DNA from: an uncultured Methanobrevibacter sp.
GTDB lineage: Archaea > Methanobacteriota > Methanobacteria > Methanobacteriales > Methanobacteriaceae
Direction of reading: 5' to 3'
Assembly: GCA_900320515.1 (NCBI GenBank)
Contig: ONSJ01000019.1
Span: 1 to 64,000, forward strand
Length of the DNA: 64,000 bases
Shown: positions 1 to 64,000 of the stretch, in pieces
Position numbering within the stretch: the stretch's first letter is position 1
How the letters are laid out: each line of letters begins with the position of its first letter
Position numbers and translations under genes: made by a program
The notes under the pieces: model-generated
Seen by the model: the letters and a program-made list of their open reading frames with translations, nothing else
Told to the model about the DNA's origin: nothing
The model's database searches: none

Positions 1-3000
1 GAAACATATGATGTAAAAGGAAACTTCCAATTAAATGCAGATGTTGCCGGTGAAGAAGTGACTTATGCCGAAGGTATTGTCATCGATAAGAATATAATCA
101 TTGACGGTCATGGGCTCACAATTAACGCAACCGATGCTAATGGAAATAAAGTAAGAATTTTCAAAATTACAAATGGGGCAACTGTAACCTTAAAGAATAT
201 CATATTGGCTGGAGGTTCTGCTGACAACGGTGGAGCTATCCTTGTCGGTGATGGAACTTTAAATTTAATTGGTGTTGCTTTCATTGAAAATACTGCAACA
301 AACGGCGGTGCGGTCTATTCAGTTGATGGTATTGTTAATGCAATAAACTCTACTTTTGCAAATAATTCTGCAACTTCTTCAAGTGCTCTTCATATAGAAA
401 AAGGTACCATAGAAGGCTCTATTTTTGAAGGTAATTCTGCTGGTGCAGTAACTCTCGGAAATGATGCTAGTGCCAATTATAATGTATTCTTTAACGCACA
501 GACAGTTTCTGGAACTGGTAATTTCGATTATAACTGGTGGAAAACCAACAATCCTGAAAATGTTGGTGTAACATTAAATAATTGGATTGTTATGAACGTC
601 ACAAATGATGATACCTTGATTAAGGTCTCATTAAGCACTTTAAACAATGGTGTAAACGCTCCAAATCCTGAAAAATTACCTGCATTGCCTGTCACTGTTT
701 CTTGGGATGATGTTGTGAAGAACTCAAATCTTGAAAGAGGTATTGCAACTGCTGAATTTGATAAGATTGTTACCTATGATTCAAATTATAATGTTTCAGT
801 AAAAGTTTTAGATGTTGAGGCAAACTACACTTTAAAACCAATCGATTCTGATTTTAATAATTTCGCTCAATTAGACTCTAAAATTAAAGATGCTAATGAA
901 AATGATGTCATTGATTTGGAAAAAGGAGTCAAATTAAATGATGTAAATATTAATGAAGAATCTACTTATAAAAACGGTATTGTAATTGATAAAAGCATTA
1001 CAATTGACGGTCATGGGCTCACAATTAACGCAACCGATGCAAATGGAAATAAGGTTAGGATTTTCAACATTGCAAATGCTGATGTGACCTTGAAAAACAT
1101 GATTTTGACAAGCGGATCTGTTGCTGCTCCTGGTGGTGCGGCCATTTACATTGGCGGAGGGTCATTGACTTTAATCAATGTGACTGTCATTGACAATAAG
1201 GTAACAGCTTTAACCGGTGCGGCATTATCAGCCAATAATGCGCAAGTGACTGTTATAAACAGTAGTTTTATCAACAATACCCTAACTAAAACAGACTATA
1301 CTGGTTTAGGTGGAGGGGCTGCTATTTACTTAAACGGCGGTTCATTAAATGTGGATAATTCATTATTCGAAGGAAATGCATATAGTGGATACTCTTATTC
1401 ATCTTCCAGTGTAGGTGGTGGAGGTGGAGCAATCTATACCACAACCGCTACTACCAACATCATGAACTCCAGATTCATTAGAAATTCAGCTTTCAGGACA
1501 GGAGGTAATGGTGAACTTGTTGCTGGAGCTTTATTAATTAAAACCGGTGTTTTAAAAGGAAATATTTTTGAAGGAAACACCGCTACTTCCGCTCCAAACA
1601 CCATGAGAGTAACTGATGCTGATGCCATTGTCAATTATAATGCATTTGTAGGAACTTCTGCTCAAACCGTTGGCGGATCTGCAGACTACCAAGCTAATTG
1701 GTGGGGTACCAATGACCCTCAATCTGTTGGCGTAACATTGGCAAATTGGATTGTGATGGATTTCTATAATGACGGTAAAGACATTTATGCTACTCTCACC
1801 ACATTAAATGACGGCACTGAAATTTCTAATCCTGAAGCACTGCCTGTAAGGGAGTCAATATTTACTTGGGAAGATACTCCTCATGTGGTCAATACTACCA
1901 ATGGTGTTGCACATGTCAAATTTGATAAGGAAATAATTGCCGGAATTGCTTATGAATCTACAGCAAAAATCGATTCACAGACATTAAGCTTATCTATCAA
2001 ACCGGAAATAACAAGTATTTCAATTACCGAAGTTGTCAATACAACATATGGTTCTAATGGTACTATTAAATTTGTTGTAACCGGTGTAGAGGGTTTTGAC
2101 CCTAGTGGTGATATTTCATTATGGCTTAATGATACATTATTTACTGTACCATTTAATAATGGTGAATGGAATTTGGCTGTTGGGGATAATTTAGATGGTG
2201 GAGTATATGACATTTACTTCAAATATAACGGTGATCAATATTACACTGACACTATTAAGGAAAAATCATCATATCAGTTCAAAATTAGTAAAAATGATCC
2301 TTTGGTAAATGTTACATATAAAAATTCAACTTATTTGGGATTGGATACAACTGTTACTGTTGATTTAACAGGCAATAATATTTATCCAACAGGTAATGTA
2401 ACTATTAATATTGATGGTAAAAACATTACTGCTAAAATAAATAAAGGACAGGCATTTATTCCTATCGGATCAGATTTAAACATTTCAAAAGATTATTACT
2501 TTACCGTTATCTACTCAGGGGATAATGTATTCAATCCGTTTGAAACTCAGCCATATATTCTAACTGTTTTAAAATATGATACTAACGTAACTGCAGAATT
2601 GTCAAAAGCCACAATTCCAATTGGAGAAAACATTACAATATCAGTTACAATAACTCCTCAAGGTGTTGAGATAGAAGGGGGAGACGGACCACTGTATACA
2701 TTGGATAAAGATTCTCCTGCAGACATGTTATCTGAATTAGGATATCTCACACAATCCTCTCCTGCACCTACTGCCTCAATAACCAGTTCCGGAGTCGCAA
2801 TTATCAGTTCTGGAAATGGTGATAATAGATATGTAGCGCTTCCAGTCAAAGGCAATTCAATTGAATTCAAATTTATTAGTTCAAATAAAAATAAATTTAC
2901 AATTTGCACATACAACCCTAATACCGAGTTCAATAAACTATCCTATACTCCTTTAACATACCTTGAATGGGCTTATAGTAAATGGAAATGCAAACCTCCA

Positions 3001-6000
3001 TCAGGAAATGCTATTACTCTTGGTTATACAACCGCTCCTGCTAATGGGGACACATTTAAAGCAACTATTGAAGATGGTAAGATATATTACTACATAAATG
3101 ATGCATTGATTACTTCCACAGCATATTCCTATTCTGAAGCATACTTCGGATTTAGAATATTTGCACAGGGCACTAATGTAGTAGATCAAATAGCTGTTTA
3201 TGGTGAAGGGCAATCTGGTTCAACCTATGTTCCTGATGTTGTCCCGACAGGTAATGTGACTGTTAAAGTTGGTGAAATAACTAAAGAGGTTCCTATTGCA
3301 GACGGTAAAATTAATCTGACATTAGGTGATGTCTTGGATGAAGGAATATATGATGTTGAAATCTCATACGGTGGAGACGGTTATTATAATCCTAGCTTCA
3401 ACAACACTCTCAAATTAGAGGTTAAAAAAGTATTTTATAATGCCACAATTGACATTAATTCTCCAGATGAATGTGAATTGGGTAAAAATATTACAGTATC
3501 TGTTGGAATCGCCGGCCATGAGGGTTTACCTCTTACCGGTGAAGTCACTGTCAAAATCGGCGACATTGTCAGGAAATTTGAAGCTAGTGCTGGTGTATTC
3601 ACTATCGATGTCGGTTCTAATTTCACCGCAGGAAAATATGAAATTTCAGTATACTATGAAGGTGATAATAATTACTTTAACAAATCTTCCAATTCCACAT
3701 TCACAATTAGTCAGGAAACCCCTTCATTGAACATAACTACTAGCGAGACAATAGTGTTTGTTGGTGGTGATGCTATGGTGTACATTAAAGTAACTCCTGT
3801 AAATGGTGTTATTCCAACAGGCAATGTGACTGTGAAAGTAAACGGATTATCTGAAGAACTTAATTTGGATAATAATGGTCAAACTAGTTATAATGTTGGT
3901 GAATGGTTAGTTAAAGGTTCAAATGATGTTGAAATAACTTATAATGGTGATGTGAACTATAAAACCATTTCAGAAACTTTAACTTCAGCATTTAATGTCA
4001 CTGATATTGTGTATGTTAACGCAACTGTAGGTGATGATGAAAATGGTGATGGATCTGGTGAAAACCCATTCAAATCAATTAAAAAAGCATTTTCAGTCTT
4101 GAAAGGAAATGGAACAATCGTTCTTAATGGTTTATTCAAAGGATCAGATAATGTCGGTCTCACATATTCCTCCTCAAAAATGATTAATGTGGACATAATT
4201 GGTAATGACGCAGTTATTGATGCAGAAATGCCTGAAACATCACTGTTTACATTCAATAAGGTAAATGTTCGTTTCATTAATGTAACATTTAATAATCTAT
4301 CCTCCATTAGTACAACATATGGATGTCTTGTAAATGTTGTCGATGCAGATTACTTGGATTTCATCAACTCCACAGTTAACAATATGTTTGTTAAAAACGG
4401 TAAATCCGGTGCAATATACCTGCAAGACTATGACGTCAAATTAACCATTTCAAATTCCAAATTCGACAATTTGGCATCATATGGAAGATTTGGACTCATT
4501 TCAACAAATAGTGTAAATCAAGGATTGAGCAATGCTCGCAATGAAATTTTCATCGATAACTCTTCATTCAGTAATTTCTTGGCATATGCTAACATGTTAA
4601 TTGAAAGTTCCAGAGGATTCGGTGCAGGTGCTAGTGCAGTCATTACAAATTCAATATTCACTAATATGAAAGGAACACAAGCGACATATTCCAGTTTTGT
4701 ACAGTCAAAATCTCTCAACATGTCAAACTGTATCCTATATGATTTGGATTTCAACACCAGATGGACCTGGATTGATATTGGTGAAGGTAATCTGGATTAT
4801 AACTTCTGGTCATCAAACGACCCTGACTTCTCACACCTTTCAGTCAAACCGAATAACTGGATTGTAATGACCTGGAATAATGAAAGCACAGTATTCACAG
4901 TCACTTTAAACACTTTAAATGACGGCAGTGCTTATGATAACATAACCTCATTGGATATTCCTGTAGCTTTCTCTGATAATCTCAATTCCAGTGCTGATAA
5001 ATTGGATGAAAACGGAGTTGCCAATGCAACATTGGAAAAACAATTGAAAGTAGGTGAAAAGGTAAGCGCTACAATCGGCAGTTTAACAATGTCATTATCA
5101 TTCAAACAGGACATTGAAAATATCACAAGCGCTGTTGATGACGCCGTTAGATGGGAAAACGGAACAATAACCATTAATGTAACTGGTAGGGATGATGTTA
5201 TTCCTACTGGAAACGTGACAGTTTGGGTAAATGATGTTCCATATACTGTTGATTTAACTGACGGTGTTGCTGCTTTAAATGTTGGTGATGATTTGGCGGT
5301 TGGAAACTATATTTCAAAAGCCCAATATAATGGCGATGTAAACTATTTCGGCAGTGATGTAATTGAATTCGTTTTCAATGTTGAAAAAACAAATGTGGAA
5401 GTTTCAACCGTTGTAAAATCAATCGAATATGGTCAAAAACAAGTTATTGCATTAGCCTTAAGTTCAAATAAGGCAACAGGTAACTTTACCGTTTTAATCA
5501 ACAACAAACCATATGCCGTTTATGTAAATAATCCTGAACTTGATTTGGGCATTTTGAACGCTGGTGAATATGAGGTTGACGTAACATACAATGGTGATGA
5601 AAACTTTAATGTCGCAAACAATAAAACATCATTTACCATATCTAAAAAGTCAATTGCTCCATTGATCAATTTCAATGAAACAATTAAAGTGGGTGAAAAT
5701 CAAACAATTGAACTTATATTCTCTGAGTATGATGAAGATGCTGCAGTCAAATTGGAAATCAATGGAAACATTAAAGTCCAACCGATTTCTGAAGGTAAGG
5801 CAATATTCATCATATCTGACTTAAAAGAAAATGTCTATCCGTTCAATGTAACTTATGAAGGTACCAATTATGCTATGGGTGCAATTTCACAGGTTTTCGA
5901 AGTATCTAAAACCTCTTTAGAAATTAGTGCTCGTTCAATCAACGCTTCTGCAGGAAACAATGTATCAATCATCATTTCAGGCATTCCTGAAGATGCAACA

Positions 6001-8238
6001 GGTATTGTTGTAGTTTCAGTTGATGGAACTTCTTATGGCACTAGTTGGGTTGATAGTGAATATGTGGCCGTCATTCCTGCATTAAAAGTTGGTGAAAATA
6101 CTGCAAGTGTAACTTTCAAAGGTGATGAAAAATATGAACCTGCAAGCACTTCAGTTGATTTCACTGTAACGGAATTAAACGTGGCTGTAAAAGTTGATGT
6201 TGAAGCTGAGATAACTAAAGATTCAGCTATAATAATTTCAGCACCTGATGCAACTGGTGAAATGACTGTAATTGTGGATGATGAAGTAAAAACAATACCT
6301 ATCATAGATGGTAATGCAAGTTACTCACTTGAAAATGTTTCATATGGTGAACACAGTTTGGTTGTAATCTATAATGGTGTGGTTTCTCATGTCGGTTCAT
6401 TTGTAATTGATAAACTTGATGCTAACATTAGTGCAAGTGCTGAACCGATTCATGTTGGTGATGTGGCTCAGATTATTGTCACCGTTAATGAAACTGCCAA
6501 TGGTTCTGTTGTTGTTGACGGTAAGTATTACGGCGAAATTGATGGTGGTATTGCTGTTATCAGCATTCCTGATTTGACTAATGGAACATACGTATTTTCA
6601 GTCAAGTATTCCGGTGACGATGTATTTGCTGAGGATGAAACAACCGTAACTGTAGTGGTTGACAAATTCGAAATCACTCCTAAAATCGGTGTCGAATCAA
6701 TCGAACTTGGCGAGGACGCATTCATCGAAGTTACCGTATCCAATGCTACTGGCAATGTCACATTCTATGTTGACGGTCAAGATCCGAAAACTGTGGAACT
6801 GAAAGACGGTTACGCAAATATTTGGGTATTTGATTTGACTAACGGAACATACAATGTTAAAGTGGTATACTCCGGTGACGACACATATTATGGAAGTGAA
6901 GCAACAGCCGAATTTGAAGTATCCTATGAAATAGATATTGACAGCGACTCAGTTTACGGCGAAGATTCTATTATTATGATTAACTTGCCGTACGGAGCTA
7001 CAGGTAATGTGACCGTAACTATTGACAATGAAACATTCAAAGCAACTGTTGAAGATGGTTTTGCACATGTTAATGCATCTGCATTAGATTATGGCAGTCA
7101 CGAAATCACTGTAAGCTACTCCGGTGACGACAAATATCCTGCAAAAACAGTTTCCAGTGAAATCAATGTCGAGGCTAATATTGACATTCCCGATGAAATC
7201 CCATACAATGGCGGTGAAATCTCCATTAAGTTACCAAATGACGCAACAGGTAATGTAACAGTAACAATTGATGATAATGAGACTGTTGTAGTTCCTGTTG
7301 TAAACGGTACTGCCAACATCCCATTAGACAACTTATCCATGGGAGAACACGAAATATCAGCAGTATACTCCGGAGATAAAAAGTATGCTGCATCCGGTTC
7401 AAGCTCTGATGTGGTTGTCACTCCGGATATCGGTGTTCCTGATGAACTAACCACCGGAGATAATGTGGTATCAATTGACTTGCCTAGCGATGCGGGAGGT
7501 AATCTGACTGTTAATGTTGATGGTAATGAAATAACTGTTCCTGTCGTGAACGGTGCTGCAAGTGTGCCTATTTCAAATTTAACTGCAGGTCAACATGATA
7601 TATCCGTAAAATACTCTGGTGACGGCAAATATGATGCATTCACTAAACAAATGTCTGCAAACGTTGCTAAAGCAACTCCTTCATCCAGTGTGGATAATCC
7701 TGAAACCATTACTGCAGGAAAAGCATCCAGCGTAAATATTAATTTACCTGCCGATGCAACAGGAATAGTTTTAGTTGATGTGGATGGCAATAAATATTAT
7801 GCAAATGTCCAAAATGGTGTTGCAAAAGTGGATATTGCCGGTTTAACTGCAGGAGATAAGCAATTGACTTATAACTATCTTGGTGATTCCAAATACAATG
7901 CATTCACTGGATCCACCACTCTAAAAGTTGTAAGTGAACCTGTTCCTCCGGTTAAGGATAAAATCGTTTTAACTTCCAAAAACGTGAAAGTTAAAAAATC
8001 TGCTAAAAAACTTGTGTTGAAGGCTACATTAAAAGTAAATGGCAAAGCGGTTAAAGGTAAAAAAATAACCTTTAAGTTCAAAGGTAAAAAATACACTGCA
8101 AAAACCAATAAGAACGGTGTAGCTAAGGTCACCATCAAGAAAAAAGTTATTAAAAAACTTAAAAAGGGTAAAAAATACACAGTTAAAATTACCTACTTGA
8201 AAAAGACCATTAGTAAGGAAATTACTGTTAAAAAATAG
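1..8238 (+). CDS. Giant adhesin-like surface protein, 5'-truncated by window edge
   Basis: The reading frame is open from base 1, so the true start and signal peptide lie upstream. About 2745 residues are visible. The first ~650 residues are two beta-helix units rich in N, G and T, each ending in an NWW/NWIV element. Ig-like repeats with Y(S/N)GD and PTGNVTV signatures follow. A globular insert interrupts one Ig repeat (about 2676-3230). A second beta-helix starts at about 4009 with VYVNATVGDD and NPFKSIKKA, then about ten more Ig-like repeats. The last ~90 residues are a lysine-rich Ig-like domain. Methanobrevibacter genomes carry many such adhesin-like proteins, assumed to be surface-exposed and to bind cells or polysaccharides. 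The basic tail may hold the protein to the wall, which is inference. A hairpin terminator overlaps the stop. Confidence 0.9.
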   Translation, partial: ETYDVKGNFQLNADVAGEEVTYAEGIVIDKNIIIDGHGLTINATDANGNKVRIFKITNGATVTLKNIILAGGSADNGGAILVGDGTLNLIGVAFIENTATNGGAVYSVDGIVNAINSTFANNSATSSSALHIEKGTIEGSIFEGNSAGAVTLGNDASANYNVFFNAQTVSGTGNFDYNWWKTNNPENVGVTLNNWIVMNVTNDDTLIKVSLSTLNNGVNAPNPEKLPALPVTVSWDDVVKNSNLERGIATAEFDKIVTYDSNYNVSVKVLDVEANYTLKPIDSDFNNFAQLDSKIKDANENDVIDLEKGVKLNDVNINEESTYKNGIVIDKSITIDGHGLTINATDANGNKVRIFNIANADVTLKNMILTSGSVAAPGGAAIYIGGGSLTLINVTVIDNKVTALTGAALSANNAQVTVINSSFINNTLTKTDYTGLGGGAAIYLNGGSLNVDNSLFEGNAYSGYSYSSSSVGGGGGAIYTTTATTNIMNSRFIRNSAFRTGGNGELVAGALLIKTGVLKGNIFEGNTATSAPNTMRVTDADAIVNYNAFVGTSAQTVGGSADYQANWWGTNDPQSVGVTLANWIVMDFYNDGKDIYATLTTLNDGTEISNPEALPVRESIFTWEDTPHVVNTTNGVAHVKFDKEIIAGIAYESTAKIDSQTLSLSIKPEITSISITEVVNTTYGSNGTIKFVVTGVEGFDPSGDISLWLNDTLFTVPFNNGEWNLAVGDNLDGGVYDIYFKYNGDQYYTDTIKEKSSYQFKISKNDPLVNVTYKNSTYLGLDTTVTVDLTGNNIYPTGNVTINIDGKNITAKINKGQAFIPIGSDLNISKDYYFTVIYSGDNVFNPFETQPYILTVLKYDTNVTAELSKATIPIGENITISVTITPQGVEIEGGDGPLYTLDKDSPADMLSELGYLTQSSPAPTASITSSGVAIISSGNGDNRYVALPVKGNSIEFKFISSNKNKFTICTYNPNTEFNKLSYTPLTYLEWAYSKWKCKPPSGNAITLGYTTAPANGDTFKATIEDGKIYYYINDALITSTAYSYSEAYFGFRIFAQGTNVVDQIAVYGEGQSGSTYVPDVVPTGNVTVKVGEITKEVPIADGKINLTLGDVLDEGIYDVEISYGGDGYYNPSFNNTLKLEVKKVFYNATIDINSPDECELGKNITVSVGIAGHEGLPLTGEVTVKIGDIVRKFEASAGVFTIDVGSNFTAGKYEISVYYEGDNNYFNKSSNSTFTISQETPSLNITTSETIVFVGGDAMVYIKVTPVNGVIPTGNVTVKVNGLSEELNLDNNGQTSYNVGEWLVKGSNDVEITYNGDVNYKTISETLTSAFNVTDIVYVNATVGDDENGDGSGENPFKSIKKAFSVLKGNGTIVLNGLFKGSDNVGLTYSSSKMINVDIIGNDAVIDAEMPETSLFTFNKVNVRFINVTFNNLSSISTTYGCLVNVVDADYLDFINSTVNNMFVKNGKSGAIYLQDYDVKLTISNSKFDNLASYGRFGLISTNSVNQGLSNARNEIFIDNSSFSNFLAYANMLIESSRGFGAGASAVITNSIFTNMKGTQATYSSFVQSKSLNMSNCILYDLDFNTRWTWIDIGEGNLDYNFWSSNDPDFSHLSVKPNNWIVMTWNNESTVFTVTLNTLNDGSAYDNITSLDIPVAFSDNLNSSADKLDENGVANATLEKQLKVGEKVSATIGSLTMSLSFKQDIENITSAVDDAVRWENGTITINVTGRDDVIPTGNVTVWVNDVPYTVDLTDGVAALNVGDDLAVGNYISKAQYNGDVNYFGSDVIEFVFNVEKTNVEVSTVVKSIEYGQKQVIALALSSNKATGNFTVLINNKPYAVYVNNPELDLGILNAGEYEVDVTYNGDENFNVANNKTSFTISKKSIAPLINFNETIKVGENQTIELIFSEYDEDAAVKLEINGNIKVQPISEGKAIFIISDLKENVYPFNVTYEGTNYAMGAISQVFEVSKTSLEISARSINASAGNNVSIIISGIPEDATGIVVVSVDGTSYGTSWVDSEYVAVIPALKVGENTASVTFKGDEKYEPASTSVDFTVTELNVAVKVDVEAEITKDSAIIISAPDATGEMTVIVDDEVKTIPIIDGNASYSLENVSYGEHSLVVIYNGVVSHVGSFVIDKLDANISASAEPIHVGDVAQIIVTVNETANGSVVVDGKYYGEIDGGIAVISIPDLTNGTYVFSVKYSGDDVFAEDETTVTVVVDKFEITPKIGVESIELGEDAFIEVTVSNATGNVTFYVDGQDPKTVELKDGYANIWVFDLTNGTYNVKVVYSGDDTYYGSEATAEFEVSYEIDIDSDSVYGEDSIIMINLPYGATGNVTVTIDNETFKATVEDGFAHVNASALDYGSHEITVSYSGDDKYPAKTVSSEINVEANIDIPDEIPYNGGEISIKLPNDATGNVTVTIDDNETVVVPVVNGTANIPLDNLSMGEHEISAVYSGDKKYAASGSSSDVVVTPDIGVPDELTTGDNVVSIDLPSDAGGNLTVNVDGNEITVPVVNGAASVPISNLTAGQHDISVKYSGDGKYDAFTKQMSANVAKATPSSSVDNPETITAGKASSVNINLPADATGIVLVDVDGNKYYANVQNGVAKVDIAGLTAGDKQLTYNYLGDSKYNAFTGSTTLKVVSEPVPPVKDKIVLTSKNVKVKKSAKKLVLKATLKVNGKAVKGKKITFKFKGKKYTAKTNKNGVAKVTIKKKVIKKLKKGKKYTVKITYLKKTISKEITVKK
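100..137 (+). repeat. Exact 38-bp direct repeat inside adhesin (copy 2 at 1003-1040)
   Basis: Bases 100-137 and 1003-1040 are identical, and both flanks stay similar. Each copy codes for the IDGHGLTINATDANGNK stretch at the head of a beta-helix unit. This marks a ~900-bp module duplication, and such repeats could support recombination between modules. Confidence 0.85.
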
Positions 8239-8268
8239 AGATTTTTAATCTCTATTACTTTTTTTATT
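8236..8268 (+). terminator. Hairpin plus T-tract after adhesin
   Basis: The arms TAGAGATT (8236-8243) and AATCTCTA (8247-8254) are perfectly complementary around a 3-nt loop and are followed by a T-rich tract. The stem begins on the stop codon of the adhesin gene. Confidence 0.75.
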
Positions 8269-8472
8269 TTTTCATGTAGATTACTCAATTTAAAATAACT
8301 GTTTTTCAATCATCGATTAATTATTTGCAATGTAATCTAATTTATTCATATAGTTGCTTTCAACACACCTACTTTAATTAATCGTATCTTCAAGAATATG
8401 CATGGAAAAATCTGTCCTTGAAATCGTATTGGTGATGAAAAATATTTCACAAAAAAATAGTAAAGAAAGTAA

Positions 8473-8488
8473 ATTAGTGTTGACTAAT
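8473..8488 (-). terminator. Short hairpin after dnaJ
   Basis: ATTAGT and ACTAAT pair around a 4-nt loop immediately after the dnaJ stop. On the minus strand a T-rich stretch follows. This is a plausible end of the chaperone transcript. The 235 bases between the adhesin stop and this point hold no gene I can support. Confidence 0.45.
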
Positions 8489-9637
8489 CTACTCCATTGC
8501 ATCCTTGACCCTGTCAAAGAGTCCTCTTTTGACCTGCTTGATTTCGTCTCCGCTTATTTCAGCGAACTGCTTGAGCAAGTCCTTCTGTTTTGAATTTAAT
8601 TTTTTAGGAACTACAACATTGACGGTAACGTACATGTTTCCTCTACCCTTGTGCCTGACGGAGTTCATACCTTGGCCTCTTAGCTTGAATACTGTACCGC
8701 TTTGTGTTCCTGGAGCAATCTTGAACTCAACCTCTTTTCCCTCGATGGTAGGTATGCTCAAGACATCACCCAATGCCGCTTGAGGGAAGCTCACTTGCTG
8801 TTCCATGTAAATGTGGTCGCCTTCACGGGTGAATTTCTTATCTTTTTTGACATGCACTGTCACTATTAAATCCCCTTCAAGGCCTGCAGCTTCACCGCAG
8901 TTTCCTTCGCCGGAAACCCTCAGGTGATTGCCTTCATCAACACCTTCTGGAATTTCGATTTTGATTGTTTTTGTTTTTCTTTTGCTTCCTTTACCGTGGC
9001 AGTCTTCACATGGGTCGGTAATTATCTTACCTGTTCCTCCACATTCTCTGCATGGTCTTACGTTAACCATTTGGCCTAGGAAAGTGTTGCTGACTTCCTT
9101 GATTTGGCCTGTTCCTCCACATGTTGAACATGTTGCCGGATCAGAGCCAGGCTTTGATTTGGAACCGTGGCAAGTCGGACATAATTCGCTTCTTGTAATC
9201 TTGATTTCCTTTTCACAGCCTTGGAATGCCTCTTCAAGAGTGATAGGAACTTCTGTATAAATGTCTGAGCCTCTTTGAGGACCGGTTCTGCCTCCTCCTC
9301 TGGATCGGCCACCTCCTCCACCGAAGAACATGTCGAATATGTTTCCGATGTCGAATCCCTGGAAAATGTCGTCGAAGTTCACGTTCTGATAGAAATCTTC
9401 AGCTGTAAATCCATCCATTCCCGCATGACCGTACTGGTCATACCTTTGACGTTTTTCATCATCAGACAAGACAGCGTAGGCTTCACTTACTTCTTTAAAC
9501 TTATCTTCTGCATCTGGTTCATCACAAACGTCTGGATGGTATTTTCTGGCTAATTTACGATAAGCTTTTTTAATTGTTTTCTCATCGGCGCTTTTGTCAA
9601 CGCCTAAAACTTCATAATAATCTCGCTTGTCTGCCAT
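8489..9637 (-). CDS. dnaJ: Chaperone protein DnaJ (Hsp40)
   Basis: Co-chaperone that stimulates DnaK ATPase activity and delivers unfolded proteins. The 382 residues have the full type I layout: a J domain with HPD at residues 34-36, a Gly/Phe-rich linker (about 90-120), four CxxC zinc-binding repeats ([32 protein letters not shown]) and the C-terminal substrate-binding domain. The start is ATG with AAGGTGA just upstream on the minus strand. It lies 132 bases downstream of dnaK on the same strand, so it may be read through or have its own promoter in the AT-rich gap. Bacterial-type DnaKJ-GrpE in a methanogen is known and usually explained by old horizontal transfer. Confidence 0.98.
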
Positions 9638-9769
9638 TTGTTCACCTTAAAAAAAATAATAAATAGAATAAATAATAGTTTTATTTTAATTGTTAGTTTA
9701 ACTATTTTTTTTGATTCTGATTCTGATTTTGCATTAACCTAACAATCCAATAAAACTGTATTATTTAAT

Positions 9770-11647
9770 CTAATCGTCTTTTACTTCATAGTCTGCATCT
9801 ATTGTGTCATCATTGCTGTTGTCGCCAGCACCTGCATTAGGGTCAGCTCCTGCTTGTTGTTGAGCTTGTGCTTCTGCCTGTGCTTGTTGGTAGATTTTAG
9901 CACCAATTTCCTGAACTACATTGGATAGTTCATCGGACTTTGCTTTAATGGCATCAACGTCATCGCCAGCTATGAGTTCTCTTAATTCAGCTACAAGTCC
10001 TTCGACTTTAGTTTTTTCATCTTCAGATACTTGATCTTTGAGTTCATCTAAGGTTTTTTCTGAAGTGTAAATTAATGAGTCTGCATTGTTTCTGATTTCG
10101 ATTTCTTCTTGTCTTTTCTTATCTGCTTCAGCATTCATTTCCGCTTCTTTGATTTTTTGTTCGATTTCCTCATCGGACAGTTTGGTGGAAGAGGTAATGG
10201 TAATTGCCTGTTCTTTACCTGTTCCTTTGTCTTTAGCGGTTACATTGATGATACCGTTTGCGTCAATATCAAAGGTTACTTCAATCTGTGGAACGCCTCT
10301 TGGTGCAGGTGGAATTCCTACGAGTTGGAAACGTCCGAGTGAAGTGTTGTCTGCTGCCATTTTCCTTTCACCTTGAAGAACGTTGATGTCTACTGAAGGC
10401 TGGTTGTCGGCAGCTGTGGAGAATACCTGGCTTTTCTTGGTAGGAATGGTGGTGTTCCTTTCGATTAAAGTGGTTGAAACTCCACCTAAGGTTTCGATAC
10501 CTAAGGATAATGGGGTAACGTCTAAAAGAACGATGTCTTTGATTTCACCGGCCAATACTCCTCCTTGAATTGCAGCACCCATGGATACACATTCCATTGG
10601 GTCGATACCACGTTCGACTGGTTTTCCTATGAATTTTTCCACATATTGCTGTACGATTGGCATTCTGGTAGGTCCACCGACTAAAATGATTTTGTCGATT
10701 TCTGATTTGCTCATTTTAGCATCATCTAATGCTTGTTGCATTGGTTTTCCTGATTTTTCGACAATTGAATCGACGAGTTCTTCTAATTTTGCTCTTGTAA
10801 GTGAAATGATTAGGTTTTTAGGGGTTCCGTCAGTTCCCATTGCAATGAAAGGTAAGTTTACTTCAGTGGTTGTGGTTGTGGACAATTCGATTTTTGCCTT
10901 TTCAGCAGCTTCCCTTAACCTTTGTACTGCTTGGTCGTTGTCCATCAAGTCAATGCCTTCTTGTGATTTGAACTCATCAGCAAGGTATTTGATTAATACG
11001 TTATCCATATCGGTACCACCGAGTTGGGTGTCTCCGCTGGTGGATCTTACTTCAAACACTCCTCCACCGAATTCCATGATGGTTACGTCTAAGGTACCTC
11101 CACCTAAATCGTATACCATGATGTTCATGTCATCCTCTTCGGATTTGTCAAGACCGTATGCGAGGCTTGCTGCGGTAGGTTCGTTTACGAGCCTTACTAC
11201 ATCCAGTCCTGCGATTGTTCCTGCATCTTTTGTTGCGGTCCTTTGGTTGTCGTCAAAGTATGCAGGTACGGTAATTACAGCCTTTTGGATAGGTTCTCCG
11301 AGGAAGGTTTCAGCATCTTTTTTGATTTTTTGCAAGATGAAAGCGGAAATTTCCTGTGGAGAGTATTGTTTTCCGTTTACGGTAACCTTGTGGTCGGTAC
11401 CCATGCTTCTTTTGATTGCTGAAATGGTGTTTTCAGGGTTTGTTACTGCCTGTCTTCTTGCAGGTTCACCGACAAGCATTTGACCGTCATCGGTAAATGC
11501 AACGTAACTTGGGAATGATTTTCCGTATTGGCTTGCACCTTCTGCAGAAGGGATTGTGGTTGGTTTTCCTCCTACAAGCACAGATGCGGCTGAGTTACTT
11601 GTACCTAAATCAATTCCAATAATTTTTTCTTTTTTAGTATCAGACAT
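9770..11647 (-). CDS. dnaK: Molecular chaperone DnaK (Hsp70)
   Basis: ATP-dependent folding chaperone working with DnaJ and GrpE. The N-terminal phosphate-binding motif [12 protein letters not shown], the middle ATPase motifs ([39 protein letters not shown]) and the substrate domain ([12 protein letters not shown]) are all present. The C-terminus is a Q/A-rich linker followed by an acidic tail ([13 protein letters not shown]). I take the ATG at 11647 as start: an in-frame GTG nine bases upstream is itself part of the ribosome-binding sequence AAGGTGAT. grpE ends 41 bases upstream on the same strand, so grpE and dnaK are probably co-transcribed. Confidence 0.98.
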
Positions 11648-11688
11648 AATTATCACCTTATTTTTTTTAATAGATTATTTAATAAACG

Positions 11689-12231
11689 TTATTTTTTACA
11701 AACTATAACTTTTGAGTATTTGAGGACTTTGTCCTTGTACATGTATCCTTTCATTAGCTCTTCAATAATGTATCCGTTTTCGACATCGGGGGAGTCCTGA
11801 ACCATCAGTGCTTCATGCTTGTTCAAATCGAACTTTTCTCCTTTTGCAGGAATTTCGCTCACTCCCTCTTTTGCAAGTACATCACTAAATTTATTGTAGA
11901 TCAATTCAATACCTTTTCTTAAATCATCATTGTTTTCTGTTTCCAAAGCTCTACCGAAGTCTTCATAACAGTCCAGGAATTCTTTTATGAGATTTTCATT
12001 TGCGAATTTTACCAGGTCCTGATTTCTTTTGTCGGTTATTTTCTTGAAATTTTCGAAATCTGCCTGGAGCCTTTGGGACAGTGCAATGTATTCCTGAGTT
12101 TCACTTTCGGATTTTTCAAGATCGTTTTGAAGCTTTTCTATCTCCTGGTCTTTTTCTTCAAGGAGTGCTTCATATTTTTCTTGTAAATCTTGAGCTTCCA
12201 CTTCAGTTTCGCTTTTATTTTCATCAGTCAT
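11689..12231 (-). CDS. grpE: Nucleotide exchange factor GrpE
   Basis: Releases ADP from DnaK. The 180 residues begin with a long acidic, Glu/Gln-rich coiled coil (about 8-70) and continue into the conserved head (FENFKKITDKR, KEFLDCYEDFGRAL, KFDLNKHEALM, KVLKYSKVIVCKK). It is the first gene of the leftward chaperone cluster and is divergent from the winged-helix regulator at 12477. The shared 245-bp gap contains dyad repeats that are candidate heat-shock control sites. Confidence 0.97.
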   Translation of the reverse strand: MTDENKSETEVEAQDLQEKYEALLEEKDQEIEKLQNDLEKSESETQEYIALSQRLQADFENFKKITDKRNQDLVKFANENLIKEFLDCYEDFGRALETENNDDLRKGIELIYNKFSDVLAKEGVSEIPAKGEKFDLNKHEALMVQDSPDVENGYIIEELMKGYMYKDKVLKYSKVIVCKK

Positions 12232-12365
12232 AGTTACACCTTTTTTAGGTTGTTTGAAAAACTAATGTAATAACTCTTAACCGAGAAGGTTTCTTTTTTG
12301 TCTTTAATATTCGGTTTTTGGGAATTTATGGACATATAGGAAAATGGTTCATCATTTAAGAGCTA

Positions 12366-12452
12366 TTACTTTAAGTTTTTCTGAACCAAATATTAAAGTA
12401 ACAAAAAGTTATCTTTCTCTTACATTATTATAGTAACAAAAAGTTATATAAA
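12366..12452 (+). promoter_or_regulatory. Candidate operator array and TATA box of the chaperone regulator
   Basis: Two exact copies of a 16-mer, AGTAACAAAAAGTTAT, lie at 12397-12412 and 12432-12447, exactly 35 bp apart. Each is an imperfect dyad (GTAAC-N5-GTTAT). The second copy runs into the TATA box TATATAAA (12445-12452) of the downstream regulator gene. A 9-bp inverted repeat, TTACTTTAA (12366-12374) and TTAAAGTAA (12393-12401), overlaps the first copy. A repressor bound here would block TBP/TFB at its own promoter and could act on divergent grpE. The sequence facts are direct; the function is inferred. Confidence 0.6.
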
Positions 12453-12476
12453 GGTTTCGATACATAAGGTATAATC

Positions 12477-13052
12477 ATGACTAATGCAAACGACATTGAG
12501 AAAAATAAAAAACCTCGCAGAAATGCTGATTCACCTCAAGGTCACATTGAATTGAGAACCAATTACAATGGGCCTTCAGATGACATTGATGTAGAGGATA
12601 TCCTTGATGTAATGGGTTGTAAGACTAGAAGAGATATCATAAATCTTTTAAGGGAAGAACCTATGTTTGTTAGTGAAATTTCCAATGAACTTGACATTGG
12701 ACAGAAAGCCATTATCGCACACTTGCGTGCAATGGAAGATATAGGTATCCTAAACTCTTCTTATAAAAAGATTTTAAGAGGCCGTCCTCGTAAATACTAC
12801 GATTTGCAGAACGAAGTTAACATCCACATTACAATCAACAGAAATAACTTCGATGTGCAGTTTACCGACGACATGCTCAATACATTGCAACTGCCATCAG
12901 GAGACGAATGGTCCAAGTTATTGGATATCGAAAAGAGAATCGACGATGGACAACTCGAGGCAATCGACGAGTTGAGAAATCAAATCAGATTATATGGTAA
13001 CCTTTTGGATAGGGCAGAATATATCCTTGAAAGGACCATGAGAAGCAGATAA
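12477..13052 (+). CDS. ArsR-like winged-helix transcription regulator, candidate heat-shock regulator
   Basis: The 191 residues have a disordered basic N-terminus (1-35), then a helix-turn-helix of the ArsR type (about 43-105: ILDVMGCKTRRDIINLL, FVSEISNELDIGQKAIIAHL) and a wing with RGRPRKYY, followed by a charged helical tail that may dimerise. Its position divergent from grpE-dnaK-dnaJ, and a repeated dyad over its own TATA box, suggest an autoregulated chaperone repressor comparable in role to Phr of Pyrococcus. Orthology to Phr cannot be claimed from this reading. The start ATG follows AAGGT. Confidence 0.8.
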   Translation: MTNANDIEKNKKPRRNADSPQGHIELRTNYNGPSDDIDVEDILDVMGCKTRRDIINLLREEPMFVSEISNELDIGQKAIIAHLRAMEDIGILNSSYKKILRGRPRKYYDLQNEVNIHITINRNNFDVQFTDDMLNTLQLPSGDEWSKLLDIEKRIDDGQLEAIDELRNQIRLYGNLLDRAEYILERTMRSR

Positions 13053-13056
13053 TTTT

Positions 13057-13095
13057 GTTTGAATTTAATTTCAAACACTTTTTTTACTTTTTTTA
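13057..13095 (+). terminator. Hairpin plus T-tracts after the HTH regulator
   Basis: GTTTGAA (13057-13063) pairs with TTCAAAC (13070-13076) and is followed by two long T-rich runs, just after the regulator stop codon. Confidence 0.7.
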
Positions 13096-13269
13096 TATTA
13101 TATTTTTAATATTTATTTCACTGTATCATATTTAATTTTATTATAACTATTTATTTAACCTTATTTAATTGATTTAATTAGAAAATATTGCTTTAATTTA
13201 GTATACATACTTTTAAATACTTTTAATTATAAATTAGACTGTAATTACAAAATCTCAAGAGGTGAAAAA

Positions 13270-14094
13270 TTGAAGTTTCATGAGGATGTCATTTTCAAAA
13301 GTCATGGCAGGAGGGCAGGAGAATCCATATTGAGAATAATGAATCTAGAGGGAAAAGTAGTTCAGGTGCATGAAACAGAATTCAGTGTAATCGAACCCAA
13401 GATGTACAAGCCGGATTTTGTCCTTGAAGTAACTGATAAAATCTATATTATCGAATTTCAAAGTACTTATGTCGATATCCATGACAAGAAAAGATTCAGA
13501 TTTTACACTGCACTAATTGATCACATCAAAAACAAATCCAACAAGGATATTGAAGTCCATGTGTTAAGTACAGTGGAAAAAGAAAAAACCAAATATTACA
13601 GCATCAGTGATGAAGCAGTATTTCCAATATACGTCCATTCCCTTAAATCATTTGACGGTGATGAAATCATTAACATGATAAATGACAAAATAACTCATAA
13701 TATAATTTTGACTGATGATGAACTGATGTTATTAAGTCTGGTTCCTTTCATGACCAATTCTACAAATGTGGAACAAAGTATATTAAGAACTACATACTTA
13801 ATATCAAATATAAATGATTTGGATTATGAAATTGCTCAATTCATCAAAGGAATCGAGTTAATATTAGCTGATAAATTCGTTAAAAGTGATTCAATTAAAA
13901 AAACAGTAGTTAATCTATTAGGTGGTAATATGAAAATCGTAGAAGATTATGCTCAAAGAATTGCCAATGATAAAGTTGAAGAAAGTATGAAACAAACAGT
14001 TTTAAACATGTTTGAAAATGGTTGCAGTGTTAAAAATATTGTTAATTTAACTGGTTATAACTTAGATTTTGTTAAAAAAGTATTATCCAAATAA
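13270..14094 (+). CDS. Rpn-type PD-(D/E)XK nuclease / transposase-like protein
   Basis: The 274 residues contain a PD-(D/E)XK-like core: PDFVLEV followed by IYIIEFQST, where E-x-Q replaces the usual E-x-K, as is typical of the Rpn (recombination-promoting nuclease) group. The C-terminal part has the family's small helix-turn-helix-like tail (NMFENGCSVKNIVNLTGY). Rpn proteins in Escherichia coli are DNA endonucleases that raise RecA-independent recombination; the archaeal copies are uncharacterised. The start is TTG, chosen because AGGTGA lies 5 bases upstream and the first in-frame ATG would remove conserved sequence. It stands alone between the regulator and hypF, with an AT-rich 170-bp upstream region. 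Confidence 0.7.
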   Translation: MKFHEDVIFKSHGRRAGESILRIMNLEGKVVQVHETEFSVIEPKMYKPDFVLEVTDKIYIIEFQSTYVDIHDKKRFRFYTALIDHIKNKSNKDIEVHVLSTVEKEKTKYYSISDEAVFPIYVHSLKSFDGDEIINMINDKITHNIILTDDELMLLSLVPFMTNSTNVEQSILRTTYLISNINDLDYEIAQFIKGIELILADKFVKSDSIKKTVVNLLGGNMKIVEDYAQRIANDKVEESMKQTVLNMFENGCSVKNIVNLTGYNLDFVKKVLSK

Positions 14095-14099
14095 TACTT

Positions 14100-16340
14100 T
14101 CAAACTTTTTTTCCAACAATGCTTTGACCAAGAGAAACAGAACCGTCCCCTGCACAGGTATTCAGGTGTTGTATGAAATTATATCCATTGTTTTCAACAT
14201 GATTCTTGACGCAGTCGGTTATTGCTTCGTTGTAGAACACTCCACCGGTTGCACCAATGTCTTCAATGCTTTTTTTATCACAGGATTGTATGGCAAGTTC
14301 ACTTAAACCTCTTACAACTGCAATCTGGCCTGCTGCTGCAACATCGGCCTTTTTCTCGCCTTTTTGATATAATCTGACAACTTCACGAAGGATTTCAGTG
14401 GTGTTCAGCTGATTGCCTTCAACAATCACTGGAATTTCCAGCTCTTTTGTTGAATAATATGCGGCTGATTCAAGCTTCATTGAGCATTCCCCTTCATAGG
14501 TACGCTCATGGCAGATTTCAAGAGCAACCGCCATTGAGTCAAGAACCCTTCCGGTACTTGTGGTGACTCCAACGTTTATGCCCGCATCAATCTGCTTTTT
14601 GATGTTTCTGATTTCAACTTCCCCATATTTGAAGTAGTCAATATAGTTTCCGATCAAATCGTCATCCTTAAGGATGCTTGCAAGCATTCTTGCGGGATAT
14701 CTTGTTGCAACATCTCCTCCGGGCATCAGTTGGGGCTCAAGATGGGCCATCCTTTCAAATGAATTGATATCTGTATATAGGATTTCCCCTCCCCAGCTGG
14801 TTTCGTCGCTGCCATATCCCACGCCGTCTGCTGAAATGCTGATCATCTCATCGATTCCATGGTCATTTGCAAGGGCCACTGTGTGTGCATGATGATGCTG
14901 AACCGGCAGGACTTCCGCGTCATACTTTTCTGCCAGCTCATGTGCCAGGCGGGTTGTGAAGAAATGGGGATGCATGTCGCAGGCAATGACATCAAACTCA
15001 TTGATTTTCGTAATCCTTTCCATGTTTTTGATGGCATTCCTTAAAAACATCAGTGTTTTCGGCTTGTTGGTGTTTCCGATATGCTGTGAAGGGTATACCC
15101 GGTCACCTTTGGCTATGGAGAATGTCACGTCAAGCTCGGGACCTACCGCCAGCACGTTAAGGTCATTTACATCATAATTTATTGTATAGGGTTCTGGGGT
15201 GTATCCCCGTGAACGCCTTATGAATGAAAGTTCGTTGTTTCTGAATCTGATGACGGAATCGTCGCACCTGTTCAGTATTCGGCGATTGTGAACTAGGGAA
15301 TAGTCATTGACGCCACCTATGATTTCATCGTTTTCAATCATCATCGGCTCTCCCGGAATGTTGGCAGATGTCATGACGTAGGTGTCGATGTCGCTTTCAT
15401 CAAATAATAGGTAGTGCATCGGTGAGTATGGAAGCATGACTCCAATGTTGTGGAGGCCAGGTGATAGGCTTTCGGGGAATCTGTAACCTTCATTTTTCTT
15501 AAGAATAACGATAGGCCTTTTGTTTGAGGTTATTGTCTCTATTTCCCTTTCGCTTAAAAGAGCATATTTTTCAAGGCTTTCGAGGTCTTTACACATTACC
15601 GCAAATGCCTGATTCGGTCTGTTAAGTCTTGACCTGAGCTCCCTGATTGCGCTGTCGTTGTATGCATCAACGACAAGGTGTGTTCCGCCGATTCCCTTGA
15701 TTGCTAAAATTTTCCCATCCTTCAGGATTTCGGCACCTTTTCTTATCGGATTTTCCACATCCAATTTTGCGTTTCCCTCATATATCTCCATTTGAGGTCC
15801 GCAGTCGCTGCAGCAGATTGCCTCTCCGTGATATCTCCTGTCCAATGGCTGTCTGTACTCGACAAGGCAGTCGTCGCACAATGGGAAATCCTCCATCGAG
15901 GTTCTCACACGGTCATAGGGAACGCTTTCGATGACGGTAAACCTTGGTCCGCAATCGGTGCAGGCATTGAAAGGATATTTGTAGCGCCTGTCCTGAGGAT
16001 TTCTGATCTCTTCAAGGCATTTGTCGCATATTGCGATGTCCGGTGGTATTACGCTGACTCCGGAATATGTGTCTCCGCTTTCAATGATTTCAAAATCAGA
16101 ATAATTTTTGGCATCAATTTCGCTGACTTCCATCGAATCTATTTTTGCAATTGGGGGCAGTTCTTTAGCTAGCCTGTCAACAAATTTGGAGGTTTCATCT
16201 CCTTCAATAACGATTTCAACTACATTTCCAAGGTTTCTTACGTATCCTTTGAGGTCTAAATCTGTCGCTAACCTATATACATATGGCCTGAATCCTACGC
16301 CTTGGACAATTCCTTGAGTTAAAATCATTAAAGCCTTCAT
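14100..16340 (-). CDS. hypF: Carbamoyltransferase HypF, NiFe-hydrogenase maturation
   Basis: Makes the thiocarbamate on HypE from carbamoyl phosphate, the source of the CN ligands of the NiFe site. The 746 residues match the usual length and order: acylphosphatase domain (1-90, with GIVQGVGFRPYVYRLA), two zinc-finger units (CDKC...CTDCGPRF and CDDC...CCSDCGPQ), a YrdC-like domain (about 195-370) and a Kae1-like C-terminal domain with VQHHHAHTVALANDHG. Its products serve the hydrogenases of this organism, including the Ehb complex at the right end of the window. It is convergent with the Rpn-like gene, with only five bases between them, and divergent from larB. Confidence 0.97.
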   Translation of the reverse strand: MKALMILTQGIVQGVGFRPYVYRLATDLDLKGYVRNLGNVVEIVIEGDETSKFVDRLAKELPPIAKIDSMEVSEIDAKNYSDFEIIESGDTYSGVSVIPPDIAICDKCLEEIRNPQDRRYKYPFNACTDCGPRFTVIESVPYDRVRTSMEDFPLCDDCLVEYRQPLDRRYHGEAICCSDCGPQMEIYEGNAKLDVENPIRKGAEILKDGKILAIKGIGGTHLVVDAYNDSAIRELRSRLNRPNQAFAVMCKDLESLEKYALLSEREIETITSNKRPIVILKKNEGYRFPESLSPGLHNIGVMLPYSPMHYLLFDESDIDTYVMTSANIPGEPMMIENDEIIGGVNDYSLVHNRRILNRCDDSVIRFRNNELSFIRRSRGYTPEPYTINYDVNDLNVLAVGPELDVTFSIAKGDRVYPSQHIGNTNKPKTLMFLRNAIKNMERITKINEFDVIACDMHPHFFTTRLAHELAEKYDAEVLPVQHHHAHTVALANDHGIDEMISISADGVGYGSDETSWGGEILYTDINSFERMAHLEPQLMPGGDVATRYPARMLASILKDDDLIGNYIDYFKYGEVEIRNIKKQIDAGINVGVTTSTGRVLDSMAVALEICHERTYEGECSMKLESAAYYSTKELEIPVIVEGNQLNTTEILREVVRLYQKGEKKADVAAAGQIAVVRGLSELAIQSCDKKSIEDIGATGGVFYNEAITDCVKNHVENNGYNFIQHLNTCAGDGSVSLGQSIVGKKV

Positions 16341-16395
16341 TAAATTATAATATTGTAAGTTAAATTTTATATAATTTTATCCTATATATTATATT

Positions 16396-17157
16396 ATGAA
16401 AGATATTCTTGAAAGATTGGTAAGTGGGGAACTTGATGTGGATGAAGCGGAAAAACTTCTCAAGGCCAATAACATATTGGAGTTTGACGATATAGCCAAA
16501 TTCGACATCAAAAGGACTGAAAGAACAGGTTTTCCAGAAGCGGTATTTTCACCGAGCAAGGACTATGAGGACTTGATTACAATCATTAGAAGTTATCTTG
16601 AAAAAAGCAGTCAGAATTTGATAATTACAAAATTGTCTCATGAACGATACGAGAGAATCACCGAGGATTTAGGCAAGAATTCATACATTTTCGACTATAA
16701 CAAAAGGGCTCAGATTTTGATTATAAGAAAGGAAATAATTGAAAGGGACCCGATTGCCAAAATAGGAATAATAACCGCAGGCACTTCGGACATCAATATT
16801 GCAGAAGAGGCCCGCGTTATTGTAGAGGAAGGCGGATGCGAGGCGATAACCTCATATGATATTGGTGTTGCCGGAATTCACAGGCTCTTTCCTCAAATCG
16901 CTTATATGGTGGGCGAAGGTGTCAGGGCATTTATAGTTTGCGCAGGAATGGAAGGGGCACTCCCGTCAGTTGTTGCAGGCCTTGTTGACGTGCCGGTCAT
17001 TGCTGTTCCGACATCTGTAGGTTATGGTGTTGGAGAAGGTGGAAGGGTGGCCCTTGATGCTATGCTTCAATCATGTGCCCCGGGTATAGCTGTTGTTAAT
17101 ATTGATAATGGATTCGGAGCAGGAGTGTTTGCCTTAACTATCGTAAATAGTGATTAA
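16396..17157 (+). CDS. larB: LarB-family protein (nickel-pincer cofactor / AIR carboxylase-like)
   Basis: The 253 residues have a short helical N-terminus ([18 protein letters not shown]) and a C-terminal PurE-like domain with [45 protein letters not shown], and [12 protein letters not shown]. In Lactobacillus LarB carboxylates and hydrolyses nicotinate adenine dinucleotide on the way to the nickel-pincer cofactor of lactate racemase. Methanogens often have LarB homologues and the enzyme they serve is not clear. No larC or larE is visible here. It lies directly beside divergent hypF, another nickel-enzyme maturation gene. A TATA-rich stretch precedes the ATG. Confidence 0.88.
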
Positions 17158-17724
17158 ATGAGATATGAAACCTTTGATCCTAAAAAACATGATTTGGATA
17201 AAGTTGCTAAGCTGACCTATGATGTTGATTTCAGGACATTTGACATGCTTTTTAAAGATGAGCAAAGTGCAATCAAAACCATCGCCAAGGATTTGCCCAA
17301 AAGAGGTTTGGGCGATTTTTTCAAGGTCATTCTGAATGATGATGGTGAAATCATAGGGGTTTTGATGCTTTATGACTCTCGGATTTCTCATAAGTTCTAT
17401 TTGAAGTCCCCCAGACTGTTGATAGTGGACATTTTGGACCATTTTACATTGGCGGATATCGAAGATTATGACTTGTATCTTGCAGAAATTGCCATCGATT
17501 CCAGTCTGAGAGGTCAGGGAATCGGAAGAAGGGTTGTGTGTGATGTAATAGAGTATGCCCGATCCAAAAACTATAAGAGAGTCACCATTGATGCGGATTT
17601 CAGAAATGTCAGTGCAAAGAAACTTTATGAAAGGATAGGATTTAGGGAATTCAATAAAAAAAGGGTGAAATTCCTCAATTTTGAAAGAGGAATGTGCAAT
17701 ATGCAATATTGCTTAAGAGATTGA
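17158..17724 (+). CDS. GNAT-family N-acetyltransferase
   Basis: The ATG follows the larB stop with no gap, so the two are translationally coupled. The 188 residues end in a typical GNAT acetyl-CoA fold: the beta4 strand LYLAEIAIDS, the pyrophosphate-binding loop LRGQGIGRRV, and the C-terminal VSAKKLYERIGF. The N-terminal half is less conserved and gives no hint of substrate. It could act on a small molecule or a protein amino group. Confidence 0.85.
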   Translation: MRYETFDPKKHDLDKVAKLTYDVDFRTFDMLFKDEQSAIKTIAKDLPKRGLGDFFKVILNDDGEIIGVLMLYDSRISHKFYLKSPRLLIVDILDHFTLADIEDYDLYLAEIAIDSSLRGQGIGRRVVCDVIEYARSKNYKRVTIDADFRNVSAKKLYERIGFREFNKKRVKFLNFERGMCNMQYCLRD

Positions 17725-17725
17725 A

Positions 17726-18229
17726 TTATTTTCTCTGTTTGAAATCATATTTCATGTTGTTAATGATGAAATTGATTGTTTTTTCTTTACTTTCATCGTC
17801 TGTGAAGTGTTCCATCTGAACTGAAAAGGTATGCTCACACTTGTCAAAGTAAACCATGCTGATGAATTTTTTATCTGTTGCGGATTGGTTTTCATATTCA
17901 ATCATGCTTAAGGTATCATTGGTGAAGTTCTTTTTGATTTTGATGTCTCCTTGCTTTTTAAGAAAATCTAAATTGGTATTATATTCTTGAATATAACCTT
18001 TTGAATCCTTCAGGCATTTAATACGCATTGTTTCTTTGGTTGCTTCCTTGTATAATACGCAATAATTGCTTCCGTCTTCGGTATTAGCATATCCATGAGG
18101 CAATGTTATTGTAACGTCACTAATTACGCTAACTGCGCTTCCCACGCTTGTTGAATTGTCAACAATAAGATACATGCACCCTAATCCTGCAAGCAATATA
18201 ATGATAATTCCTATCCATCGTTTATCCAT
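17726..18229 (-). CDS. Small membrane-anchored or secreted protein of unknown function
   Basis: The 167 residues begin with an uncleaved-looking hydrophobic helix (WIGIIIILLAGLGCMYLIV) and continue as a soluble, external-type domain with ITLPHGYANTEDG, three cysteines and a charged C-terminus. The PxGY element near the start of the domain resembles the IPDGY element of the secreted protein at 53682, so both may belong to one family of methanogen surface proteins. It follows the export ABC transporter genes on the same strand by 15 bases, so it may be co-transcribed with them. Confidence 0.7.
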   Translation of the reverse strand: MDKRWIGIIIILLAGLGCMYLIVDNSTSVGSAVSVISDVTITLPHGYANTEDGSNYCVLYKEATKETMRIKCLKDSKGYIQEYNTNLDFLKKQGDIKIKKNFTNDTLSMIEYENQSATDKKFISMVYFDKCEHTFSVQMEHFTDDESKEKTINFIINNMKYDFKQRK

Positions 18230-18244
18230 AGTTTTACCTCGGGG

Positions 18245-19084
18245 CTATTTTCTCCTTCTCTTTTTCTTGGTGTCGCCTTCGGCGTTTGTAACATATGCAT
18301 CACAAACTTCATCTGAAGGCCCTTCCATAACGATCTGTCCGTTTTCAATCCAAATGCATTTATTGCAAATCTTTCTGATTTGATTGATTGAGTGGGATAC
18401 GAGCAATACGGTAACTCCTTCGGACATAAGCTCATTGATCTTTTCGGAACTTTTTTTCCTGAATTTGATGTCTCCAACGGACAGTATCTCATCGACAATC
18501 AGGATATCAGGTTCTATTAAAGTTGCAATTGAAAAACCGAGTTTTGCTCTCATACCTGAAGAATAGTTTTTAACGGGATAATTGATGAAGTCCCCAAGTT
18601 CTGAAAACTCAACTATCTCATCAAATTTTTCATCAAGGAAATCTTTATCCATACTTAAAAATGCACCGTTTAGGTAAATATTATTTTTACCTGTGTAATT
18701 CTTGTCAAAACCCGCACTTAACTCCAATAAGGGAGCCACTTTACCGTTTATTGTAATCTTTCCATGAGTCGGTTCGTAAATTCCGGCCAATATCTTTAAA
18801 AGAGTACTTTTTCCGGCACCATTGAATCCTAAGATTCCAAGTTTGTCCCCCTTTTGCACATCAAAGGAAATGTCATTTAAAATTCTAATCTTTTCCTTTT
18901 CCTTTTTGTTGCGCTTAATGGTTCTGATAACATATTCCTTTAGAGTGTCAATCTTGTCTTTGCTGATTTTGAATTCCATAGATACATGCTCTACTCTAAC
19001 GGCAACATTATCTTCAATCTGGTTATTATATGAGTCGCTTGAGGATCTATTAAGTAATTTTTTTATTTTTCCTATTATACTCAT
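18245..19084 (-). CDS. Polysaccharide-export ABC transporter ATPase (TagH/RfbB type)
   Basis: The 279-residue ATPase has Walker A GFNGAGKSTLL, signature YSSGMRAKLGFS, Walker B DILIVDEIL and the H-loop VLLVSHS. The short N-terminal extension (about 1-30) before the ATPase fold and the sequence VEHVSMEFKI are typical of ATPases that export O-antigen, teichoic acid or other surface polysaccharides. The companion permease gene ends 8 bases upstream on the same strand. The exported glycan is unknown. No glycosyltransferase gene is next to it. Confidence 0.93.
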   Translation of the reverse strand: MSIIGKIKKLLNRSSSDSYNNQIEDNVAVRVEHVSMEFKISKDKIDTLKEYVIRTIKRNKKEKEKIRILNDISFDVQKGDKLGILGFNGAGKSTLLKILAGIYEPTHGKITINGKVAPLLELSAGFDKNYTGKNNIYLNGAFLSMDKDFLDEKFDEIVEFSELGDFINYPVKNYSSGMRAKLGFSIATLIEPDILIVDEILSVGDIKFRKKSSEKINELMSEGVTVLLVSHSINQIRKICNKCIWIENGQIVMEGPSDEVCDAYVTNAEGDTKKKRRRK

Positions 19085-19092
19085 AATAACAC

Positions 19093-19857
19093 CTATAATT
19101 CTAAAACTAATCTTTTATCGTAAATGTGGAATAATAATAATCCGATTCCTAATGTTGTTAATGCAAATGTGCCCAGATACAGTAGCATTGAAATGTCAGG
19201 TATTGTTCCGTATACGCATTGTCTAAAGCAGGACATTGCACAGTAAACCGGGTTTAAAGTAAACAGAATTTGAACCTGGGCAGGAACGATTTCTATTGGA
19301 TAGAACATTGCGGATGCATATAACAGCACTAATGTGAATACATTGTACAGGTAACCTATATCAGTGAAATAGGTATTGCAGACCGCTAAAATCAATCCCA
19401 CACCAAATACAAGCACAACTAAAAAGACAATTGGTATAATTGTAAATATTAATGTAACATGGAACGGTGCGCCTGTTATTATCATAACTCCGAAGAGTAT
19501 GGCAAATGAAATTAGGAAATTTACGAATTCGTAACATATTGAGCTCACGGCAAACATACGTTTCGGAACATAAATCTTTTTCAGGAGACCTGCATTCTTT
19601 CTAATGGAGTTCATAGCTCCTTTGGTTCCATGGTTGTAGAAATCAAATGCCAATCTTCCCGCCAAGTAGTAGACAGGATAGTTTTGGATATTGTGTCCAA
19701 ACAGCATGGAAAATATTGCTGTGAATACTAACATAGTTAGAAGTGGGTTAAAGAAACTCCAAAGGATTCCCAAAACTGAATCCTTATATTTTGAAGTTAA
19801 ATTCTTTTTAACTAACTCCTTTAGTAAAAATTTTTTTTCCGAAATCGTATCAAACAT
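19093..19857 (-). CDS. Polysaccharide-export ABC transporter permease (TagG/RfbA type)
   Basis: An ABC-2 type permease with about six hydrophobic segments. The N-terminal amphipathic stretch (LLKELVKKNLTSKYKDSVLG) followed by ILWSFFNPLL is the usual hallmark of the polysaccharide-export group. I take the ATG at 19857 as start; a TTG four codons upstream is possible but lies in the GGTAATT ribosome-binding region. It is the first gene of the pair with the ATPase. The pair probably exports a wall or surface polymer across the single membrane of this archaeon. Confidence 0.92.
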   Translation of the reverse strand: MFDTISEKKFLLKELVKKNLTSKYKDSVLGILWSFFNPLLTMLVFTAIFSMLFGHNIQNYPVYYLAGRLAFDFYNHGTKGAMNSIRKNAGLLKKIYVPKRMFAVSSICYEFVNFLISFAILFGVMIITGAPFHVTLIFTIIPIVFLVVLVFGVGLILAVCNTYFTDIGYLYNVFTLVLLYASAMFYPIEIVPAQVQILFTLNPVYCAMSCFRQCVYGTIPDISMLLYLGTFALTTLGIGLLLFHIYDKRLVLEL

Positions 19858-19919
19858 TGTAATTACCAATATTTTTCAATTAACTAAATTTATGTTATAT
19901 TCTATTAATATAATTTAAC

Positions 19920-20210
19920 TTATTTTCGCCTTCTGGCGAATTCTTCAAATATTTCATCAAGTTCTACACCTTTATAGACTAAAAGCAACAATGTATGAAA
20001 TATCAGGTCAACAGATTCATATACGAGGTTTTCATCATTTTTGGAAGCTATCAACACTTCCCCTGATTCTTCAGCTATTTTTTCAAGTATCTTATCTTCT
20101 GCTTTTTTGTCGCTGTCTTTCATGATGTTGGAAGTGTATGAATCGATGGGATTGTCCCTTCTTGATTCTAATACCTCATAGACTTCTCTTATGATTTTGT
20201 CATTGTCCAT
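19920..20210 (-). CDS. hisE: Phosphoribosyl-ATP pyrophosphatase
   Basis: Catalyses the second step of histidine synthesis, PR-ATP to PR-AMP. The 96 residues match the family length and carry the all-alpha NTP pyrophosphohydrolase signature [13 protein letters not shown] with the second acidic motif [14 protein letters not shown]. Its ATG overlaps the stop of the CBS-ParB gene (TAATG), which implies translational coupling, although the two functions have no obvious link. No other his genes are in the window. Confidence 0.95.
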
Positions 20211-21013
20211 TAATCGTCACCTTTTGATTCTTGGTCCTGCATACTTTCGGTAAGTGCAATCAAAGGATGTTTGTCATCATCAATGATTTCAATGTCGTCA
20301 AAGGTTTTGATTCCTGCCTTGTCTGCAGTTTTTTCCATACCTAACTTGATGTCAGTGCCTAAATCAACAACATATGAATCAACGGTTTCATAGCCTCTTT
20401 GTGTTGAAGCAACAGCTCTGTGGTGACCGTCAACTAAAATCCATCTGTCACCGGTTTTTACAACAATTGCAGGTTCTGCCAATCCTTTTTCTAACTCATA
20501 AGCTCTTCCTTCCAGTTCGTCAGCATAAACCCTGTCCTGTGTAGGTCTTAATTTTTTGGTTTCAACAGGCATATGCCTTAAAGTTGTTTTGATTCCATAA
20601 AGCTGTTCCATTGTTTTTTTGAAGTATTCCACTTTATTAGGGGTTGATCTTTCGATGTGTGAACGAACCATATCTGTATTTGTGATAATGCCCACGAGTG
20701 TTCCGTCAGTATCCACAACGGGCATTCTTGAAATGCCTCTTCTAAACATCACTCTTGAAGCATCATTTATTGATAAGTTTTGATTAGCGACGACTAATTT
20801 TGTACTCATTATTCCAGAAACGGTTTCTGAATCTTCTTTAGCAACGATATCGAATGCGGTTACCATTCCCACCAGCTTTCCATCTTTCACTACAGGGTAA
20901 CTGTTGTGGTGACTTTTCTGCATTAGCTTTATAATGTCAGTGGTTTTAGTTTCTGGAGAAACGCTAATAACATCTTTAGTCATATAATCTTTAACAAAAG
21001 ATTTTTTTCCCAT
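20210..21013 (-). CDS. CBS-domain protein with ParB-like C-terminal domain
   Basis: The 267 residues have two CBS motifs (about 8-60 and 68-120: [36 protein letters not shown]), which in other proteins sense adenosyl ligands. A ParB/sulfiredoxin-like domain follows, with the signature [13 protein letters not shown] around residue 205. ParB-type folds include CTPases and nucleases; this archaeal architecture has no assigned role that I know. It lies 12 bases downstream of gatB and overlaps hisE by one base, forming a gatB-CBS/ParB-hisE run. Confidence 0.88.
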
Positions 21014-21025
21014 TTAGCTTTCCTC

Positions 21026-22378
21026 CTATTCTATATTCTCTTTTAAAAGTTTAACTGTTTCTCCTGGATCAGCTTTTCCACGAGTTAATCTCATCACTTG
21101 ACCAACTAAGAAGTTTAAGGAAGCTTTTTGACCAGCTAAGTAATCGTCAACGGCCTTTGGATTTTCATCAATTGCCTGTTTTACCGCAGCCAATACTTCG
21201 TCATCTTTAACAACACCAAGCAATCCTAACTCTTCAGCAATTTCTTTTGGAGACTTTTCATTGTTTGGCATTTGTTCGATAATTTTATGGCCTGCCTTTG
21301 CGGTAATTTCTTTATTTTGAAGCATGTTTAAAAATTCGATTAAATCCTGAGAGCTGATTCCACTGTCTGCAAAGTCTAGCTTGTTGTATGACAATACTCT
21401 TTTAAGTTCGTCTCTCATTACTTTTGCAGCAAATTTGGAATCGACTTCTTTTACAACTTCTTCATATGCGATAGCCAAATCCAATTCGGAAGTCAGTACT
21501 TTTGCGGATTCTTCATCAATGCCGTAATCTTCAACAAATCTTTTAACCTTATTGTGTGGAGCTTCAGGCATTGTGTCCAGAATCCTTTGGATTGTTTCAT
21601 CGGAAATTTTCATCGGTGGCAGGTCAGGATCTGTGATGAATCTGTAATCGTCAGCATCTTCTTTCATCCTCATACCTACAGTAATCATTTGGGATTCGAG
21701 GTATGCACGGGTTTCCTGTTTTACTTCAACTCCTCTTTTTTCAAGGTTCTTTTGTCTTATGAGTTCAAATTTCAATGCTTTGTATGCACCTTTTATGGAG
21801 TTGATGTTTTTCATTTCAACCCTGTTTCCTCCATTGATGGAGATGTTTACGTCTGCCCTCATGGTACCTTCACCACGGCCTCCTCCACTGTATTGTATAA
21901 CACGGATTAACTCTTTTAAAAAGTTCCTTGCTTCCTCTGGAGATTTTATGTCCGGTTCTGTTACAATTTCGACCAATGGAATTCCGGAACGGTTGAAGTT
22001 TACGGTACCTCTGTCCGGCTTGAATTGACCTGGGTCTTCTTCTGCGTGAATTTCCCTGATTCTGATTCCGTTCAATTCGCCGTTGATTCCGATAGGAACT
22101 GAGGTCCTCTGATAACCGGATGGCAGGTCAGGATAATCGTAATGTTTTCTCATAAAATAAATTACGTCTTGGTCTATTTCACAGTTGAGCATTAATGCAA
22201 TCATCAATGCATTTTCAAGAGCTTTCTCATTTGTAGGATGTGGTTTTGCACCTGGTTGATTAAGACAAACTGGACAGATGTTTGTGTTAATAGGTGCGTC
22301 CTGATAGTTTGTAGGACAATCACAGAATAATTTTGATTCGGTTTCTAATTGTACGTGGATTTCAAGTCCACACATCAT
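21026..22378 (-). CDS. gatB: Asp-tRNA(Asn)/Glu-tRNA(Gln) amidotransferase subunit B
   Basis: GatB activates the mischarged tRNA for transamidation with ammonia from GatA. In archaea GatCAB mainly makes Asn-tRNA, while GatDE makes Gln-tRNA. The 450 residues carry the family signatures CGLEIHVQL, the zinc cysteines CDCPTNY and CPVCLNQPGA, DYPDLPSGYQ and the C-terminal helical YqeY-like tail. The first ATG is at 22378, but the only good Shine-Dalgarno (GGGAGG) lies 25 bases further upstream. An AUU codon at 22396 in the same frame has ideal spacing and would add MSDDVD. gatA and gatC are not in the window. Confidence 0.95.
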   Translation of the reverse strand: MMCGLEIHVQLETESKLFCDCPTNYQDAPINTNICPVCLNQPGAKPHPTNEKALENALMIALMLNCEIDQDVIYFMRKHYDYPDLPSGYQRTSVPIGINGELNGIRIREIHAEEDPGQFKPDRGTVNFNRSGIPLVEIVTEPDIKSPEEARNFLKELIRVIQYSGGGRGEGTMRADVNISINGGNRVEMKNINSIKGAYKALKFELIRQKNLEKRGVEVKQETRAYLESQMITVGMRMKEDADDYRFITDPDLPPMKISDETIQRILDTMPEAPHNKVKRFVEDYGIDEESAKVLTSELDLAIAYEEVVKEVDSKFAAKVMRDELKRVLSYNKLDFADSGISSQDLIEFLNMLQNKEITAKAGHKIIEQMPNNEKSPKEIAEELGLLGVVKDDEVLAAVKQAIDENPKAVDDYLAGQKASLNFLVGQVMRLTRGKADPGETVKLLKENIE

Positions 22379-22527
22379 GTCAACATCGTCACTAATAATA
22401 ATTCCTCCCTTATAGGGTAATTTTTATATTATCATTATATTTGTTTAAAGCGATTTATAAATATTGTTGAAATTAATGTATTTTTCAATGATTTGAAAAA
22501 ATAAAAAAAGAAATAAAAATTAATGAA

Positions 22528-23295
22528 TTAGTTTTCAAATTCATCAATTAATTTTTGAGCTTGATCCCAGTCGTTATGGTCATCAATCTCGGTCCATTTA
22601 AGTCCGTTTGTTAAAACATAATCAATCGGACTGATTCTGCTTAATGTTTTGAATGCAAAATCATAGTAGTTTTGTTTGTCTTCATCCATCAGGTCCTCAA
22701 GAATCTCATTGAATTTGGAAAGGTCATTTTTGGAGACTTTTGAAACTCCGATGAATTCTCCTGTGGAGCTTGCAATGTCAATCCCTTTGCCGATTTCTGC
22801 AATGGTTCCGTTTGCAATTGTCTTGTCTTCGTTGAATGTTTCATTTTCAATGATCAATTTAAATGATTCCTCATTCAGGTCTTTGAAATTGTCCACAATC
22901 AGACTGGTATTTTCCCTTTCAGCTATTCTTGTGATGATTTCAGGGTCAACTACGTTGTCTCCATTGATTAATATGAAGTCATCCATCTGATTTTCTTCAA
23001 TGTATTTGCTTGCAATGTATGTTGAGACTGATGTATTTGTAACGTCGTACTTTTCGTTTTCCAGGATTTTTATGTTAACTGAATATTTTTCTTCCAGTTT
23101 AGGAGCCAAATCAATTACCTTCTCCTTATTGTATCCGACGATTACAATGAATTCTTTAATGTCTTCATTCATTAGGTTTTTCATCATTCTCTCAAGCAAA
23201 GTCATTCCATTAACTTCAAGCAAAGGTTTTGGAATTTCTTTTGTAAGGGGCATCAATCTTGTACCCATTCCTGCTGATAAAATTACTCCAATCAT
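22528..23295 (-). CDS. LicC-like sugar/choline-phosphate nucleotidyltransferase
   Basis: The 255 residues form a GT-A type NTP-transferase: IGVILSAGMGTRLMPLT is the nucleotide loop, followed by PKPLLEVNG, NTSVSTYIAS and the metal-binding INGDNVVD. The NTSVSTYIAS element and the final WTEIDDHNDWDQA resemble phosphocholine cytidylyltransferase LicC more than hexose-phosphate thymidylyltransferases. Start ATG 23295 was chosen because AAGGTGA lies 5 bases upstream. The upstream gene on the same strand is a gpsA homologue, so the alcohol phosphate activated could be glycerol phosphate or another small phosphate ester. The substrate is undetermined. Confidence 0.82.
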   Translation of the reverse strand: MIGVILSAGMGTRLMPLTKEIPKPLLEVNGMTLLERMMKNLMNEDIKEFIVIVGYNKEKVIDLAPKLEEKYSVNIKILENEKYDVTNTSVSTYIASKYIEENQMDDFILINGDNVVDPEIITRIAERENTSLIVDNFKDLNEESFKLIIENETFNEDKTIANGTIAEIGKGIDIASSTGEFIGVSKVSKNDLSKFNEILEDLMDEDKQNYYDFAFKTLSRISPIDYVLTNGLKWTEIDDHNDWDQAQKLIDEFEN

Positions 23296-23306
23296 TTTTT
23301 CACCTT

Positions 23307-24278
23307 CTATTCTATTTTCTCCCATAATATATCGAATGCTTTAACAGGGTTCATTCTTTCAATAATAACGTCATAAACGAAATCCACAATATTACTGTTG
23401 ATGTTTTTGTTGGCGCAGATGTCTTTCACTGCTCTGATTGAATTCTTTCCCTCAAACACTATTCCGCTTGCAGCCTCATCGATGATTAACCTCTGGCCGT
23501 ATAGTATTCCCAGGGTATGGTTTCTACTTTCGGTAGAAGTTGAAGTCAGAATCAAATCTCCAAATCCGCAGTATTCATGTGCGGTTTCTGAAACTCCTCC
23601 GAATGCTTCAATAATTGTGATTGTGTCTTCAAAACTTTTTGTCAGGATTCCATATCTTGCATTCTCATTAATTTTCATACCTTCACAGATTCCATTTGCA
23701 ATGGCATTGATATTTTTCAAAACGCCGCAAAGCTCGATTCCTCTGATGTCATCAATGATTTTGACTTTGAAATGTTTGGTGGTTAGGACTTCCTTAACCT
23801 TTTTGGAATTTTCCGGGTTTCTTGATGCGATATTTGTGAGGGTAGGTTGCTTTATCATGATTTCTGATGCAAAATTAGGTCCGGACAATACAACATATTC
23901 GTTATTGAAATATTCTGAGATTAGGTCCCCCATTGTGTTTAAGGAAGGATATTCAATTCCTTTAGCGGTTGTAACAAGTATGGTATCATTTGAAATCACT
24001 TCCTTTAAGCTTTTTAAAGTTGGCCTAAATGCAGAAGAGGGAATCGCTAAAAATATGATTTCGCAATCAATCAAATCGTTCATGTCTGTTGTTGCTTTAA
24101 TATTGTCATTCAATTTTCTGTTAGGATAATAGTGCGTATTGTATCCCATATTGTTAATGTCATCACATAATTCCTGTTTTCTGACATGTAATAATAATTG
24201 GTCAACATTTTCACTGATTGTCTGTGAAAGTGCAGTACCTAGAGAACCAGCACCGATAACGCCTACTTTCATTGTCAT
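23307..24278 (-). CDS. gpsA: NAD(P)-dependent glycerol-3-phosphate dehydrogenase homologue
   Basis: The 323 residues match GpsA closely in motif order: Rossmann loop GVIGAGSLGTALSQ, LSGPNFASEI, the catalytic-lysine region CGVLKNINAIANGICEG, and GFGDLILTSTSTESRN. The bacterial enzyme makes sn-glycerol-3-phosphate for ester lipids, whereas archaea build ether lipids on glycerol-1-phosphate. A G3P enzyme here must therefore serve another purpose, perhaps a wall or surface polymer together with the adjoining LicC-like gene 11 bases downstream. The ATG at 24278 follows AAGGTG by 5 bases. Confidence 0.9.
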   Translation of the reverse strand: MTMKVGVIGAGSLGTALSQTISENVDQLLLHVRKQELCDDINNMGYNTHYYPNRKLNDNIKATTDMNDLIDCEIIFLAIPSSAFRPTLKSLKEVISNDTILVTTAKGIEYPSLNTMGDLISEYFNNEYVVLSGPNFASEIMIKQPTLTNIASRNPENSKKVKEVLTTKHFKVKIIDDIRGIELCGVLKNINAIANGICEGMKINENARYGILTKSFEDTITIIEAFGGVSETAHEYCGFGDLILTSTSTESRNHTLGILYGQRLIIDEAASGIVFEGKNSIRAVKDICANKNINSNIVDFVYDVIIERMNPVKAFDILWEKIE

Positions 24279-24321
24279 TATTACACCTTGTTTTAATTTA
24301 TTATAATAGTATATATGATAA

Positions 24322-25302
24322 TTAATATTTATTTTTTAAAGATTCTTTAACATATCGCTTAATGAATTTATCCAAATCAGGTGAAACTTCACTTTTCTCA
24401 GGCCCCAATTGTGTTTTGTCGGTAAATGTTCCTTTCAATTGTCTTCCTGCCCATTTGACTTCTTCTTCAACTCTTTTTCCATATTTTGTGCCGAACATTT
24501 TGAATAATGGGAATTTGGTTATTCCATTGGCTCCGCTTAGAATCAGTATTCCAATGTTTGCCAGATTATCGATCCATGTTCCGCAGATTATCTCGATATC
24601 CGGAAAAGCAAGCCTGACTTGGGCTACAACCTGCGCATAGTAAAGTGAGGCAGGCTGGGAAGAGTTGGCATAGATGGTTTCCTTGTGGGGGTTAAGCGAA
24701 TAAAAAATCACCCTGTCTATTTTATGTTCTTTGATGTAGTCGATAACGTAGTCAACATCATCCAAAGTTTCACCAAGACCTAAAATTATTGTAATCGCCT
24801 TTTTAAATCCCAAATCGTCTGCAACATCCAGCATATTGCTGATGTCTTCTAACTTTTTTGATGGACAGACTCTGTTGTGAATTGAAGGATTGGCGACTTC
24901 CACGGCACCGGTTATTCCTTTAATCTCTGAGCCGAACTCGGCCAAATCATCAGTAATTCCAGTATTCAACCAAACGCCGTCTCCGGTAATGTTTTTAATT
25001 GTGGTTGCAATCTCTTTGATTTCCTGTGTTGTGAATGATTCGTATCCTCCTGATAAAAATTCGATGTTCCAGTCGAGACGTCTGCACATTTCAGCTTCCG
25101 CATAGATGTTTGAAACATTTCGCCTTGCTTTTTTCGGATTTTTTATTTTGTCCTTTTGTGTGGACATGTAGCAAAATGCACAATCTCCCTTATCGCACCA
25201 CCAGGAGAGGAACACTGCTCGTTCAAGAGTGATTAAATCGCCGTGGTTTTTTAAAGTGCTTTCGTTAGCTTTTTTGATTAGGTCGAATATGTTAGAATCC
25301 AT
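24322..25302 (-). CDS. Atypical radical SAM protein, BioB/HmdB-like
   Basis: The 326 residues contain a radical SAM core whose cluster motif is CDKGDCAFC near residue 36. That is CX4CX2C rather than the canonical CX3CX2C. HmdB, the maturase of [Fe]-hydrogenase cofactor, is also non-canonical (CX5CX2C) and is biotin-synthase-like, as this protein seems to be. Supporting motifs are FLSGGYES, a GLGETLDDV element and ICGTWIDNLANIG. The substrate is unknown, and neither hmd nor biotin genes lie nearby. It is transcribed leftward, away from the tRNA cluster. Confidence 0.8.
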   Translation of the reverse strand: MDSNIFDLIKKANESTLKNHGDLITLERAVFLSWWCDKGDCAFCYMSTQKDKIKNPKKARRNVSNIYAEAEMCRRLDWNIEFLSGGYESFTTQEIKEIATTIKNITGDGVWLNTGITDDLAEFGSEIKGITGAVEVANPSIHNRVCPSKKLEDISNMLDVADDLGFKKAITIILGLGETLDDVDYVIDYIKEHKIDRVIFYSLNPHKETIYANSSQPASLYYAQVVAQVRLAFPDIEIICGTWIDNLANIGILILSGANGITKFPLFKMFGTKYGKRVEEEVKWAGRQLKGTFTDKTQLGPEKSEVSPDLDKFIKRYVKESLKNKY

Positions 25303-25397
25303 GGTAGTATATTTGTCCTTAAAGTTTATATACTGGTTGGAATTAATATTTAGAGTGTACTTTGATTTTTCATTATATTTTTGAAATAATCAAAACA

Positions 25398-25405
25398 TTT
25401 ATATA
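25398..25405 (+). promoter_or_regulatory. TATA box of the tRNA cluster
   Basis: TTTATATA lies upstream of four closely spaced tRNA genes. The expected start is about 25 bp downstream, leaving a leader of some 65 bases before tRNA-Asn. The gap holds no other gene. Confidence 0.55.
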
Positions 25406-25493
25406 CTATGTACTGCATAGTTATTATTACTGTTTAAAGTCTTTTGATTTTTAATCATGGGCAATATTTGGTTAAGTAAGATGGGTGTCTTAT

Positions 25494-25566
<73 letters not shown>

Positions 25567-25571
25567 CTTTT

Positions 25572-25646
25572 GGGCCCCATAGCTTAGCCAGGTAGAGCGT
25601 CCGGCTCATAACCGGAAGGTCATGGGTTCGAACCCCATTGGGCCCA
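25572..25646 (+). tRNA. tRNA with CAU anticodon (elongator Met or Ile2)
   Basis: The anticodon arm TCCGG-CTCATAA-CCGGA gives CAT at 25607-25609. The lack of three G:C pairs in the anticodon stem argues against initiator Met. The GGGCCC...GGGCCCA acceptor resembles archaeal tRNA-Ile, so this may be the agmatidine-modified Ile2 that reads AUA; elongator Met remains possible. The 5' acceptor strand has one extra C (25572-25579), which leaves a bulge or a mismatch in an otherwise perfect stem. Confidence 0.9.
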
Positions 25647-25671
25647 TGTAAAAAATTTCATATGTGTATTT

Positions 25672-25746
25672 GCTCCGGTGGTGTAGTCCGGCCAATCATT
25701 TCGGCCTTTCGAGCCGAAGACTCGGGTTCGAATCCCGGCCGGAGCA
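25672..25746 (+). tRNA. tRNA-Glu (UUC)
   Basis: Acceptor GCTCCGG/CCGGAGC is perfect, the anticodon loop is CTTTCGA with TTC at 25708-25710, and the T-arm is TCGGG-TTCGAAT-CCCGG. Discriminator A, no encoded CCA. Its T-arm differs by one base from the tRNA relic at 25896. Confidence 0.97.
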
Positions 25747-25801
25747 TTCAAAAAATTTGTTAAGATTTTTAATGGTTTCTATGTATCCTTACTTTTTATA
25801 A

Positions 25802-25884
25802 GCGGGGGTGCCCGAGAGGCCAAAGGGGACAGGCTTAGGACCTGTTGACGCAGGTCTACCAGGGTTCAAATCCCTGCTCCCGCA
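25802..25884 (+). tRNA. tRNA-Leu (UAG)
   Basis: An 83-nt tRNA with the long variable arm of class II tRNAs (TTGACGCAGGTCTACC region). The anticodon loop is CTTAGGA with TAG at 25836-25838, the acceptor is GCGGGGG/CTCCCGC with one G:T pair, and the discriminator is A. Confidence 0.96.
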
Positions 25885-25895
25885 CTTTTAACAAT

Positions 25896-25923
25896 TCGGG
25901 TTCGAATCTCGGCTCCGGCCCCA
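25896..25923 (+). pseudogene. tRNA 3'-end relic (T-arm, acceptor strand and CCA)
   Basis: TCGGG-TTCGAAT-CTCGG forms a T-arm. It is followed by the seven-base strand CTCCGGC, a C in the discriminator position and an encoded CCA. No D-arm, anticodon arm or 5' acceptor strand precedes it; tRNA-Leu ends 11 bases upstream. C73 with CCA recalls tRNA-His. It may be a recombination scar or an old attachment site, and no integrase gene is nearby. Confidence 0.6.
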
Positions 25924-25957
25924 TTTATAAAAACTATTTTTTTTCGATATTACTTTT

Positions 25958-25985
25958 CAAATGCTCTCTCATTTAGTTTATATAG
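25958..25985 (+). promoter_or_regulatory. Dyad element plus TATA box in front of hjc
   Basis: The 16-mer CAAATGCTCTCTCATT (25958-25973) contains the dyad AAATG-N6-CATTT when the next base is included. Three bases later comes the TATA box TTTATATAG (25977-25985). The same 16-mer occurs at 54430 in front of the YdjM-like gene, also just upstream of a TATA box. Confidence 0.55.
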
Positions 25986-26018
25986 GGTTAGATTTAGATT
26001 ATTTAATAGAGTGTTATC

Positions 26019-26429
26019 ATGGCAAAAAAAGGATCTGCTGAAGAAAGGGATTTGGTACATAAATTATGGGAAAGAAATTTTGCTGCAATGAGAGCTCCAG
26101 CTTCTGGAGGTGCAACTAAAAGACCTTTACCTGATGTTTTGGCTGGAAATGGCAAGATTTATTTGGCTATTGAAGTTAAAACGACTACCAAGGAAAAAAT
26201 CTATATTGAAGAGGAGCAAATTACTTCGCTTTGTGAGTTTTCAAAAATATTTGGTGCAAAGCCATATATCGGAGTCAGGTTTAAATATACTAAATGGCTA
26301 TTTTTAGAACCTCAAAATACTCCTAGGACCAAAAGCGGAAATTATCGTGTTGAAAAAGATTATGCACTTGAAAAAGGCTTTGAAATTGATGAGATAGCTG
26401 GTATCGATAAGCAAATGAAATTTGAATAA
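26019..26429 (+). CDS. hjc: Archaeal Holliday junction resolvase Hjc
   Basis: Cuts four-way DNA junctions during recombination and repair. The 136 residues match the family length. The N-terminal GSAEERDLVHKLWERNF carries the conserved Glu-Arg, followed by the PD-(D/E)XK core PLPDVLAGN and LAIEVKTTTKE, in which Asp and Glu-x-Lys are the metal-binding and catalytic residues. The gene is monocistronic between the tRNA cluster and tRNA-Trp. Its promoter carries the dyad element shared with the gene at 54491. Confidence 0.95.
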   Translation: MAKKGSAEERDLVHKLWERNFAAMRAPASGGATKRPLPDVLAGNGKIYLAIEVKTTTKEKIYIEEEQITSLCEFSKIFGAKPYIGVRFKYTKWLFLEPQNTPRTKSGNYRVEKDYALEKGFEIDEIAGIDKQMKFE

Positions 26430-26438
26430 TTGCAAATA

Positions 26439-26446
26439 TTTATATA
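26439..26446 (+). promoter_or_regulatory. TATA box of tRNA-Trp
   Basis: TTTATATA is placed 35 bases before the mature 5' end of tRNA-Trp, consistent with a start near 26470. Confidence 0.6.
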
Positions 26447-26480
26447 TTATTAAAGTAAAATTTATTACTGTATGTTATGT

Positions 26481-26629
26481 GGGGTTATGGTGTAACCTGG
26501 CAGCATCGGGGACTCCAGTTGTCTTTGAAGAAAATATACGCGTAACTGAACAGTACCTGTTGTGATGAACAATTGGAGTACTGAGGCAAGAGACATCCCC
26601 GGATTGGGGTTCAAATCCCTATGACCCCA
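26481..26629 (+). tRNA. tRNA-Trp (CCA) with a 76-nt archaeal intron
   Basis: Exon 1 is 26481-26518 and exon 2 is 26595-26629, giving a 73-nt mature tRNA. The acceptor GGGGTTA/TGACCCC (one G:T pair) is complete, the T-arm is TGGGG-TTCAAAT-CCCTA and the discriminator is A. The anticodon CCA is at 26515-26517. A bulge-helix-bulge motif defines the splice sites: stem GGGGA/TCCCC, bulge ACA (26593-26595), central helix 26513-26516 with 26589-26592 (three pairs and one mismatch), bulge AGT (26517-26519), then an intron helix. Cleavage after the second base of each bulge gives the stated exons. Confidence 0.95.
26519..26594 (+). ncRNA. C/D-box guide RNA inside the tRNA-Trp intron (directs Cm34)
   Basis: The intron holds box C-like TTGAAGA (26525-26531), box D' CTGA (26546-26549), box C' GTGATGA (26562-26568) and box D CTGA (26581-26584), with a 12-base D spacer. 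The D guide CAATTGGAGT pairs for ten positions (one G:U) with ACTCCAGTTG at 26512-26521 across the exon 1/intron junction. The base five positions upstream of box D faces C34 (26515), the first anticodon base. This matches the known Haloferax volcanii pre-tRNA-Trp system for Cm34. The D' guide (TACGCGTAA) has no match that I see in this tRNA. Confidence 0.85.
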
Positions 26630-26688
26630 TTTTTATACAAAACTTTTTTTCAAAACTTTTAATTACTTTCTTGATTATATTATCTTTC

Positions 26689-27294
26689 ATGAGTTCGATT
26701 GTTTTTATAATTGGTTTTAATTACGATTCAAATTGTTTTTTAATCAACGATAAAATTTTAGTTGACACTGGCGCTGGCCAGAACAAGGATTATCTATTCT
26801 CAAAACTTCGTGAAAATGGTGTTGGACCGGAAGATATTGAAATGATTGTAAATACCCATTGCCATTTTGATCATATTGGCGGCAATCATTTCTTCCCTGA
26901 CGCTAAGATTGCGGTTCATAAGGTGGATGCGATTTCAATGAAAAATAAGGATACTCTGGGAACCTCACTGTCCGCTTTTGAAAATGAGGATAACTCAAGG
27001 GTAGATATTGAACTGGAAGATGGGGATAAAATCGAGGATTTTGAAGTAATCCACACTCCAGGACATACCGGTGGTGGAATCTGTCTTTGGGATGGTGAAA
27101 ATTTGATTTCAGGAGATACAATATTTGCCGGTGGCGGTGTCGGCAGAACCGACATTGGCGGTGATTACCAGGACATGAAAAACAGCGTTAAAAAATTAAT
27201 GGAATTAGATGTTAAAAACATCTATCCCGGTCATGGTCCGATAGTTGAGAATAATGGAAAAGAGCATATTAGAATGTCTTACTCATTTCTCTAG
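26689..27294 (+). CDS. MBL-fold metallo-hydrolase
   Basis: Metallo-beta-lactamase fold: THCHFDHIGG is the HxHxDH metal motif, HTPGHTGGGICLW gives the third metal histidine, SGDTIFAGG the bridging Asp, and YPGHGP the last His. The length (about 201 residues) and organisation resemble glyoxalase II-like hydrolases. The substrate cannot be inferred. I chose the ATG at 26689 over a TTG 18 bases upstream because MSSIVFIIGF leads directly into the first beta strand; no clear ribosome-binding site is visible. The last 12 bases overlap the convergent trkA gene. Confidence 0.88.
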   Translation: MSSIVFIIGFNYDSNCFLINDKILVDTGAGQNKDYLFSKLRENGVGPEDIEMIVNTHCHFDHIGGNHFFPDAKIAVHKVDAISMKNKDTLGTSLSAFENEDNSRVDIELEDGDKIEDFEVIHTPGHTGGGICLWDGENLISGDTIFAGGGVGRTDIGGDYQDMKNSVKKLMELDVKNIYPGHGPIVENNGKEHIRMSYSFL

Positions 27295-27933
27295 GTCTTT
27301 GGATACTTTTTTCATAGTTCCACCTTTTACGAGTATGGAAACTTTTTCCCCAGGGTTGATTACGTTTTCAGGTTGTGGGATTACCAGTTTTCCATTCTGA
27401 TAGGTGGCAATAATGATGTAGTCTTTTGTAGGTGACACTTCTTTAAAGCGTTTTCCGATGACTTTATCATTTGTTATTGTCATTTCGACAATTTCAGCGT
27501 TACCTTCTCCGAGGGTTGTAATTTTTGATGCTCTCGGATTCATAACAAATTGCGCAAGGTCCCTTGCTGCACTGATTTCCGGACTGATTACCTTATCGAT
27601 TCCTACTTCTTTAAATGCTTCTTCGTGTTCAGGGTTACTTACACGTGCAACAATAGTTTCAACATCATATTTTCTAACTATAATGCATGATAAAAGGTTT
27701 GCTTCATCGTTTCCGGTTGTTGCAATGAAGAAATCCGCATCTTCGATGTTGGTTTCCTCAAGTAGCTTGGAACTGGTTCCGTTTCCATGAATGACCAATG
27801 CATCGAGTTCTCCTGCAATTTCATTGCATAATGTCTCATTACTTTCGATTAAAGTGATGTCTGCCCCGGTGTCAATTAATAAATTCGCAAGGGCAAGTCC
27901 TACACGACCTCCTCCCATAATTATCGCATACAC
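27283..27933 (-). CDS. trkA: TrkA-type potassium uptake regulatory subunit
   Basis: Gating ring subunit of a Trk/Ktr potassium transporter. The N-terminal RCK domain has the Rossmann loop IIMGGGRVGLALANLL, then the acidic end of strand 2 (LIES), GNDEANLLSCIIVRKY and RVSNPEH. The C-terminal TrkA_C domain follows from about residue 140. The start is placed at a GTG (27933) preceded by GAGGCGAT, because the longer frame adds ten residues that do not fit the family. trkH lies 54 bases upstream on the same strand and forms the partner. Confidence 0.93.
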   Translation of the reverse strand: MYAIIMGGGRVGLALANLLIDTGADITLIESNETLCNEIAGELDALVIHGNGTSSKLLEETNIEDADFFIATTGNDEANLLSCIIVRKYDVETIVARVSNPEHEEAFKEVGIDKVISPEISAARDLAQFVMNPRASKITTLGEGNAEIVEMTITNDKVIGKRFKEVSPTKDYIIIATYQNGKLVIPQPENVINPGEKVSILVKGGTMKKVSKDLEK

Positions 27934-27987
27934 AATATCGCCTCTTAAACAATTGATAATCAATATATATTTTATGATAATATAAAT

Positions 27988-29421
27988 CTATCTTTTAAAA
28001 ATTTCAAAACCGGCCCTTAGGGTAATCAATACAGGATATATTTCCAGCCTTCCGGTCCACATGTCAAACATGCTGACTACTTTAAGCACAGGATCCAGAT
28101 GATAATTGATTATTCCAAGGTCTAAACCGTTGTTTCCCTGAAGGGACATTGCCGCAAACAGGCTTTTGAATGGGTCGTAGCCGAATAGGCAGAACAGTGC
28201 CCATGTAAACATGATAAACATCATGTAAAGGGTTATGTAGCTTCCTGCCTGTGCAATCGCTTTTTCCGGGATGGTGTGTCCGTGCAATTTGACAGGCACC
28301 ACCCTTCCGTCCGGAGATAGGATTTCTCTGATGTGGCGGTATATTCCTTTAAAATAAGTTATCATACGCACAAGCTTGATTGCACCTACTGTTGAACCGT
28401 TGGATCCTCCAGTCAGCATCAGGCACATCAAACAGATTAAAACGAAAGGTTGCCATCCTGCCATTGCTGTAGGTGATGCTACGCTTGCTCCTGTTGTTGT
28501 CATTGCAGACACGACTGTAAAAAGCAGTTCGATTGGAACAATGTTTGAGACAAAATAAAGCATTAAGGTAACCACTGCAATGACTGTTATGATTATTTGG
28601 AATTGCAAATCTCCAAGCAATGATTTTCCTTTTGTTTTTATGACCTTATAATGCGCCAAAAAGCTTGTGGCACCTAAAATCATCAAAACGATTGAAATCA
28701 GGTATATGAGGTTATTATGATAGAATCCCATATTTGCGTTTTTGATGCTCATTCCTCCTGTCGAAACAGTATGGAATGTATTGCAGATGGAATCAAACAG
28801 GGGCATTCCTGCAATCAGATACAATATGACTCCTGCAACTGTATAAATTGCATAAATCTGAATGGTTTTTTCCATTGTTGCTTTGATACTTGGCTTGATA
28901 CGGTCTTCACGGGCTTCTGAGTGATATAGCTTTGATGAAACGCTGCCCGGTTTTGTTAAAACGGCAATTACCATAACAACTACTCCAAGTCCTCCAACCC
29001 ACTGTTCAAAAGCTCTAAAAAATAGTATGCTGTGAGGTAATATTTCCACATCCATGAACATTGTGATTCCGGTACCGGTCAGGGCGGACATGCTTTCAAA
29101 AACGCCGTCAATGATCGGTATGTTGGTTGCTAATGTAAAAACAAAACCTCCAATAAGACTTGCCCATAGCCACGCGAAAGCTGATATTATCATACCATGC
29201 TTGAAGCGTATCTTCTTGTCGATTTTTTCTTCAAAATATTTTAGTCCAAAAACGCCTAATAATATTGAAATCAATCCAGGAATGGCAAAACTGAGAATAT
29301 AAAATTCAAAATAGATTAAATCGAATATAAGTGGAATCAAGCACATTACACCTATTCCTATCATTAAATATCCTGAATTTTTCGCAACAATCAGTAAGTC
29401 CGTTTTTGTAATATATTTCAT
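27988..29421 (-). CDS. trkH: TrkH-family potassium transporter, membrane subunit
   Basis: The 477 residues contain the four membrane-pore-membrane repeats of the Trk/Ktr/HKT superfamily. Pore-loop segments include SALTGTGITMF, HTVSTGGMS, SAMTTTGASVASP and SLQGNNGLDLG. It moves K+ across the cytoplasmic membrane under control of the TrkA subunit encoded downstream. The ATG is at 29421 in a compact 66-base gap shared with the divergent flippase-like gene. Confidence 0.94.
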   Translation of the reverse strand: MKYITKTDLLIVAKNSGYLMIGIGVMCLIPLIFDLIYFEFYILSFAIPGLISILLGVFGLKYFEEKIDKKIRFKHGMIISAFAWLWASLIGGFVFTLATNIPIIDGVFESMSALTGTGITMFMDVEILPHSILFFRAFEQWVGGLGVVVMVIAVLTKPGSVSSKLYHSEAREDRIKPSIKATMEKTIQIYAIYTVAGVILYLIAGMPLFDSICNTFHTVSTGGMSIKNANMGFYHNNLIYLISIVLMILGATSFLAHYKVIKTKGKSLLGDLQFQIIITVIAVVTLMLYFVSNIVPIELLFTVVSAMTTTGASVASPTAMAGWQPFVLICLMCLMLTGGSNGSTVGAIKLVRMITYFKGIYRHIREILSPDGRVVPVKLHGHTIPEKAIAQAGSYITLYMMFIMFTWALFCLFGYDPFKSLFAAMSLQGNNGLDLGIINYHLDPVLKVVSMFDMWTGRLEIYPVLITLRAGFEIFKR

Positions 29422-29487
29422 TAATTAAATTTTGAACAAATTTCTATATAAATTTATAAGTAATTAATAGAATAATTATATATTACT

Positions 29488-30552
29488 ATGGATAAAAAAA
29501 CCGTATTTTTATTGGGTGTGAGCATAGCAATATTGGCGGTTATGCTATATTTTGTGGGCATAGACAAAGTTATTGAAGCTTTAAAGATCGCCAAATGGGA
29601 ATATATTGCTATAGGTATCGCCATGCAAATTTTCACTTATTATCTCTACACATTGCGTTGGAAAATATTAAATGATGTGGCAAATATTAATGTTGGCATA
29701 AAAAAGTTGCTTCCGATGGTTATGGTGGGTCTTGCAGTTAACAACATCACACCTTCCGGCCGTGGGGGTGGAGAACCAGTAAGGGCTTATATTTTATCTC
29801 GCGAAGAAAATTATCCTATGGAGGAAACCTTCGCAACTGTTGTGGCTGATAGGGCATTGGATACATTTCCATTTGTTGTTTTGGCGGTCATGACAATCAT
29901 TGGAGTGAGCTTTTACTATAATTTCAATAAATGGCTGATTGTTGTCATGACTTTAGCAGTCATTGTAATAGTCATTATATTGGCAATCATTATTTACATG
30001 TCCATTAACCCAAATTTCGGAAAAAGGGTTGAGGGTTGGATAATCGGTTTGTCTAGAAGGTTTTATAAGAAAAATTCCGAAGAGTTTGAAGAAAAGATCC
30101 ATAAGACCATCCGTGATTTTCAAGGTACAATGAGAAACATGATATATAATAAGAAGGTTATGTATTATGCATTGCCTTTGTCATTTGTAATTTGGTTTTT
30201 TGAAATATTCAGAGTCTATTTTGTATTTTTAGCATTTGGAGCCAATATCAATCCTTTCGTTATCGGGCAGGTGTTTATTATGGCTTCATTAGTTGGAATG
30301 ATTCCTTTGCTTCCTGGAGGAGTGGGCGCTGTAGATGGAATCATGGTTGTCTTTTATTCAGCTGCAGGAGTAACAGCATCAATTAGTATGGCTGCAACTC
30401 TTATTGAAAGGTTAATTTCATTTTGGATGGCTATAATAATTGGTTTATGTATTTTACCTTATTATGGTACCTCTGTTTTGGATAAGATATCCGGTTTTTC
30501 ATCTGACGATAAGCTTGAAGAGTCATCTGAAGATGGTCCGGCAGATAAATAG
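29488..30552 (+). CDS. UPF0104 / LPG-synthase-TM (YbhN-like) flippase-domain protein
   Basis: The 354 residues have about eight hydrophobic segments and the family signatures VNNITPSGRGGGEPVRAYIL and PLLPGGVGAVDGIMV. Homologues include bacterial YbhN, the flippase half of MprF, and archaeal AglD-like proteins. They are thought to move lipids or lipid-linked sugars across the membrane. The charged C-terminal tail (SSDDKLEESSEDGP) is cytoplasmic-looking. The gene stands alone and its substrate is unknown. Confidence 0.85.
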   Translation: MDKKTVFLLGVSIAILAVMLYFVGIDKVIEALKIAKWEYIAIGIAMQIFTYYLYTLRWKILNDVANINVGIKKLLPMVMVGLAVNNITPSGRGGGEPVRAYILSREENYPMEETFATVVADRALDTFPFVVLAVMTIIGVSFYYNFNKWLIVVMTLAVIVIVIILAIIIYMSINPNFGKRVEGWIIGLSRRFYKKNSEEFEEKIHKTIRDFQGTMRNMIYNKKVMYYALPLSFVIWFFEIFRVYFVFLAFGANINPFVIGQVFIMASLVGMIPLLPGGVGAVDGIMVVFYSAAGVTASISMAATLIERLISFWMAIIIGLCILPYYGTSVLDKISGFSSDDKLEESSEDGPADK

Positions 30553-30629
30553 AAAACTTTATTTTAATATATTATCATAAATTTATTTATCACAAAAAAT
30601 TTAAATTTTAAAAAAATTTTGGTGAAAAT

Positions 30630-31514
30630 ATGGAAATTAATGGTGTAGAAATACAAGATACCTTTGCTGAAGGTTTTGGAATTAAAGTATCTAGATTGAT
30701 TATTACTGCAGCTACTAAACATTTAGCTAAAATTGCAGCTACTGAAGCTACCGGATTTGCTACTTCAGTTATCGGATGTCCTGCAGAAGCAGGTATTGAC
30801 CAATATGTTCCTCCAACTGAATCCCCAGATGGAAGACCAGGTTATGCAATTATGATTTGTCACATGTCCAAAAAAGCTTTAGGCGGACAAATCATGGACA
30901 GAATCGGACAATGTGTTTTAACTGCTCCTACAGCAGCAGCATTCAATGCTTTAGAAAGTGAAGAATCCTTCCCAACCGGAAAACAACTCAAATTCTTCGG
31001 TGACGGATTCGAAACTGAAAAAGACGTAAACGGCAAAAAAATGCACGTTATTCCTATCATGTCTGGTGAATTCTTGGTTGAAGATGAAATGGGATGCAAA
31101 GACGGAGTAGCTGGTGGAAACTTCTTCATCATGGCTGACAGTCAAATGGCTTCTATCGTTGCTGCTGAAGCTGCTGTTGATGCTATTCACGCTGTTCCTG
31201 GTGTAATCACTCCTTTCTCTGGTGGTATGGTTGCTTCCGGTTCTAAAACTGGTTCAAAATACTCTTTCATGAGCGCATCCACCAACGAAAAAGAATGTGT
31301 AACTTTAAAAGATCAAGTAGAAACTGAATTACCAGAAAACGTATTCGGTAACATGGAAATCGTTATTGACGGTGTAGATGAAGAATCCGTCAAAGCTGCT
31401 ATGAAAGCAGGTATTGAAGCTGCTTGTCAAGTGCCTGGTGTTATTGAAATCGGTGCTGGTAACTACGGCGGAAGCTTAGGTCCTTACCAAATCCACTTAC
31501 AAGAATTATTCTAG
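30630..31514 (+). CDS. ftr: Formylmethanofuran:tetrahydromethanopterin formyltransferase
   Basis: Second step of methanogenesis from CO2: transfers the formyl group from formylmethanofuran to tetrahydromethanopterin in the cytoplasm. The 294 residues match the enzyme's length and carry its conserved regions ([68 protein letters not shown]). Codon use is strongly biased compared with neighbours (few rare codons, GGT/GGA Gly), as expected for a highly expressed enzyme. The ATG follows TTTTGGTGAAAAT, and a strong terminator follows. Confidence 0.98.
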
Positions 31515-31550
31515 AGAGAGTTAAACTCTCTTTCTTTTCTCTTTTTTTTG
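31515..31550 (+). terminator. Hairpin plus T-tract after ftr
   Basis: AGAGAGT (31515-31521) pairs perfectly with ACTCTCT (31525-31531) and is followed by T-rich sequence. The remaining ~170 bases to the next gene are AT-rich, with no gene visible. Confidence 0.85.
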
Positions 31551-31720
31551 ATATTTTTTTAATATTGGTCATAGTTTTTATTATTCTTTTTTTGATTGTC
31601 TGATTATTATTATATGGGGTATGATATTTTTTACGGTAAAATAAGGGGATTTTTGCTTTGTAAAAAATAAAAAGTTTTAGTAAAATTAAAATAATATTTT
31701 AATAAAAATAATATTGGGTA

Positions 31721-33532
31721 ATGCATATGTTGCTAAACAGAAATTATTCAATAATTCTATTATTGCTTTTAATATTTTTAACTGTCGGTGTAGTTTCGGC
31801 AAATGATAATATTACGGATGACATTTCACTAAATGAGGAAATGCCATCTCAAAATCTTTCTGAAACTCCATTAACTGAAGAAATTGAAAGTGATGGTAAT
31901 GACAATATACAGAATTTCGAGGAAACTACAATACAGGTCAAAGATGTAAATACATATTATAAGGAAAAATCCGAATTGGTTGCCTATTTAAAGGATTCCA
32001 ACAATCAGCCAATTGCAAACAAGAAGATTCTCATTTCCTTAAACAATAAAAATTATGATAAAATTACCGATAATTTGGGCAAGGTTATTTTAAAGCTTAA
32101 TCTGAATCCGGGAACCTACACTGCGAAATTCAGCTTTGAAGGAAACAGTGACTATGCTGCATGCAGTGCAAATGCCATTGTTAAGGTCAATAAGGCATCT
32201 CTGCAAATAAATACTAAAAATTTTAAGACTTATTTTGAATCAGGATTTTATTTCAAGGCAAAGGTCATCAATAAGGTTACTAAAAAACCTGTTGAAGGCG
32301 TTAGGGTAGCTTTTAAAGTTTATAAGAACAATAAATATAGGACCTATTGGGCAACTACCGATGCGAGGGGTGTTGCAAAATTGAAGAAAAATCTTAAGGT
32401 CGGATCTTACAATGTTGTGACATCAATTAAGAAAAGCAAGAATTTGAAGGCCAAAAAGGCAAAGGCAAAATTGACCATCAAGGAGACTGCTGAAATGGGT
32501 TGCAGTTCCCTGTATCTGCAGGTGGGCAAATCTGAATCCGTTGCGGCTTTCAGAAGGGATGCGACAAATGCCAAATTACTGCACATTGTTAAATACAAAA
32601 TAAACGGCAAGGCCGCAATTAAGCAATATAAGACCAACAGCTACTTTTTCCATCTTGTGACAACAGCAGACGGCTGGATGTTTGGAACAGGTGGTGTGGA
32701 TAATCCAACTGTCAATCATGCCATAGAAAATCTTGCCGGCAAAATAATCAAGGCGGGTAAAATCAAAAAGTCACACCTCAGAAAAATTCAAAGTTATGAA
32801 AGAAGATTGTCCCTTGGTCATTTTTCAATCAAGGCTCCAAATGGAGAGTATGGTCTTGTCTGGAGTGGCAGTATCATTAAAGGCAAATTAAAAGCCGGCG
32901 AGTTTATTGATGTTCCTAATGTTCGCTCTTCATTTAGGCATGGAAATTGGGCAAAATTATCTAAAAATCCTGCAACTGCCGCAATCAAGGCTGCCGCAAC
33001 CGATTCATATGGGGTCAACAGAAGGGATGTGACTGCATTCCATTGGAAAGCGACTACAAAAGAGGGCAAAACGACTTCCACTTTAAAGGTTTATGTTGCA
33101 AACGATAACGGCCGTTTGGTTGGAAGAAGCACAGGGGGCCTTATGGATGATGTAAAATTCAAGGGCGTTTTCTTCTCAAAATATCATTTGCCTAAAACAC
33201 CTTCCAAACTGCTGCTTGGCACTCACAGCTTCGGAAGCATAGACAAGTTAATCAAGACACAAACAAGGGTCAATGCTCCAAAACTGACAAAAGTCCAGAA
33301 TGAATCTAAGACTTTAGACATAACAGTTAAGGATAAGAAAACCAAAAAGCCAATCAAGAATCTCAAGCTTAAGCTAAAGATAGGCGAAAAGGTTTATACG
33401 GTAAAAACAAATTCAAAGGGTGTTGCGAAGTTCAATACCAAATCATTGGATGAGGGAACCTATAAGGTTGCAATCTTCTCCGGAGATGATAGGTATTATG
33501 TATCCGCTAAAAGTACAATTAAAATAACTTGA
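31721..33532 (+). CDS. Secreted Ig-like surface protein with an unidentified globular domain
   Basis: The 603 residues begin with a signal peptide (IILLLLLIFLTVGVVSA) and an acidic linker. Two Ig-like (Big) repeats lie at about 70-260, rich in K/N with GxAKxxxN and LxxGxYxV patterns. A globular domain spans about 261-520, and a further Ig-like repeat forms the C-terminus. The globular domain starts right after an MGCSS sequence and contains LGHFSIKAPNGEYGLVWSG, VPNVRSSFRHG and TAFHWKA. I do not recognise it with certainty; the pattern recalls Ntn-type amide hydrolases, which is speculative. No transmembrane anchor is visible at the C-terminus. Confidence 0.8.
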   Translation: MHMLLNRNYSIILLLLLIFLTVGVVSANDNITDDISLNEEMPSQNLSETPLTEEIESDGNDNIQNFEETTIQVKDVNTYYKEKSELVAYLKDSNNQPIANKKILISLNNKNYDKITDNLGKVILKLNLNPGTYTAKFSFEGNSDYAACSANAIVKVNKASLQINTKNFKTYFESGFYFKAKVINKVTKKPVEGVRVAFKVYKNNKYRTYWATTDARGVAKLKKNLKVGSYNVVTSIKKSKNLKAKKAKAKLTIKETAEMGCSSLYLQVGKSESVAAFRRDATNAKLLHIVKYKINGKAAIKQYKTNSYFFHLVTTADGWMFGTGGVDNPTVNHAIENLAGKIIKAGKIKKSHLRKIQSYERRLSLGHFSIKAPNGEYGLVWSGSIIKGKLKAGEFIDVPNVRSSFRHGNWAKLSKNPATAAIKAAATDSYGVNRRDVTAFHWKATTKEGKTTSTLKVYVANDNGRLVGRSTGGLMDDVKFKGVFFSKYHLPKTPSKLLLGTHSFGSIDKLIKTQTRVNAPKLTKVQNESKTLDITVKDKKTKKPIKNLKLKLKIGEKVYTVKTNSKGVAKFNTKSLDEGTYKVAIFSGDDRYYVSAKSTIKIT

Positions 33533-33538
33533 TTGTAC

Positions 33539-34669
33539 TTAATTTATTTCTTTTGATGTGATTTTAGCTATTTCTTCATTTGTCAGGTTTACGCCGATTA
33601 TTTCTTCCTGTTTTTCCAGATCTTTCAGCAGCTTATCGAATGCTACTTGGTCAGGGCCTGAAATGAAATGGGAATGCACGGTATTCACGGTTTTATATAA
33701 GTTTTCCAATGCATGCCTCTGGTCATCATGGCTGTTTAAATAATTCTGGTATCGTTTTCCGTCATGCAATTTCATTGCTTTGATTTCACGTGTCAGTGGT
33801 GTTTCAATTCCTGGAAGGTGGTAATCTATGCTTTCCAATGTGCAGCCATGCTTTGCAATTAACCTAAATTCGTCATATATCTCATCAACAGTATGTTTTA
33901 CTGTAACTCTTAGGATATGTGGCCTTGTGGATTCGTAGTACAGGTCTTCTCCTCCAATTATTTCCGGTGAGACTATCTTATCTGCCCCGGCTTTTCTAAG
34001 TCTTTTGATGTTGTCGAGTTTGCTGGCCCTTGTGACAATCCATGCATCCGGATTTGTTTCCCTGATTGTCAATACGATATACAGGTTGTTCACGTCATCT
34101 CCGGTACATATTATGACGCTTCTGCATTTTTTGCCTGCCAGTTTTGCTATAAGGTCATCTTCAATCGCATCTTCATTTATGACGATGAGGTTATCGGCTT
34201 CTTTAAGGGATTCGCATTTGTCCTTGTCCTTGTCTATTACAATCACATTCTGATTTCTATCAAGCAGCTCTTCAAGAACCACTTTTCCAACTCTTCCTAA
34301 ACCGCAGATAATATAATAATCCTTCATTACTTCAATGGCTTTCATTTTTTTGGCTCCTTGTGAATATTCACTCATTTTTTCCTGGAAATTTGTTAAAATA
34401 ATATTAAATACATATGCAAGTAATCCGACTCCTCCAATCGCCAGTGTGGTTGCAAATATCTTTTGAATTCCGGTGGACGGCAGGAAATCCCCATATCCTA
34501 CTGTGGTCATTGTAATGGTTGCATAGTATATTGAGTCAAACCAGCCCAAATTCATTATATAATGTGTACCGACGATTCCGTAAATGAAGAGGGCCGCTAT
34601 AAAAATAATGCCGTTGTCTATGTATCTTGTCGGCATTTTTGTTAAGATTTTAAATGTTATTTTTCGCAT
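33539..34669 (-). CDS. RCK-domain potassium channel (MthK-like)
   Basis: The 376 residues start with two transmembrane helices around a pore loop carrying the selectivity filter TVGYGD (about residues 55-60). An RCK domain follows with the Rossmann signature YIICGLGRVGKVVLEELL, INEDAIEDDLI and CTGDDVNNLY. The C-terminal part (about 230-376) includes a TrkA_C-like region and a charged tail. Related to MthK of Methanothermobacter, which is calcium-gated. It is convergent with the preceding surface-protein gene, leaving 6 bases between stops. Confidence 0.92.
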   Translation of the reverse strand: MRKITFKILTKMPTRYIDNGIIFIAALFIYGIVGTHYIMNLGWFDSIYYATITMTTVGYGDFLPSTGIQKIFATTLAIGGVGLLAYVFNIILTNFQEKMSEYSQGAKKMKAIEVMKDYYIICGLGRVGKVVLEELLDRNQNVIVIDKDKDKCESLKEADNLIVINEDAIEDDLIAKLAGKKCRSVIICTGDDVNNLYIVLTIRETNPDAWIVTRASKLDNIKRLRKAGADKIVSPEIIGGEDLYYESTRPHILRVTVKHTVDEIYDEFRLIAKHGCTLESIDYHLPGIETPLTREIKAMKLHDGKRYQNYLNSHDDQRHALENLYKTVNTVHSHFISGPDQVAFDKLLKDLEKQEEIIGVNLTNEEIAKITSKEIN

Positions 34670-34809
34670 ATGATTTTTCCTAAACTTAATCTAATTATAT
34701 TTATATCACTAATCTGTTTTAAATATTTGAAAAATGTCGGATAATTTTGTGTCAGAAAACAGGATTGATAAGGGAATCATGATTAAAAAAAGAAAAGAGA
34801 GTGGCTTAA

Positions 34810-35526
34810 TTATACTTCAGAGTATAATAAACCAATAACTCTGTGGTAGAATAATACCAGGTAAACCATAGCGATACCTAACAGGACATTTCCGAGTATA
34901 GTGTTTATTCTGGCAACGATGCCTGTAACAAATAGGATGACCACAGCTATGATTATGATGATGAGTATTGCTGTAATAAGTTTGCCGATACCTACTCTGG
35001 ATATGTCTCCGATAGCTTCCCCTACAGCTAAAGCTTCACCCAAACTGTCTGTTTTTGCCAATCTGCATCTGGCCATGAAGTTTGCTAAAGCAAATACTAT
35101 AACTAAGATTATGCTGATTATGGCTAGGATCCAGTCTCTGAAGATAAATCCCAAAACAAAAATGATGACCGCAGGGATAAGGTAATATGCGATATCAACA
35201 GCAAGTAATTTGATTGCATTTGGAACCTGCCTTGCGAAATCAATGTTGGGGGTGTCACTTCTTCTTTCAATACCGTATTTTACAATGTCCAGTCCATATC
35301 CTTCAATCAGGAACAGCAATAAAATGAAAACAATGATTCCGAGAATTGCCACTCCGTCAAGAGCAAAAGAGGATGCTCCTGTTGTACCTGCAGCAGTTAA
35401 AAACGCGATTATTGTTGTTCCTCCGACAATTGCTGCAATTATTCCTAAAACTATGTATAAAACTAAAGCTTTAATATTATGTAATGGATATATCAAAGCG
35501 TCACTTATTATATCTCCTAAATTCAT
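34810..35526 (-). CDS. DUF4013 membrane protein
   Basis: The 238 residues contain about six hydrophobic segments. The N-terminus (LGDIISDALIYPLHNIKAL) and the FMARCRLAKTDSL element after the fourth segment are typical of DUF4013 proteins, which are common in methanogens and have no known function. It stands alone. The start follows AAGGTGAATTAA. On the 3' side, the minus strand runs into CTTTTCTTTTTTT, a likely U-tract terminator. Confidence 0.82.
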   Translation of the reverse strand: MNLGDIISDALIYPLHNIKALVLYIVLGIIAAIVGGTTIIAFLTAAGTTGASSFALDGVAILGIIVFILLLFLIEGYGLDIVKYGIERRSDTPNIDFARQVPNAIKLLAVDIAYYLIPAVIIFVLGFIFRDWILAIISIILVIVFALANFMARCRLAKTDSLGEALAVGEAIGDISRVGIGKLITAILIIIIIAVVILFVTGIVARINTILGNVLLGIAMVYLVLFYHRVIGLLYSEV

Positions 35527-35681
35527 TTAATTCACCTTGTTTTATTTTAAACTCAGTATGAGTAAGTATTAGTTTTATTTATCGTTCAATATAAATATTG
35601 TTATAATCTACATTCATTGAATCTTTGCATGTTTTGGACGCTTTGATTTCAAAATACATGAAGAGAATAATGTTTTTGAAG

Positions 35682-35699
35682 TGTGAATAAAAATTCACA
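35682..35699. promoter_or_regulatory. Perfect dyad TGTGAAT-N4-ATTCACA, possible operator
   Basis: Seven-base arms flank AAAA in the 258-bp divergent gap between the DUF4013 gene and the NAD(P)HX-repair gene. It fits the bacterial ARG-box pattern (TGAAT-WWWW-ATTCA), but an ArgR in this organism is not established. It lies about 85 bases upstream of the ATG at 35785. The rest of the gap shows only AT-rich promoter-like sequence. Confidence 0.4.
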
Positions 35700-35784
35700 T
35701 AGTAAAAATAATTCAGTGATTTTAAAAAATCTTATTAAGGGTTAGATTCATACAAAATATTGTTTTAGAATAGGTGTAGATATT

Positions 35785-37326
35785 ATGAAACCCATTGATA
35801 TGATGGTTACGGATTATAATTGTGAATATTTAGGTTTATCTAGATTGTGCTTGATGGAATCTGCCGGCAAATCTCTTTCTGAGGAAGTGGGCAAAATTGC
35901 GGTTTATACATTTTCAAAACCTGTGAAGGTAGTAATTTTTACAGGTTCCGGCGGAAATGGAGGGGATGGTTTCGTGGCCGCAAGATACCTGCTTAACAGG
36001 GGCTATGATGTGGATGTCTATATGCTGAAGGAGAATATCCGATCAAAAGAGGCTAAAATAAACTTTGAAATCTTAAAAAACATGAAACCGAGACTGTCAC
36101 GCCTGACAATCTATAATTTAAAGACATTGGATGACATCAACAATACTGAAGTCGCCAAAAGCAAGGACAGTGAATTCGTCATTGTCGATGGGCTTTTAGG
36201 CACTGGAATCAAAGGAAAGCTTCAGACCAATGTCAGAAGGGCAATCGAGATAATAAACCAGTCAAACGGCATTAAGATAAGTGTTGATGTGCCTTCAGGA
36301 ATGGACCCTCTGACCGGTGAAGTAACTGACCTTGCCGTGGTTCCGGATTATACAATCAGTTTTCATAAAATCAAAACAGGCGTAAGGGATGCTGAAGAGG
36401 AGCTTGTCGGAGGTCTTGTAACTGCAGACATAGGAATTCCCTTCGAAGCCGAATACTTTGTAAGCTACGGTGACTTTTTAAGGCTCAAGAATAGGGATGA
36501 AAAATCACACAAGGGAAACAATGGACGATTATTGATTGTTGGCGGAAGCGGGGATTACTCAGGTGCACCGGCAATTGCCGGAATGGCCGCAATAGGTGCG
36601 GGATGCGATTTGGTATACGTCGCAACACCTGAAAAGTCAGCCGAGGCCATCAAGTCAACATCTCCCGATTTGATTGTAAAGTCTCTGGAAGGGGATAACC
36701 TGTCATTAAATCATTCCAGAGAGATATTGGAATTGGCGGATAATGTCGATTGCGTTTTGATGGGTCCAGGTGCCGGAATTGATGAGGAAACTTCAAAGCT
36801 ATTCAATGTGCTTGTTGCAAAAATTAAAAAGCCAATTGTTTTGGATGCTGATGCCTTAAAGCAGGTCGAATTGAAATTGATCAAAAACCGTGAAGACGTC
36901 ATATTGACACCGCATATTTTTGAGTTCAAATCATTTTTCAACATCAATAACGATTTAAAGCTTGACATCGACTCATATGACTTTAAGAAGGTCGATGAAA
37001 ACATCACTGAGTTTCAGCAAATCACTCGCCAAATCAGGGGGACTGTAATCGTTAAGGGGCAGTATGATTTGATTTTACAGAACACTCGTTTTAGAATCAA
37101 TAAGTCAGGAAATGCCGGAATGACCGTTGGAGGAACAGGTGATGCACTGTCAGGAATATGTGCAAGCTTGCTTACACAGGATTTGGATCCGTTTGACTGT
37201 GCATGCCTTGGAGTTTTCATCAACGGCCTTGCCGGTGAAAGGGCATTTGACGTTAAGGGAAATGGATTTTCTGCAACAGACCTGGTATCCTACATAGGCA
37301 GTGTGATTAGGGATGGATTACGTTAA
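35785..37326 (+). CDS. nnr: Bifunctional NAD(P)HX epimerase / ADP-dependent NAD(P)HX dehydratase
   Basis: Repairs hydrated NADH and NADPH. The N-terminal epimerase domain (about 1-215) has TGSGGNGGDGFVAARYL and VDGLLGTGIKGKL. The C-terminal ribokinase-like dehydratase domain (about 230-513) has HKGNNGRLLIVGGSGDYSGAP, MGPGAGID, LDADALK, LTPHIFEF and the nucleotide-binding NAGMTVGGTGDALSGI. The 513 residues match the fused form. The stop lies 14 bases inside the start of sfsA, so the two genes are coupled. Confidence 0.95.
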   Translation: MKPIDMMVTDYNCEYLGLSRLCLMESAGKSLSEEVGKIAVYTFSKPVKVVIFTGSGGNGGDGFVAARYLLNRGYDVDVYMLKENIRSKEAKINFEILKNMKPRLSRLTIYNLKTLDDINNTEVAKSKDSEFVIVDGLLGTGIKGKLQTNVRRAIEIINQSNGIKISVDVPSGMDPLTGEVTDLAVVPDYTISFHKIKTGVRDAEEELVGGLVTADIGIPFEAEYFVSYGDFLRLKNRDEKSHKGNNGRLLIVGGSGDYSGAPAIAGMAAIGAGCDLVYVATPEKSAEAIKSTSPDLIVKSLEGDNLSLNHSREILELADNVDCVLMGPGAGIDEETSKLFNVLVAKIKKPIVLDADALKQVELKLIKNREDVILTPHIFEFKSFFNINNDLKLDIDSYDFKKVDENITEFQQITRQIRGTVIVKGQYDLILQNTRFRINKSGNAGMTVGGTGDALSGICASLLTQDLDPFDCACLGVFINGLAGERAFDVKGNGFSATDLVSYIGSVIRDGLR

Positions 37327-38026
37327 GGGAATCTTTAAGAACCGTCCAAACAGGTTCATTGCCGAAGTTGAGGTGGATGGCAGTTTGGAGATTGCACACG
37401 TGCCAAATACAGGCAGGTGCAGGGAGCTTTTGGTCGAAGATGCAGTGGTCTGGCTTAAGCCTTCCGACAATCCTAACCGCAAGACAAAGTTTTCCCTGCA
37501 CTTCGTCGAGAACAAGGGAGTGTTGGTATCACTTTACTCACAGCAAGCCAATAGCATAGTATATGATGCAATCACGAATGGCAAAATAAAAGAGCTTGCA
37601 GGCTATAATCATCACCAAAGAGAAAAGACAGTCGACAACTCACGGATAGATATATACTTGTCTAATGAAAAAGAGGAATGTTATGTTGAAGTCAAGGGCG
37701 TGACATTGATTGTTGATGGGGAGGCAAGATTTCCCGATGCTCCAACCGAAAGGGGAGCAAAACACTTGAAAGAGCTGATTAAACTCAAAAAGGATGGAAA
37801 CCGGTGTGCGGTGTTTTTCCTGATACAGCATCCTATCGGAAAATTCTTCAGGCCGAATTGGGAAAATGATCCTGTGTTCAGCCAAACCTTAAATGATGCA
37901 TATGATGCGGGAGTTGAAATACTGGTCTATCGCTGCGACAATCAACTTTCCGGCATAGAACTGATTCCCGAATCATTGGATTTTGATTTGGGAGAGAGTC
38001 TCGCCGATGGCATCGTTGATGACTAG
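37313..38026 (+). CDS. sfsA: SfsA-family nuclease / sugar fermentation stimulation protein
   Basis: The 237 residues match the SfsA family: an N-terminal OB-like part with RPNRFIAEVEVDG and HVPNTGRCRELL, then a PD-(D/E)XK nuclease-like core with YVEVKGVTLIV and FPDAPTERGAKHL. The E. coli protein binds DNA and was first seen as a maltose regulator; the family is now often annotated as nuclease. It overlaps the end of the NAD(P)HX-repair gene by 14 bases. Its last 54 bases overlap the 3' end of the convergent sir2 gene. Confidence 0.93.
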   Translation: MDYVKGIFKNRPNRFIAEVEVDGSLEIAHVPNTGRCRELLVEDAVVWLKPSDNPNRKTKFSLHFVENKGVLVSLYSQQANSIVYDAITNGKIKELAGYNHHQREKTVDNSRIDIYLSNEKEECYVEVKGVTLIVDGEARFPDAPTERGAKHLKELIKLKKDGNRCAVFFLIQHPIGKFFRPNWENDPVFSQTLNDAYDAGVEILVYRCDNQLSGIELIPESLDFDLGESLADGIVDD

Positions 38027-38701
38027 ACTTGCGGCATCATCATATGGTGTCTCGCTTTTGTTTATCAGCACTAGATTTTTTCCGTTGAAGTAGTTTATCA
38101 GTCCTGCGGCAGGATAGACGACAAGTGAAGTTCCGCCGATGATTAATGTTTCCGCATTCTGGATATAATCAATTGCAAAGCTTAAGACTGCATTGTTCAA
38201 CGGCTCTTCGTATAATACCACATCAGGCTTCACAATTCCGCCACATTCACACTTTGGAATGCCGTCGCTTTCTAAAATGTAATCCAATGAATATTCCTTA
38301 CCGCAAATCTGACAATAGTTCCTGTGTATGGATCCGTGAAGCTCCAAAACTTCTCTGCTTCCTGCCTTTTGATGGAGTCCGTCTATGTTTTGGGTGATTA
38401 CTGCTTTAAGCTTTCCTGCATTTTCCAATTCAGCTAACTTTAAATGGGCAGGATTGGGTTCAGCATCCCTGAAAACAAGATTGTCTTTGTAATATGCAAA
38501 AAACTCCTCTGTATGGTCCATATAGTATGTGTGTGAAACAAGGTTTTCCGGAGTGTCGCCATATTTTTCCAAACTTTTGAAAATTCCGCTTTCAGACCTG
38601 AAATCCGGTATTCCACTTTCCGTTGAAACTCCTGCGCCTCCAAAGAATACTATATTGTCTGATGTGTCGATGATTTCTTGTAATTGGCTAATTTTAGACA
38701 T
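37973..38701 (-). CDS. Sir2-family NAD-dependent protein deacylase
   Basis: The 242 residues carry FFGGAGVSTESGIPDFRS for NAD binding, TQNIDGLHQKAG, the catalytic-His motif LHGS, the zinc-ribbon cysteines CQICG and CECGG, and IIGGTSLVVYPA. In archaea Sir2 deacetylates proteins such as Alba. I chose the ATG at 38701; the frame opens at a TTG 24 bases upstream, but that segment adds an unconserved N-rich tail. The 3' end overlaps sfsA on the other strand by 54 bases. Confidence 0.95.
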   Translation of the reverse strand: MSKISQLQEIIDTSDNIVFFGGAGVSTESGIPDFRSESGIFKSLEKYGDTPENLVSHTYYMDHTEEFFAYYKDNLVFRDAEPNPAHLKLAELENAGKLKAVITQNIDGLHQKAGSREVLELHGSIHRNYCQICGKEYSLDYILESDGIPKCECGGIVKPDVVLYEEPLNNAVLSFAIDYIQNAETLIIGGTSLVVYPAAGLINYFNGKNLVLINKSETPYDDAASLVINDAIGETLSQIKIQ

Positions 38702-38820
38702 ATTGTTATGTATGTTATTAATCAATATTAATTTTTCCCTAGATTCACAAATAAACTTTTAAATATGATATTTCACATAATAATATTATTAACTTGTTAT
38801 TAAAATTGCGAGGAATTTTC

Positions 38821-40467
38821 ATGGAAAACAATGATTCAAATCTTGATTGGATGGTTTACTGGTCCCTGCCGAAGTACAATCCCCGAAACAGCCAGATTAG
38901 GTTAATCAATGAAATCAATTTCGCAATTAAAAAAGGCTTTAAATACATAATCCTTGAGGCTGGAACAGGAATAGGTAAAAGCGCAATCGCCACAACCCTT
39001 GCCAACATGTATGATGATTCCTACATTCTTACGATGACAAAACAGCTCCAGGAACAATATCTTGATGATTTTGGAGATATGCTAGTTGAAATAAAAGGTC
39101 GTGGAAATTATAAATGTAACTATAAGGGATATTGTGACTTCTGTATCAAGGCAGAGTATAATCTAAGAAGATGCAGCACCTGCAGGTTCCAAAAGGCATT
39201 CAAAAAGGCTCAGGAAGCCAAGAATGTCATTACAAACTATGATTTCCTGTACTATGCAGGTGTGGCCAATCCTCTTTTGGATTCAAGGGAATTGCTGATT
39301 CTGGACGAGGCCCATAACCTGGAGCGCAAGATGCTTATGCTGTCATCTTCGGAGCTTGACCGTGAATACATATCAACCAAGTTCGGTATTGATATTTTCG
39401 AGCCGATAATGCATGGAACTAAATCAATCAATGATTTGAAAAGAAATCCCGAGTACTGGACAAGGCTGTGCGATGATCTTATTAAGGAATGCAAAAAGAG
39501 AATCAAGAAAATTGAGGGAGACGCCAACAAAACGGTTCAGGTCAGCTTGGATGAGTTTGAAAGCGACCCTTCAAAGTATTCCAATTTTGACTATGTTGAA
39601 AAGCAGAACCTGGAGCAGGACATGAAATCGTTCGCTTCAATCTCTTTGGGTCTGACACACAATGAGCTGATTATTGATTTGCCTACTAAAGATAGCATAT
39701 TAAGCAATCAGATGGATATATCAGCTGAATTCAAGCCCTATTCCGTTGCTGATGATACCCAAAATCTTTTAAGCATGGGCAATGTCTGCATATTCCTGAC
39801 CGGAACTCTGGGAAGCAAGGACAAGTTCTGCGAGTGGAACAATATCAATCCTGACGAGACTTATTATATTTATGAGAAGTCTCCGTTTAATGTGGCCAAC
39901 AGGCCAATATACACTGATTTTGTAGGCAGGATGAGTGGCAGAAGAAGGGGAAAGATTCCAAACTGGAAAAATCCGAGGGCAATCAAAAAAATCAGGGAGC
40001 TTTTGGACAAGCACTCAAACGAAAAGGGTGTTATCCACACCTCAAGCAATGAACAGGCATTCTGGATTATGGAACAGCTGAAGGATTATCCTCTGGTGTT
40101 TGTTGGCGGCAGTGACAGGAATGTCGTTCTAAAGGACTTTACACAATCAAAGGAGAATCTGGTTCTTATCGGGGCTTCCATAAAGGATGGCGTGGACTTC
40201 AAGGGCGATTTGTGCCGCTTCCAGATTGTTTTTAAAATTCCATATCCTCAGTTAAATGAGCAGGTCAAGTACAGAAGGGACCTTGATCCAAAATGGTTCT
40301 ACTACCAGACTGTAATGGCATTGATGCAGGCTTATGGACGTGGAATACGTGATATGGATGATTGGTGTGTAATGTATATAATAGATTCCAGCTTTAAGCA
40401 GCTGTTCGAGTATAACCGTGGATTTTTCAATGAATATTTCAGTGAAGCGGTTCAAAAAAAGAAGTAA
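38821..40467 (+). CDS. Rad3/XPD/DinG-like superfamily 2 DNA helicase
   Basis: The 548 residues hold Walker A EAGTGIGKSAIA, the DEAH box LILDEAHNLER, four clustered cysteines between them (CNYKGYCDFC and CSTC) that probably bind a 4Fe-4S cluster as in XPD and DinG, and C-terminal motifs (GVIHTSSNEQA, GASIKDGVDFKGD, QAYGRGIRDMDD). It likely unwinds DNA 5' to 3' during repair. The ATG at 38821 is preceded by CGAGGA with good spacing; an upstream ATG nine codons earlier lacks one. It is convergent with argG and shares a hairpin terminator. Confidence 0.93.
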   Translation: MENNDSNLDWMVYWSLPKYNPRNSQIRLINEINFAIKKGFKYIILEAGTGIGKSAIATTLANMYDDSYILTMTKQLQEQYLDDFGDMLVEIKGRGNYKCNYKGYCDFCIKAEYNLRRCSTCRFQKAFKKAQEAKNVITNYDFLYYAGVANPLLDSRELLILDEAHNLERKMLMLSSSELDREYISTKFGIDIFEPIMHGTKSINDLKRNPEYWTRLCDDLIKECKKRIKKIEGDANKTVQVSLDEFESDPSKYSNFDYVEKQNLEQDMKSFASISLGLTHNELIIDLPTKDSILSNQMDISAEFKPYSVADDTQNLLSMGNVCIFLTGTLGSKDKFCEWNNINPDETYYIYEKSPFNVANRPIYTDFVGRMSGRRRGKIPNWKNPRAIKKIRELLDKHSNEKGVIHTSSNEQAFWIMEQLKDYPLVFVGGSDRNVVLKDFTQSKENLVLIGASIKDGVDFKGDLCRFQIVFKIPYPQLNEQVKYRRDLDPKWFYYQTVMALMQAYGRGIRDMDDWCVMYIIDSSFKQLFEYNRGFFNEYFSEAVQKKK

Positions 40468-40470
40468 AAT

Positions 40471-40487
40471 GATAGCGTAAAGCTATC
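40471..40487. terminator. Bidirectional hairpin between helicase and argG
   Basis: GATAGC (40471-40476) pairs with GCTATC (40482-40487) around GTAAA. On each strand an AT-rich, T-containing tail follows. It sits on the argG stop codon and just after the helicase stop, so it can serve both convergent transcripts. Confidence 0.65.
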
Positions 40488-41661
40488 TGTTTAATTTTTG
40501 GTAATTTGCAGCTTGAAGACCGTGGTATTTAATCATACCTTCAACTTCGCTTTGCTCGGTTTCCTTGTCTTCAAATGTAATTTGTTCGATGCTGTGTATG
40601 CTGAATGGAGATTTTCTGATAATAGGTTGGATTGAACCTTTGAATAATTTCATTACGACTTCTCCGCTTACTCTTTCTTGCATCTTGTCGATTGCTTGGT
40701 CCAGGTCTTCTCTTAATGGTTCCTGCCAGAGTGCTCCGTAGACCAAATCAGCATATAATGTTGACACGTATTCTGCAAATCTTAGCTCATCGGTTGTCAA
40801 TACCAATTCCTCTAAGGCTTGGTGTGCAGCGATTAACAATTTTGCACCAGGGGTTTCATAGATTTCTCTGCTTTTAAGACCGATCATTCTGTTTTCTATC
40901 GTGTCCACTCTGCCGAGAGCATTGTTTCCGGCAATTTCATTTGCCTTTTCAATCAATTGGACCAATGGCATCATTTCGCCGTTTATGGCTACTGGAATAC
41001 CTTCTTCAAATTCGATGGATACCTTTTCAGGTTCGTCGTTTGCATCTTCCCAGGATTTGGTCCATTCATAGATGTCTTCAGGAGGTTCGTTTGCAGGGTC
41101 TTCCAATACGTCCCCTTCAATTGCTCTTCCCCAGAGGTTTTCGTCAATACTGTAAATTTTATCGTAGCTTAATTCGATTCCTTTGGATTCAGCATATGCC
41201 TTTTCTTCAGTTCTTGTCAGATTCATTTCTCTGATTGGTGCGATAATGTCCAAATCAGACATTGCAAGAATGACGGCTTCGAATCTGAACTGGTCATTTC
41301 CTTTTCCGGTACATCCGTGTGCAATTGCGACTGCCCCTTCTTTTTCAGCTACTTCTATGATTTTTTGTGCAATTAATGGTCTTGCAAGAGCGGTGCTTAA
41401 TGGATATCCTTCGTATTCTGCATTTGCTTTTATTCCACGTGAGATGTATTCGTTTGCGAATTCTTCTTTGGCGTCTATGTTGTAGTGTTTGAGTCCGCCG
41501 ATTTTTGCGGCCATGGTTTTTGCTTTTTCCATTTCTTCTTCGCCTTGCCCTACATCTACACATGCAGTAATTACTTCATAGTCATATTTTTCTTCTAATA
41601 ACTTAACGCAGACAGAGGTGTCTAAACCTCCGCTGAATGCTAAAACTACTTTATCAGTCAT
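40483..41661 (-). CDS. argG: Argininosuccinate synthase
   Basis: Joins citrulline and aspartate with ATP in arginine synthesis. The N-terminal pyrophosphatase loop is [53 protein letters not shown] and [16 protein letters not shown] follow in the family order. The ATG at 41661 was chosen because an in-frame GTG nine bases upstream is part of the GGTGAT ribosome-binding sequence. The 226-bp region upstream holds a palindrome, a long inverted repeat and a T-tract, so the leader may be structured. No other arg gene is in the window. Confidence 0.97.
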
Positions 41662-41751
41662 AATAATCACCGTAATAAGAATGAATATTCAATAATAATT
41701 ATATTTTTAATAGTATTTAATAATTTTCTAAAAAAAGTTGACAGAAGAAAA

Positions 41752-41822
41752 ACTCTTAATTGAGGATAAATAATTGAGGTTGAAGTATGTGTATTATGGA
41801 TAAGGACACCCCAATTAAGAGT
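41752..41822 (-). other. Long-stem inverted repeat with an alternative pairing partner
   Basis: ACTCTTAATTG (41752-41762) and CAATTAAGAGT (41812-41822) are exact inverted repeats. On the minus strand the stem extends to 14 pairs with one G:U and is followed by a T-tract (41747-41751). A second copy of TAATTGAGG (41771-41779) could pair with the same 5' arm, so two exclusive hairpins are possible. It may be the 3' terminator of the upstream helicase or an attenuator-like leader of argG. Confidence 0.5.
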
Positions 41823-41891
41823 ATGGAGGAAAGTGTTTCATCCTTGATTATAGTTAGGTTTTCATACTATATAAAGTTTAGGTATACCTAA
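41787..41891 (+). CDS. Possible 34-residue peptide (weak)
   Basis: An ATG with GAGG eight bases upstream opens a 34-codon frame starting MCIMDKDTPIKSMEES and ending in a basic, aromatic tail, with its TAA inside the 24-bp palindrome. Coding is not supported beyond the ribosome-binding site, and the stretch may simply be structured RNA. I know no family for it. Confidence 0.2.
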   Translation: MCIMDKDTPIKSMEESVSSLIIVRFSYYIKFRYT

Positions 41892-41896
41892 ACTTT
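41873..41896. promoter_or_regulatory. 24-bp perfect palindrome, core TTTAGGTATACCTAAA
   Basis: Every base from 41873 to 41896 is self-complementary. It overlaps the stop codon of the UPF1-like helicase and abuts a TATA-like stretch (CTATATAAAG, 41868-41876), which reads TTTATATAG on the minus strand towards argG. The core resembles DtxR/IdeR-type operators (TTAGG-N4-CCTAA). A 15-of-16 match stands at 56172-56187 before the ACR3-like gene. Confidence 0.5.
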
Positions 41897-43816
41897 TTCC
41901 AGCAAGTTTTCATCTTCACAGAAATTAATCAATCTTTCATATGTTGGATTTGTTATTAAGGTGTCTTTATTTCCTATAATGATGAGCTTACGTTTGGCAC
42001 GGGTTATTGCAACATTCAATCTTCTCAAATCACTTAAAAACCCGATATTTCCATTGTCATTGCTTCTGACAGTTGAAATTATGATGATTTCCTTTTCCCT
42101 TCCCTGGAATCCGTCGACTGTTTTGACTTCAATTTCAGTGTTTTCCTGAATTATCTTGACCTGATCGGCATATGGGCTGATTATTCCGATATCTGATTCG
42201 TTCACGCCGTCACTCAGATAATCGTCGGCAATTCTTATTGCAATTTCGGCTTCTATCTCATTGACAATTGATTTGGAATCCTTCAGGTGCCTTTCCCTGT
42301 TGTCTGCAATGTCGGATGTGTCAATGAAAAGCAGTGCCTCCTCATCCTGATGGGAATCCAAAATGTCTCTGATTTTTATGTCATCGACACTCGAATCGCT
42401 TTTCAAACCGTTATTGTAAAACTCTTCGTTTGGAAACTTCATGAGCAGGCTGTTCATACGGTATTGAATATCCAATAATTGTGATTTGAATGGATAAATG
42501 CGAATCAGCTCTTCAAACAGTGTTTTTGATAGTGCCCCTGCCCTGTCACTGATTATAGTTGGAGGAAGCTGCTTGTGGTCTCCCGCAAGAATGAACCTGT
42601 GGGCTTTTGCAATCGGAATCAGTACGCTTGGAATTGTGGCCTGTGAAGCTTCATCAATGACTGCAACATCAAATTTGACTCTTGCAATGGCCTCAAGCGC
42701 AGATGATGAGTTTGTGGCAAGTATCACATCGCTTGAGTCGATGATGTCTTTAATCATCCTGTTTTCAATCCTTTTGATTTCATCATGGGCCTCATCGATT
42801 TCCTGATTGATTTCAATCCATTTTGCCATTGATTTCATCTTCTCAGAGCTTATTCCGCGCCCTCCCTTTCCTTTAGATGCCATATGGAGAATGTCATAAT
42901 CACCATAGCCTCTTCGGTACTGTGGAGTCGGCTTTGTGTGGACTTTGCGCTTTTCAATCATGTTGTCAATCTTTTTGTGGATTTTTTTAATCTTCTTGTT
43001 CAGCTTATGATTTTCAACCTTGTATGCCAGGGTCTGTGTGATGTTGTGCTTTGAAACCCTTTGGGGATGTCCGAGCCTTGTCAATGTCAGCTTCTTGTTG
43101 TCCATCAGCCTTTCCAGGATGTTGTCGACTGCAGCATTGCTTTCCGCTGTCGCCAATACCTTATGGCCTTGTCTTGTTTCCTGTGAGATTAGTTCAACCA
43201 GTGTCCTTGTTTTTCCTGTTCCGAAAGGCCCGTGTATCAGGAAGAAATTTTCACATGAAAGTGCGTTTTCAATAGCTTTCTTTTGTGAATCGTTGAGATT
43301 TTCATCAATATATGAGATATATGGCACATCTCTGTTCTTTTTCGGGTTTCTCTCATTCAAAATGTATTCCAAGGCATTTTTGCCCTTCAAACTTAAATGA
43401 TTCAGATTGTCCTCCATCCTCCTGAAGGTTATGTCGTTGGCATACAGGTCAATCCTGACTTTCTTTTTAATTGCCCATTTTGGAACTCGCTTGTCAAAGG
43501 CAACCTTGATGAATCTGGCTCCCTTTTCTGTAACTGTACCTGTCAAATCGCTTCTAAGTGGATTGTCGGTACTGACCAGCACCATGTCTCCAACGGATAT
43601 TTCGGTATCGATTACCTCTGACCTTCCGAACTGAACAATCTGCAAGCCCAATTCCTTGCCCAGGCTTTTTCCTTTCACTTTATTTATTGCTCTTCCGAGC
43701 TCTTCCCTTTTCTGACCTGACATTGTGCTTATTTCACGTGTCATAAGGTCAATTTCAGCGTCTCTTTCGTAATTGATAAGCGTTATCAGGTTTTTAATAT
43801 ATTTCTTCATTTTCAT
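41888..43816 (-). CDS. UPF1/SMUBP2-like superfamily 1 helicase
   Basis: The 642 residues have an N-terminal SMUBP2-type beta-barrel (about 60-130: VGDMVLVSTDNPL, GTVTEKGARFIKVAFD), then Walker A GPFGTGKTRTLVEL, DEAS box VIDEASQATIPSV, GDHKQLPPT, QYRMNSLLMKFPN, TVDGFQGREKEIIIIS and VAITRAKRKLIIIG. Eukaryotic IGHMBP2 and UPF1 unwind RNA or DNA 5' to 3'. The archaeal homologues probably act in RNA or DNA processing. It is divergent from the M14 gene, with 38 bases between the starts. Confidence 0.93.
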   Translation of the reverse strand: MKMKKYIKNLITLINYERDAEIDLMTREISTMSGQKREELGRAINKVKGKSLGKELGLQIVQFGRSEVIDTEISVGDMVLVSTDNPLRSDLTGTVTEKGARFIKVAFDKRVPKWAIKKKVRIDLYANDITFRRMEDNLNHLSLKGKNALEYILNERNPKKNRDVPYISYIDENLNDSQKKAIENALSCENFFLIHGPFGTGKTRTLVELISQETRQGHKVLATAESNAAVDNILERLMDNKKLTLTRLGHPQRVSKHNITQTLAYKVENHKLNKKIKKIHKKIDNMIEKRKVHTKPTPQYRRGYGDYDILHMASKGKGGRGISSEKMKSMAKWIEINQEIDEAHDEIKRIENRMIKDIIDSSDVILATNSSSALEAIARVKFDVAVIDEASQATIPSVLIPIAKAHRFILAGDHKQLPPTIISDRAGALSKTLFEELIRIYPFKSQLLDIQYRMNSLLMKFPNEEFYNNGLKSDSSVDDIKIRDILDSHQDEEALLFIDTSDIADNRERHLKDSKSIVNEIEAEIAIRIADDYLSDGVNESDIGIISPYADQVKIIQENTEIEVKTVDGFQGREKEIIIISTVRSNDNGNIGFLSDLRRLNVAITRAKRKLIIIGNKDTLITNPTYERLINFCEDENLLEKV

Positions 43817-43854
43817 ACTTATTTTTAAATAAGAGTTTCACTGTATATTTAATT

Positions 43855-44595
43855 ATGCATTTTGAAAAAATTGGGGAATTCGGCAATCTGGAAATGTCAT
43901 ATGTATGTGATTTTTCCGGAGGATACATTTCACGAAACAGAAATCTTTTTGGAAAATTGGAATTAAACCGATTGACTCAATTCATCCTTGAAAAATGCAC
44001 TTATGGAACTCCTATTTTTAAATTGGGCGATGGTGGCAATAAGATTTTGATATTGTCGGGAATTCATGGAAACGAGCTATCTCCGCAAATTGCCAATGTG
44101 AAACTGCTAAATGAGTTGATTGATGTTGATTTGAAAAATACGCTATATTTCATACCATTCGCATCACCCAAATCAACAATGTACAATGAGAGGACATTCA
44201 ATGATATGGATCTGAACCGCTCAGCCCATATTAAGAACTCCTTAAGCAATCTGATTGTTCAGGCGGTTGAGAATCTTACAATCAATTTTGTAGGGGACTT
44301 TCATTCAACAGCTTTCAATGCAAATCCCGGTATAGAATCTGTATTTTCATCAAAGTCTCCCTCTCCCGAAAGCTATCTGATAGCAAATTACATATCTCAA
44401 AATGTAGGCTCTGAAGTCATATCCTTTGATTTTGCGGGTTCTTCTTATAAGGGGGCGGTTGAGGACGTTTGCAATCTGAAAAAAATTCCTGCAGTCACTT
44501 GTGAGGTGCTGTGTCCCTTTGCAAATGTCATTAGTGGCAGTGTTGAAACATCCCTTGCCCAAATGAAAAGTTTTTTAGATTATTTTGGGATTTAA
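43855..44595 (+). CDS. Succinylglutamate desuccinylase/aspartoacylase-family M14 zinc hydrolase
   Basis: The 246 residues have the M14 carboxypeptidase-like zinc site of the AstE/AspA group: ILSGIHGNELSPQ supplies His and Glu, FNDMDLNRS the substrate-binding Arg, GDFHST the third zinc ligand, and TCEVLCPFAN a glutamate that may be catalytic. The substrate is unknown; family members cleave acyl-amino acids, and some methanogen copies may trim peptides or wall components. A decayed copy of its 3' end lies at 54255, beyond the adhesin. No ribosome-binding site is obvious, so the mRNA may be almost leaderless. Confidence 0.85.
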   Translation: MHFEKIGEFGNLEMSYVCDFSGGYISRNRNLFGKLELNRLTQFILEKCTYGTPIFKLGDGGNKILILSGIHGNELSPQIANVKLLNELIDVDLKNTLYFIPFASPKSTMYNERTFNDMDLNRSAHIKNSLSNLIVQAVENLTINFVGDFHSTAFNANPGIESVFSSKSPSPESYLIANYISQNVGSEVISFDFAGSSYKGAVEDVCNLKKIPAVTCEVLCPFANVISGSVETSLAQMKSFLDYFGI

Positions 44596-44686
44596 TGAAT
44601 ATTTAATTATTTTTTTAAAAAGATGTTAATTTTATATGTTTTTTATTCAAAAATATTATACATAGAAAACAAGGAGTATTATATTC

Positions 44687-47600
44687 ATGAAGGTTTATAA
44701 AACGATGTTTATCATTGCCTTTTTGGTAGTGATATGTTCCTTGTCATTTGTTAGTGCAAGCGAATCTGACAATGGAACTGTTTTAGAAAACGATGTATTA
44801 AGTTTGGATGAATCAGATTCTCCTGTTGAAGTTTTAAACACTGTTAGTGATGATTCTTCAATAAGCAGTGATTCTTCTAAGGGTGGTGTTTTAAACACTG
44901 TTGATGATTCTCCGGTAAATGCTAATTATAATTCTTCTCAGGATTTGGGAATTGATTCTTCTGGGATGGATGTTTTAAATGCAAGTGATGAGGATAAGTT
45001 ATCTTATGACTCATATTATGGAACTCGTGACAAGCTCAACAAGCTGGTTGAGGATGCCTTGCCTGGCTCAACAGTTACTTTAGATGAGGATTTTCAGTTT
45101 GTAGGGGATCAGGATCCTGTTAAAATAACTAAGAGTATTGTAATCGACGGTAAGGGGCATAAAATTTTCCTTGGTGCTAATCCTGCTTTTGACTTAAATT
45201 ATGAGACTCCATATGGAAAGATAGAAATAAAAAATATTGTTTTTTTGGGAGGATGTAATAGGGCAATTACAGTTTATGGAGATTGTTGTCCTTTTGTAAT
45301 TTCTGGTTGCAGCTTCTCATTTGTTTATGCAGGTCTTTCTGCAGGTGCACTTGACCTAAGGGCTACATATAAATCTTATGTTGTTGATTGTACTTTTAAT
45401 GCATGTCATGCTGAAGGGTCTTTTACGGTTGTTACATGGGAGACTCTGCCTACTATGTCTTCCACTGCATTTAGTGATGGCGGCGCCATTTATTGTACTG
45501 GCCCTATGACAATTCAATCTTGTAGATTTGATAATTGTTCTGCTGGAGACGGGGGTGCAATATACGCACGTGATGATGTCCAAATAATAGATTGTATTTT
45601 TGCCGGAAATCATGGTGGAAGATCTGAATGTTGGGAGTCCCCTTTGATTGGAGGTGCTGTTTATATTGGACAGGGATATAACTCCCTAGTTAAGGGATGC
45701 AGATTTATTGGAAATCATGCTGGACGTTATGGGGGTGCAATTGCAACATATGGTAATAATGCCCGAATCGAGGATTGTCTTTTCGATTCCAATTATCTGG
45801 ACAATAGTTATATGCAAAAAGGTGGAGCAATCTTTGTTTCTTGTAATTCTATGAATGACAAGACCGATGTTAATATAGCCAGGTGCACATTCATTAATAA
45901 TGGATATGATGGAAATGAGCATTACTGTAAAGATGGTGGTGCAATCTATCTCGATGATAGGATTGTTGGAGGAAATATTGTAGACTGTAATTTTACCGGC
46001 AATCGTGCAACAAAATGTGGTGGTGCAATATATTCAACATCCGATTGTAACAATTATAAAATTTCAAATTCTGTATTTTCCAGAAACAAGGCTAATGATA
46101 AGGGTGGAGCAATCTATCTCGATTCTACTAAGGTTGTTGTTCAGGATTCTATTTTTGATTCCAATTCCGCTGATGATGATGGTGGAGCTATTTATGTTGA
46201 ATCAAGATATAATACAATTAAAAACGCCCTATTTACAAATAACACTGCTAAGGACGAAGGTGGTGCATTGTATATCAATGCAAGATACACTACTGTTGCC
46301 TTTTCCAGTTTATTGGGAAATGCTGCTAAAAAGGGTTATGACATTTATTGTGATTCCAGCTATTGTACTCTTTCAGATTCCGTTGTTTTGGGAAACAATC
46401 CTAAGGAGGCAATTTATTCTTCTAAGGCATTCTCCGCTAAAGGCTGTTGGTGGGGAAATGTCCTAAGCAATAAAAATGTCAAACCGGATGTTGAAAAGAA
46501 AGTGAATCTTGGTGACGTTTGGCTTTATCTTAAAGAAGATATTACATACGGCCATACCGGTTCATTGCCTACTGCGGTTCTTGGAACTGGTCTTTGGTCT
46601 CCAGTGTCTGGGTCTAGGGTTACCAATTATCCAAAATTCACTTTTGACATGGCTTTCACAAATGTGGTTTCAAATTCAAATACGATGGTCTGTGACGGTT
46701 TAAGTGATTTCATTTATCCGCTGTCTGCAACCGACACTGCCGTAACTCTTTCAAGAGGCAAGTGGTCTTACAAGATTAATATGAATTTTGATTCCGCTGT
46801 CTTTAATAATCTTTCCCTGTCTCATCTAAAGAATAATATTGATCATGCAGGAGGAGAATTGACTGCAGAACTGATTTTGGACAGTGATTATGGATATATG
46901 GATATCTGTGACAAAGAGGTAATTGACGGATTTGATGTTAGTAAGAATCTTGTCCTTGATGGTAATGGACACACTATCGACGGAAAAAATGTTTCTTCAT
47001 TATTTAACACATATAGGGAATTGACCTTGAAAAATCTCAACCTGGTCAATCTCAAAAGAGTTGTAAATTCTAAAACGGCAAGGGATATTTATATCGAGAA
47101 TTGTACTTTCACTAATTGTGGAATTGGTTTTGATGTATTGACTGTTTTAGGAGAAAAAATTTCAATTAAGGATTCCAAATTTTATGATTGTTATTCGGAG
47201 TCTTCCATAATCTTCTGCAATAGTCAAAAGAACTATACCTTGTCAATGGTCGGCTGTGAATTTATTGGAAATAATGCCAGTTCCCTTGTAAAAGGTACTC
47301 ATTCCAAATCATTTAACATTATCCAAAACATTTTCCTGAATAATAACTTCGCTGAAATGTTTAAGTTTACAAAGGGCAATCCTTCAAATTCAAGTTATGA
47401 TTTAAACTGGTTTGGAAATACTATAAATGATTATAATTTCAGGCCGAACGTCAATGTTGATTTGGATAATTGGATGGTCTTGGATATAGTAAATGATGAA
47501 AATACATTCGGAACAAAGTATATTTATCTCAAACCGTATAATGCAACTTCCCAAGTGATTGAAAACAGCACATATTTGAATATTGGGTTCAATGTTTCTT

Positions 47601-50600
47601 CTGAAGGAAAATACCTTGGATTTGTTGATGTCGTTTCCGGTGTGGGAGTGATGGATTATCTATTAAGCTTAAATTATGTGACCTTAAGTCATTTGTCCAG
47701 TGATTTCCTATTTTATGTTGTAAATTACCTGCCGGGATCATTTTCACATTTACAGCATCAGATTAACAATGCGGGTGCTGATTTAAATCTGACATGTAAC
47801 TATGAATATATGCCTGTTTGCGATTCTGAACTCACCTCTATCGTCATCAATAAACCATTGATATTGAATGGTAATGGCTTTACAATAGATGCTAAGGACA
47901 TGGCCTCTATCGCCAGAATCACTGGTGAGGGTGTTCAAATCTTAAATGTTACTTTTGCTAACAGCTTCCATGATTATCTCCCTGCCCTCTTAATTAATGC
48001 AAATAATGTTTTGATTAATTCAACTTTCATCAATAACACTAACTATGGTAGTGACGGTGGTGCAATTAAGGTTGACAAGTCCAATAATGTTCTTATCGAG
48101 TCAACATTCTTTAATAACACTGCATGTGAGGGAGGTGCAATTTCTTCCACTGGCTCTGAGGTTTCAATCAGCGGAATATTTTTAGACAATAGCGCTAAAA
48201 TTGGTGCAGCTGTTTATATTGACAGTCCTAGTGGTTTAAGTAGGATTTATAAATCACTGTTCGTGTCAAATCATGCTAAATGGGCGGTTGTTGACTTGAG
48301 GTATGGTAATAATATTCATAATCTTGATGTTTCCTATTCAATTTTCTTAGACAATGAAGGTGCCCATGACATCGGTGCAGGTAAAATGAGCCAGGTTTAT
48401 GCGGATTATAACTGGTTTGGAAATACCAATGAAAATTACACCGTCAAACCTAAAGTCGGATTAGGCGTTAACGTGGACAAATGGTTGTTTTTAGATGTCA
48501 GTGCCAATAGCACTCTTTTAAAATCAGGCGAATCAGCAATCATTAACGTTAGCCTGAATAATGTTTATGACCGTGTCAGTAAAAAGGTTTATAGTGTCGG
48601 AGTTAATCTGCCGGATTTCAGTTTTGATGTTGAGTCCGTCAATAATGCAGTGAGTATGCAAAAGCTTGAATTGGTTGGCGGCAAAGGTTATATGCCTTAT
48701 GTGCCTATTGATGAAGGTGTCGGAAGCGTCGCTTTCAAATATTATTCAATTAACAGGGATGTTGAATTTAAGGTGGTCAGTGTTCCTGAGGATTCATTTA
48801 CAAAATTACAAGAAATTATTAATAATGCAAGTGCTCATGACAGCATAGTATTAAACAGGTCATATAAATATTATCCTGATTTTGATGGTGACCTCAATAA
48901 CGGTATCGTGATTGATAAGGCGTTGATGATTAATGGTAACGGACATGTGATTGACGGTGCAAATCGAGCCCGTTTATTTAATCTCACCACCACTGGCATT
49001 GAAGTGCAATATCTCATTTTGGTCAATGCCTATGCGGAAACCGGTAGCGTTATTTATTCAAGTTCTTCAGGCAATAAGCTGTCAGGTTCATACGTTTTAA
49101 ATTCAACCGGTCCATTAATCTATTGTCCCTTCTATTTTGTTGCGAATGAAAACTGGTTTGGAAATACAGTTGATGATTATGATGTTGCTCCTGTAGTTGA
49201 TGTGGGCAATCTTGAATTAAACAACTGGTTGTTCTTGACAGTCGATGTGTCTAAATTCGACTTGTTCGTTGGCGAGAAGGCAATCATTACACTTAACTTG
49301 ACCAATATGTATAATGCCAATAGCGGAACTAACTCCACATTTACTAGTCAAATTCCAGTCACTTTTGACTTGTCCTGTGTTGGTGGAGAAGTAAACCTTT
49401 CCGAAGCCACACTGATTGATGGCATTGCCCAATTAGAGTTCATAGGTGATGGTATCAGACATGGATATCTGGAAATGTCATGTTATAATGTCACTGAGGA
49501 ATTATACTTTGATGTAAGTTGTGATGATGATTCATTCACTGCCCTTCAGAAATTGATCAACAATGCTACGGGCAAGATTGTCTTGCAGCATGACTACAAG
49601 TATTACGATTATGATGGGAACTTTAAAGATGGAATCAAAATTGATAAAGCCATTGAGATTGATGGGAATGGACATATTATTAATGCTTCAAATAAAGCCG
49701 GAGTGTTCAATATTGTCGGGGAATACGTTGCTGTATATGATTTGTCTATCGTTAATTCCATAAACTCCATTTTAATTGATGGAGGATATGCTGCTGTTGA
49801 TAATATTTCATTTATCAATAACGCCGACGTGATATCTGTTGTTGCCGGCAACATGGAAATTTTGGGTTGTTATTTCCGGAATAATTCTAATGTTGTTGAT
49901 TTGGATTCTGCTTATGAGGTTTTCATTTCCAATTCAACATTTGTAAATAATACAGATATTATCAATGCATCCTACAGTGTTGTGGTCATTAACAATACTA
50001 ATTTCATTGGTAATGATGTCGGTTCATACTGTGTTTACTTAGCAGATTCCAATGCCAAGATTTACTCCTCTAAATTTAATGAAGTTAATTTGGTCGATCC
50101 GATTTTCGTATCAGTTGATTCTGAGTTATATTTATCCAATAATACCTTAAGCAGTTCCCAATACATTCTCAATGATGGGGTTATAAGTTCAAAAACCCAT
50201 GTCGTCATTGCCGGTGAAAAGTATCGCAATTTGTCAATCTATGATAACTTGACTTTAAGCGCTAAAGTCTATGATGACAATGGCAATGTTATTTTGATTA
50301 ATGATTTGGAATTCAATGTTGACCCTGTCCTTGATTATAATGAAAGTTCACAAGGTCTTGATTGGATTTTGAATGTCCACTGTTATCCTGATGACATATA
50401 TGAGGTTATGCCATTGGTATTTGATTCACTTTCTAATTATGAGACACACTCCATTTTATTGAATGTGTCCAAATTCCCATCCAGCGTTGATATTGTTTCA
50501 TTGAATAATATTACTTATGGTGAGGTTTTAAACGTAAAAATTGATGGTGAAAACTTAACAACTGCAGTAATTGAAATCAGGAATGCTTCCGGCGATGTCA

Positions 50601-52333
50601 TTTATAGGGCAACCGATAGCGGCACCGAGTTTAGTGTATATTCATTGGATACGGGCATTTATACCCTGACATGTACCAATGTTGGCGATGATGACCATGC
50701 GTCTAGTTCATCTACAGCGATGTTTGAAGTTTATAAGATGGAATCTGATGTTGTCATATCTGATGTTGGCTCCATTTATGCGTTCAATGATTATAAAATA
50801 TATTTCACAGTAACCAACAGAACCAATGTCACTGTAACAGTCGTGGACAGAAAAACAGGAAGCATAGTTTTAAATGATAACGTTTCCGAAGATTTCGTTC
50901 TTGTTAATTTGCATGCCGGATCGTATAATCTTACTGTGACCAATGTTGGAGACAATAATCATGAAACCAGTTATGGTTCAATAGTATTTGAGGTATTTAA
51001 AGTTATTTCTTCAGTTAACCTTGATGATGTTGCAGATTATTTCTACGATGATGTTTCAATAACATATGAGCTTGTCAATGCTTCTGAAGTTAATGTGGTT
51101 ATTCGTGATGTCGCCACCGGCGGAATCAAATATAATTTCACATCAACAAGCACTACAATTTCCGATTTGTATTTTGACAGCGGACGTTATAACATTACTC
51201 TTTATGTTGAAGAATCTGAAAGCTGCATTTCAAGCAGTGATTCCAAACTTTTCAATGTTTTAAAAATCGATTCTTCAATTGTTATTGATGGCTTGGCTGA
51301 TTACGTTTATGGCGATGATGTGGAAGTGGACATTATTGTTGATAATCGCACAACTGTTGTTGTCGCAATTAAGAATGACTCAGGTGTACAGGTATTTAAC
51401 GGAACCGTTGAAGGAGATTATTTCGCATTACCTGATTTGAGTTCCGGCAAATATACCTTGTTTGCAAACAATTTGGCTACTGACAATGTTGCCGGAAGCA
51501 ATTATACTAAATCATTCAAAATTTCCAAAGCAAATTCAACTTTTGACTTATTGCAATTTAATGAAACCCTCCCTTGGGGTTATGATTTCATTGTACTTTT
51601 TGACGGTGAAAATCTCACAGATATTTCCGTTATTGTTCGTGATAGTAATGGAAACGTGATTTCTGGAGGCAATTTAACATATTCTGGGTCTTATTTCTAT
51701 ATCATGAATAATTTGTCCCGTGGCAAGTATGCAATTGATATAATCAATAATGGTAATGAGAACATTACTGGCTGTAACGTTTCATGGAATCTGACAATAT
51801 TTAAAGGCAATTCCACTGTTGAAATAAAGAACATCTCTTCAGTTTATGTCGATGAGACAGTATTCATTGCATATTATGTGATGCCTACAGGAATAATCAA
51901 TATTGTCATCACTAATTCAACAGGCAATGTCGTTTTCACTGCTGAAAATGTGAATTCATCCAATATTACAGTTTCAGGATTGCCTGCAGGAAATTATACG
52001 GTCAATGTCACCAATTTAGAAACAAAAAACGTGTTCGGAAACTATTCCATTAGCAATTTCACGGTTTACAAATATGAATCAGCGGTTACAATACATGACA
52101 TGAAGGATGCTGTCTACGGCGAAAATGTTTTAATAGGCTTTGAAGTTAAAAACCCAACCATTGTGCATGTAAAAATAACTGATTCAGAAGGCAAAATCAT
52201 TTATGAGGGGGATGAAACTAATTACAGTATTCTGTTCACTAATTTGGATGTTGGAGATTATGTTATAAACATCACTAATATGGAAACACCTGATGTGGCC
52301 GGAAGTAATGCTTCCAAGTCATTCAAAGTCTGA
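44687..52333 (+). CDS. Giant adhesin-like surface protein, main part (frameshifted near 3' end)
   Basis: The 2548 residues begin with a signal peptide (MFIIAFLVVICSLSFVSAS) and an acidic low-complexity linker. Successive beta-helix domains follow, several closed by a W(W/F)GN motif (at about residues 586, 907, 1242 and 1488), then Ig-like repeats with G(D/S)Y-x-(I/L)-(T/N) patterns from about 1890. The first beta-helix is unusually cysteine-rich for this class. The frame stops at TGATGA (52331-52336) in the middle of an Ig repeat, while the next frame continues with the expected sequence. The gene is therefore split from its C-terminal anchor domain unless the ribosome shifts frame. An AAGGAG ribosome-binding site precedes the ATG. 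Confidence 0.88.
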   Translation: MKVYKTMFIIAFLVVICSLSFVSASESDNGTVLENDVLSLDESDSPVEVLNTVSDDSSISSDSSKGGVLNTVDDSPVNANYNSSQDLGIDSSGMDVLNASDEDKLSYDSYYGTRDKLNKLVEDALPGSTVTLDEDFQFVGDQDPVKITKSIVIDGKGHKIFLGANPAFDLNYETPYGKIEIKNIVFLGGCNRAITVYGDCCPFVISGCSFSFVYAGLSAGALDLRATYKSYVVDCTFNACHAEGSFTVVTWETLPTMSSTAFSDGGAIYCTGPMTIQSCRFDNCSAGDGGAIYARDDVQIIDCIFAGNHGGRSECWESPLIGGAVYIGQGYNSLVKGCRFIGNHAGRYGGAIATYGNNARIEDCLFDSNYLDNSYMQKGGAIFVSCNSMNDKTDVNIARCTFINNGYDGNEHYCKDGGAIYLDDRIVGGNIVDCNFTGNRATKCGGAIYSTSDCNNYKISNSVFSRNKANDKGGAIYLDSTKVVVQDSIFDSNSADDDGGAIYVESRYNTIKNALFTNNTAKDEGGALYINARYTTVAFSSLLGNAAKKGYDIYCDSSYCTLSDSVVLGNNPKEAIYSSKAFSAKGCWWGNVLSNKNVKPDVEKKVNLGDVWLYLKEDITYGHTGSLPTAVLGTGLWSPVSGSRVTNYPKFTFDMAFTNVVSNSNTMVCDGLSDFIYPLSATDTAVTLSRGKWSYKINMNFDSAVFNNLSLSHLKNNIDHAGGELTAELILDSDYGYMDICDKEVIDGFDVSKNLVLDGNGHTIDGKNVSSLFNTYRELTLKNLNLVNLKRVVNSKTARDIYIENCTFTNCGIGFDVLTVLGEKISIKDSKFYDCYSESSIIFCNSQKNYTLSMVGCEFIGNNASSLVKGTHSKSFNIIQNIFLNNNFAEMFKFTKGNPSNSSYDLNWFGNTINDYNFRPNVNVDLDNWMVLDIVNDENTFGTKYIYLKPYNATSQVIENSTYLNIGFNVSSEGKYLGFVDVVSGVGVMDYLLSLNYVTLSHLSSDFLFYVVNYLPGSFSHLQHQINNAGADLNLTCNYEYMPVCDSELTSIVINKPLILNGNGFTIDAKDMASIARITGEGVQILNVTFANSFHDYLPALLINANNVLINSTFINNTNYGSDGGAIKVDKSNNVLIESTFFNNTACEGGAISSTGSEVSISGIFLDNSAKIGAAVYIDSPSGLSRIYKSLFVSNHAKWAVVDLRYGNNIHNLDVSYSIFLDNEGAHDIGAGKMSQVYADYNWFGNTNENYTVKPKVGLGVNVDKWLFLDVSANSTLLKSGESAIINVSLNNVYDRVSKKVYSVGVNLPDFSFDVESVNNAVSMQKLELVGGKGYMPYVPIDEGVGSVAFKYYSINRDVEFKVVSVPEDSFTKLQEIINNASAHDSIVLNRSYKYYPDFDGDLNNGIVIDKALMINGNGHVIDGANRARLFNLTTTGIEVQYLILVNAYAETGSVIYSSSSGNKLSGSYVLNSTGPLIYCPFYFVANENWFGNTVDDYDVAPVVDVGNLELNNWLFLTVDVSKFDLFVGEKAIITLNLTNMYNANSGTNSTFTSQIPVTFDLSCVGGEVNLSEATLIDGIAQLEFIGDGIRHGYLEMSCYNVTEELYFDVSCDDDSFTALQKLINNATGKIVLQHDYKYYDYDGNFKDGIKIDKAIEIDGNGHIINASNKAGVFNIVGEYVAVYDLSIVNSINSILIDGGYAAVDNISFINNADVISVVAGNMEILGCYFRNNSNVVDLDSAYEVFISNSTFVNNTDIINASYSVVVINNTNFIGNDVGSYCVYLADSNAKIYSSKFNEVNLVDPIFVSVDSELYLSNNTLSSSQYILNDGVISSKTHVVIAGEKYRNLSIYDNLTLSAKVYDDNGNVILINDLEFNVDPVLDYNESSQGLDWILNVHCYPDDIYEVMPLVFDSLSNYETHSILLNVSKFPSSVDIVSLNNITYGEVLNVKIDGENLTTAVIEIRNASGDVIYRATDSGTEFSVYSLDTGIYTLTCTNVGDDDHASSSSTAMFEVYKMESDVVISDVGSIYAFNDYKIYFTVTNRTNVTVTVVDRKTGSIVLNDNVSEDFVLVNLHAGSYNLTVTNVGDNNHETSYGSIVFEVFKVISSVNLDDVADYFYDDVSITYELVNASEVNVVIRDVATGGIKYNFTSTSTTISDLYFDSGRYNITLYVEESESCISSSDSKLFNVLKIDSSIVIDGLADYVYGDDVEVDIIVDNRTTVVVAIKNDSGVQVFNGTVEGDYFALPDLSSGKYTLFANNLATDNVAGSNYTKSFKISKANSTFDLLQFNETLPWGYDFIVLFDGENLTDISVIVRDSNGNVISGGNLTYSGSYFYIMNNLSRGKYAIDIINNGNENITGCNVSWNLTIFKGNSTVEIKNISSVYVDETVFIAYYVMPTGIINIVITNSTGNVVFTAENVNSSNITVSGLPAGNYTVNVTNLETKNVFGNYSISNFTVYKYESAVTIHDMKDAVYGENVLIGFEVKNPTIVHVKITDSEGKIIYEGDETNYSILFTNLDVGDYVINITNMETPDVAGSNASKSFKV

Positions 52334-53537
52334 TGACATTTATACTATCTTAATTGGTGGTGAGGAATTGGCAGTTAGTGTTGTAAACGGCAGTGGAAGT
52401 GCAAGTATCTTTTTAGAAATTGGAGATTACAGTACTGTTACCTCTTATGATCCTTATAATTATGAGCCTAATATTACAGAGGCCAGGTTCAGTGTTTTAC
52501 GTAATTCCGAGTATGATTTTATTGTGGACATGGTTGATAAGACGGTATTTTTCAGTCTTCCTATGTACGCAACAGGTAATGTGACTCTCAGAATTGCTAA
52601 TAAAACATATGTTGCGGGTCTGATTAACGGTTCCGCCAACATCACTGTTCCTGAATTGGCTGAGGGCTCAAACAATGTGCAGATTAATTACACTGGAGAC
52701 AGTCATTTCGTGGGAAGAAGTTTTTCAACCAACTTTACTGTCGACACCAGGATAGTTGCTTCTGACATGACTTGCGCTTATAACAGCAACCTTTCTTATC
52801 TGGTCAAAATCATTGATAACAATGGAAATCCATTGAAAGGTAAAAACGTGAGTTTAACTGTAAACAAAAAGACATATTCCCTCATCACTGATGACAATGG
52901 TGTTGTTAGCCTTAAGGTTGATTTGCCTGTTGGAACATACGCAATAACAATCACTGCTTTGGATTGTGGCAAAACAGTTACAAAGACACTCAATGTTGTC
53001 AAAAGGTTCACTGATAATAAGAATGTTGTGAAATATTACAACAGTAACTTTAACTACAAATTCAGAGTTATTGGTGATGATGGTAATGCTGTTGGTCAGG
53101 GAGTAATCGTATCTGTTAAAATAGGTAAAAAGACCTACAATCTCAAAACAGACAGTAATGGTTACATCACAATAAAACTGACCAAAACATACGTTCCTAA
53201 AACATATACACTAACAGCAACTTACAAGGGATACACCATTAAGAACACAATCAAGGTAAAACAAGTGCTTTCAGCTAAGAATTTAAAGGTCAAAAAGTCT
53301 GCTAAAAAGCTTGTCCTGACTGCCAAACTCAAACAAGGCAAAAAGGCTCTTAAAAACAAGAAGATAATATTCAAATTTAAAGGTAAAAAATACAAGGCCA
53401 AAACCAATAAGAAAGGCATTGCAAAGGTTACCATTAAGAAAAATGTTATCAAAAAGCTTAAAGTAGGTAAAAAATACAAATTTACCGTTACTTACTTGAA
53501 AGACACAATAAAAAGAAATGTTAAAGTTAAACGTTAG
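52332..53537 (+). pseudogene. C-terminal part of the same adhesin in the +1 frame
   Basis: From SDDIYTILIGGEE onward the frame reads Ig-like repeats with YATGNVTLRI and NYTGDSHF, and ends in a lysine-rich domain (NLKVKKSAKKLVL, KTNKKGIAKVTIKK) nearly matching the C-terminus of the adhesin at 1-8238. Dropping one T at 52331 joins it to the upstream frame. An upstream in-frame GTG (52293) has no ribosome-binding site and gives no signal peptide, so this is not an independent gene. It is either a frameshifted gene end or the product of a frameshift event. Confidence 0.8.
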
Positions 53538-53563
53538 GGAATCCTCTCCCTAATATTTTTTTT
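53534..53563 (+). terminator. Hairpin plus T-tract after the second adhesin
   Basis: TTAGGGA (53534-53540) pairs with TCCCTAA (53546-53552) over the stop codon and is followed by a run of T. Confidence 0.8.
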
Positions 53564-53681
53564 AAAAATTTTCAGAAAATCTAAGATGTTATAATAAATA
53601 TTATTAATAATGAAGATTATATTATTTTATATAGCATATATCATATGTTATTTTATAAAAAAATTTAATAAAGTGATAATA

Positions 53682-54161
53682 ATGAGAAAAGGAATAGCAA
53701 TATTAGTCGCATTAGCTGTATTTTGTATTGCAGTTGGTGTCGTAAGTGCTGAAGAATGGTCCTTCTCATCTTCAAGTGCAAGCAACACAGACGGAGGATC
53801 CATTGAAGTCAACAATAACGAAGTAAAAATTCAAGACGAAACATTTAAAATTCCAGATGGCTACAAAGAAGATCAAGATGCTAGAATTCTTGCTCAAACA
53901 ACAGGTGATGGTAAGAATGCAAAAATATCCTCTTGTCATTTAGAAAATGGAGATAAAGCTATTACCATTAAAGTAATCTTCTCAGAAGCAGGAATAACTA
54001 ATGTTACTGGTCCACAAGGTTCAAAAGATGCTACCATTGGTGGACAAGCTGGATTTTTAACACAAGAAAAAGATGGAGTCCTTTTTGACTACAATAAGGA
54101 TGACAAATTAATTGAAATTTCAGCTCCTACCCAAGAAGATCTTGAAGCTTTGTTTAAATAA
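53682..54161 (+). CDS. Small secreted protein, unknown function
   Basis: The 159 residues have a signal peptide (IAILVALAVFCIAVGVVSA) with a likely cut before EEWSF, a Ser-rich linker, then a compact domain starting TFKIPDGYKEDQD and ending ISAPTQEDLEALFK. I set the start at the ATG at 53682 because AAGTGATAAT precedes it; the longer frame would put 24 unlikely residues before the signal peptide. The IPDGY element resembles that of the anchored protein at 17726. It follows the adhesin and may be its own transcript. Confidence 0.78.
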   Translation: MRKGIAILVALAVFCIAVGVVSAEEWSFSSSSASNTDGGSIEVNNNEVKIQDETFKIPDGYKEDQDARILAQTTGDGKNAKISSCHLENGDKAITIKVIFSEAGITNVTGPQGSKDATIGGQAGFLTQEKDGVLFDYNKDDKLIEISAPTQEDLEALFK

Positions 54162-54254
54162 ATTCATTGATTTAAGCTCTTTGGTTCAATCGACCTGAGA
54201 GTTTAAACCTATTTTTTTTTAATAGAATTAAATTTTATCCTATTTTTAACTGTT

Positions 54255-54418
54255 GATTTTGTAGGCGCTTATTTTAAAGGAGCAGTTGGGGATATTTACA
54301 ATTTCAAGAGTGTTTGTCCATCACTGGTGAAGTTATATGTCCATTTTCCAATATATGTGGGCAACGGTTAAGGTCATATGCACAGATGATGAGTTTTTGG
54401 AGCATTTCTGAAGGATGA
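54255..54418 (+). pseudogene. Decayed 3' fragment of an M14 hydrolase paralogue
   Basis: Read with one frameshift near 54312, this stretch gives DFVGAYFKGAVGDIYNFK and then ITGEVICPFSN...YAQMMSF before a stop. This aligns with DFAGSSYKGAVEDVCNLK, VTCEVLCPFANV and LAQMKSF of the gene at 43855. The 5' two thirds are absent. The 93 bases before it (54162-54254) are AT-rich, without a recognisable gene. Confidence 0.8.
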
Positions 54419-54429
54419 CGATTAGTTTG

Positions 54430-54459
54430 CAAATGCTCTCTCATTAATCATTTAAATAG
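54430..54459 (+). promoter_or_regulatory. Second copy of the hjc dyad element plus TATA box
   Basis: CAAATGCTCTCTCATT (54430-54445) is identical to 25958-25973 and is followed after five bases by TTTAAATAG (54451-54459), then GG, as in the hjc promoter. The gene served is the YdjM-like one starting at 54491. Confidence 0.55.
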
Positions 54460-54490
54460 GGAAATTCTATTTTTAACTAAGGTGATTAAA

Positions 54491-55198
54491 ATGTCGTCCT
54501 ATAAGGGTCATTCAATATTTGCAGTTCTACTTTCGTTGATGTTTTTTCACAATCCTCTAACAATTGCTTTAACATTAATAGGTGCAAATATTCCGGATTT
54601 TGACCATGAGTTCAAACGGGAAAATGTTTATAGGATGATTATTTTGGGATTGATAGTGTTCATTTCACTTTATATCCTTAAATTACCTTATTATATCGGT
54701 TTGATTATTGTTTTTTTAGGAGCAACATTTTATTTTTCCGAACATCGAAGTTTTACGCATTCCATTTTCGGGGCTTTGACATTAGCATCGGCAGTTAGCC
54801 TGATATTGATTTGGGCGTTTCAGCTAAGTACATTCTTAACTGTTTTGGAAAATCATTATATGGTAATGGCAATTCTAATCGCCCTTTTAAGCTTTCTGTT
54901 TTTAAACAAGAAAGTTCTGATGGTTTTTCTGCCCTTGTTTTTCATCAGCCTATTTATAGTGCCTGCAGCGGAAATCAGCTATATTGAAATTGTTTTGGCA
55001 TTGTTTTTAGGGTTGTTTTCACATATCGTATTGGATGCATTCACTCCGGCCGGAATTAAGATATTCGCTCCATTGTCCTCCAAAAAAGTTCACAGGAATT
55101 TTGGGCTTAGCATGATACTGTTATTGGCGGTTCTCTCCATCCTGTACCATATTCCAATTCTCTTTGAATTGTATGGCCATTATATTTTATCCACCTAG
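54491..55198 (+). CDS. YdjM/DUF457-family membrane-bound metal-dependent hydrolase
   Basis: The 235 residues start YKGHSIFAVLLSL and carry NIPDFDHEF and HRSFTHSIFG, the His/Asp motifs of the DUF457 (YdjM) group, among about six hydrophobic segments. A second cluster, GLFSHIVLDAFTPAG, completes the pattern. In E. coli ydjM belongs to the LexA regulon; its reaction is not established. I chose the ATG at 54491, preceded by AAGGTGATT, rather than the GTG within that site. It overlaps the 3' end of the convergent transporter gene by four bases. Confidence 0.85.
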   Translation: MSSYKGHSIFAVLLSLMFFHNPLTIALTLIGANIPDFDHEFKRENVYRMIILGLIVFISLYILKLPYYIGLIIVFLGATFYFSEHRSFTHSIFGALTLASAVSLILIWAFQLSTFLTVLENHYMVMAILIALLSFLFLNKKVLMVFLPLFFISLFIVPAAEISYIEIVLALFLGLFSHIVLDAFTPAGIKIFAPLSSKKVHRNFGLSMILLLAVLSILYHIPILFELYGHYILST

Positions 55199-56160
55199 AA
55201 ATTGCCGCAGACAAAGAACAGTCCTGAATTTTTAATCCACAGGCAGAATCTGGAAACGATATACAGTATTGGAAGTTCTATCAGTGGGCCGATTACCAGC
55301 GCCATCGCTATAAGTTCATGGCTCGGAAATGAATTGATTGCTATTGCCAAAGCTAACGGGGAATTTCGGGCCAGTGTTGTCATGGTTAGGCTTGCATACT
55401 CAGGATAGGTAAAATTAATTTTTTCGCACAGCAACAAATCAATTATTGCATTAGCTGTGAAAAATATGATTAAAGGAATGAATATTTTCACAATTGATTC
55501 CAGATTGCTGTATAGGAGTTTTCCCTGGCTTGCAAAAATGCAGAACACGGCTAATGATAAAAACCAGATCTGCAGACTTCCGAATGAGTTTATCACCTTG
55601 TCTCTCAATTTGTCTTTTAAAATGAATTTGACAATTTGTGATGCGATGAATGGTATTACGATAACGATTAGCAGTGAATATGCAAGCTGCGGATAATCCA
55701 GGCTGATTCCGTTTGAAAAGAATATTATAAGGTAAATTGGAAGCAGTACAATCTGCAGGATTAGGTTAATTGGAAGTATGGACAGGCTTAGTGTCAGGTT
55801 TCCTTTCGCAAGTTTTGTAAACACCAGATACCAGTCTGTACATGGGGTCAGTATCAGCATGAAGAATCCAATCAGTATGTCAATGTTTCCTTTCAGAAAA
55901 AGTGTCCCTAAAAAGTATCCGAATAATGGGGTCCACAGGAAATTGATTATCAGGCTTGTCAGACTGAATTTGACATTTTTAAAACTGTTTTTCAATTCAT
56001 TTAAAGGTATTTCAAGGAACAGGCCGAAAAGCATCAGGCATAAAAACGGTGTTATCAGATTGCCGGTGTTTTGGGCAATAATGCCTACATTGGAAAACAG
56101 CAGTCCCAATATTATTGCAAGAAATATTATAATCGGCTCAATTTTTTCCACTAAATCCAT
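55195..56160 (-). CDS. Bile acid:sodium symporter / ACR3-type transporter
   Basis: The 321 residues form about ten hydrophobic segments. LTPCTDWYLVFTKLAKGN and SILPINLILQIVLLPIYL match the conserved cysteine region of arsenite-efflux ACR3-like and bile-acid symporter proteins, and ARNSPLALAIAINSFP is the second crossover region. The Cys in TPCTD is compatible with arsenite transport, but no arsenic resistance genes lie nearby and another anion is possible. A near-palindrome shared with 41877-41892 sits 12 bases upstream of its ATG. Confidence 0.85.
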   Translation of the reverse strand: MDLVEKIEPIIIFLAIILGLLFSNVGIIAQNTGNLITPFLCLMLFGLFLEIPLNELKNSFKNVKFSLTSLIINFLWTPLFGYFLGTLFLKGNIDILIGFFMLILTPCTDWYLVFTKLAKGNLTLSLSILPINLILQIVLLPIYLIIFFSNGISLDYPQLAYSLLIVIVIPFIASQIVKFILKDKLRDKVINSFGSLQIWFLSLAVFCIFASQGKLLYSNLESIVKIFIPLIIFFTANAIIDLLLCEKINFTYPEYASLTMTTLARNSPLALAIAINSFPSHELIAMALVIGPLIELPILYIVSRFCLWIKNSGLFFVCGNF

Positions 56161-56171
56161 AATATCACTTT

Positions 56172-56187
56172 TTTAGGTATAACTAAA
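56172..56187. promoter_or_regulatory. Near-palindrome TTTAGGTATAACTAAA before the ACR3-like gene
   Basis: It differs by one base from the core of the 24-bp palindrome at 41873-41896. It lies where transcription of the leftward transporter gene would begin, downstream of a TATA-like stretch around 56190-56200, so it is well placed for a repressor. Confidence 0.45.
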
Positions 56188-56365
56188 TTTGTATATTATC
56201 ATATATAATATTTTATAGGTTATGAAAAATTCTTTGATTCTTAGTTTAACTGGTGATTTGACGGTATTTAATTAATTTAATGGGTATTTTCATTCATGTA
56301 TATTTTTTTAATATTTTTAACAGTGTTAATTTATTTTTTGAATATTTTTTTTAAAAAAGCATAAC

Positions 56366-56373
56366 TTTATAAT
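56366..56373 (+). promoter_or_regulatory. Possible TATA box of the ehb operon
   Basis: TTTATAAT follows an A-rich stretch about 85 bases before ehbA. The gap 56188-56454 contains no gene that I can support, only AT-rich sequence with short direct repeats (ATTATTAATATTAATG type). Confidence 0.4.
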
Positions 56374-56454
56374 GAATAATCATGATAAATAATAATATTA
56401 CTAATTAGTCAGTAGTATGGCTATTATTAATATTAATGAAATGGAGCTTATTTA

Positions 56455-56769
56455 ATGTTTTTGACTAGAATTGGCTATGGAATTGCATATTTCTTAGTCC
56501 TTATTTACGAAATCATAAAAGCAACACTTGACGTTGCTTTTAATGGAGTTATGAGGAGAAATATTGATCCTATTGTCGTTGATATTGAAACAGTTTTGGA
56601 GAGGCCTGTTTCACAGACAATTTTAGCAAACAGTATTTCTTTAACTCCGGGTACCTTGTCTGTTGATTTGGACAGCGAGAATAACATTATCAAAGTAGCT
56701 GCTATTTCTCCAAGAAAAAAAGAGGACATTATTCCTTTTGAACATTATATAAAGAAAATGTTGGAATAA
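56455..56769 (+). CDS. ehbA: Energy-converting hydrogenase B subunit A (MnhE-like)
   Basis: First gene of the operon. The 104 residues resemble MnhE/MrpE of cation antiporters: two hydrophobic helices at the start (GYGIAYFLVLIYEIIKATLDVAF) and a C-terminal soluble part with SISLTPGTLSVDLDS and FEHYIKKML. Ehb is a membrane-bound NiFe hydrogenase that uses ion motive force to reduce ferredoxin with H2 for biosynthesis. The subunit belongs to the membrane arm. Identification rests on motif and on gene order. Confidence 0.88.
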   Translation: MFLTRIGYGIAYFLVLIYEIIKATLDVAFNGVMRRNIDPIVVDIETVLERPVSQTILANSISLTPGTLSVDLDSENNIIKVAAISPRKKEDIIPFEHYIKKMLE

Positions 56770-56799
56770 TACATTTTCAAAAAAGACGAGTGAGATAGT

Positions 56800-57066
56800 A
56801 TGGATATATTGTTTATTTCAAAATTTATTTTGGTTATTGCAATAATTATAATGTTGCTGGCTACCCTAAGGGCAAGCGCATATAAATCCACATCCATGGG
56901 GCTTTTGGGAAGTTCAGTTATTGTTAACGCGCTCGCATTAGTGTTACTTATTGGTGGGGAGTTATATAATCTTGCATTCTATAGAGATATATCTTTAGCT
57001 TTAATATTCTTTGGTTTTGTAGGAACTATTGCTTTCGCTGTAACTGTAGGAGGGGAAGATAAATGA
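56800..57066 (+). CDS. ehbB: Energy-converting hydrogenase B subunit B (MnhF-like)
   Basis: The 88 residues form three hydrophobic helices with the MnhF/MrpF pattern (LLATLRASAYKSTSMGLLGSS, FFGFVGTIAFAVTVGGED). Membrane-arm subunit. The GAGTGAGAT region before the ATG is the ribosome-binding site. Its stop overlaps the start of ehbC by four bases. Confidence 0.87.
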   Translation: MDILFISKFILVIAIIIMLLATLRASAYKSTSMGLLGSSVIVNALALVLLIGGELYNLAFYRDISLALIFFGFVGTIAFAVTVGGEDK

Positions 57067-57485
57067 TCGAATATATTCAATCAGCTCTTCTCATTATTGC
57101 AGCTTTCCTGATTATTATCTCAGCAATAGGTCTTATTAGCTTAAGCAAAGATACTAAAAATGCAGTATATGGTAGAATCCACATTGTTGGTTTGTTTGAT
57201 ATTGCAGTAATTATTGCTATGATTGGCCTTGGCCAATATCTCCTGGCGGGTGTTTACTTTATTATAGCACCATTCTCAGCACATGCAATAGCTAATGCTT
57301 ATTGGAAAAAAGAAGATAGAGAAAATAACGCTGATTTAATGACAGTTGAAGAAGAGGTAGATGAAAATCATCCATTTATTCATCCTAAAGAAAAGATGCA
57401 GGCCTTGGAAAGTGAAAATTCCGAAAAACTTAAGGCTGATGATAGATTTTCAGTAACTACACTAGAAATTGATGAGGGTGAGTAG
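57063..57485 (+). CDS. ehbC: Energy-converting hydrogenase B subunit C (MnhG-like)
   Basis: The 140 residues start with three hydrophobic helices of MnhG type ([41 protein letters not shown]) and continue in an acidic soluble tail of about 45 residues that the short MnhG proteins lack. Start overlaps ehbB; ehbD follows two bases after the stop. Confidence 0.88.
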
Positions 57486-57487
57486 TC

Positions 57488-57721
57488 ATGTTGGAAATTA
57501 TATTATGTATTGTGATAATATTAAGCGCAATTCTTGCTCTTATTCAAAAAGATTTGCTAAAAGCGGCAATTCTGACCGGTATTGCCGGTGCATCCGTTGC
57601 AGTATTGTTCCAAGTATTGCTGGCGCCGGATGTTGCATTGACACAGGCAATTGTTGAAGGAGCAATCATACCGATATTCATTGCACTGGCTGTTAAGAAG
57701 ACTCAAAGGAGTGATGGCTGA
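57488..57721 (+). CDS. ehbD: Energy-converting hydrogenase B subunit D (DUF4040)
   Basis: The 77 residues are almost entirely hydrophobic and match the DUF4040/MbhD pattern: [36 protein letters not shown], then a basic end. This domain is part of MrpA in antiporters. The stop overlaps ehbE by one base. Confidence 0.88.
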
Positions 57722-58107
57722 TGGCTAATGTACAGCTTGTGATATTGTTGACATCCGTTGCGTTAGTCGTAATCGGACTTTATTCAGCAATTTTCATTGA
57801 CAATATCATCAAAAAGATTATTGGTATCAGTTTCATTGAAGAGGGCGTAAACCTTTTCATTGTTGCTATCGGTTATAAAGCAGGCGGTGTCGTACCGATT
57901 TTAATGCCTGGAATGGATACTTCCTGGTTCGCTTCAAACGCAGCATATCCTTTGCCATTCGGTTTGGTGCTTACCAGTATCGTAATTGGCGCAAGTACAC
58001 TGGCAGTCATGCTTGCTTTAGTAATGGTTTTATACAGACGATATGGCACATTATCTACAAAAGTAATGTTAGCTGACACATCAAAAAAGGAGGAATACGA
58101 TGAATGA
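57721..58107 (+). CDS. ehbE: Energy-converting hydrogenase B subunit E (MnhC/NuoK-like)
   Basis: The 128 residues have three transmembrane helices with [28 protein letters not shown], in which the Glu is the conserved ion-path residue of NuoK/Mrp[27 protein letters not shown] is the third helix. The start of ehbF lies inside its 3' end by eight bases. Confidence 0.92.
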
Positions 58108-59554
58108 ATTAATTCCACTTATGGTTATTGTTCCTTTAATGGCAGCATTATTAATCAGTGCCTTTTCAAAATTCAATACTGTAACTAAGATTTTTGCATT
58201 TGTTGTGGCAATATGCTTGCCGATAATTCCGCTATTGTCCAATTATGGCCTTCACTACTTCGGTGGTTATGAGCCTATGATAAATGATGCGGTAAAGATG
58301 ATGTATCATCCGGCAATCACATATTCATTCACATTCCTGCAGCAGATATTCATAGGGGCAGTCGGGCTTTTAACATTCCTGGTAATCTTCATTTACCTGA
58401 CAAAATACAGGAAAGTCTCAGGACCGTACCTGTTCCTACTGTTCTTAGGTACTGCAGCAGTGACCGCAATGATTTTGACTGACGATATATTCCACATGTT
58501 TGTGTTCTTTGAGATATTGGCACTTGCACAGGTGGGAATAGTTGCGGCATCTTCAATTGACTACAGTTATGAAATGGCTTTGAAGTATATGGTTTTGGGA
58601 TCCATCGGTTCTCCAATGATGCTTTTAGGAATTGGATTCTTATTGGCATTGACAGGTAGTGTAAACGTTACAGATATTGCAGCAGCGGTTCACAACGGTT
58701 TGGTTGATGCTACTTCTCCAGTATTTTTATTATCACTCGCATTAATATTCTTTGGTTGGTTATACGCATCCGGTTTACCACCATTCCATACAATAAAATC
58801 TGGAATCTATTCAAAAGCCGAACCACATGGTGCAGCGTTATTGCAGTCATTTACAGTCATTTCAATGATTTCAATCGTATTGATAATGTTTAGAATTTAC
58901 GCTTCACTTCCAATCTTTGAGGTTCTCATAGTCTTCTTCTCTATCTTGGCTATGATATTGGGTGTCTCTCTCGCATTAACCCAAACGGACTTCAGAAGAA
59001 TGATTGGATTTTTAGCGGTAGGTGAATTAGGTTTCATCGGGTTAGGTATTGGGCTTGGAACAAACTTTTCAATTACAGCAGGACTTTTCCAGGCATTGAA
59101 TGAAATCGTAATCACCGCATTATTATTCATAGGATTTGGCGCAATAGTAAATGCAACAAATGAAGTGGATACAAGAAAATTGGGCGGACTTCTTGCATAC
59201 CATCCTAAAGTGGCCATAATGCTTCTGATAGGCGGTCTTGCAATGGCAGGAGTTCCTCCATTAAGCGGTTTCCAATCCAAACTGATGCTTGTTCAGGCAT
59301 CATTAAGTTGCGGATTCCCTGAGATATCCATTTTGGCCATAATGGTAAGTATAGCCACATTTGTAGTATTTGTAAAAACATATTACACAATGTTTTTAAA
59401 ACCGAAACCAAATGACCTGGAACTGGAAGGAAAAGATGTTCCAAGAGCTATGATTTTCGCAATGGGAGTATTGCTAATCATTGTTATACTTTTAGGTATT
59501 TTCCCGGATGTCGTTACAAACGGAATTTCTAACTTTGTAGGAGGGATATTATGA
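58100..59554 (+). CDS. ehbF: Energy-converting hydrogenase B subunit F (NuoN/MnhD-like ion pump)
   Basis: The 484 residues make up the large antiporter-like subunit with about 14 hydrophobic helices. Conserved elements are [16 protein letters not shown], with the Glu of helix 5, [25 protein letters not shown], the helix-7/8 Lys and His region, [21 protein letters not shown] and [14 protein letters not shown]. This subunit is expected to carry the protons or sodium ions that drive uphill ferredoxin reduction. Its stop overlaps ehbG by four bases. Confidence 0.95.
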
Positions 59555-59886
59555 AACTGTATGATCAGATATTTAATGTTGTAAAACAATTCAGAAAATT
59601 GTTTTCACCGGGACCCGTTACCAATGCGGATGTTTCAGGAAGTCTTACAGCAGAAATATTTTTAATTGTATCATTGGTCCTGTCTGCAATATTGCTAAGG
59701 CATGTAAATGTATTGCTTGCAGGAATCTTTACCTTGATACTGGCCATAGTGCTTATTTATAGTATTCCGCTTATTCCGAAGTTCAAGATAGAACAGGAAG
59801 ACTCACTTGAAAAAATGCTGTTCTATGCAATTATAACACTTGCGCTTATAGCTGTATTCATGTACTGGGGTGGTAATCTTGTCTAA
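59551..59886 (+). CDS. ehbG: Energy-converting hydrogenase B subunit G
   Basis: A 111-residue membrane protein with a basic N-terminus and three hydrophobic helices (IFLIVSLVLSAILL, ILALVLIYSIPLI-like, ITLALIAVFMYWGG). I recognise it by size, topology and place between ehbF and ehbH. It has no clear enzyme motif. Confidence 0.82.
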   Translation: MKLYDQIFNVVKQFRKLFSPGPVTNADVSGSLTAEIFLIVSLVLSAILLRHVNVLLAGIFTLILAIVLIYSIPLIPKFKIEQEDSLEKMLFYAIITLALIAVFMYWGGNLV

Positions 59887-60157
59887 TACTACAATACGCA
59901 ATTTGCTTGCAGGAATATTAACAGCAATATTTTCCGCTACTTTATTCGATGCGATATTTCATATAAGCGATATGATTTATCCTGGTGTAAGCTTTATTTA
60001 TAATACTTTAGGAACTCAAATTGCTCCGAATATGGTAACAGTTGTTATCTTTGATTTCAGGGCATACGATACTTTAGGCGAATCAATTATATTGTTGACT
60101 GCTGGATTGGTGGTTTTACTAATATTCGGCAGAGGATTATTGGGGGATAAAAGATGA
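59879..60157 (+). CDS. ehbH: Energy-converting hydrogenase B subunit H (MbhE/MnhB N-terminal-like)
   Basis: About 92 residues with two hydrophobic helices and the loop APNMVTVVIFDFRAYDTLGE, a hallmark of the MrpB/MbhE-type subunits. I prefer the TTG at 59879 (preceded by GGTGGT) as start; a GTG at 59870 would be internal to that site. It overlaps ehbG by eight bases and ehbI by four. Confidence 0.85.
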   Translation: MSNTTIRNLLAGILTAIFSATLFDAIFHISDMIYPGVSFIYNTLGTQIAPNMVTVVIFDFRAYDTLGESIILLTAGLVVLLIFGRGLLGDKR

Positions 60158-60630
60158 GTCAGGGTAGTATAATCTTAAAACTTATATCTTTGCCGATTTC
60201 AATCATATTGATCTGTTTAGGTATAATGACCATTCTTGGAGGTCACATCACTCCTGGTGGAGGTTTCCAAGGTGGTGCAATGATAGCAGGCGGTATTATA
60301 TTATCTGTTCTTGTCTATGGAATAGGTAATTCCCCATTTGAATTGTCACATACATACATTGAAGTTTTAGAATCTGTCGGTGCTTTAGGTTTCGTAATAT
60401 TCGGATTGATCGGACTGTTTGTTGGAGGATTTTATCTCTACAATGTAGGAACTGATATCCTTAATGTTGTTCCTCAAACTATCCAGTCTGTATTGCATTA
60501 TCCTGATGTTACAAATGCCGGAATTATCCCATACCTCAATATCTTTGTAGGTTTGAAGGTATTTGCAGGATTATCCGCAATTGCAATTGCATTTGCAGGT
60601 TTTAAGAAATATGTCGAGGAGGGTGAATGA
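60154..60630 (+). CDS. ehbI: Energy-converting hydrogenase B subunit I (MnhB-like)
   Basis: The 158 residues include LGGHITPGGGFQGGAMIAGG, the signature of MnhB/MrpB, flanked by four hydrophobic helices. Together with ehbH it reproduces in two genes what MrpA/B C-terminal parts do in antiporters. Overlaps ehbJ by four bases. Confidence 0.88.
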   Translation: MSQGSIILKLISLPISIILICLGIMTILGGHITPGGGFQGGAMIAGGIILSVLVYGIGNSPFELSHTYIEVLESVGALGFVIFGLIGLFVGGFYLYNVGTDILNVVPQTIQSVLHYPDVTNAGIIPYLNIFVGLKVFAGLSAIAIAFAGFKKYVEEGE

Positions 60631-60878
60631 TGCTACTCATATGGCCGATGATATTTGCATTGATTTTGGGCTTAATCATAGGTTCACAAATCAAGCTTAA
60701 AAATGGTGATACTCATTTCACTCTCGGATCATTTATAGTAATACTTATTGCAGGAATTATTGTAGCGTGGCAATCCGGCAATTATCCGTTTTACACTGAC
60801 TTGCCGGTATCAACAGCATTTTTATCTGCATTAATAGGAATTTTTGTAGGCAAACTAATATTTGCAAGGAGTAAATAA
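60627..60878 (+). CDS. ehbJ: Energy-converting hydrogenase B subunit J
   Basis: An 83-residue membrane protein with three hydrophobic helices and a short polar loop (SQIKLKNGDTHFTLGS). The call rests mainly on operon position between ehbI and the polyferredoxin gene; no motif is diagnostic. Confidence 0.8.
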   Translation: MMLLIWPMIFALILGLIIGSQIKLKNGDTHFTLGSFIVILIAGIIVAWQSGNYPFYTDLPVSTAFLSALIGIFVGKLIFARSK

Positions 60879-60889
60879 GGGGTTTTAAA

Positions 60890-62299
60890 ATGTTTTTATC
60901 AACTAATACATGTAAGGAAAACGAAGATTGTATTAAGTCATGTCCTACAAAATCCATTAGATTGATCAACGGGGTTCCATTCAGTTGCCTTACCTGCGGA
61001 ATCTGTTATGAAAACTGTCCAAACCATGCAATATTTAAAAATGGCTATGGAGGATATGTGGTCGACAGAGCCAAATGTAACGGCTGTGGAATGTGCATGT
61101 ACAACTGCCCTACAGACAATATCCATATTGATGACGGAGTAGTATATGGAATTTGTTCACGCTGTGGCGTTTGTGCAGAAAAGTTCCCTGAATGTCGTGT
61201 TGACGGATTTGATTTCGAAAAGGAAAAGCAAATCAATTTAATCAAGTCATTCAACATCCTGAATCCGCCGTTGGATAATGTTCCTTCAAAAGGCGAAAGT
61301 AATGTCAGGGAGGTTTCAAGGACTTACTTCGGAACGGACATAGAAAAATGTATTCTCTGCGGCAGATGTCAGGAATACTGTCCGACAGGAGCTATACATG
61401 TTAAGGTGGACAGGGATGAAGGAATTTGTCGTGAATGCAGAATATGTGCTGACGTTTGTCCAAACATGTCAATGAACAAGCATCAGATTGTCAATACATC
61501 TTCATGCACACTTTGTTTGAACTGTATGAAGGCCTGTCCTCACAATGCGATTTCCGTTGATGATTTCAAGATTATTGTCAATAAGCTTAATCAAAAGCCT
61601 GACGGCAAAATCATATCATGTCTCAATTGCGGTTTGTGTGCGGACTTATGTGAAAACGAATCACATAAAAACGTCGATGGCAAGTTAAGATACGATCCGA
61701 CATTGGATACAGAAAACATTACACATGATGTGGCCATAAGTCACTGTCCGGTTCTCACATTGCGTGAAGATGAGGAAATGTTCATCTATGATGAACTTTC
61801 AGATGAGGAGCTTCCTGCACTTGCCGGCTTTTGTGTAAGCTGCGGAAAATGTGTGCAGGTCTGTGATGAGGTCAACGCTCGCCAGCTGATGACTCATACA
61901 TGGGACGGCAAGGTTACAGGCGATTGCATTTCATGTGGAATTTGTGTTGAGATGTGTCAGGAAGATGCGATTACTCTGCATAGGGGCAAAATCTCAGTAA
62001 ATATGGACAAATGTATTTTATGCGAAAACTGTGCAGTCCATTGTCCTGTTGATGCGATTCCTAAATCAACAATGTATAAGAATGAAATTACAGACGGTTT
62101 CAACTTCATCGAGCAGAAGTTATGTATGCATTGTGGAATATGTCATGGAATCTGTTCATATGATGCAATAGAAGAAATTGACGGCAATTATGTAGTTAAT
62201 GAAGAGAACTGTACTTATTGTGGAGCATGTAAGAATGCATGTCCTGCAAGAGCATTTTTATTCGAAAGAAATTTTAAAGATTCAATAGAGGGTATTTAA
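60890..62299 (+). CDS. ehbK: Polyferredoxin, energy-converting hydrogenase B subunit K
   Basis: The 469 residues hold about 13 ferredoxin-like CxxCxxCxxxC segments (for example CLTCGICYENCP, CILCGRCQEYCP, CISCGICVEMCQ, CTYCGACKNACP), so about a dozen 4Fe-4S clusters. The fourth, CSRCGVCAEKFPEC, has Phe where the fourth Cys is usual and a Cys three residues later. The protein probably wires electrons between the hydrogenase module and ferredoxin partners. The ATG lies 11 bases after ehbJ. Confidence 0.95.
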   Translation: MFLSTNTCKENEDCIKSCPTKSIRLINGVPFSCLTCGICYENCPNHAIFKNGYGGYVVDRAKCNGCGMCMYNCPTDNIHIDDGVVYGICSRCGVCAEKFPECRVDGFDFEKEKQINLIKSFNILNPPLDNVPSKGESNVREVSRTYFGTDIEKCILCGRCQEYCPTGAIHVKVDRDEGICRECRICADVCPNMSMNKHQIVNTSSCTLCLNCMKACPHNAISVDDFKIIVNKLNQKPDGKIISCLNCGLCADLCENESHKNVDGKLRYDPTLDTENITHDVAISHCPVLTLREDEEMFIYDELSDEELPALAGFCVSCGKCVQVCDEVNARQLMTHTWDGKVTGDCISCGICVEMCQEDAITLHRGKISVNMDKCILCENCAVHCPVDAIPKSTMYKNEITDGFNFIEQKLCMHCGICHGICSYDAIEEIDGNYVVNEENCTYCGACKNACPARAFLFERNFKDSIEGI

Positions 62300-62791
62300 A
62301 TGAGCAGTATACTTAGAATAGCTTTGGAAGGAGCTTTTACCAACTTCAAAAGAATCTTTTTTGCAGCTGATAGGGTTACAGATATGGAATTGAGAAACCA
62401 GATTGCAACACTGTCAGTGGAAGTTGACGACAGGGTTGACGAAAAGGCCTGTATCGGATGTGCGGGCTGTGCCAATGTCTGTCCTACTGGTGCAATTGAG
62501 ATGAAAGAATTAGCAAATCCAGTTAAAATCACTGATGATTGGACTAAAAAGGAAGTGCCTGAAATTACTCTCGAAAAATGTGTTGTATGTTACTATTGTC
62601 ATGACTTCTGTCCGGTCTATTCACTTTATGGTGAAAAGGGGACTATTCATCCAAGCAACGTTGGAGATCAGGAAGTCGACATCACAGAAACCATGTCACA
62701 GCCATTTAAAATTTCAGACGACAAGCTCAAATTCATTGCACAATATTTATCAGATAATACAGTATTGAAGAATAGAGAGGAGGGTGATTAG
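62300..62791 (+). CDS. ehbL: Two-cluster ferredoxin, energy-converting hydrogenase B subunit L
   Basis: The 163 residues carry two 4Fe-4S motifs, CIGCAGCANVCPTGAI and CVVCYYCHDFCP, comparable to NuoI-type subunits that connect the catalytic site to the acceptor. Start follows the ehbK stop directly and its stop directly precedes ehbM. Confidence 0.92.
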   Translation: MSSILRIALEGAFTNFKRIFFAADRVTDMELRNQIATLSVEVDDRVDEKACIGCAGCANVCPTGAIEMKELANPVKITDDWTKKEVPEITLEKCVVCYYCHDFCPVYSLYGEKGTIHPSNVGDQEVDITETMSQPFKISDDKLKFIAQYLSDNTVLKNREEGD

Positions 62792-63238
62792 ATGGGTATT
62801 AAATCATTTTCAAGAGCAAGGGCAATACACGTCATGCTGGTTTATACCGGCGGATGCAACGGTTGCGATATCGAGATTGTTAACTCAATTCTATCACCTA
62901 GATTTGATGCTGAACAATATAATGTGTTTTTAACATGGAATCCTCGTGAAGCCGATGTATTGGTCGTCACAGGACCTGTTACACATTTGAATAGAAAGCC
63001 GTTGGAGGCAATTTATGAAGCTATCCCCAACCCTAAATTGGTTGTGGCTGCAGGAAGTTGCGCTCTGATGGGCGGTGTTTATAAGAACTGTTATGGTGAC
63101 ATTCCTTCAGAGGAAATTGAAGGGCCGGTTGAAAATATCATACCTGTAAACGCTAAGGTTCCGGGTTGTGCCGTAAGGCCTCAGGATGTTTTGGCCGGTG
63201 TGGTATCACTTTTACCTACATTATTGGATGCGGATTAG
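62792..63238 (+). CDS. ehbM: Energy-converting hydrogenase B small subunit M (NuoB-like)
   Basis: The 148 residues contain [26 protein letters not shown] and [14 protein letters not shown], whose cysteines bind the 4Fe-4S cluster closest to the NiFe site. The protein is homologous to NuoB and to the small subunits of Ech and Mbh. It lies 10 bases before ehbN. Confidence 0.96.
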
Positions 63239-63248
63239 AGGGGATTTG

Positions 63249-64000
63249 ATGGATAAGAAAGTACCAAGAAGCAATATTATTGAAACTGAAATTCCAATGG
63301 GTACAGTTCACCCTGCTGCATTGGAACCATATAGAGTGAGGTTTTTTGTAGAGGATGAAATTGTCCAGGAAGCCGAAATCACTATTGGTGTTAATCATAG
63401 GGGTATCGAAAGGATCATGGAAGGTCTCCCGGTTGAAAAGGCAAATGCCTTGACTGAGAAAATTTGCGGAATCTGTTCTAATTCACATATATGGAACTCA
63501 TGCAGAACTGCGGAAATGGGGTTAGGTATTGAAATTCCGCAGAGAGCTTTATATATTCGTGTAATAATGGGCGAACTTGAACGTTTGCATTCACATTTCT
63601 TGTATTTGGCTCACGGTTGTGAAGTATTGTCCCACGAAACATTTTCAATGAGGGTGTTCTACCTGAGGGAAATAGTAATGGAACTGCTTGCAATGATTGG
63701 AGGAAACCGTGTTCAGTATGGCTGTTCAGTCCTTGGTGGAGTAAGACCAAGATGTGATTTGGATGAAGCTAAACTGTTAAGACTTAAAAACGACATGGAT
63801 GCAGTTGAAGAAGGACTCACTGGTTTTGTCGAAAGGTTCTTGGCAGATTCAGTTGTTCAATCAAGGATTACTGGAATCGGTGTGCTGCCGCAAAAGCAAG
63901 CTATTGAACTTGCGGTTACCGGACCTACACTTAGGGCAACAGGTGTTGCAAGAGATTTAAGGACAACAATGTTTGAGTACGATGAGTTTGACTTTAACGT
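63249..64000 (+). CDS. ehbN: Energy-converting hydrogenase B large subunit N, cut by window end
   Basis: The ATG at 63249 opens a frame that stays open to base 64000, about 250 residues. [16 protein letters not shown] contains the first CxxC pair that binds the NiFe centre (L1 motif), preceded by [13 protein letters not shown] and followed by [16 protein letters not shown], as in the NuoD/Ech large subunits. The second CxxC pair lies beyond the window. AGGGGATTTG precedes the start. Confidence 0.95.

Follow-up and report, generated by a model that had tools for sequence, protein, structure and literature searches.

What does a short DNA sequence do that stands, unchanged, in front of two otherwise separate promoters, and which protein might read it? 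The 64,000-nucleotide stretch analysed here (the window) raises this question through the exact 16-mer CAAATGCTCTCTCATT, which occurs at 25958-25973 and 54430-54445, both on the + strand. A first-pass annotation had placed these copies 3 and 5 bases before the TATA boxes of a Holliday junction resolvase gene (hjc) and a ydjM-like gene. Both distances are exact, and Pfam supports both gene assignments (Table 1). In E. coli, ydjM is regulated by LexA.

Extent and position of the element

The home genome (G000) comprises 2.1 Mb in 69 contigs and is about 85% complete. Across the whole of it, the 16-mer has 53 matches at ≤3 mismatches, compared with 10 for the reversed pattern, and the strength of these matches lies in the CAAATGCTCTC part rather than in the 3' ATT. 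This 11-mer core occurs in 36 exact copies in the 2.1-Mb genome and 58 times at ≤1 mismatch, against 6 for the reversed pattern.

The 16-mers are the visible 3' part of a larger unit, an asymmetric 20-bp element, ATTA(C/G)TTTTCAAATGCTCTC, and the conserved unit reaches 9 bases further upstream than the 16-mer. When sites in the home genome were chosen by the 3' 11-mer alone, 27 of 29 carried (A/T)(A/T)TA(C/G)TTT(T/G) directly upstream, so the upstream half is not an effect of the search pattern. The 20-mer is present in 27 exact copies in the home genome and in 39 within 3 mismatches, and the reversed-pattern control gave 0; together with the count of exact cores, this bears out the earlier expectation that a chance 16-mer was unlikely. 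A position weight matrix (PWM) scan of the window returned the two sites at 36.4 and 30.9 bits, with the next best at 5.8 and a maximum of 10.5 in 10 Markov windows.

A logo of 236 non-redundant sites is flat beyond the 20 bp, save for weak preferences at adjacent bases and the downstream TATA signal. Its information content is inflated because the sites were retrieved with the consensus, a bias that affects neither the TATA signal nor the gene content. A TATA box starts 8-12 bp after the element at 146 of the 236 sites, compared with about 18 in shuffles. Promoter association, set beforehand as a test of the proposal, is thus what we observe, and it is virtually certain in our judgement that the element is cis-regulatory.

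The dyad AATG-N6-CATT, which the first-pass annotation took for the unit, did not survive this analysis. Among the non-redundant sites, CATT stands in register in 10 of the 181 that have AATG. As a candidate in its own right, the dyad has 13 matches in the window, where Markov copies give 4.5, yet CATT is missing from the other 171 AATG sites, and the dyad is a coincidence. A supposed half-site in the chaperone gap also fell away, on its PWM score (Table 1).

Three further features of the window were noted. A fragment resembling a tRNA 3' end, ggttcgaatctcggctccggcccc, lies at 25894-25925 between a tRNA-Leu gene and hjc; it is possibly an integration scar or a tRNA remnant. Two huge open reading frames, at 58-8238 and 44687-52333, encode 2726 and 2548 amino acids and possibly specify adhesin-like surface proteins.

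Table 1. Positions of element copies, their promoters and genes, and related loci. Unprefixed positions are those of the window; L and C labels denote loci and contigs.
Feature	Location	Strand	Basis or detail
20-bp element ATTACTTTTCAAATGCTCTC, hjc copy	25949..25968	+	exact consensus; sequence, 20-mer search, PWM
TATA box TTTATATA of hjc	25977..25984	+	8 bp past element; sequence, spacing class
hjc, Holliday junction resolvase, 136 aa	26019..26429	+	Pfam PF01870, 4.7e-36
20-bp element ATTAGTTTGCAAATGCTCTC, ydjM copy	54421..54440	+	1 mismatch to consensus; sequence, 20-mer search, PWM
TATA box TTTAAATA of YdjM-like gene	54451..54458	+	10 bp past element; sequence, spacing class
YdjM-like membrane protein gene, 235 aa	54491..55198	+	Pfam PF04307, 4.5e-17
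Rejected half-site, chaperone gap	12342..12357		PWM best -13.5
TnpB elements with the element	G000 contig ends C16, C22, C34, C36, C38, C53; L117, L172
Tandem arrays of genus g12	L333, L334, L335, L336, L338		between archease and small-protein gene
Cdc6-2 paralogs lacking the winged helix	L228:2462-3289, L229:449-1273, L237:1926-2777, L289:344-1195, L374:1626-2450, L400:1633-2451		273-284 residues each
Structured RNA loci	L090:5411-5630, L182:4529-4748, L223:1521-1740; L222:1281-1500, L174:1272-1491; perhaps L359	+ (first three); - (next two)

Target genes and distribution across Methanobacteriales

Genes that begin shortly downstream of the element were typed by Pfam. They include Hjc, RPA (with multiple OB folds), topoisomerase VI-B (TopoVI-B), Mre11, NurA, UvrD, UvrA and RfcS, as well as MutS domain V with HhH, Hef (ERCC4), Hel308-like and XPD/DinG-like proteins, MCM, PolD DP2 and NrdD. 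Further targets are YdjM, DUF763, a radical SAM protein with HhH, a KH protein, Zn_ribbon_2 and Panacea, and the remainder comprises RhuM, a C5 methylase, phage integrase and TnpB of several kinds. No radA was seen among these targets. About 51 of the 291 assessable sites have no assigned gene, and for one target, a 111-residue protein with the motif LNWxEEI, the structure model reached a pLDDT of 66 and found no match in the PDB.

Once transposon, contig-end and probable chance matches are left out, about 24 targets are counted in the home genome, and at least 13 of them are replication, recombination, repair or dNTP-synthesis genes. The enrichment corresponds to p ~9e-8 at a generous background of 10% and ~2e-11 at 5%, the background rate being assumed. 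The families recur in other genera. As to gene content, the first guess of a DNA-damage-type regulon thus has strong support, and the element very probably marks a repair/replication regulon. The complete genome G046, an independent case, has weak sites only (1-3 mismatches), and these stand before TopoVI-B, RPA, YdjM, Mre11, NurA and Hef; further sites there precede an XPD-like helicase and two small families that are also found elsewhere.

At five loci, perhaps six, no gene follows the element; its place immediately downstream is taken by a conserved, structured RNA of about 180 nt that appears to be non-coding (Table 1). Its long stem shows compensatory pair changes, and a search of Rfam gave no match.

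At ≤3 mismatches, the element is present in 140 of 151 Methanobacteriales genomes: each genome of the home genus holds 3-50 copies, the number is lower in most other genera, and it falls to 0-2 in two outer families (the genus and family names of the compared genomes, including that of the Methanosphaera-like genus discussed below, are inferred). Two targets return even in the outermost families, RPA and a single-span membrane protein of about 45-66 residues. In one genome of a sister class, no element was found at ≤1 mismatch. Of the 80 loci listed from a GTDB scan, all but two belong to Methanobrevibacter; one of the remaining two is from another member of the Methanobacteriaceae and the other is an isolated match in Oceanobacillus. 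Conservation before orthologous genes in sister species had been named in advance as a test, and the proposal withstood it: such conservation is found, and it extends across genera.

A candidate reader and a natural change of the site

One copy of the element serves as an anchor throughout the order. It precedes the gene for the small membrane protein, which adjoins cdc6-2, and it is found there in nearly every genome examined. Archease/rtcB on one side and cdc6-2 on the other flank the small-protein gene, an arrangement shared by the home genome, other genera and both outer families. At L278:1751-4363, the anchor copy sits between archease/rtcB, which belong to RNA repair, and the small membrane protein.

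Cdc6-2 is an ORC1-type protein (NF001624, 540 bits). Its model matches A. pernix ORC1-DNA (2v1u, E 3e-24) and places the winged helix at 293-360. Relatives with a solved structure comprise Orc1-1, Orc1-3 and A. pernix ORC1/ORC2. The Cdc6 copies in L290 and L292 are a different protein, set in another neighbourhood. A review describes the second core Orc1 copy as never linked to origins and suggests regulatory roles for it (PMC5333045); judged by this and by its locus, Cdc6-2 would be a non-origin Orc1/Cdc6 paralog. Because Cdc6-2 occurs in nearly every genome, its presence or absence cannot tie it to the element.

Two further observations concern cdc6-type genes. No element was found upstream of the mptE-cdc6-2 operon at ≤2 mismatches (L278), and thus no autoregulation is visible. 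In several genera, Cdc6-2-like proteins of 273-298 residues that lack the C-terminal winged helix are encoded right behind the element (Table 1), and among cdc6-type genes only these short paralogs have it. They may possibly act as feedback modulators.

The genus g12 (20 genomes, Methanosphaera-like) seemed nearly free of the element in the consensus search. Its cdc6-2 neighbourhood holds tandem copies of ATTACTT(A/C)TCANN(A/C)CCCCTT, 20-24 bp apart, the last of which stands at the TATA box of the small-protein gene. This version has CCCC in place of CTC in the 3' block. Searching with it also recovered sites before TopoVI-B, DUF763, a short Cdc6 paralog and TnpB genes. The same genes are thus preceded by the g12 version, and we conclude that the site changed while the targets stayed.

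The Cdc6-2 of g12 is also the most diverged, with 50-53% identity to the home protein compared with 56-60% in the more distant outer families. Residues conserved elsewhere but altered in g12 include F329 (recognition helix) and K349 (wing), although changes in the winged helix are not enriched (3/22, against 8/110 in the rest of Cdc6-2). The apparent co-divergence of element and protein is suggestive, not statistical.

Proposed mechanism, alternatives and relation to known systems

The reading we favour, with moderate confidence and from sequence comparison, is that Methanobacteriales possess a damage or replication-stress regulon controlled through a 20-bp upstream activating element that Cdc6-2 likely reads. 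This non-palindromic element would define a lineage-wide set of repair, recombination and replication genes onto which mobile elements have hooked. A DNA-binding regulator would occupy the element, which is two helical turns long and lies immediately upstream of the B-recognition element (BRE) and the TATA box, at about -60 to -41 if the TATA box is near -30. Upon DNA damage or stalled replication, the regulator would recruit TFB, TBP and RNA polymerase. The position upstream of the BRE argues for activation rather than repression, which we consider likely, and damage or replication stress is, with comparable assurance, the probable signal. The likeliest reader would be Cdc6-2, a second, non-origin Orc1/Cdc6 protein with an AAA+ ATPase and a winged helix, whose gene adjoins the one target that has the element throughout the order; we think this assignment somewhat better than even. 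The short paralogs without a winged helix could tune the response or switch it off.

For the protein, the main rival is another reader, such as an unrecognised transcription factor, acting on the same regulon. This is a substantial possibility, given that the linkage to cdc6-2 concerns one target only and that no copy of the element is visible at cdc6-2 itself. Against it, Cdc6-2 is the sole recognised DNA-binding protein of the conserved neighbourhood, its short paralogs have the element, and element and protein appear to co-diverge in g12. An alternative TFB was considered as reader and is unlikely because a single TFB is encoded in each of three genomes (the home genome, G046 and G150) out of six examined.

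For the signal, the main rival is replication timing. In such a replication or cell-cycle regulon, comparable to E2F/MBF, the element would time its genes to replication without a damage signal. RPA, RfcS, MCM, PolD DP2 and NrdD among the targets would suit this, as would an Orc1/Cdc6 protein as candidate reader. Most targets, however, are recombination or repair enzymes (Hjc, Mre11, NurA, Hef, UvrA, UvrD, MutS-like), and YdjM and the mobile-element genes fit a stress signal better. We therefore judge replication timing unlikely.

The element could also be a mobile repeat, spread by transposons and without a regulatory role for host genes. About 11 of the 39 home-genome copies are indeed IS200/605 tnpB promoters, several of them at contig ends. 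In TnpB elements of the IS200/605 type, the element serves as the transposon's own promoter and is preceded by a conserved end that bears a hairpin; copies recur at contig ends because these transposons have the element and break the assembly. The host copies, however, have no flanks in common: what they share is just the 20 bp and the distance to the TATA box, and other genera and families have them in front of the same host genes. This orthologous conservation largely refutes an origin as a mobile repeat, which we hold to be highly improbable. An exact 16-mer recurring by chance, or a palindromic dyad acting as a repressor site, would account for the two exact copies in the window and is practically eliminated by the core count of the genome, the near absence of the CATT arm and the order-wide conservation.

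The favoured regulon resembles two known systems in part. In Sulfolobus and Saccharolobus, the Orc1-2 regulon is defined by the DNA-damage hexamer DDRE, A(N)TTTC (PMC9738581, PMC5817253, PMC10470591). Orc1-2 is a global damage regulator in S. islandicus that requires both its winged helix and its ATPase (PMC9738581), its non-palindromic site directly precedes BRE/TATA (PMC5817253), and mre11/nurA are listed as induced together with herA-rad50 (PMC10470591). The Methanobacteriales system likewise combines a non-palindromic element upstream of BRE/TATA, a DNA-damage-type gene set that includes mre11/nurA and, as proposed here, a non-initiator Orc1/Cdc6 paralog as reader. It differs in that the element spans 20 bp instead of 6 and lies about one helical turn further upstream. 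ANTTTC is absent from its consensus, which has CTTTTC/GTTTTC instead. Core repair genes dominate its targets, whereas repair genes reportedly showed no increase in a Sulfolobus UV study (PMC2246294). No ups/ced genes were seen among the Methanobacteriales targets, and a regulator gene carrying its own site, a feature of the Sulfolobus regulon, is not visible for cdc6-2.

With the bacterial SOS response (LexA/RecA), the regulon shares genes for nucleotide excision, recombination and helicases, YdjM, a tiny single-span membrane protein, mobile elements that tap the signal and the coordinated control of repair genes, the last being seen here only as a promoter element in common. Unlike SOS, it has an asymmetric element that precedes an archaeal TATA promoter and probably activates it, and there is no palindromic LexA operator. 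Since the hexamer, visible autoregulation and a palindromic operator are missing, we place it in neither the Sulfolobus Orc1-2 nor the SOS class. The element also recalls the origin recognition box (ORB) and mini-ORB as an asymmetric two-block site of about 20 bp, the size bound by one Orc1 through winged-helix and AAA+ contacts. In contrast to the ORB, which has a dyad and a G-run and is clustered at origins, it has no internal dyad and occurs as tens of dispersed single copies before TATA boxes; tandem arrays are confined to g12 and end at a TATA box there too.

In the freely available published literature, our search turned up no account of this element, nor of any damage regulon in methanogens. 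The regulon appears to be an as yet undescribed equivalent of bacterial SOS. Its fullest form, to which we give not quite an even chance, would be an SOS-like response shared by the whole order and directed by an Orc1/Cdc6 protein that has abandoned its work at origins. It would act through a slowly co-evolving 20-bp element, be tuned by paralogs lacking the winged helix, include a tiny membrane protein (possibly a division inhibitor) and a structured non-coding RNA, and be exploited by TnpB transposons, integrases and other mobile genes.

Whether Archaea beyond the Sulfolobales mount a coordinated transcriptional response to DNA damage is an open question, to which this regulon gives one concrete and testable answer in the main methane-making archaea of the gut, dominant in humans and livestock. 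It comes with an exactly defined element, a list of targets and a candidate for the regulator, and the Methanosphaera-like version supplies a natural sequence swap. The element also suggests roles for the unannotated families behind it, and its use by transposons presents mobile elements tapping an apparent host stress signal in Archaea. If the proposed regulon is real, it would suggest, together with Sulfolobus, that transcriptional damage control of the Orc1 type is widespread among Archaea.
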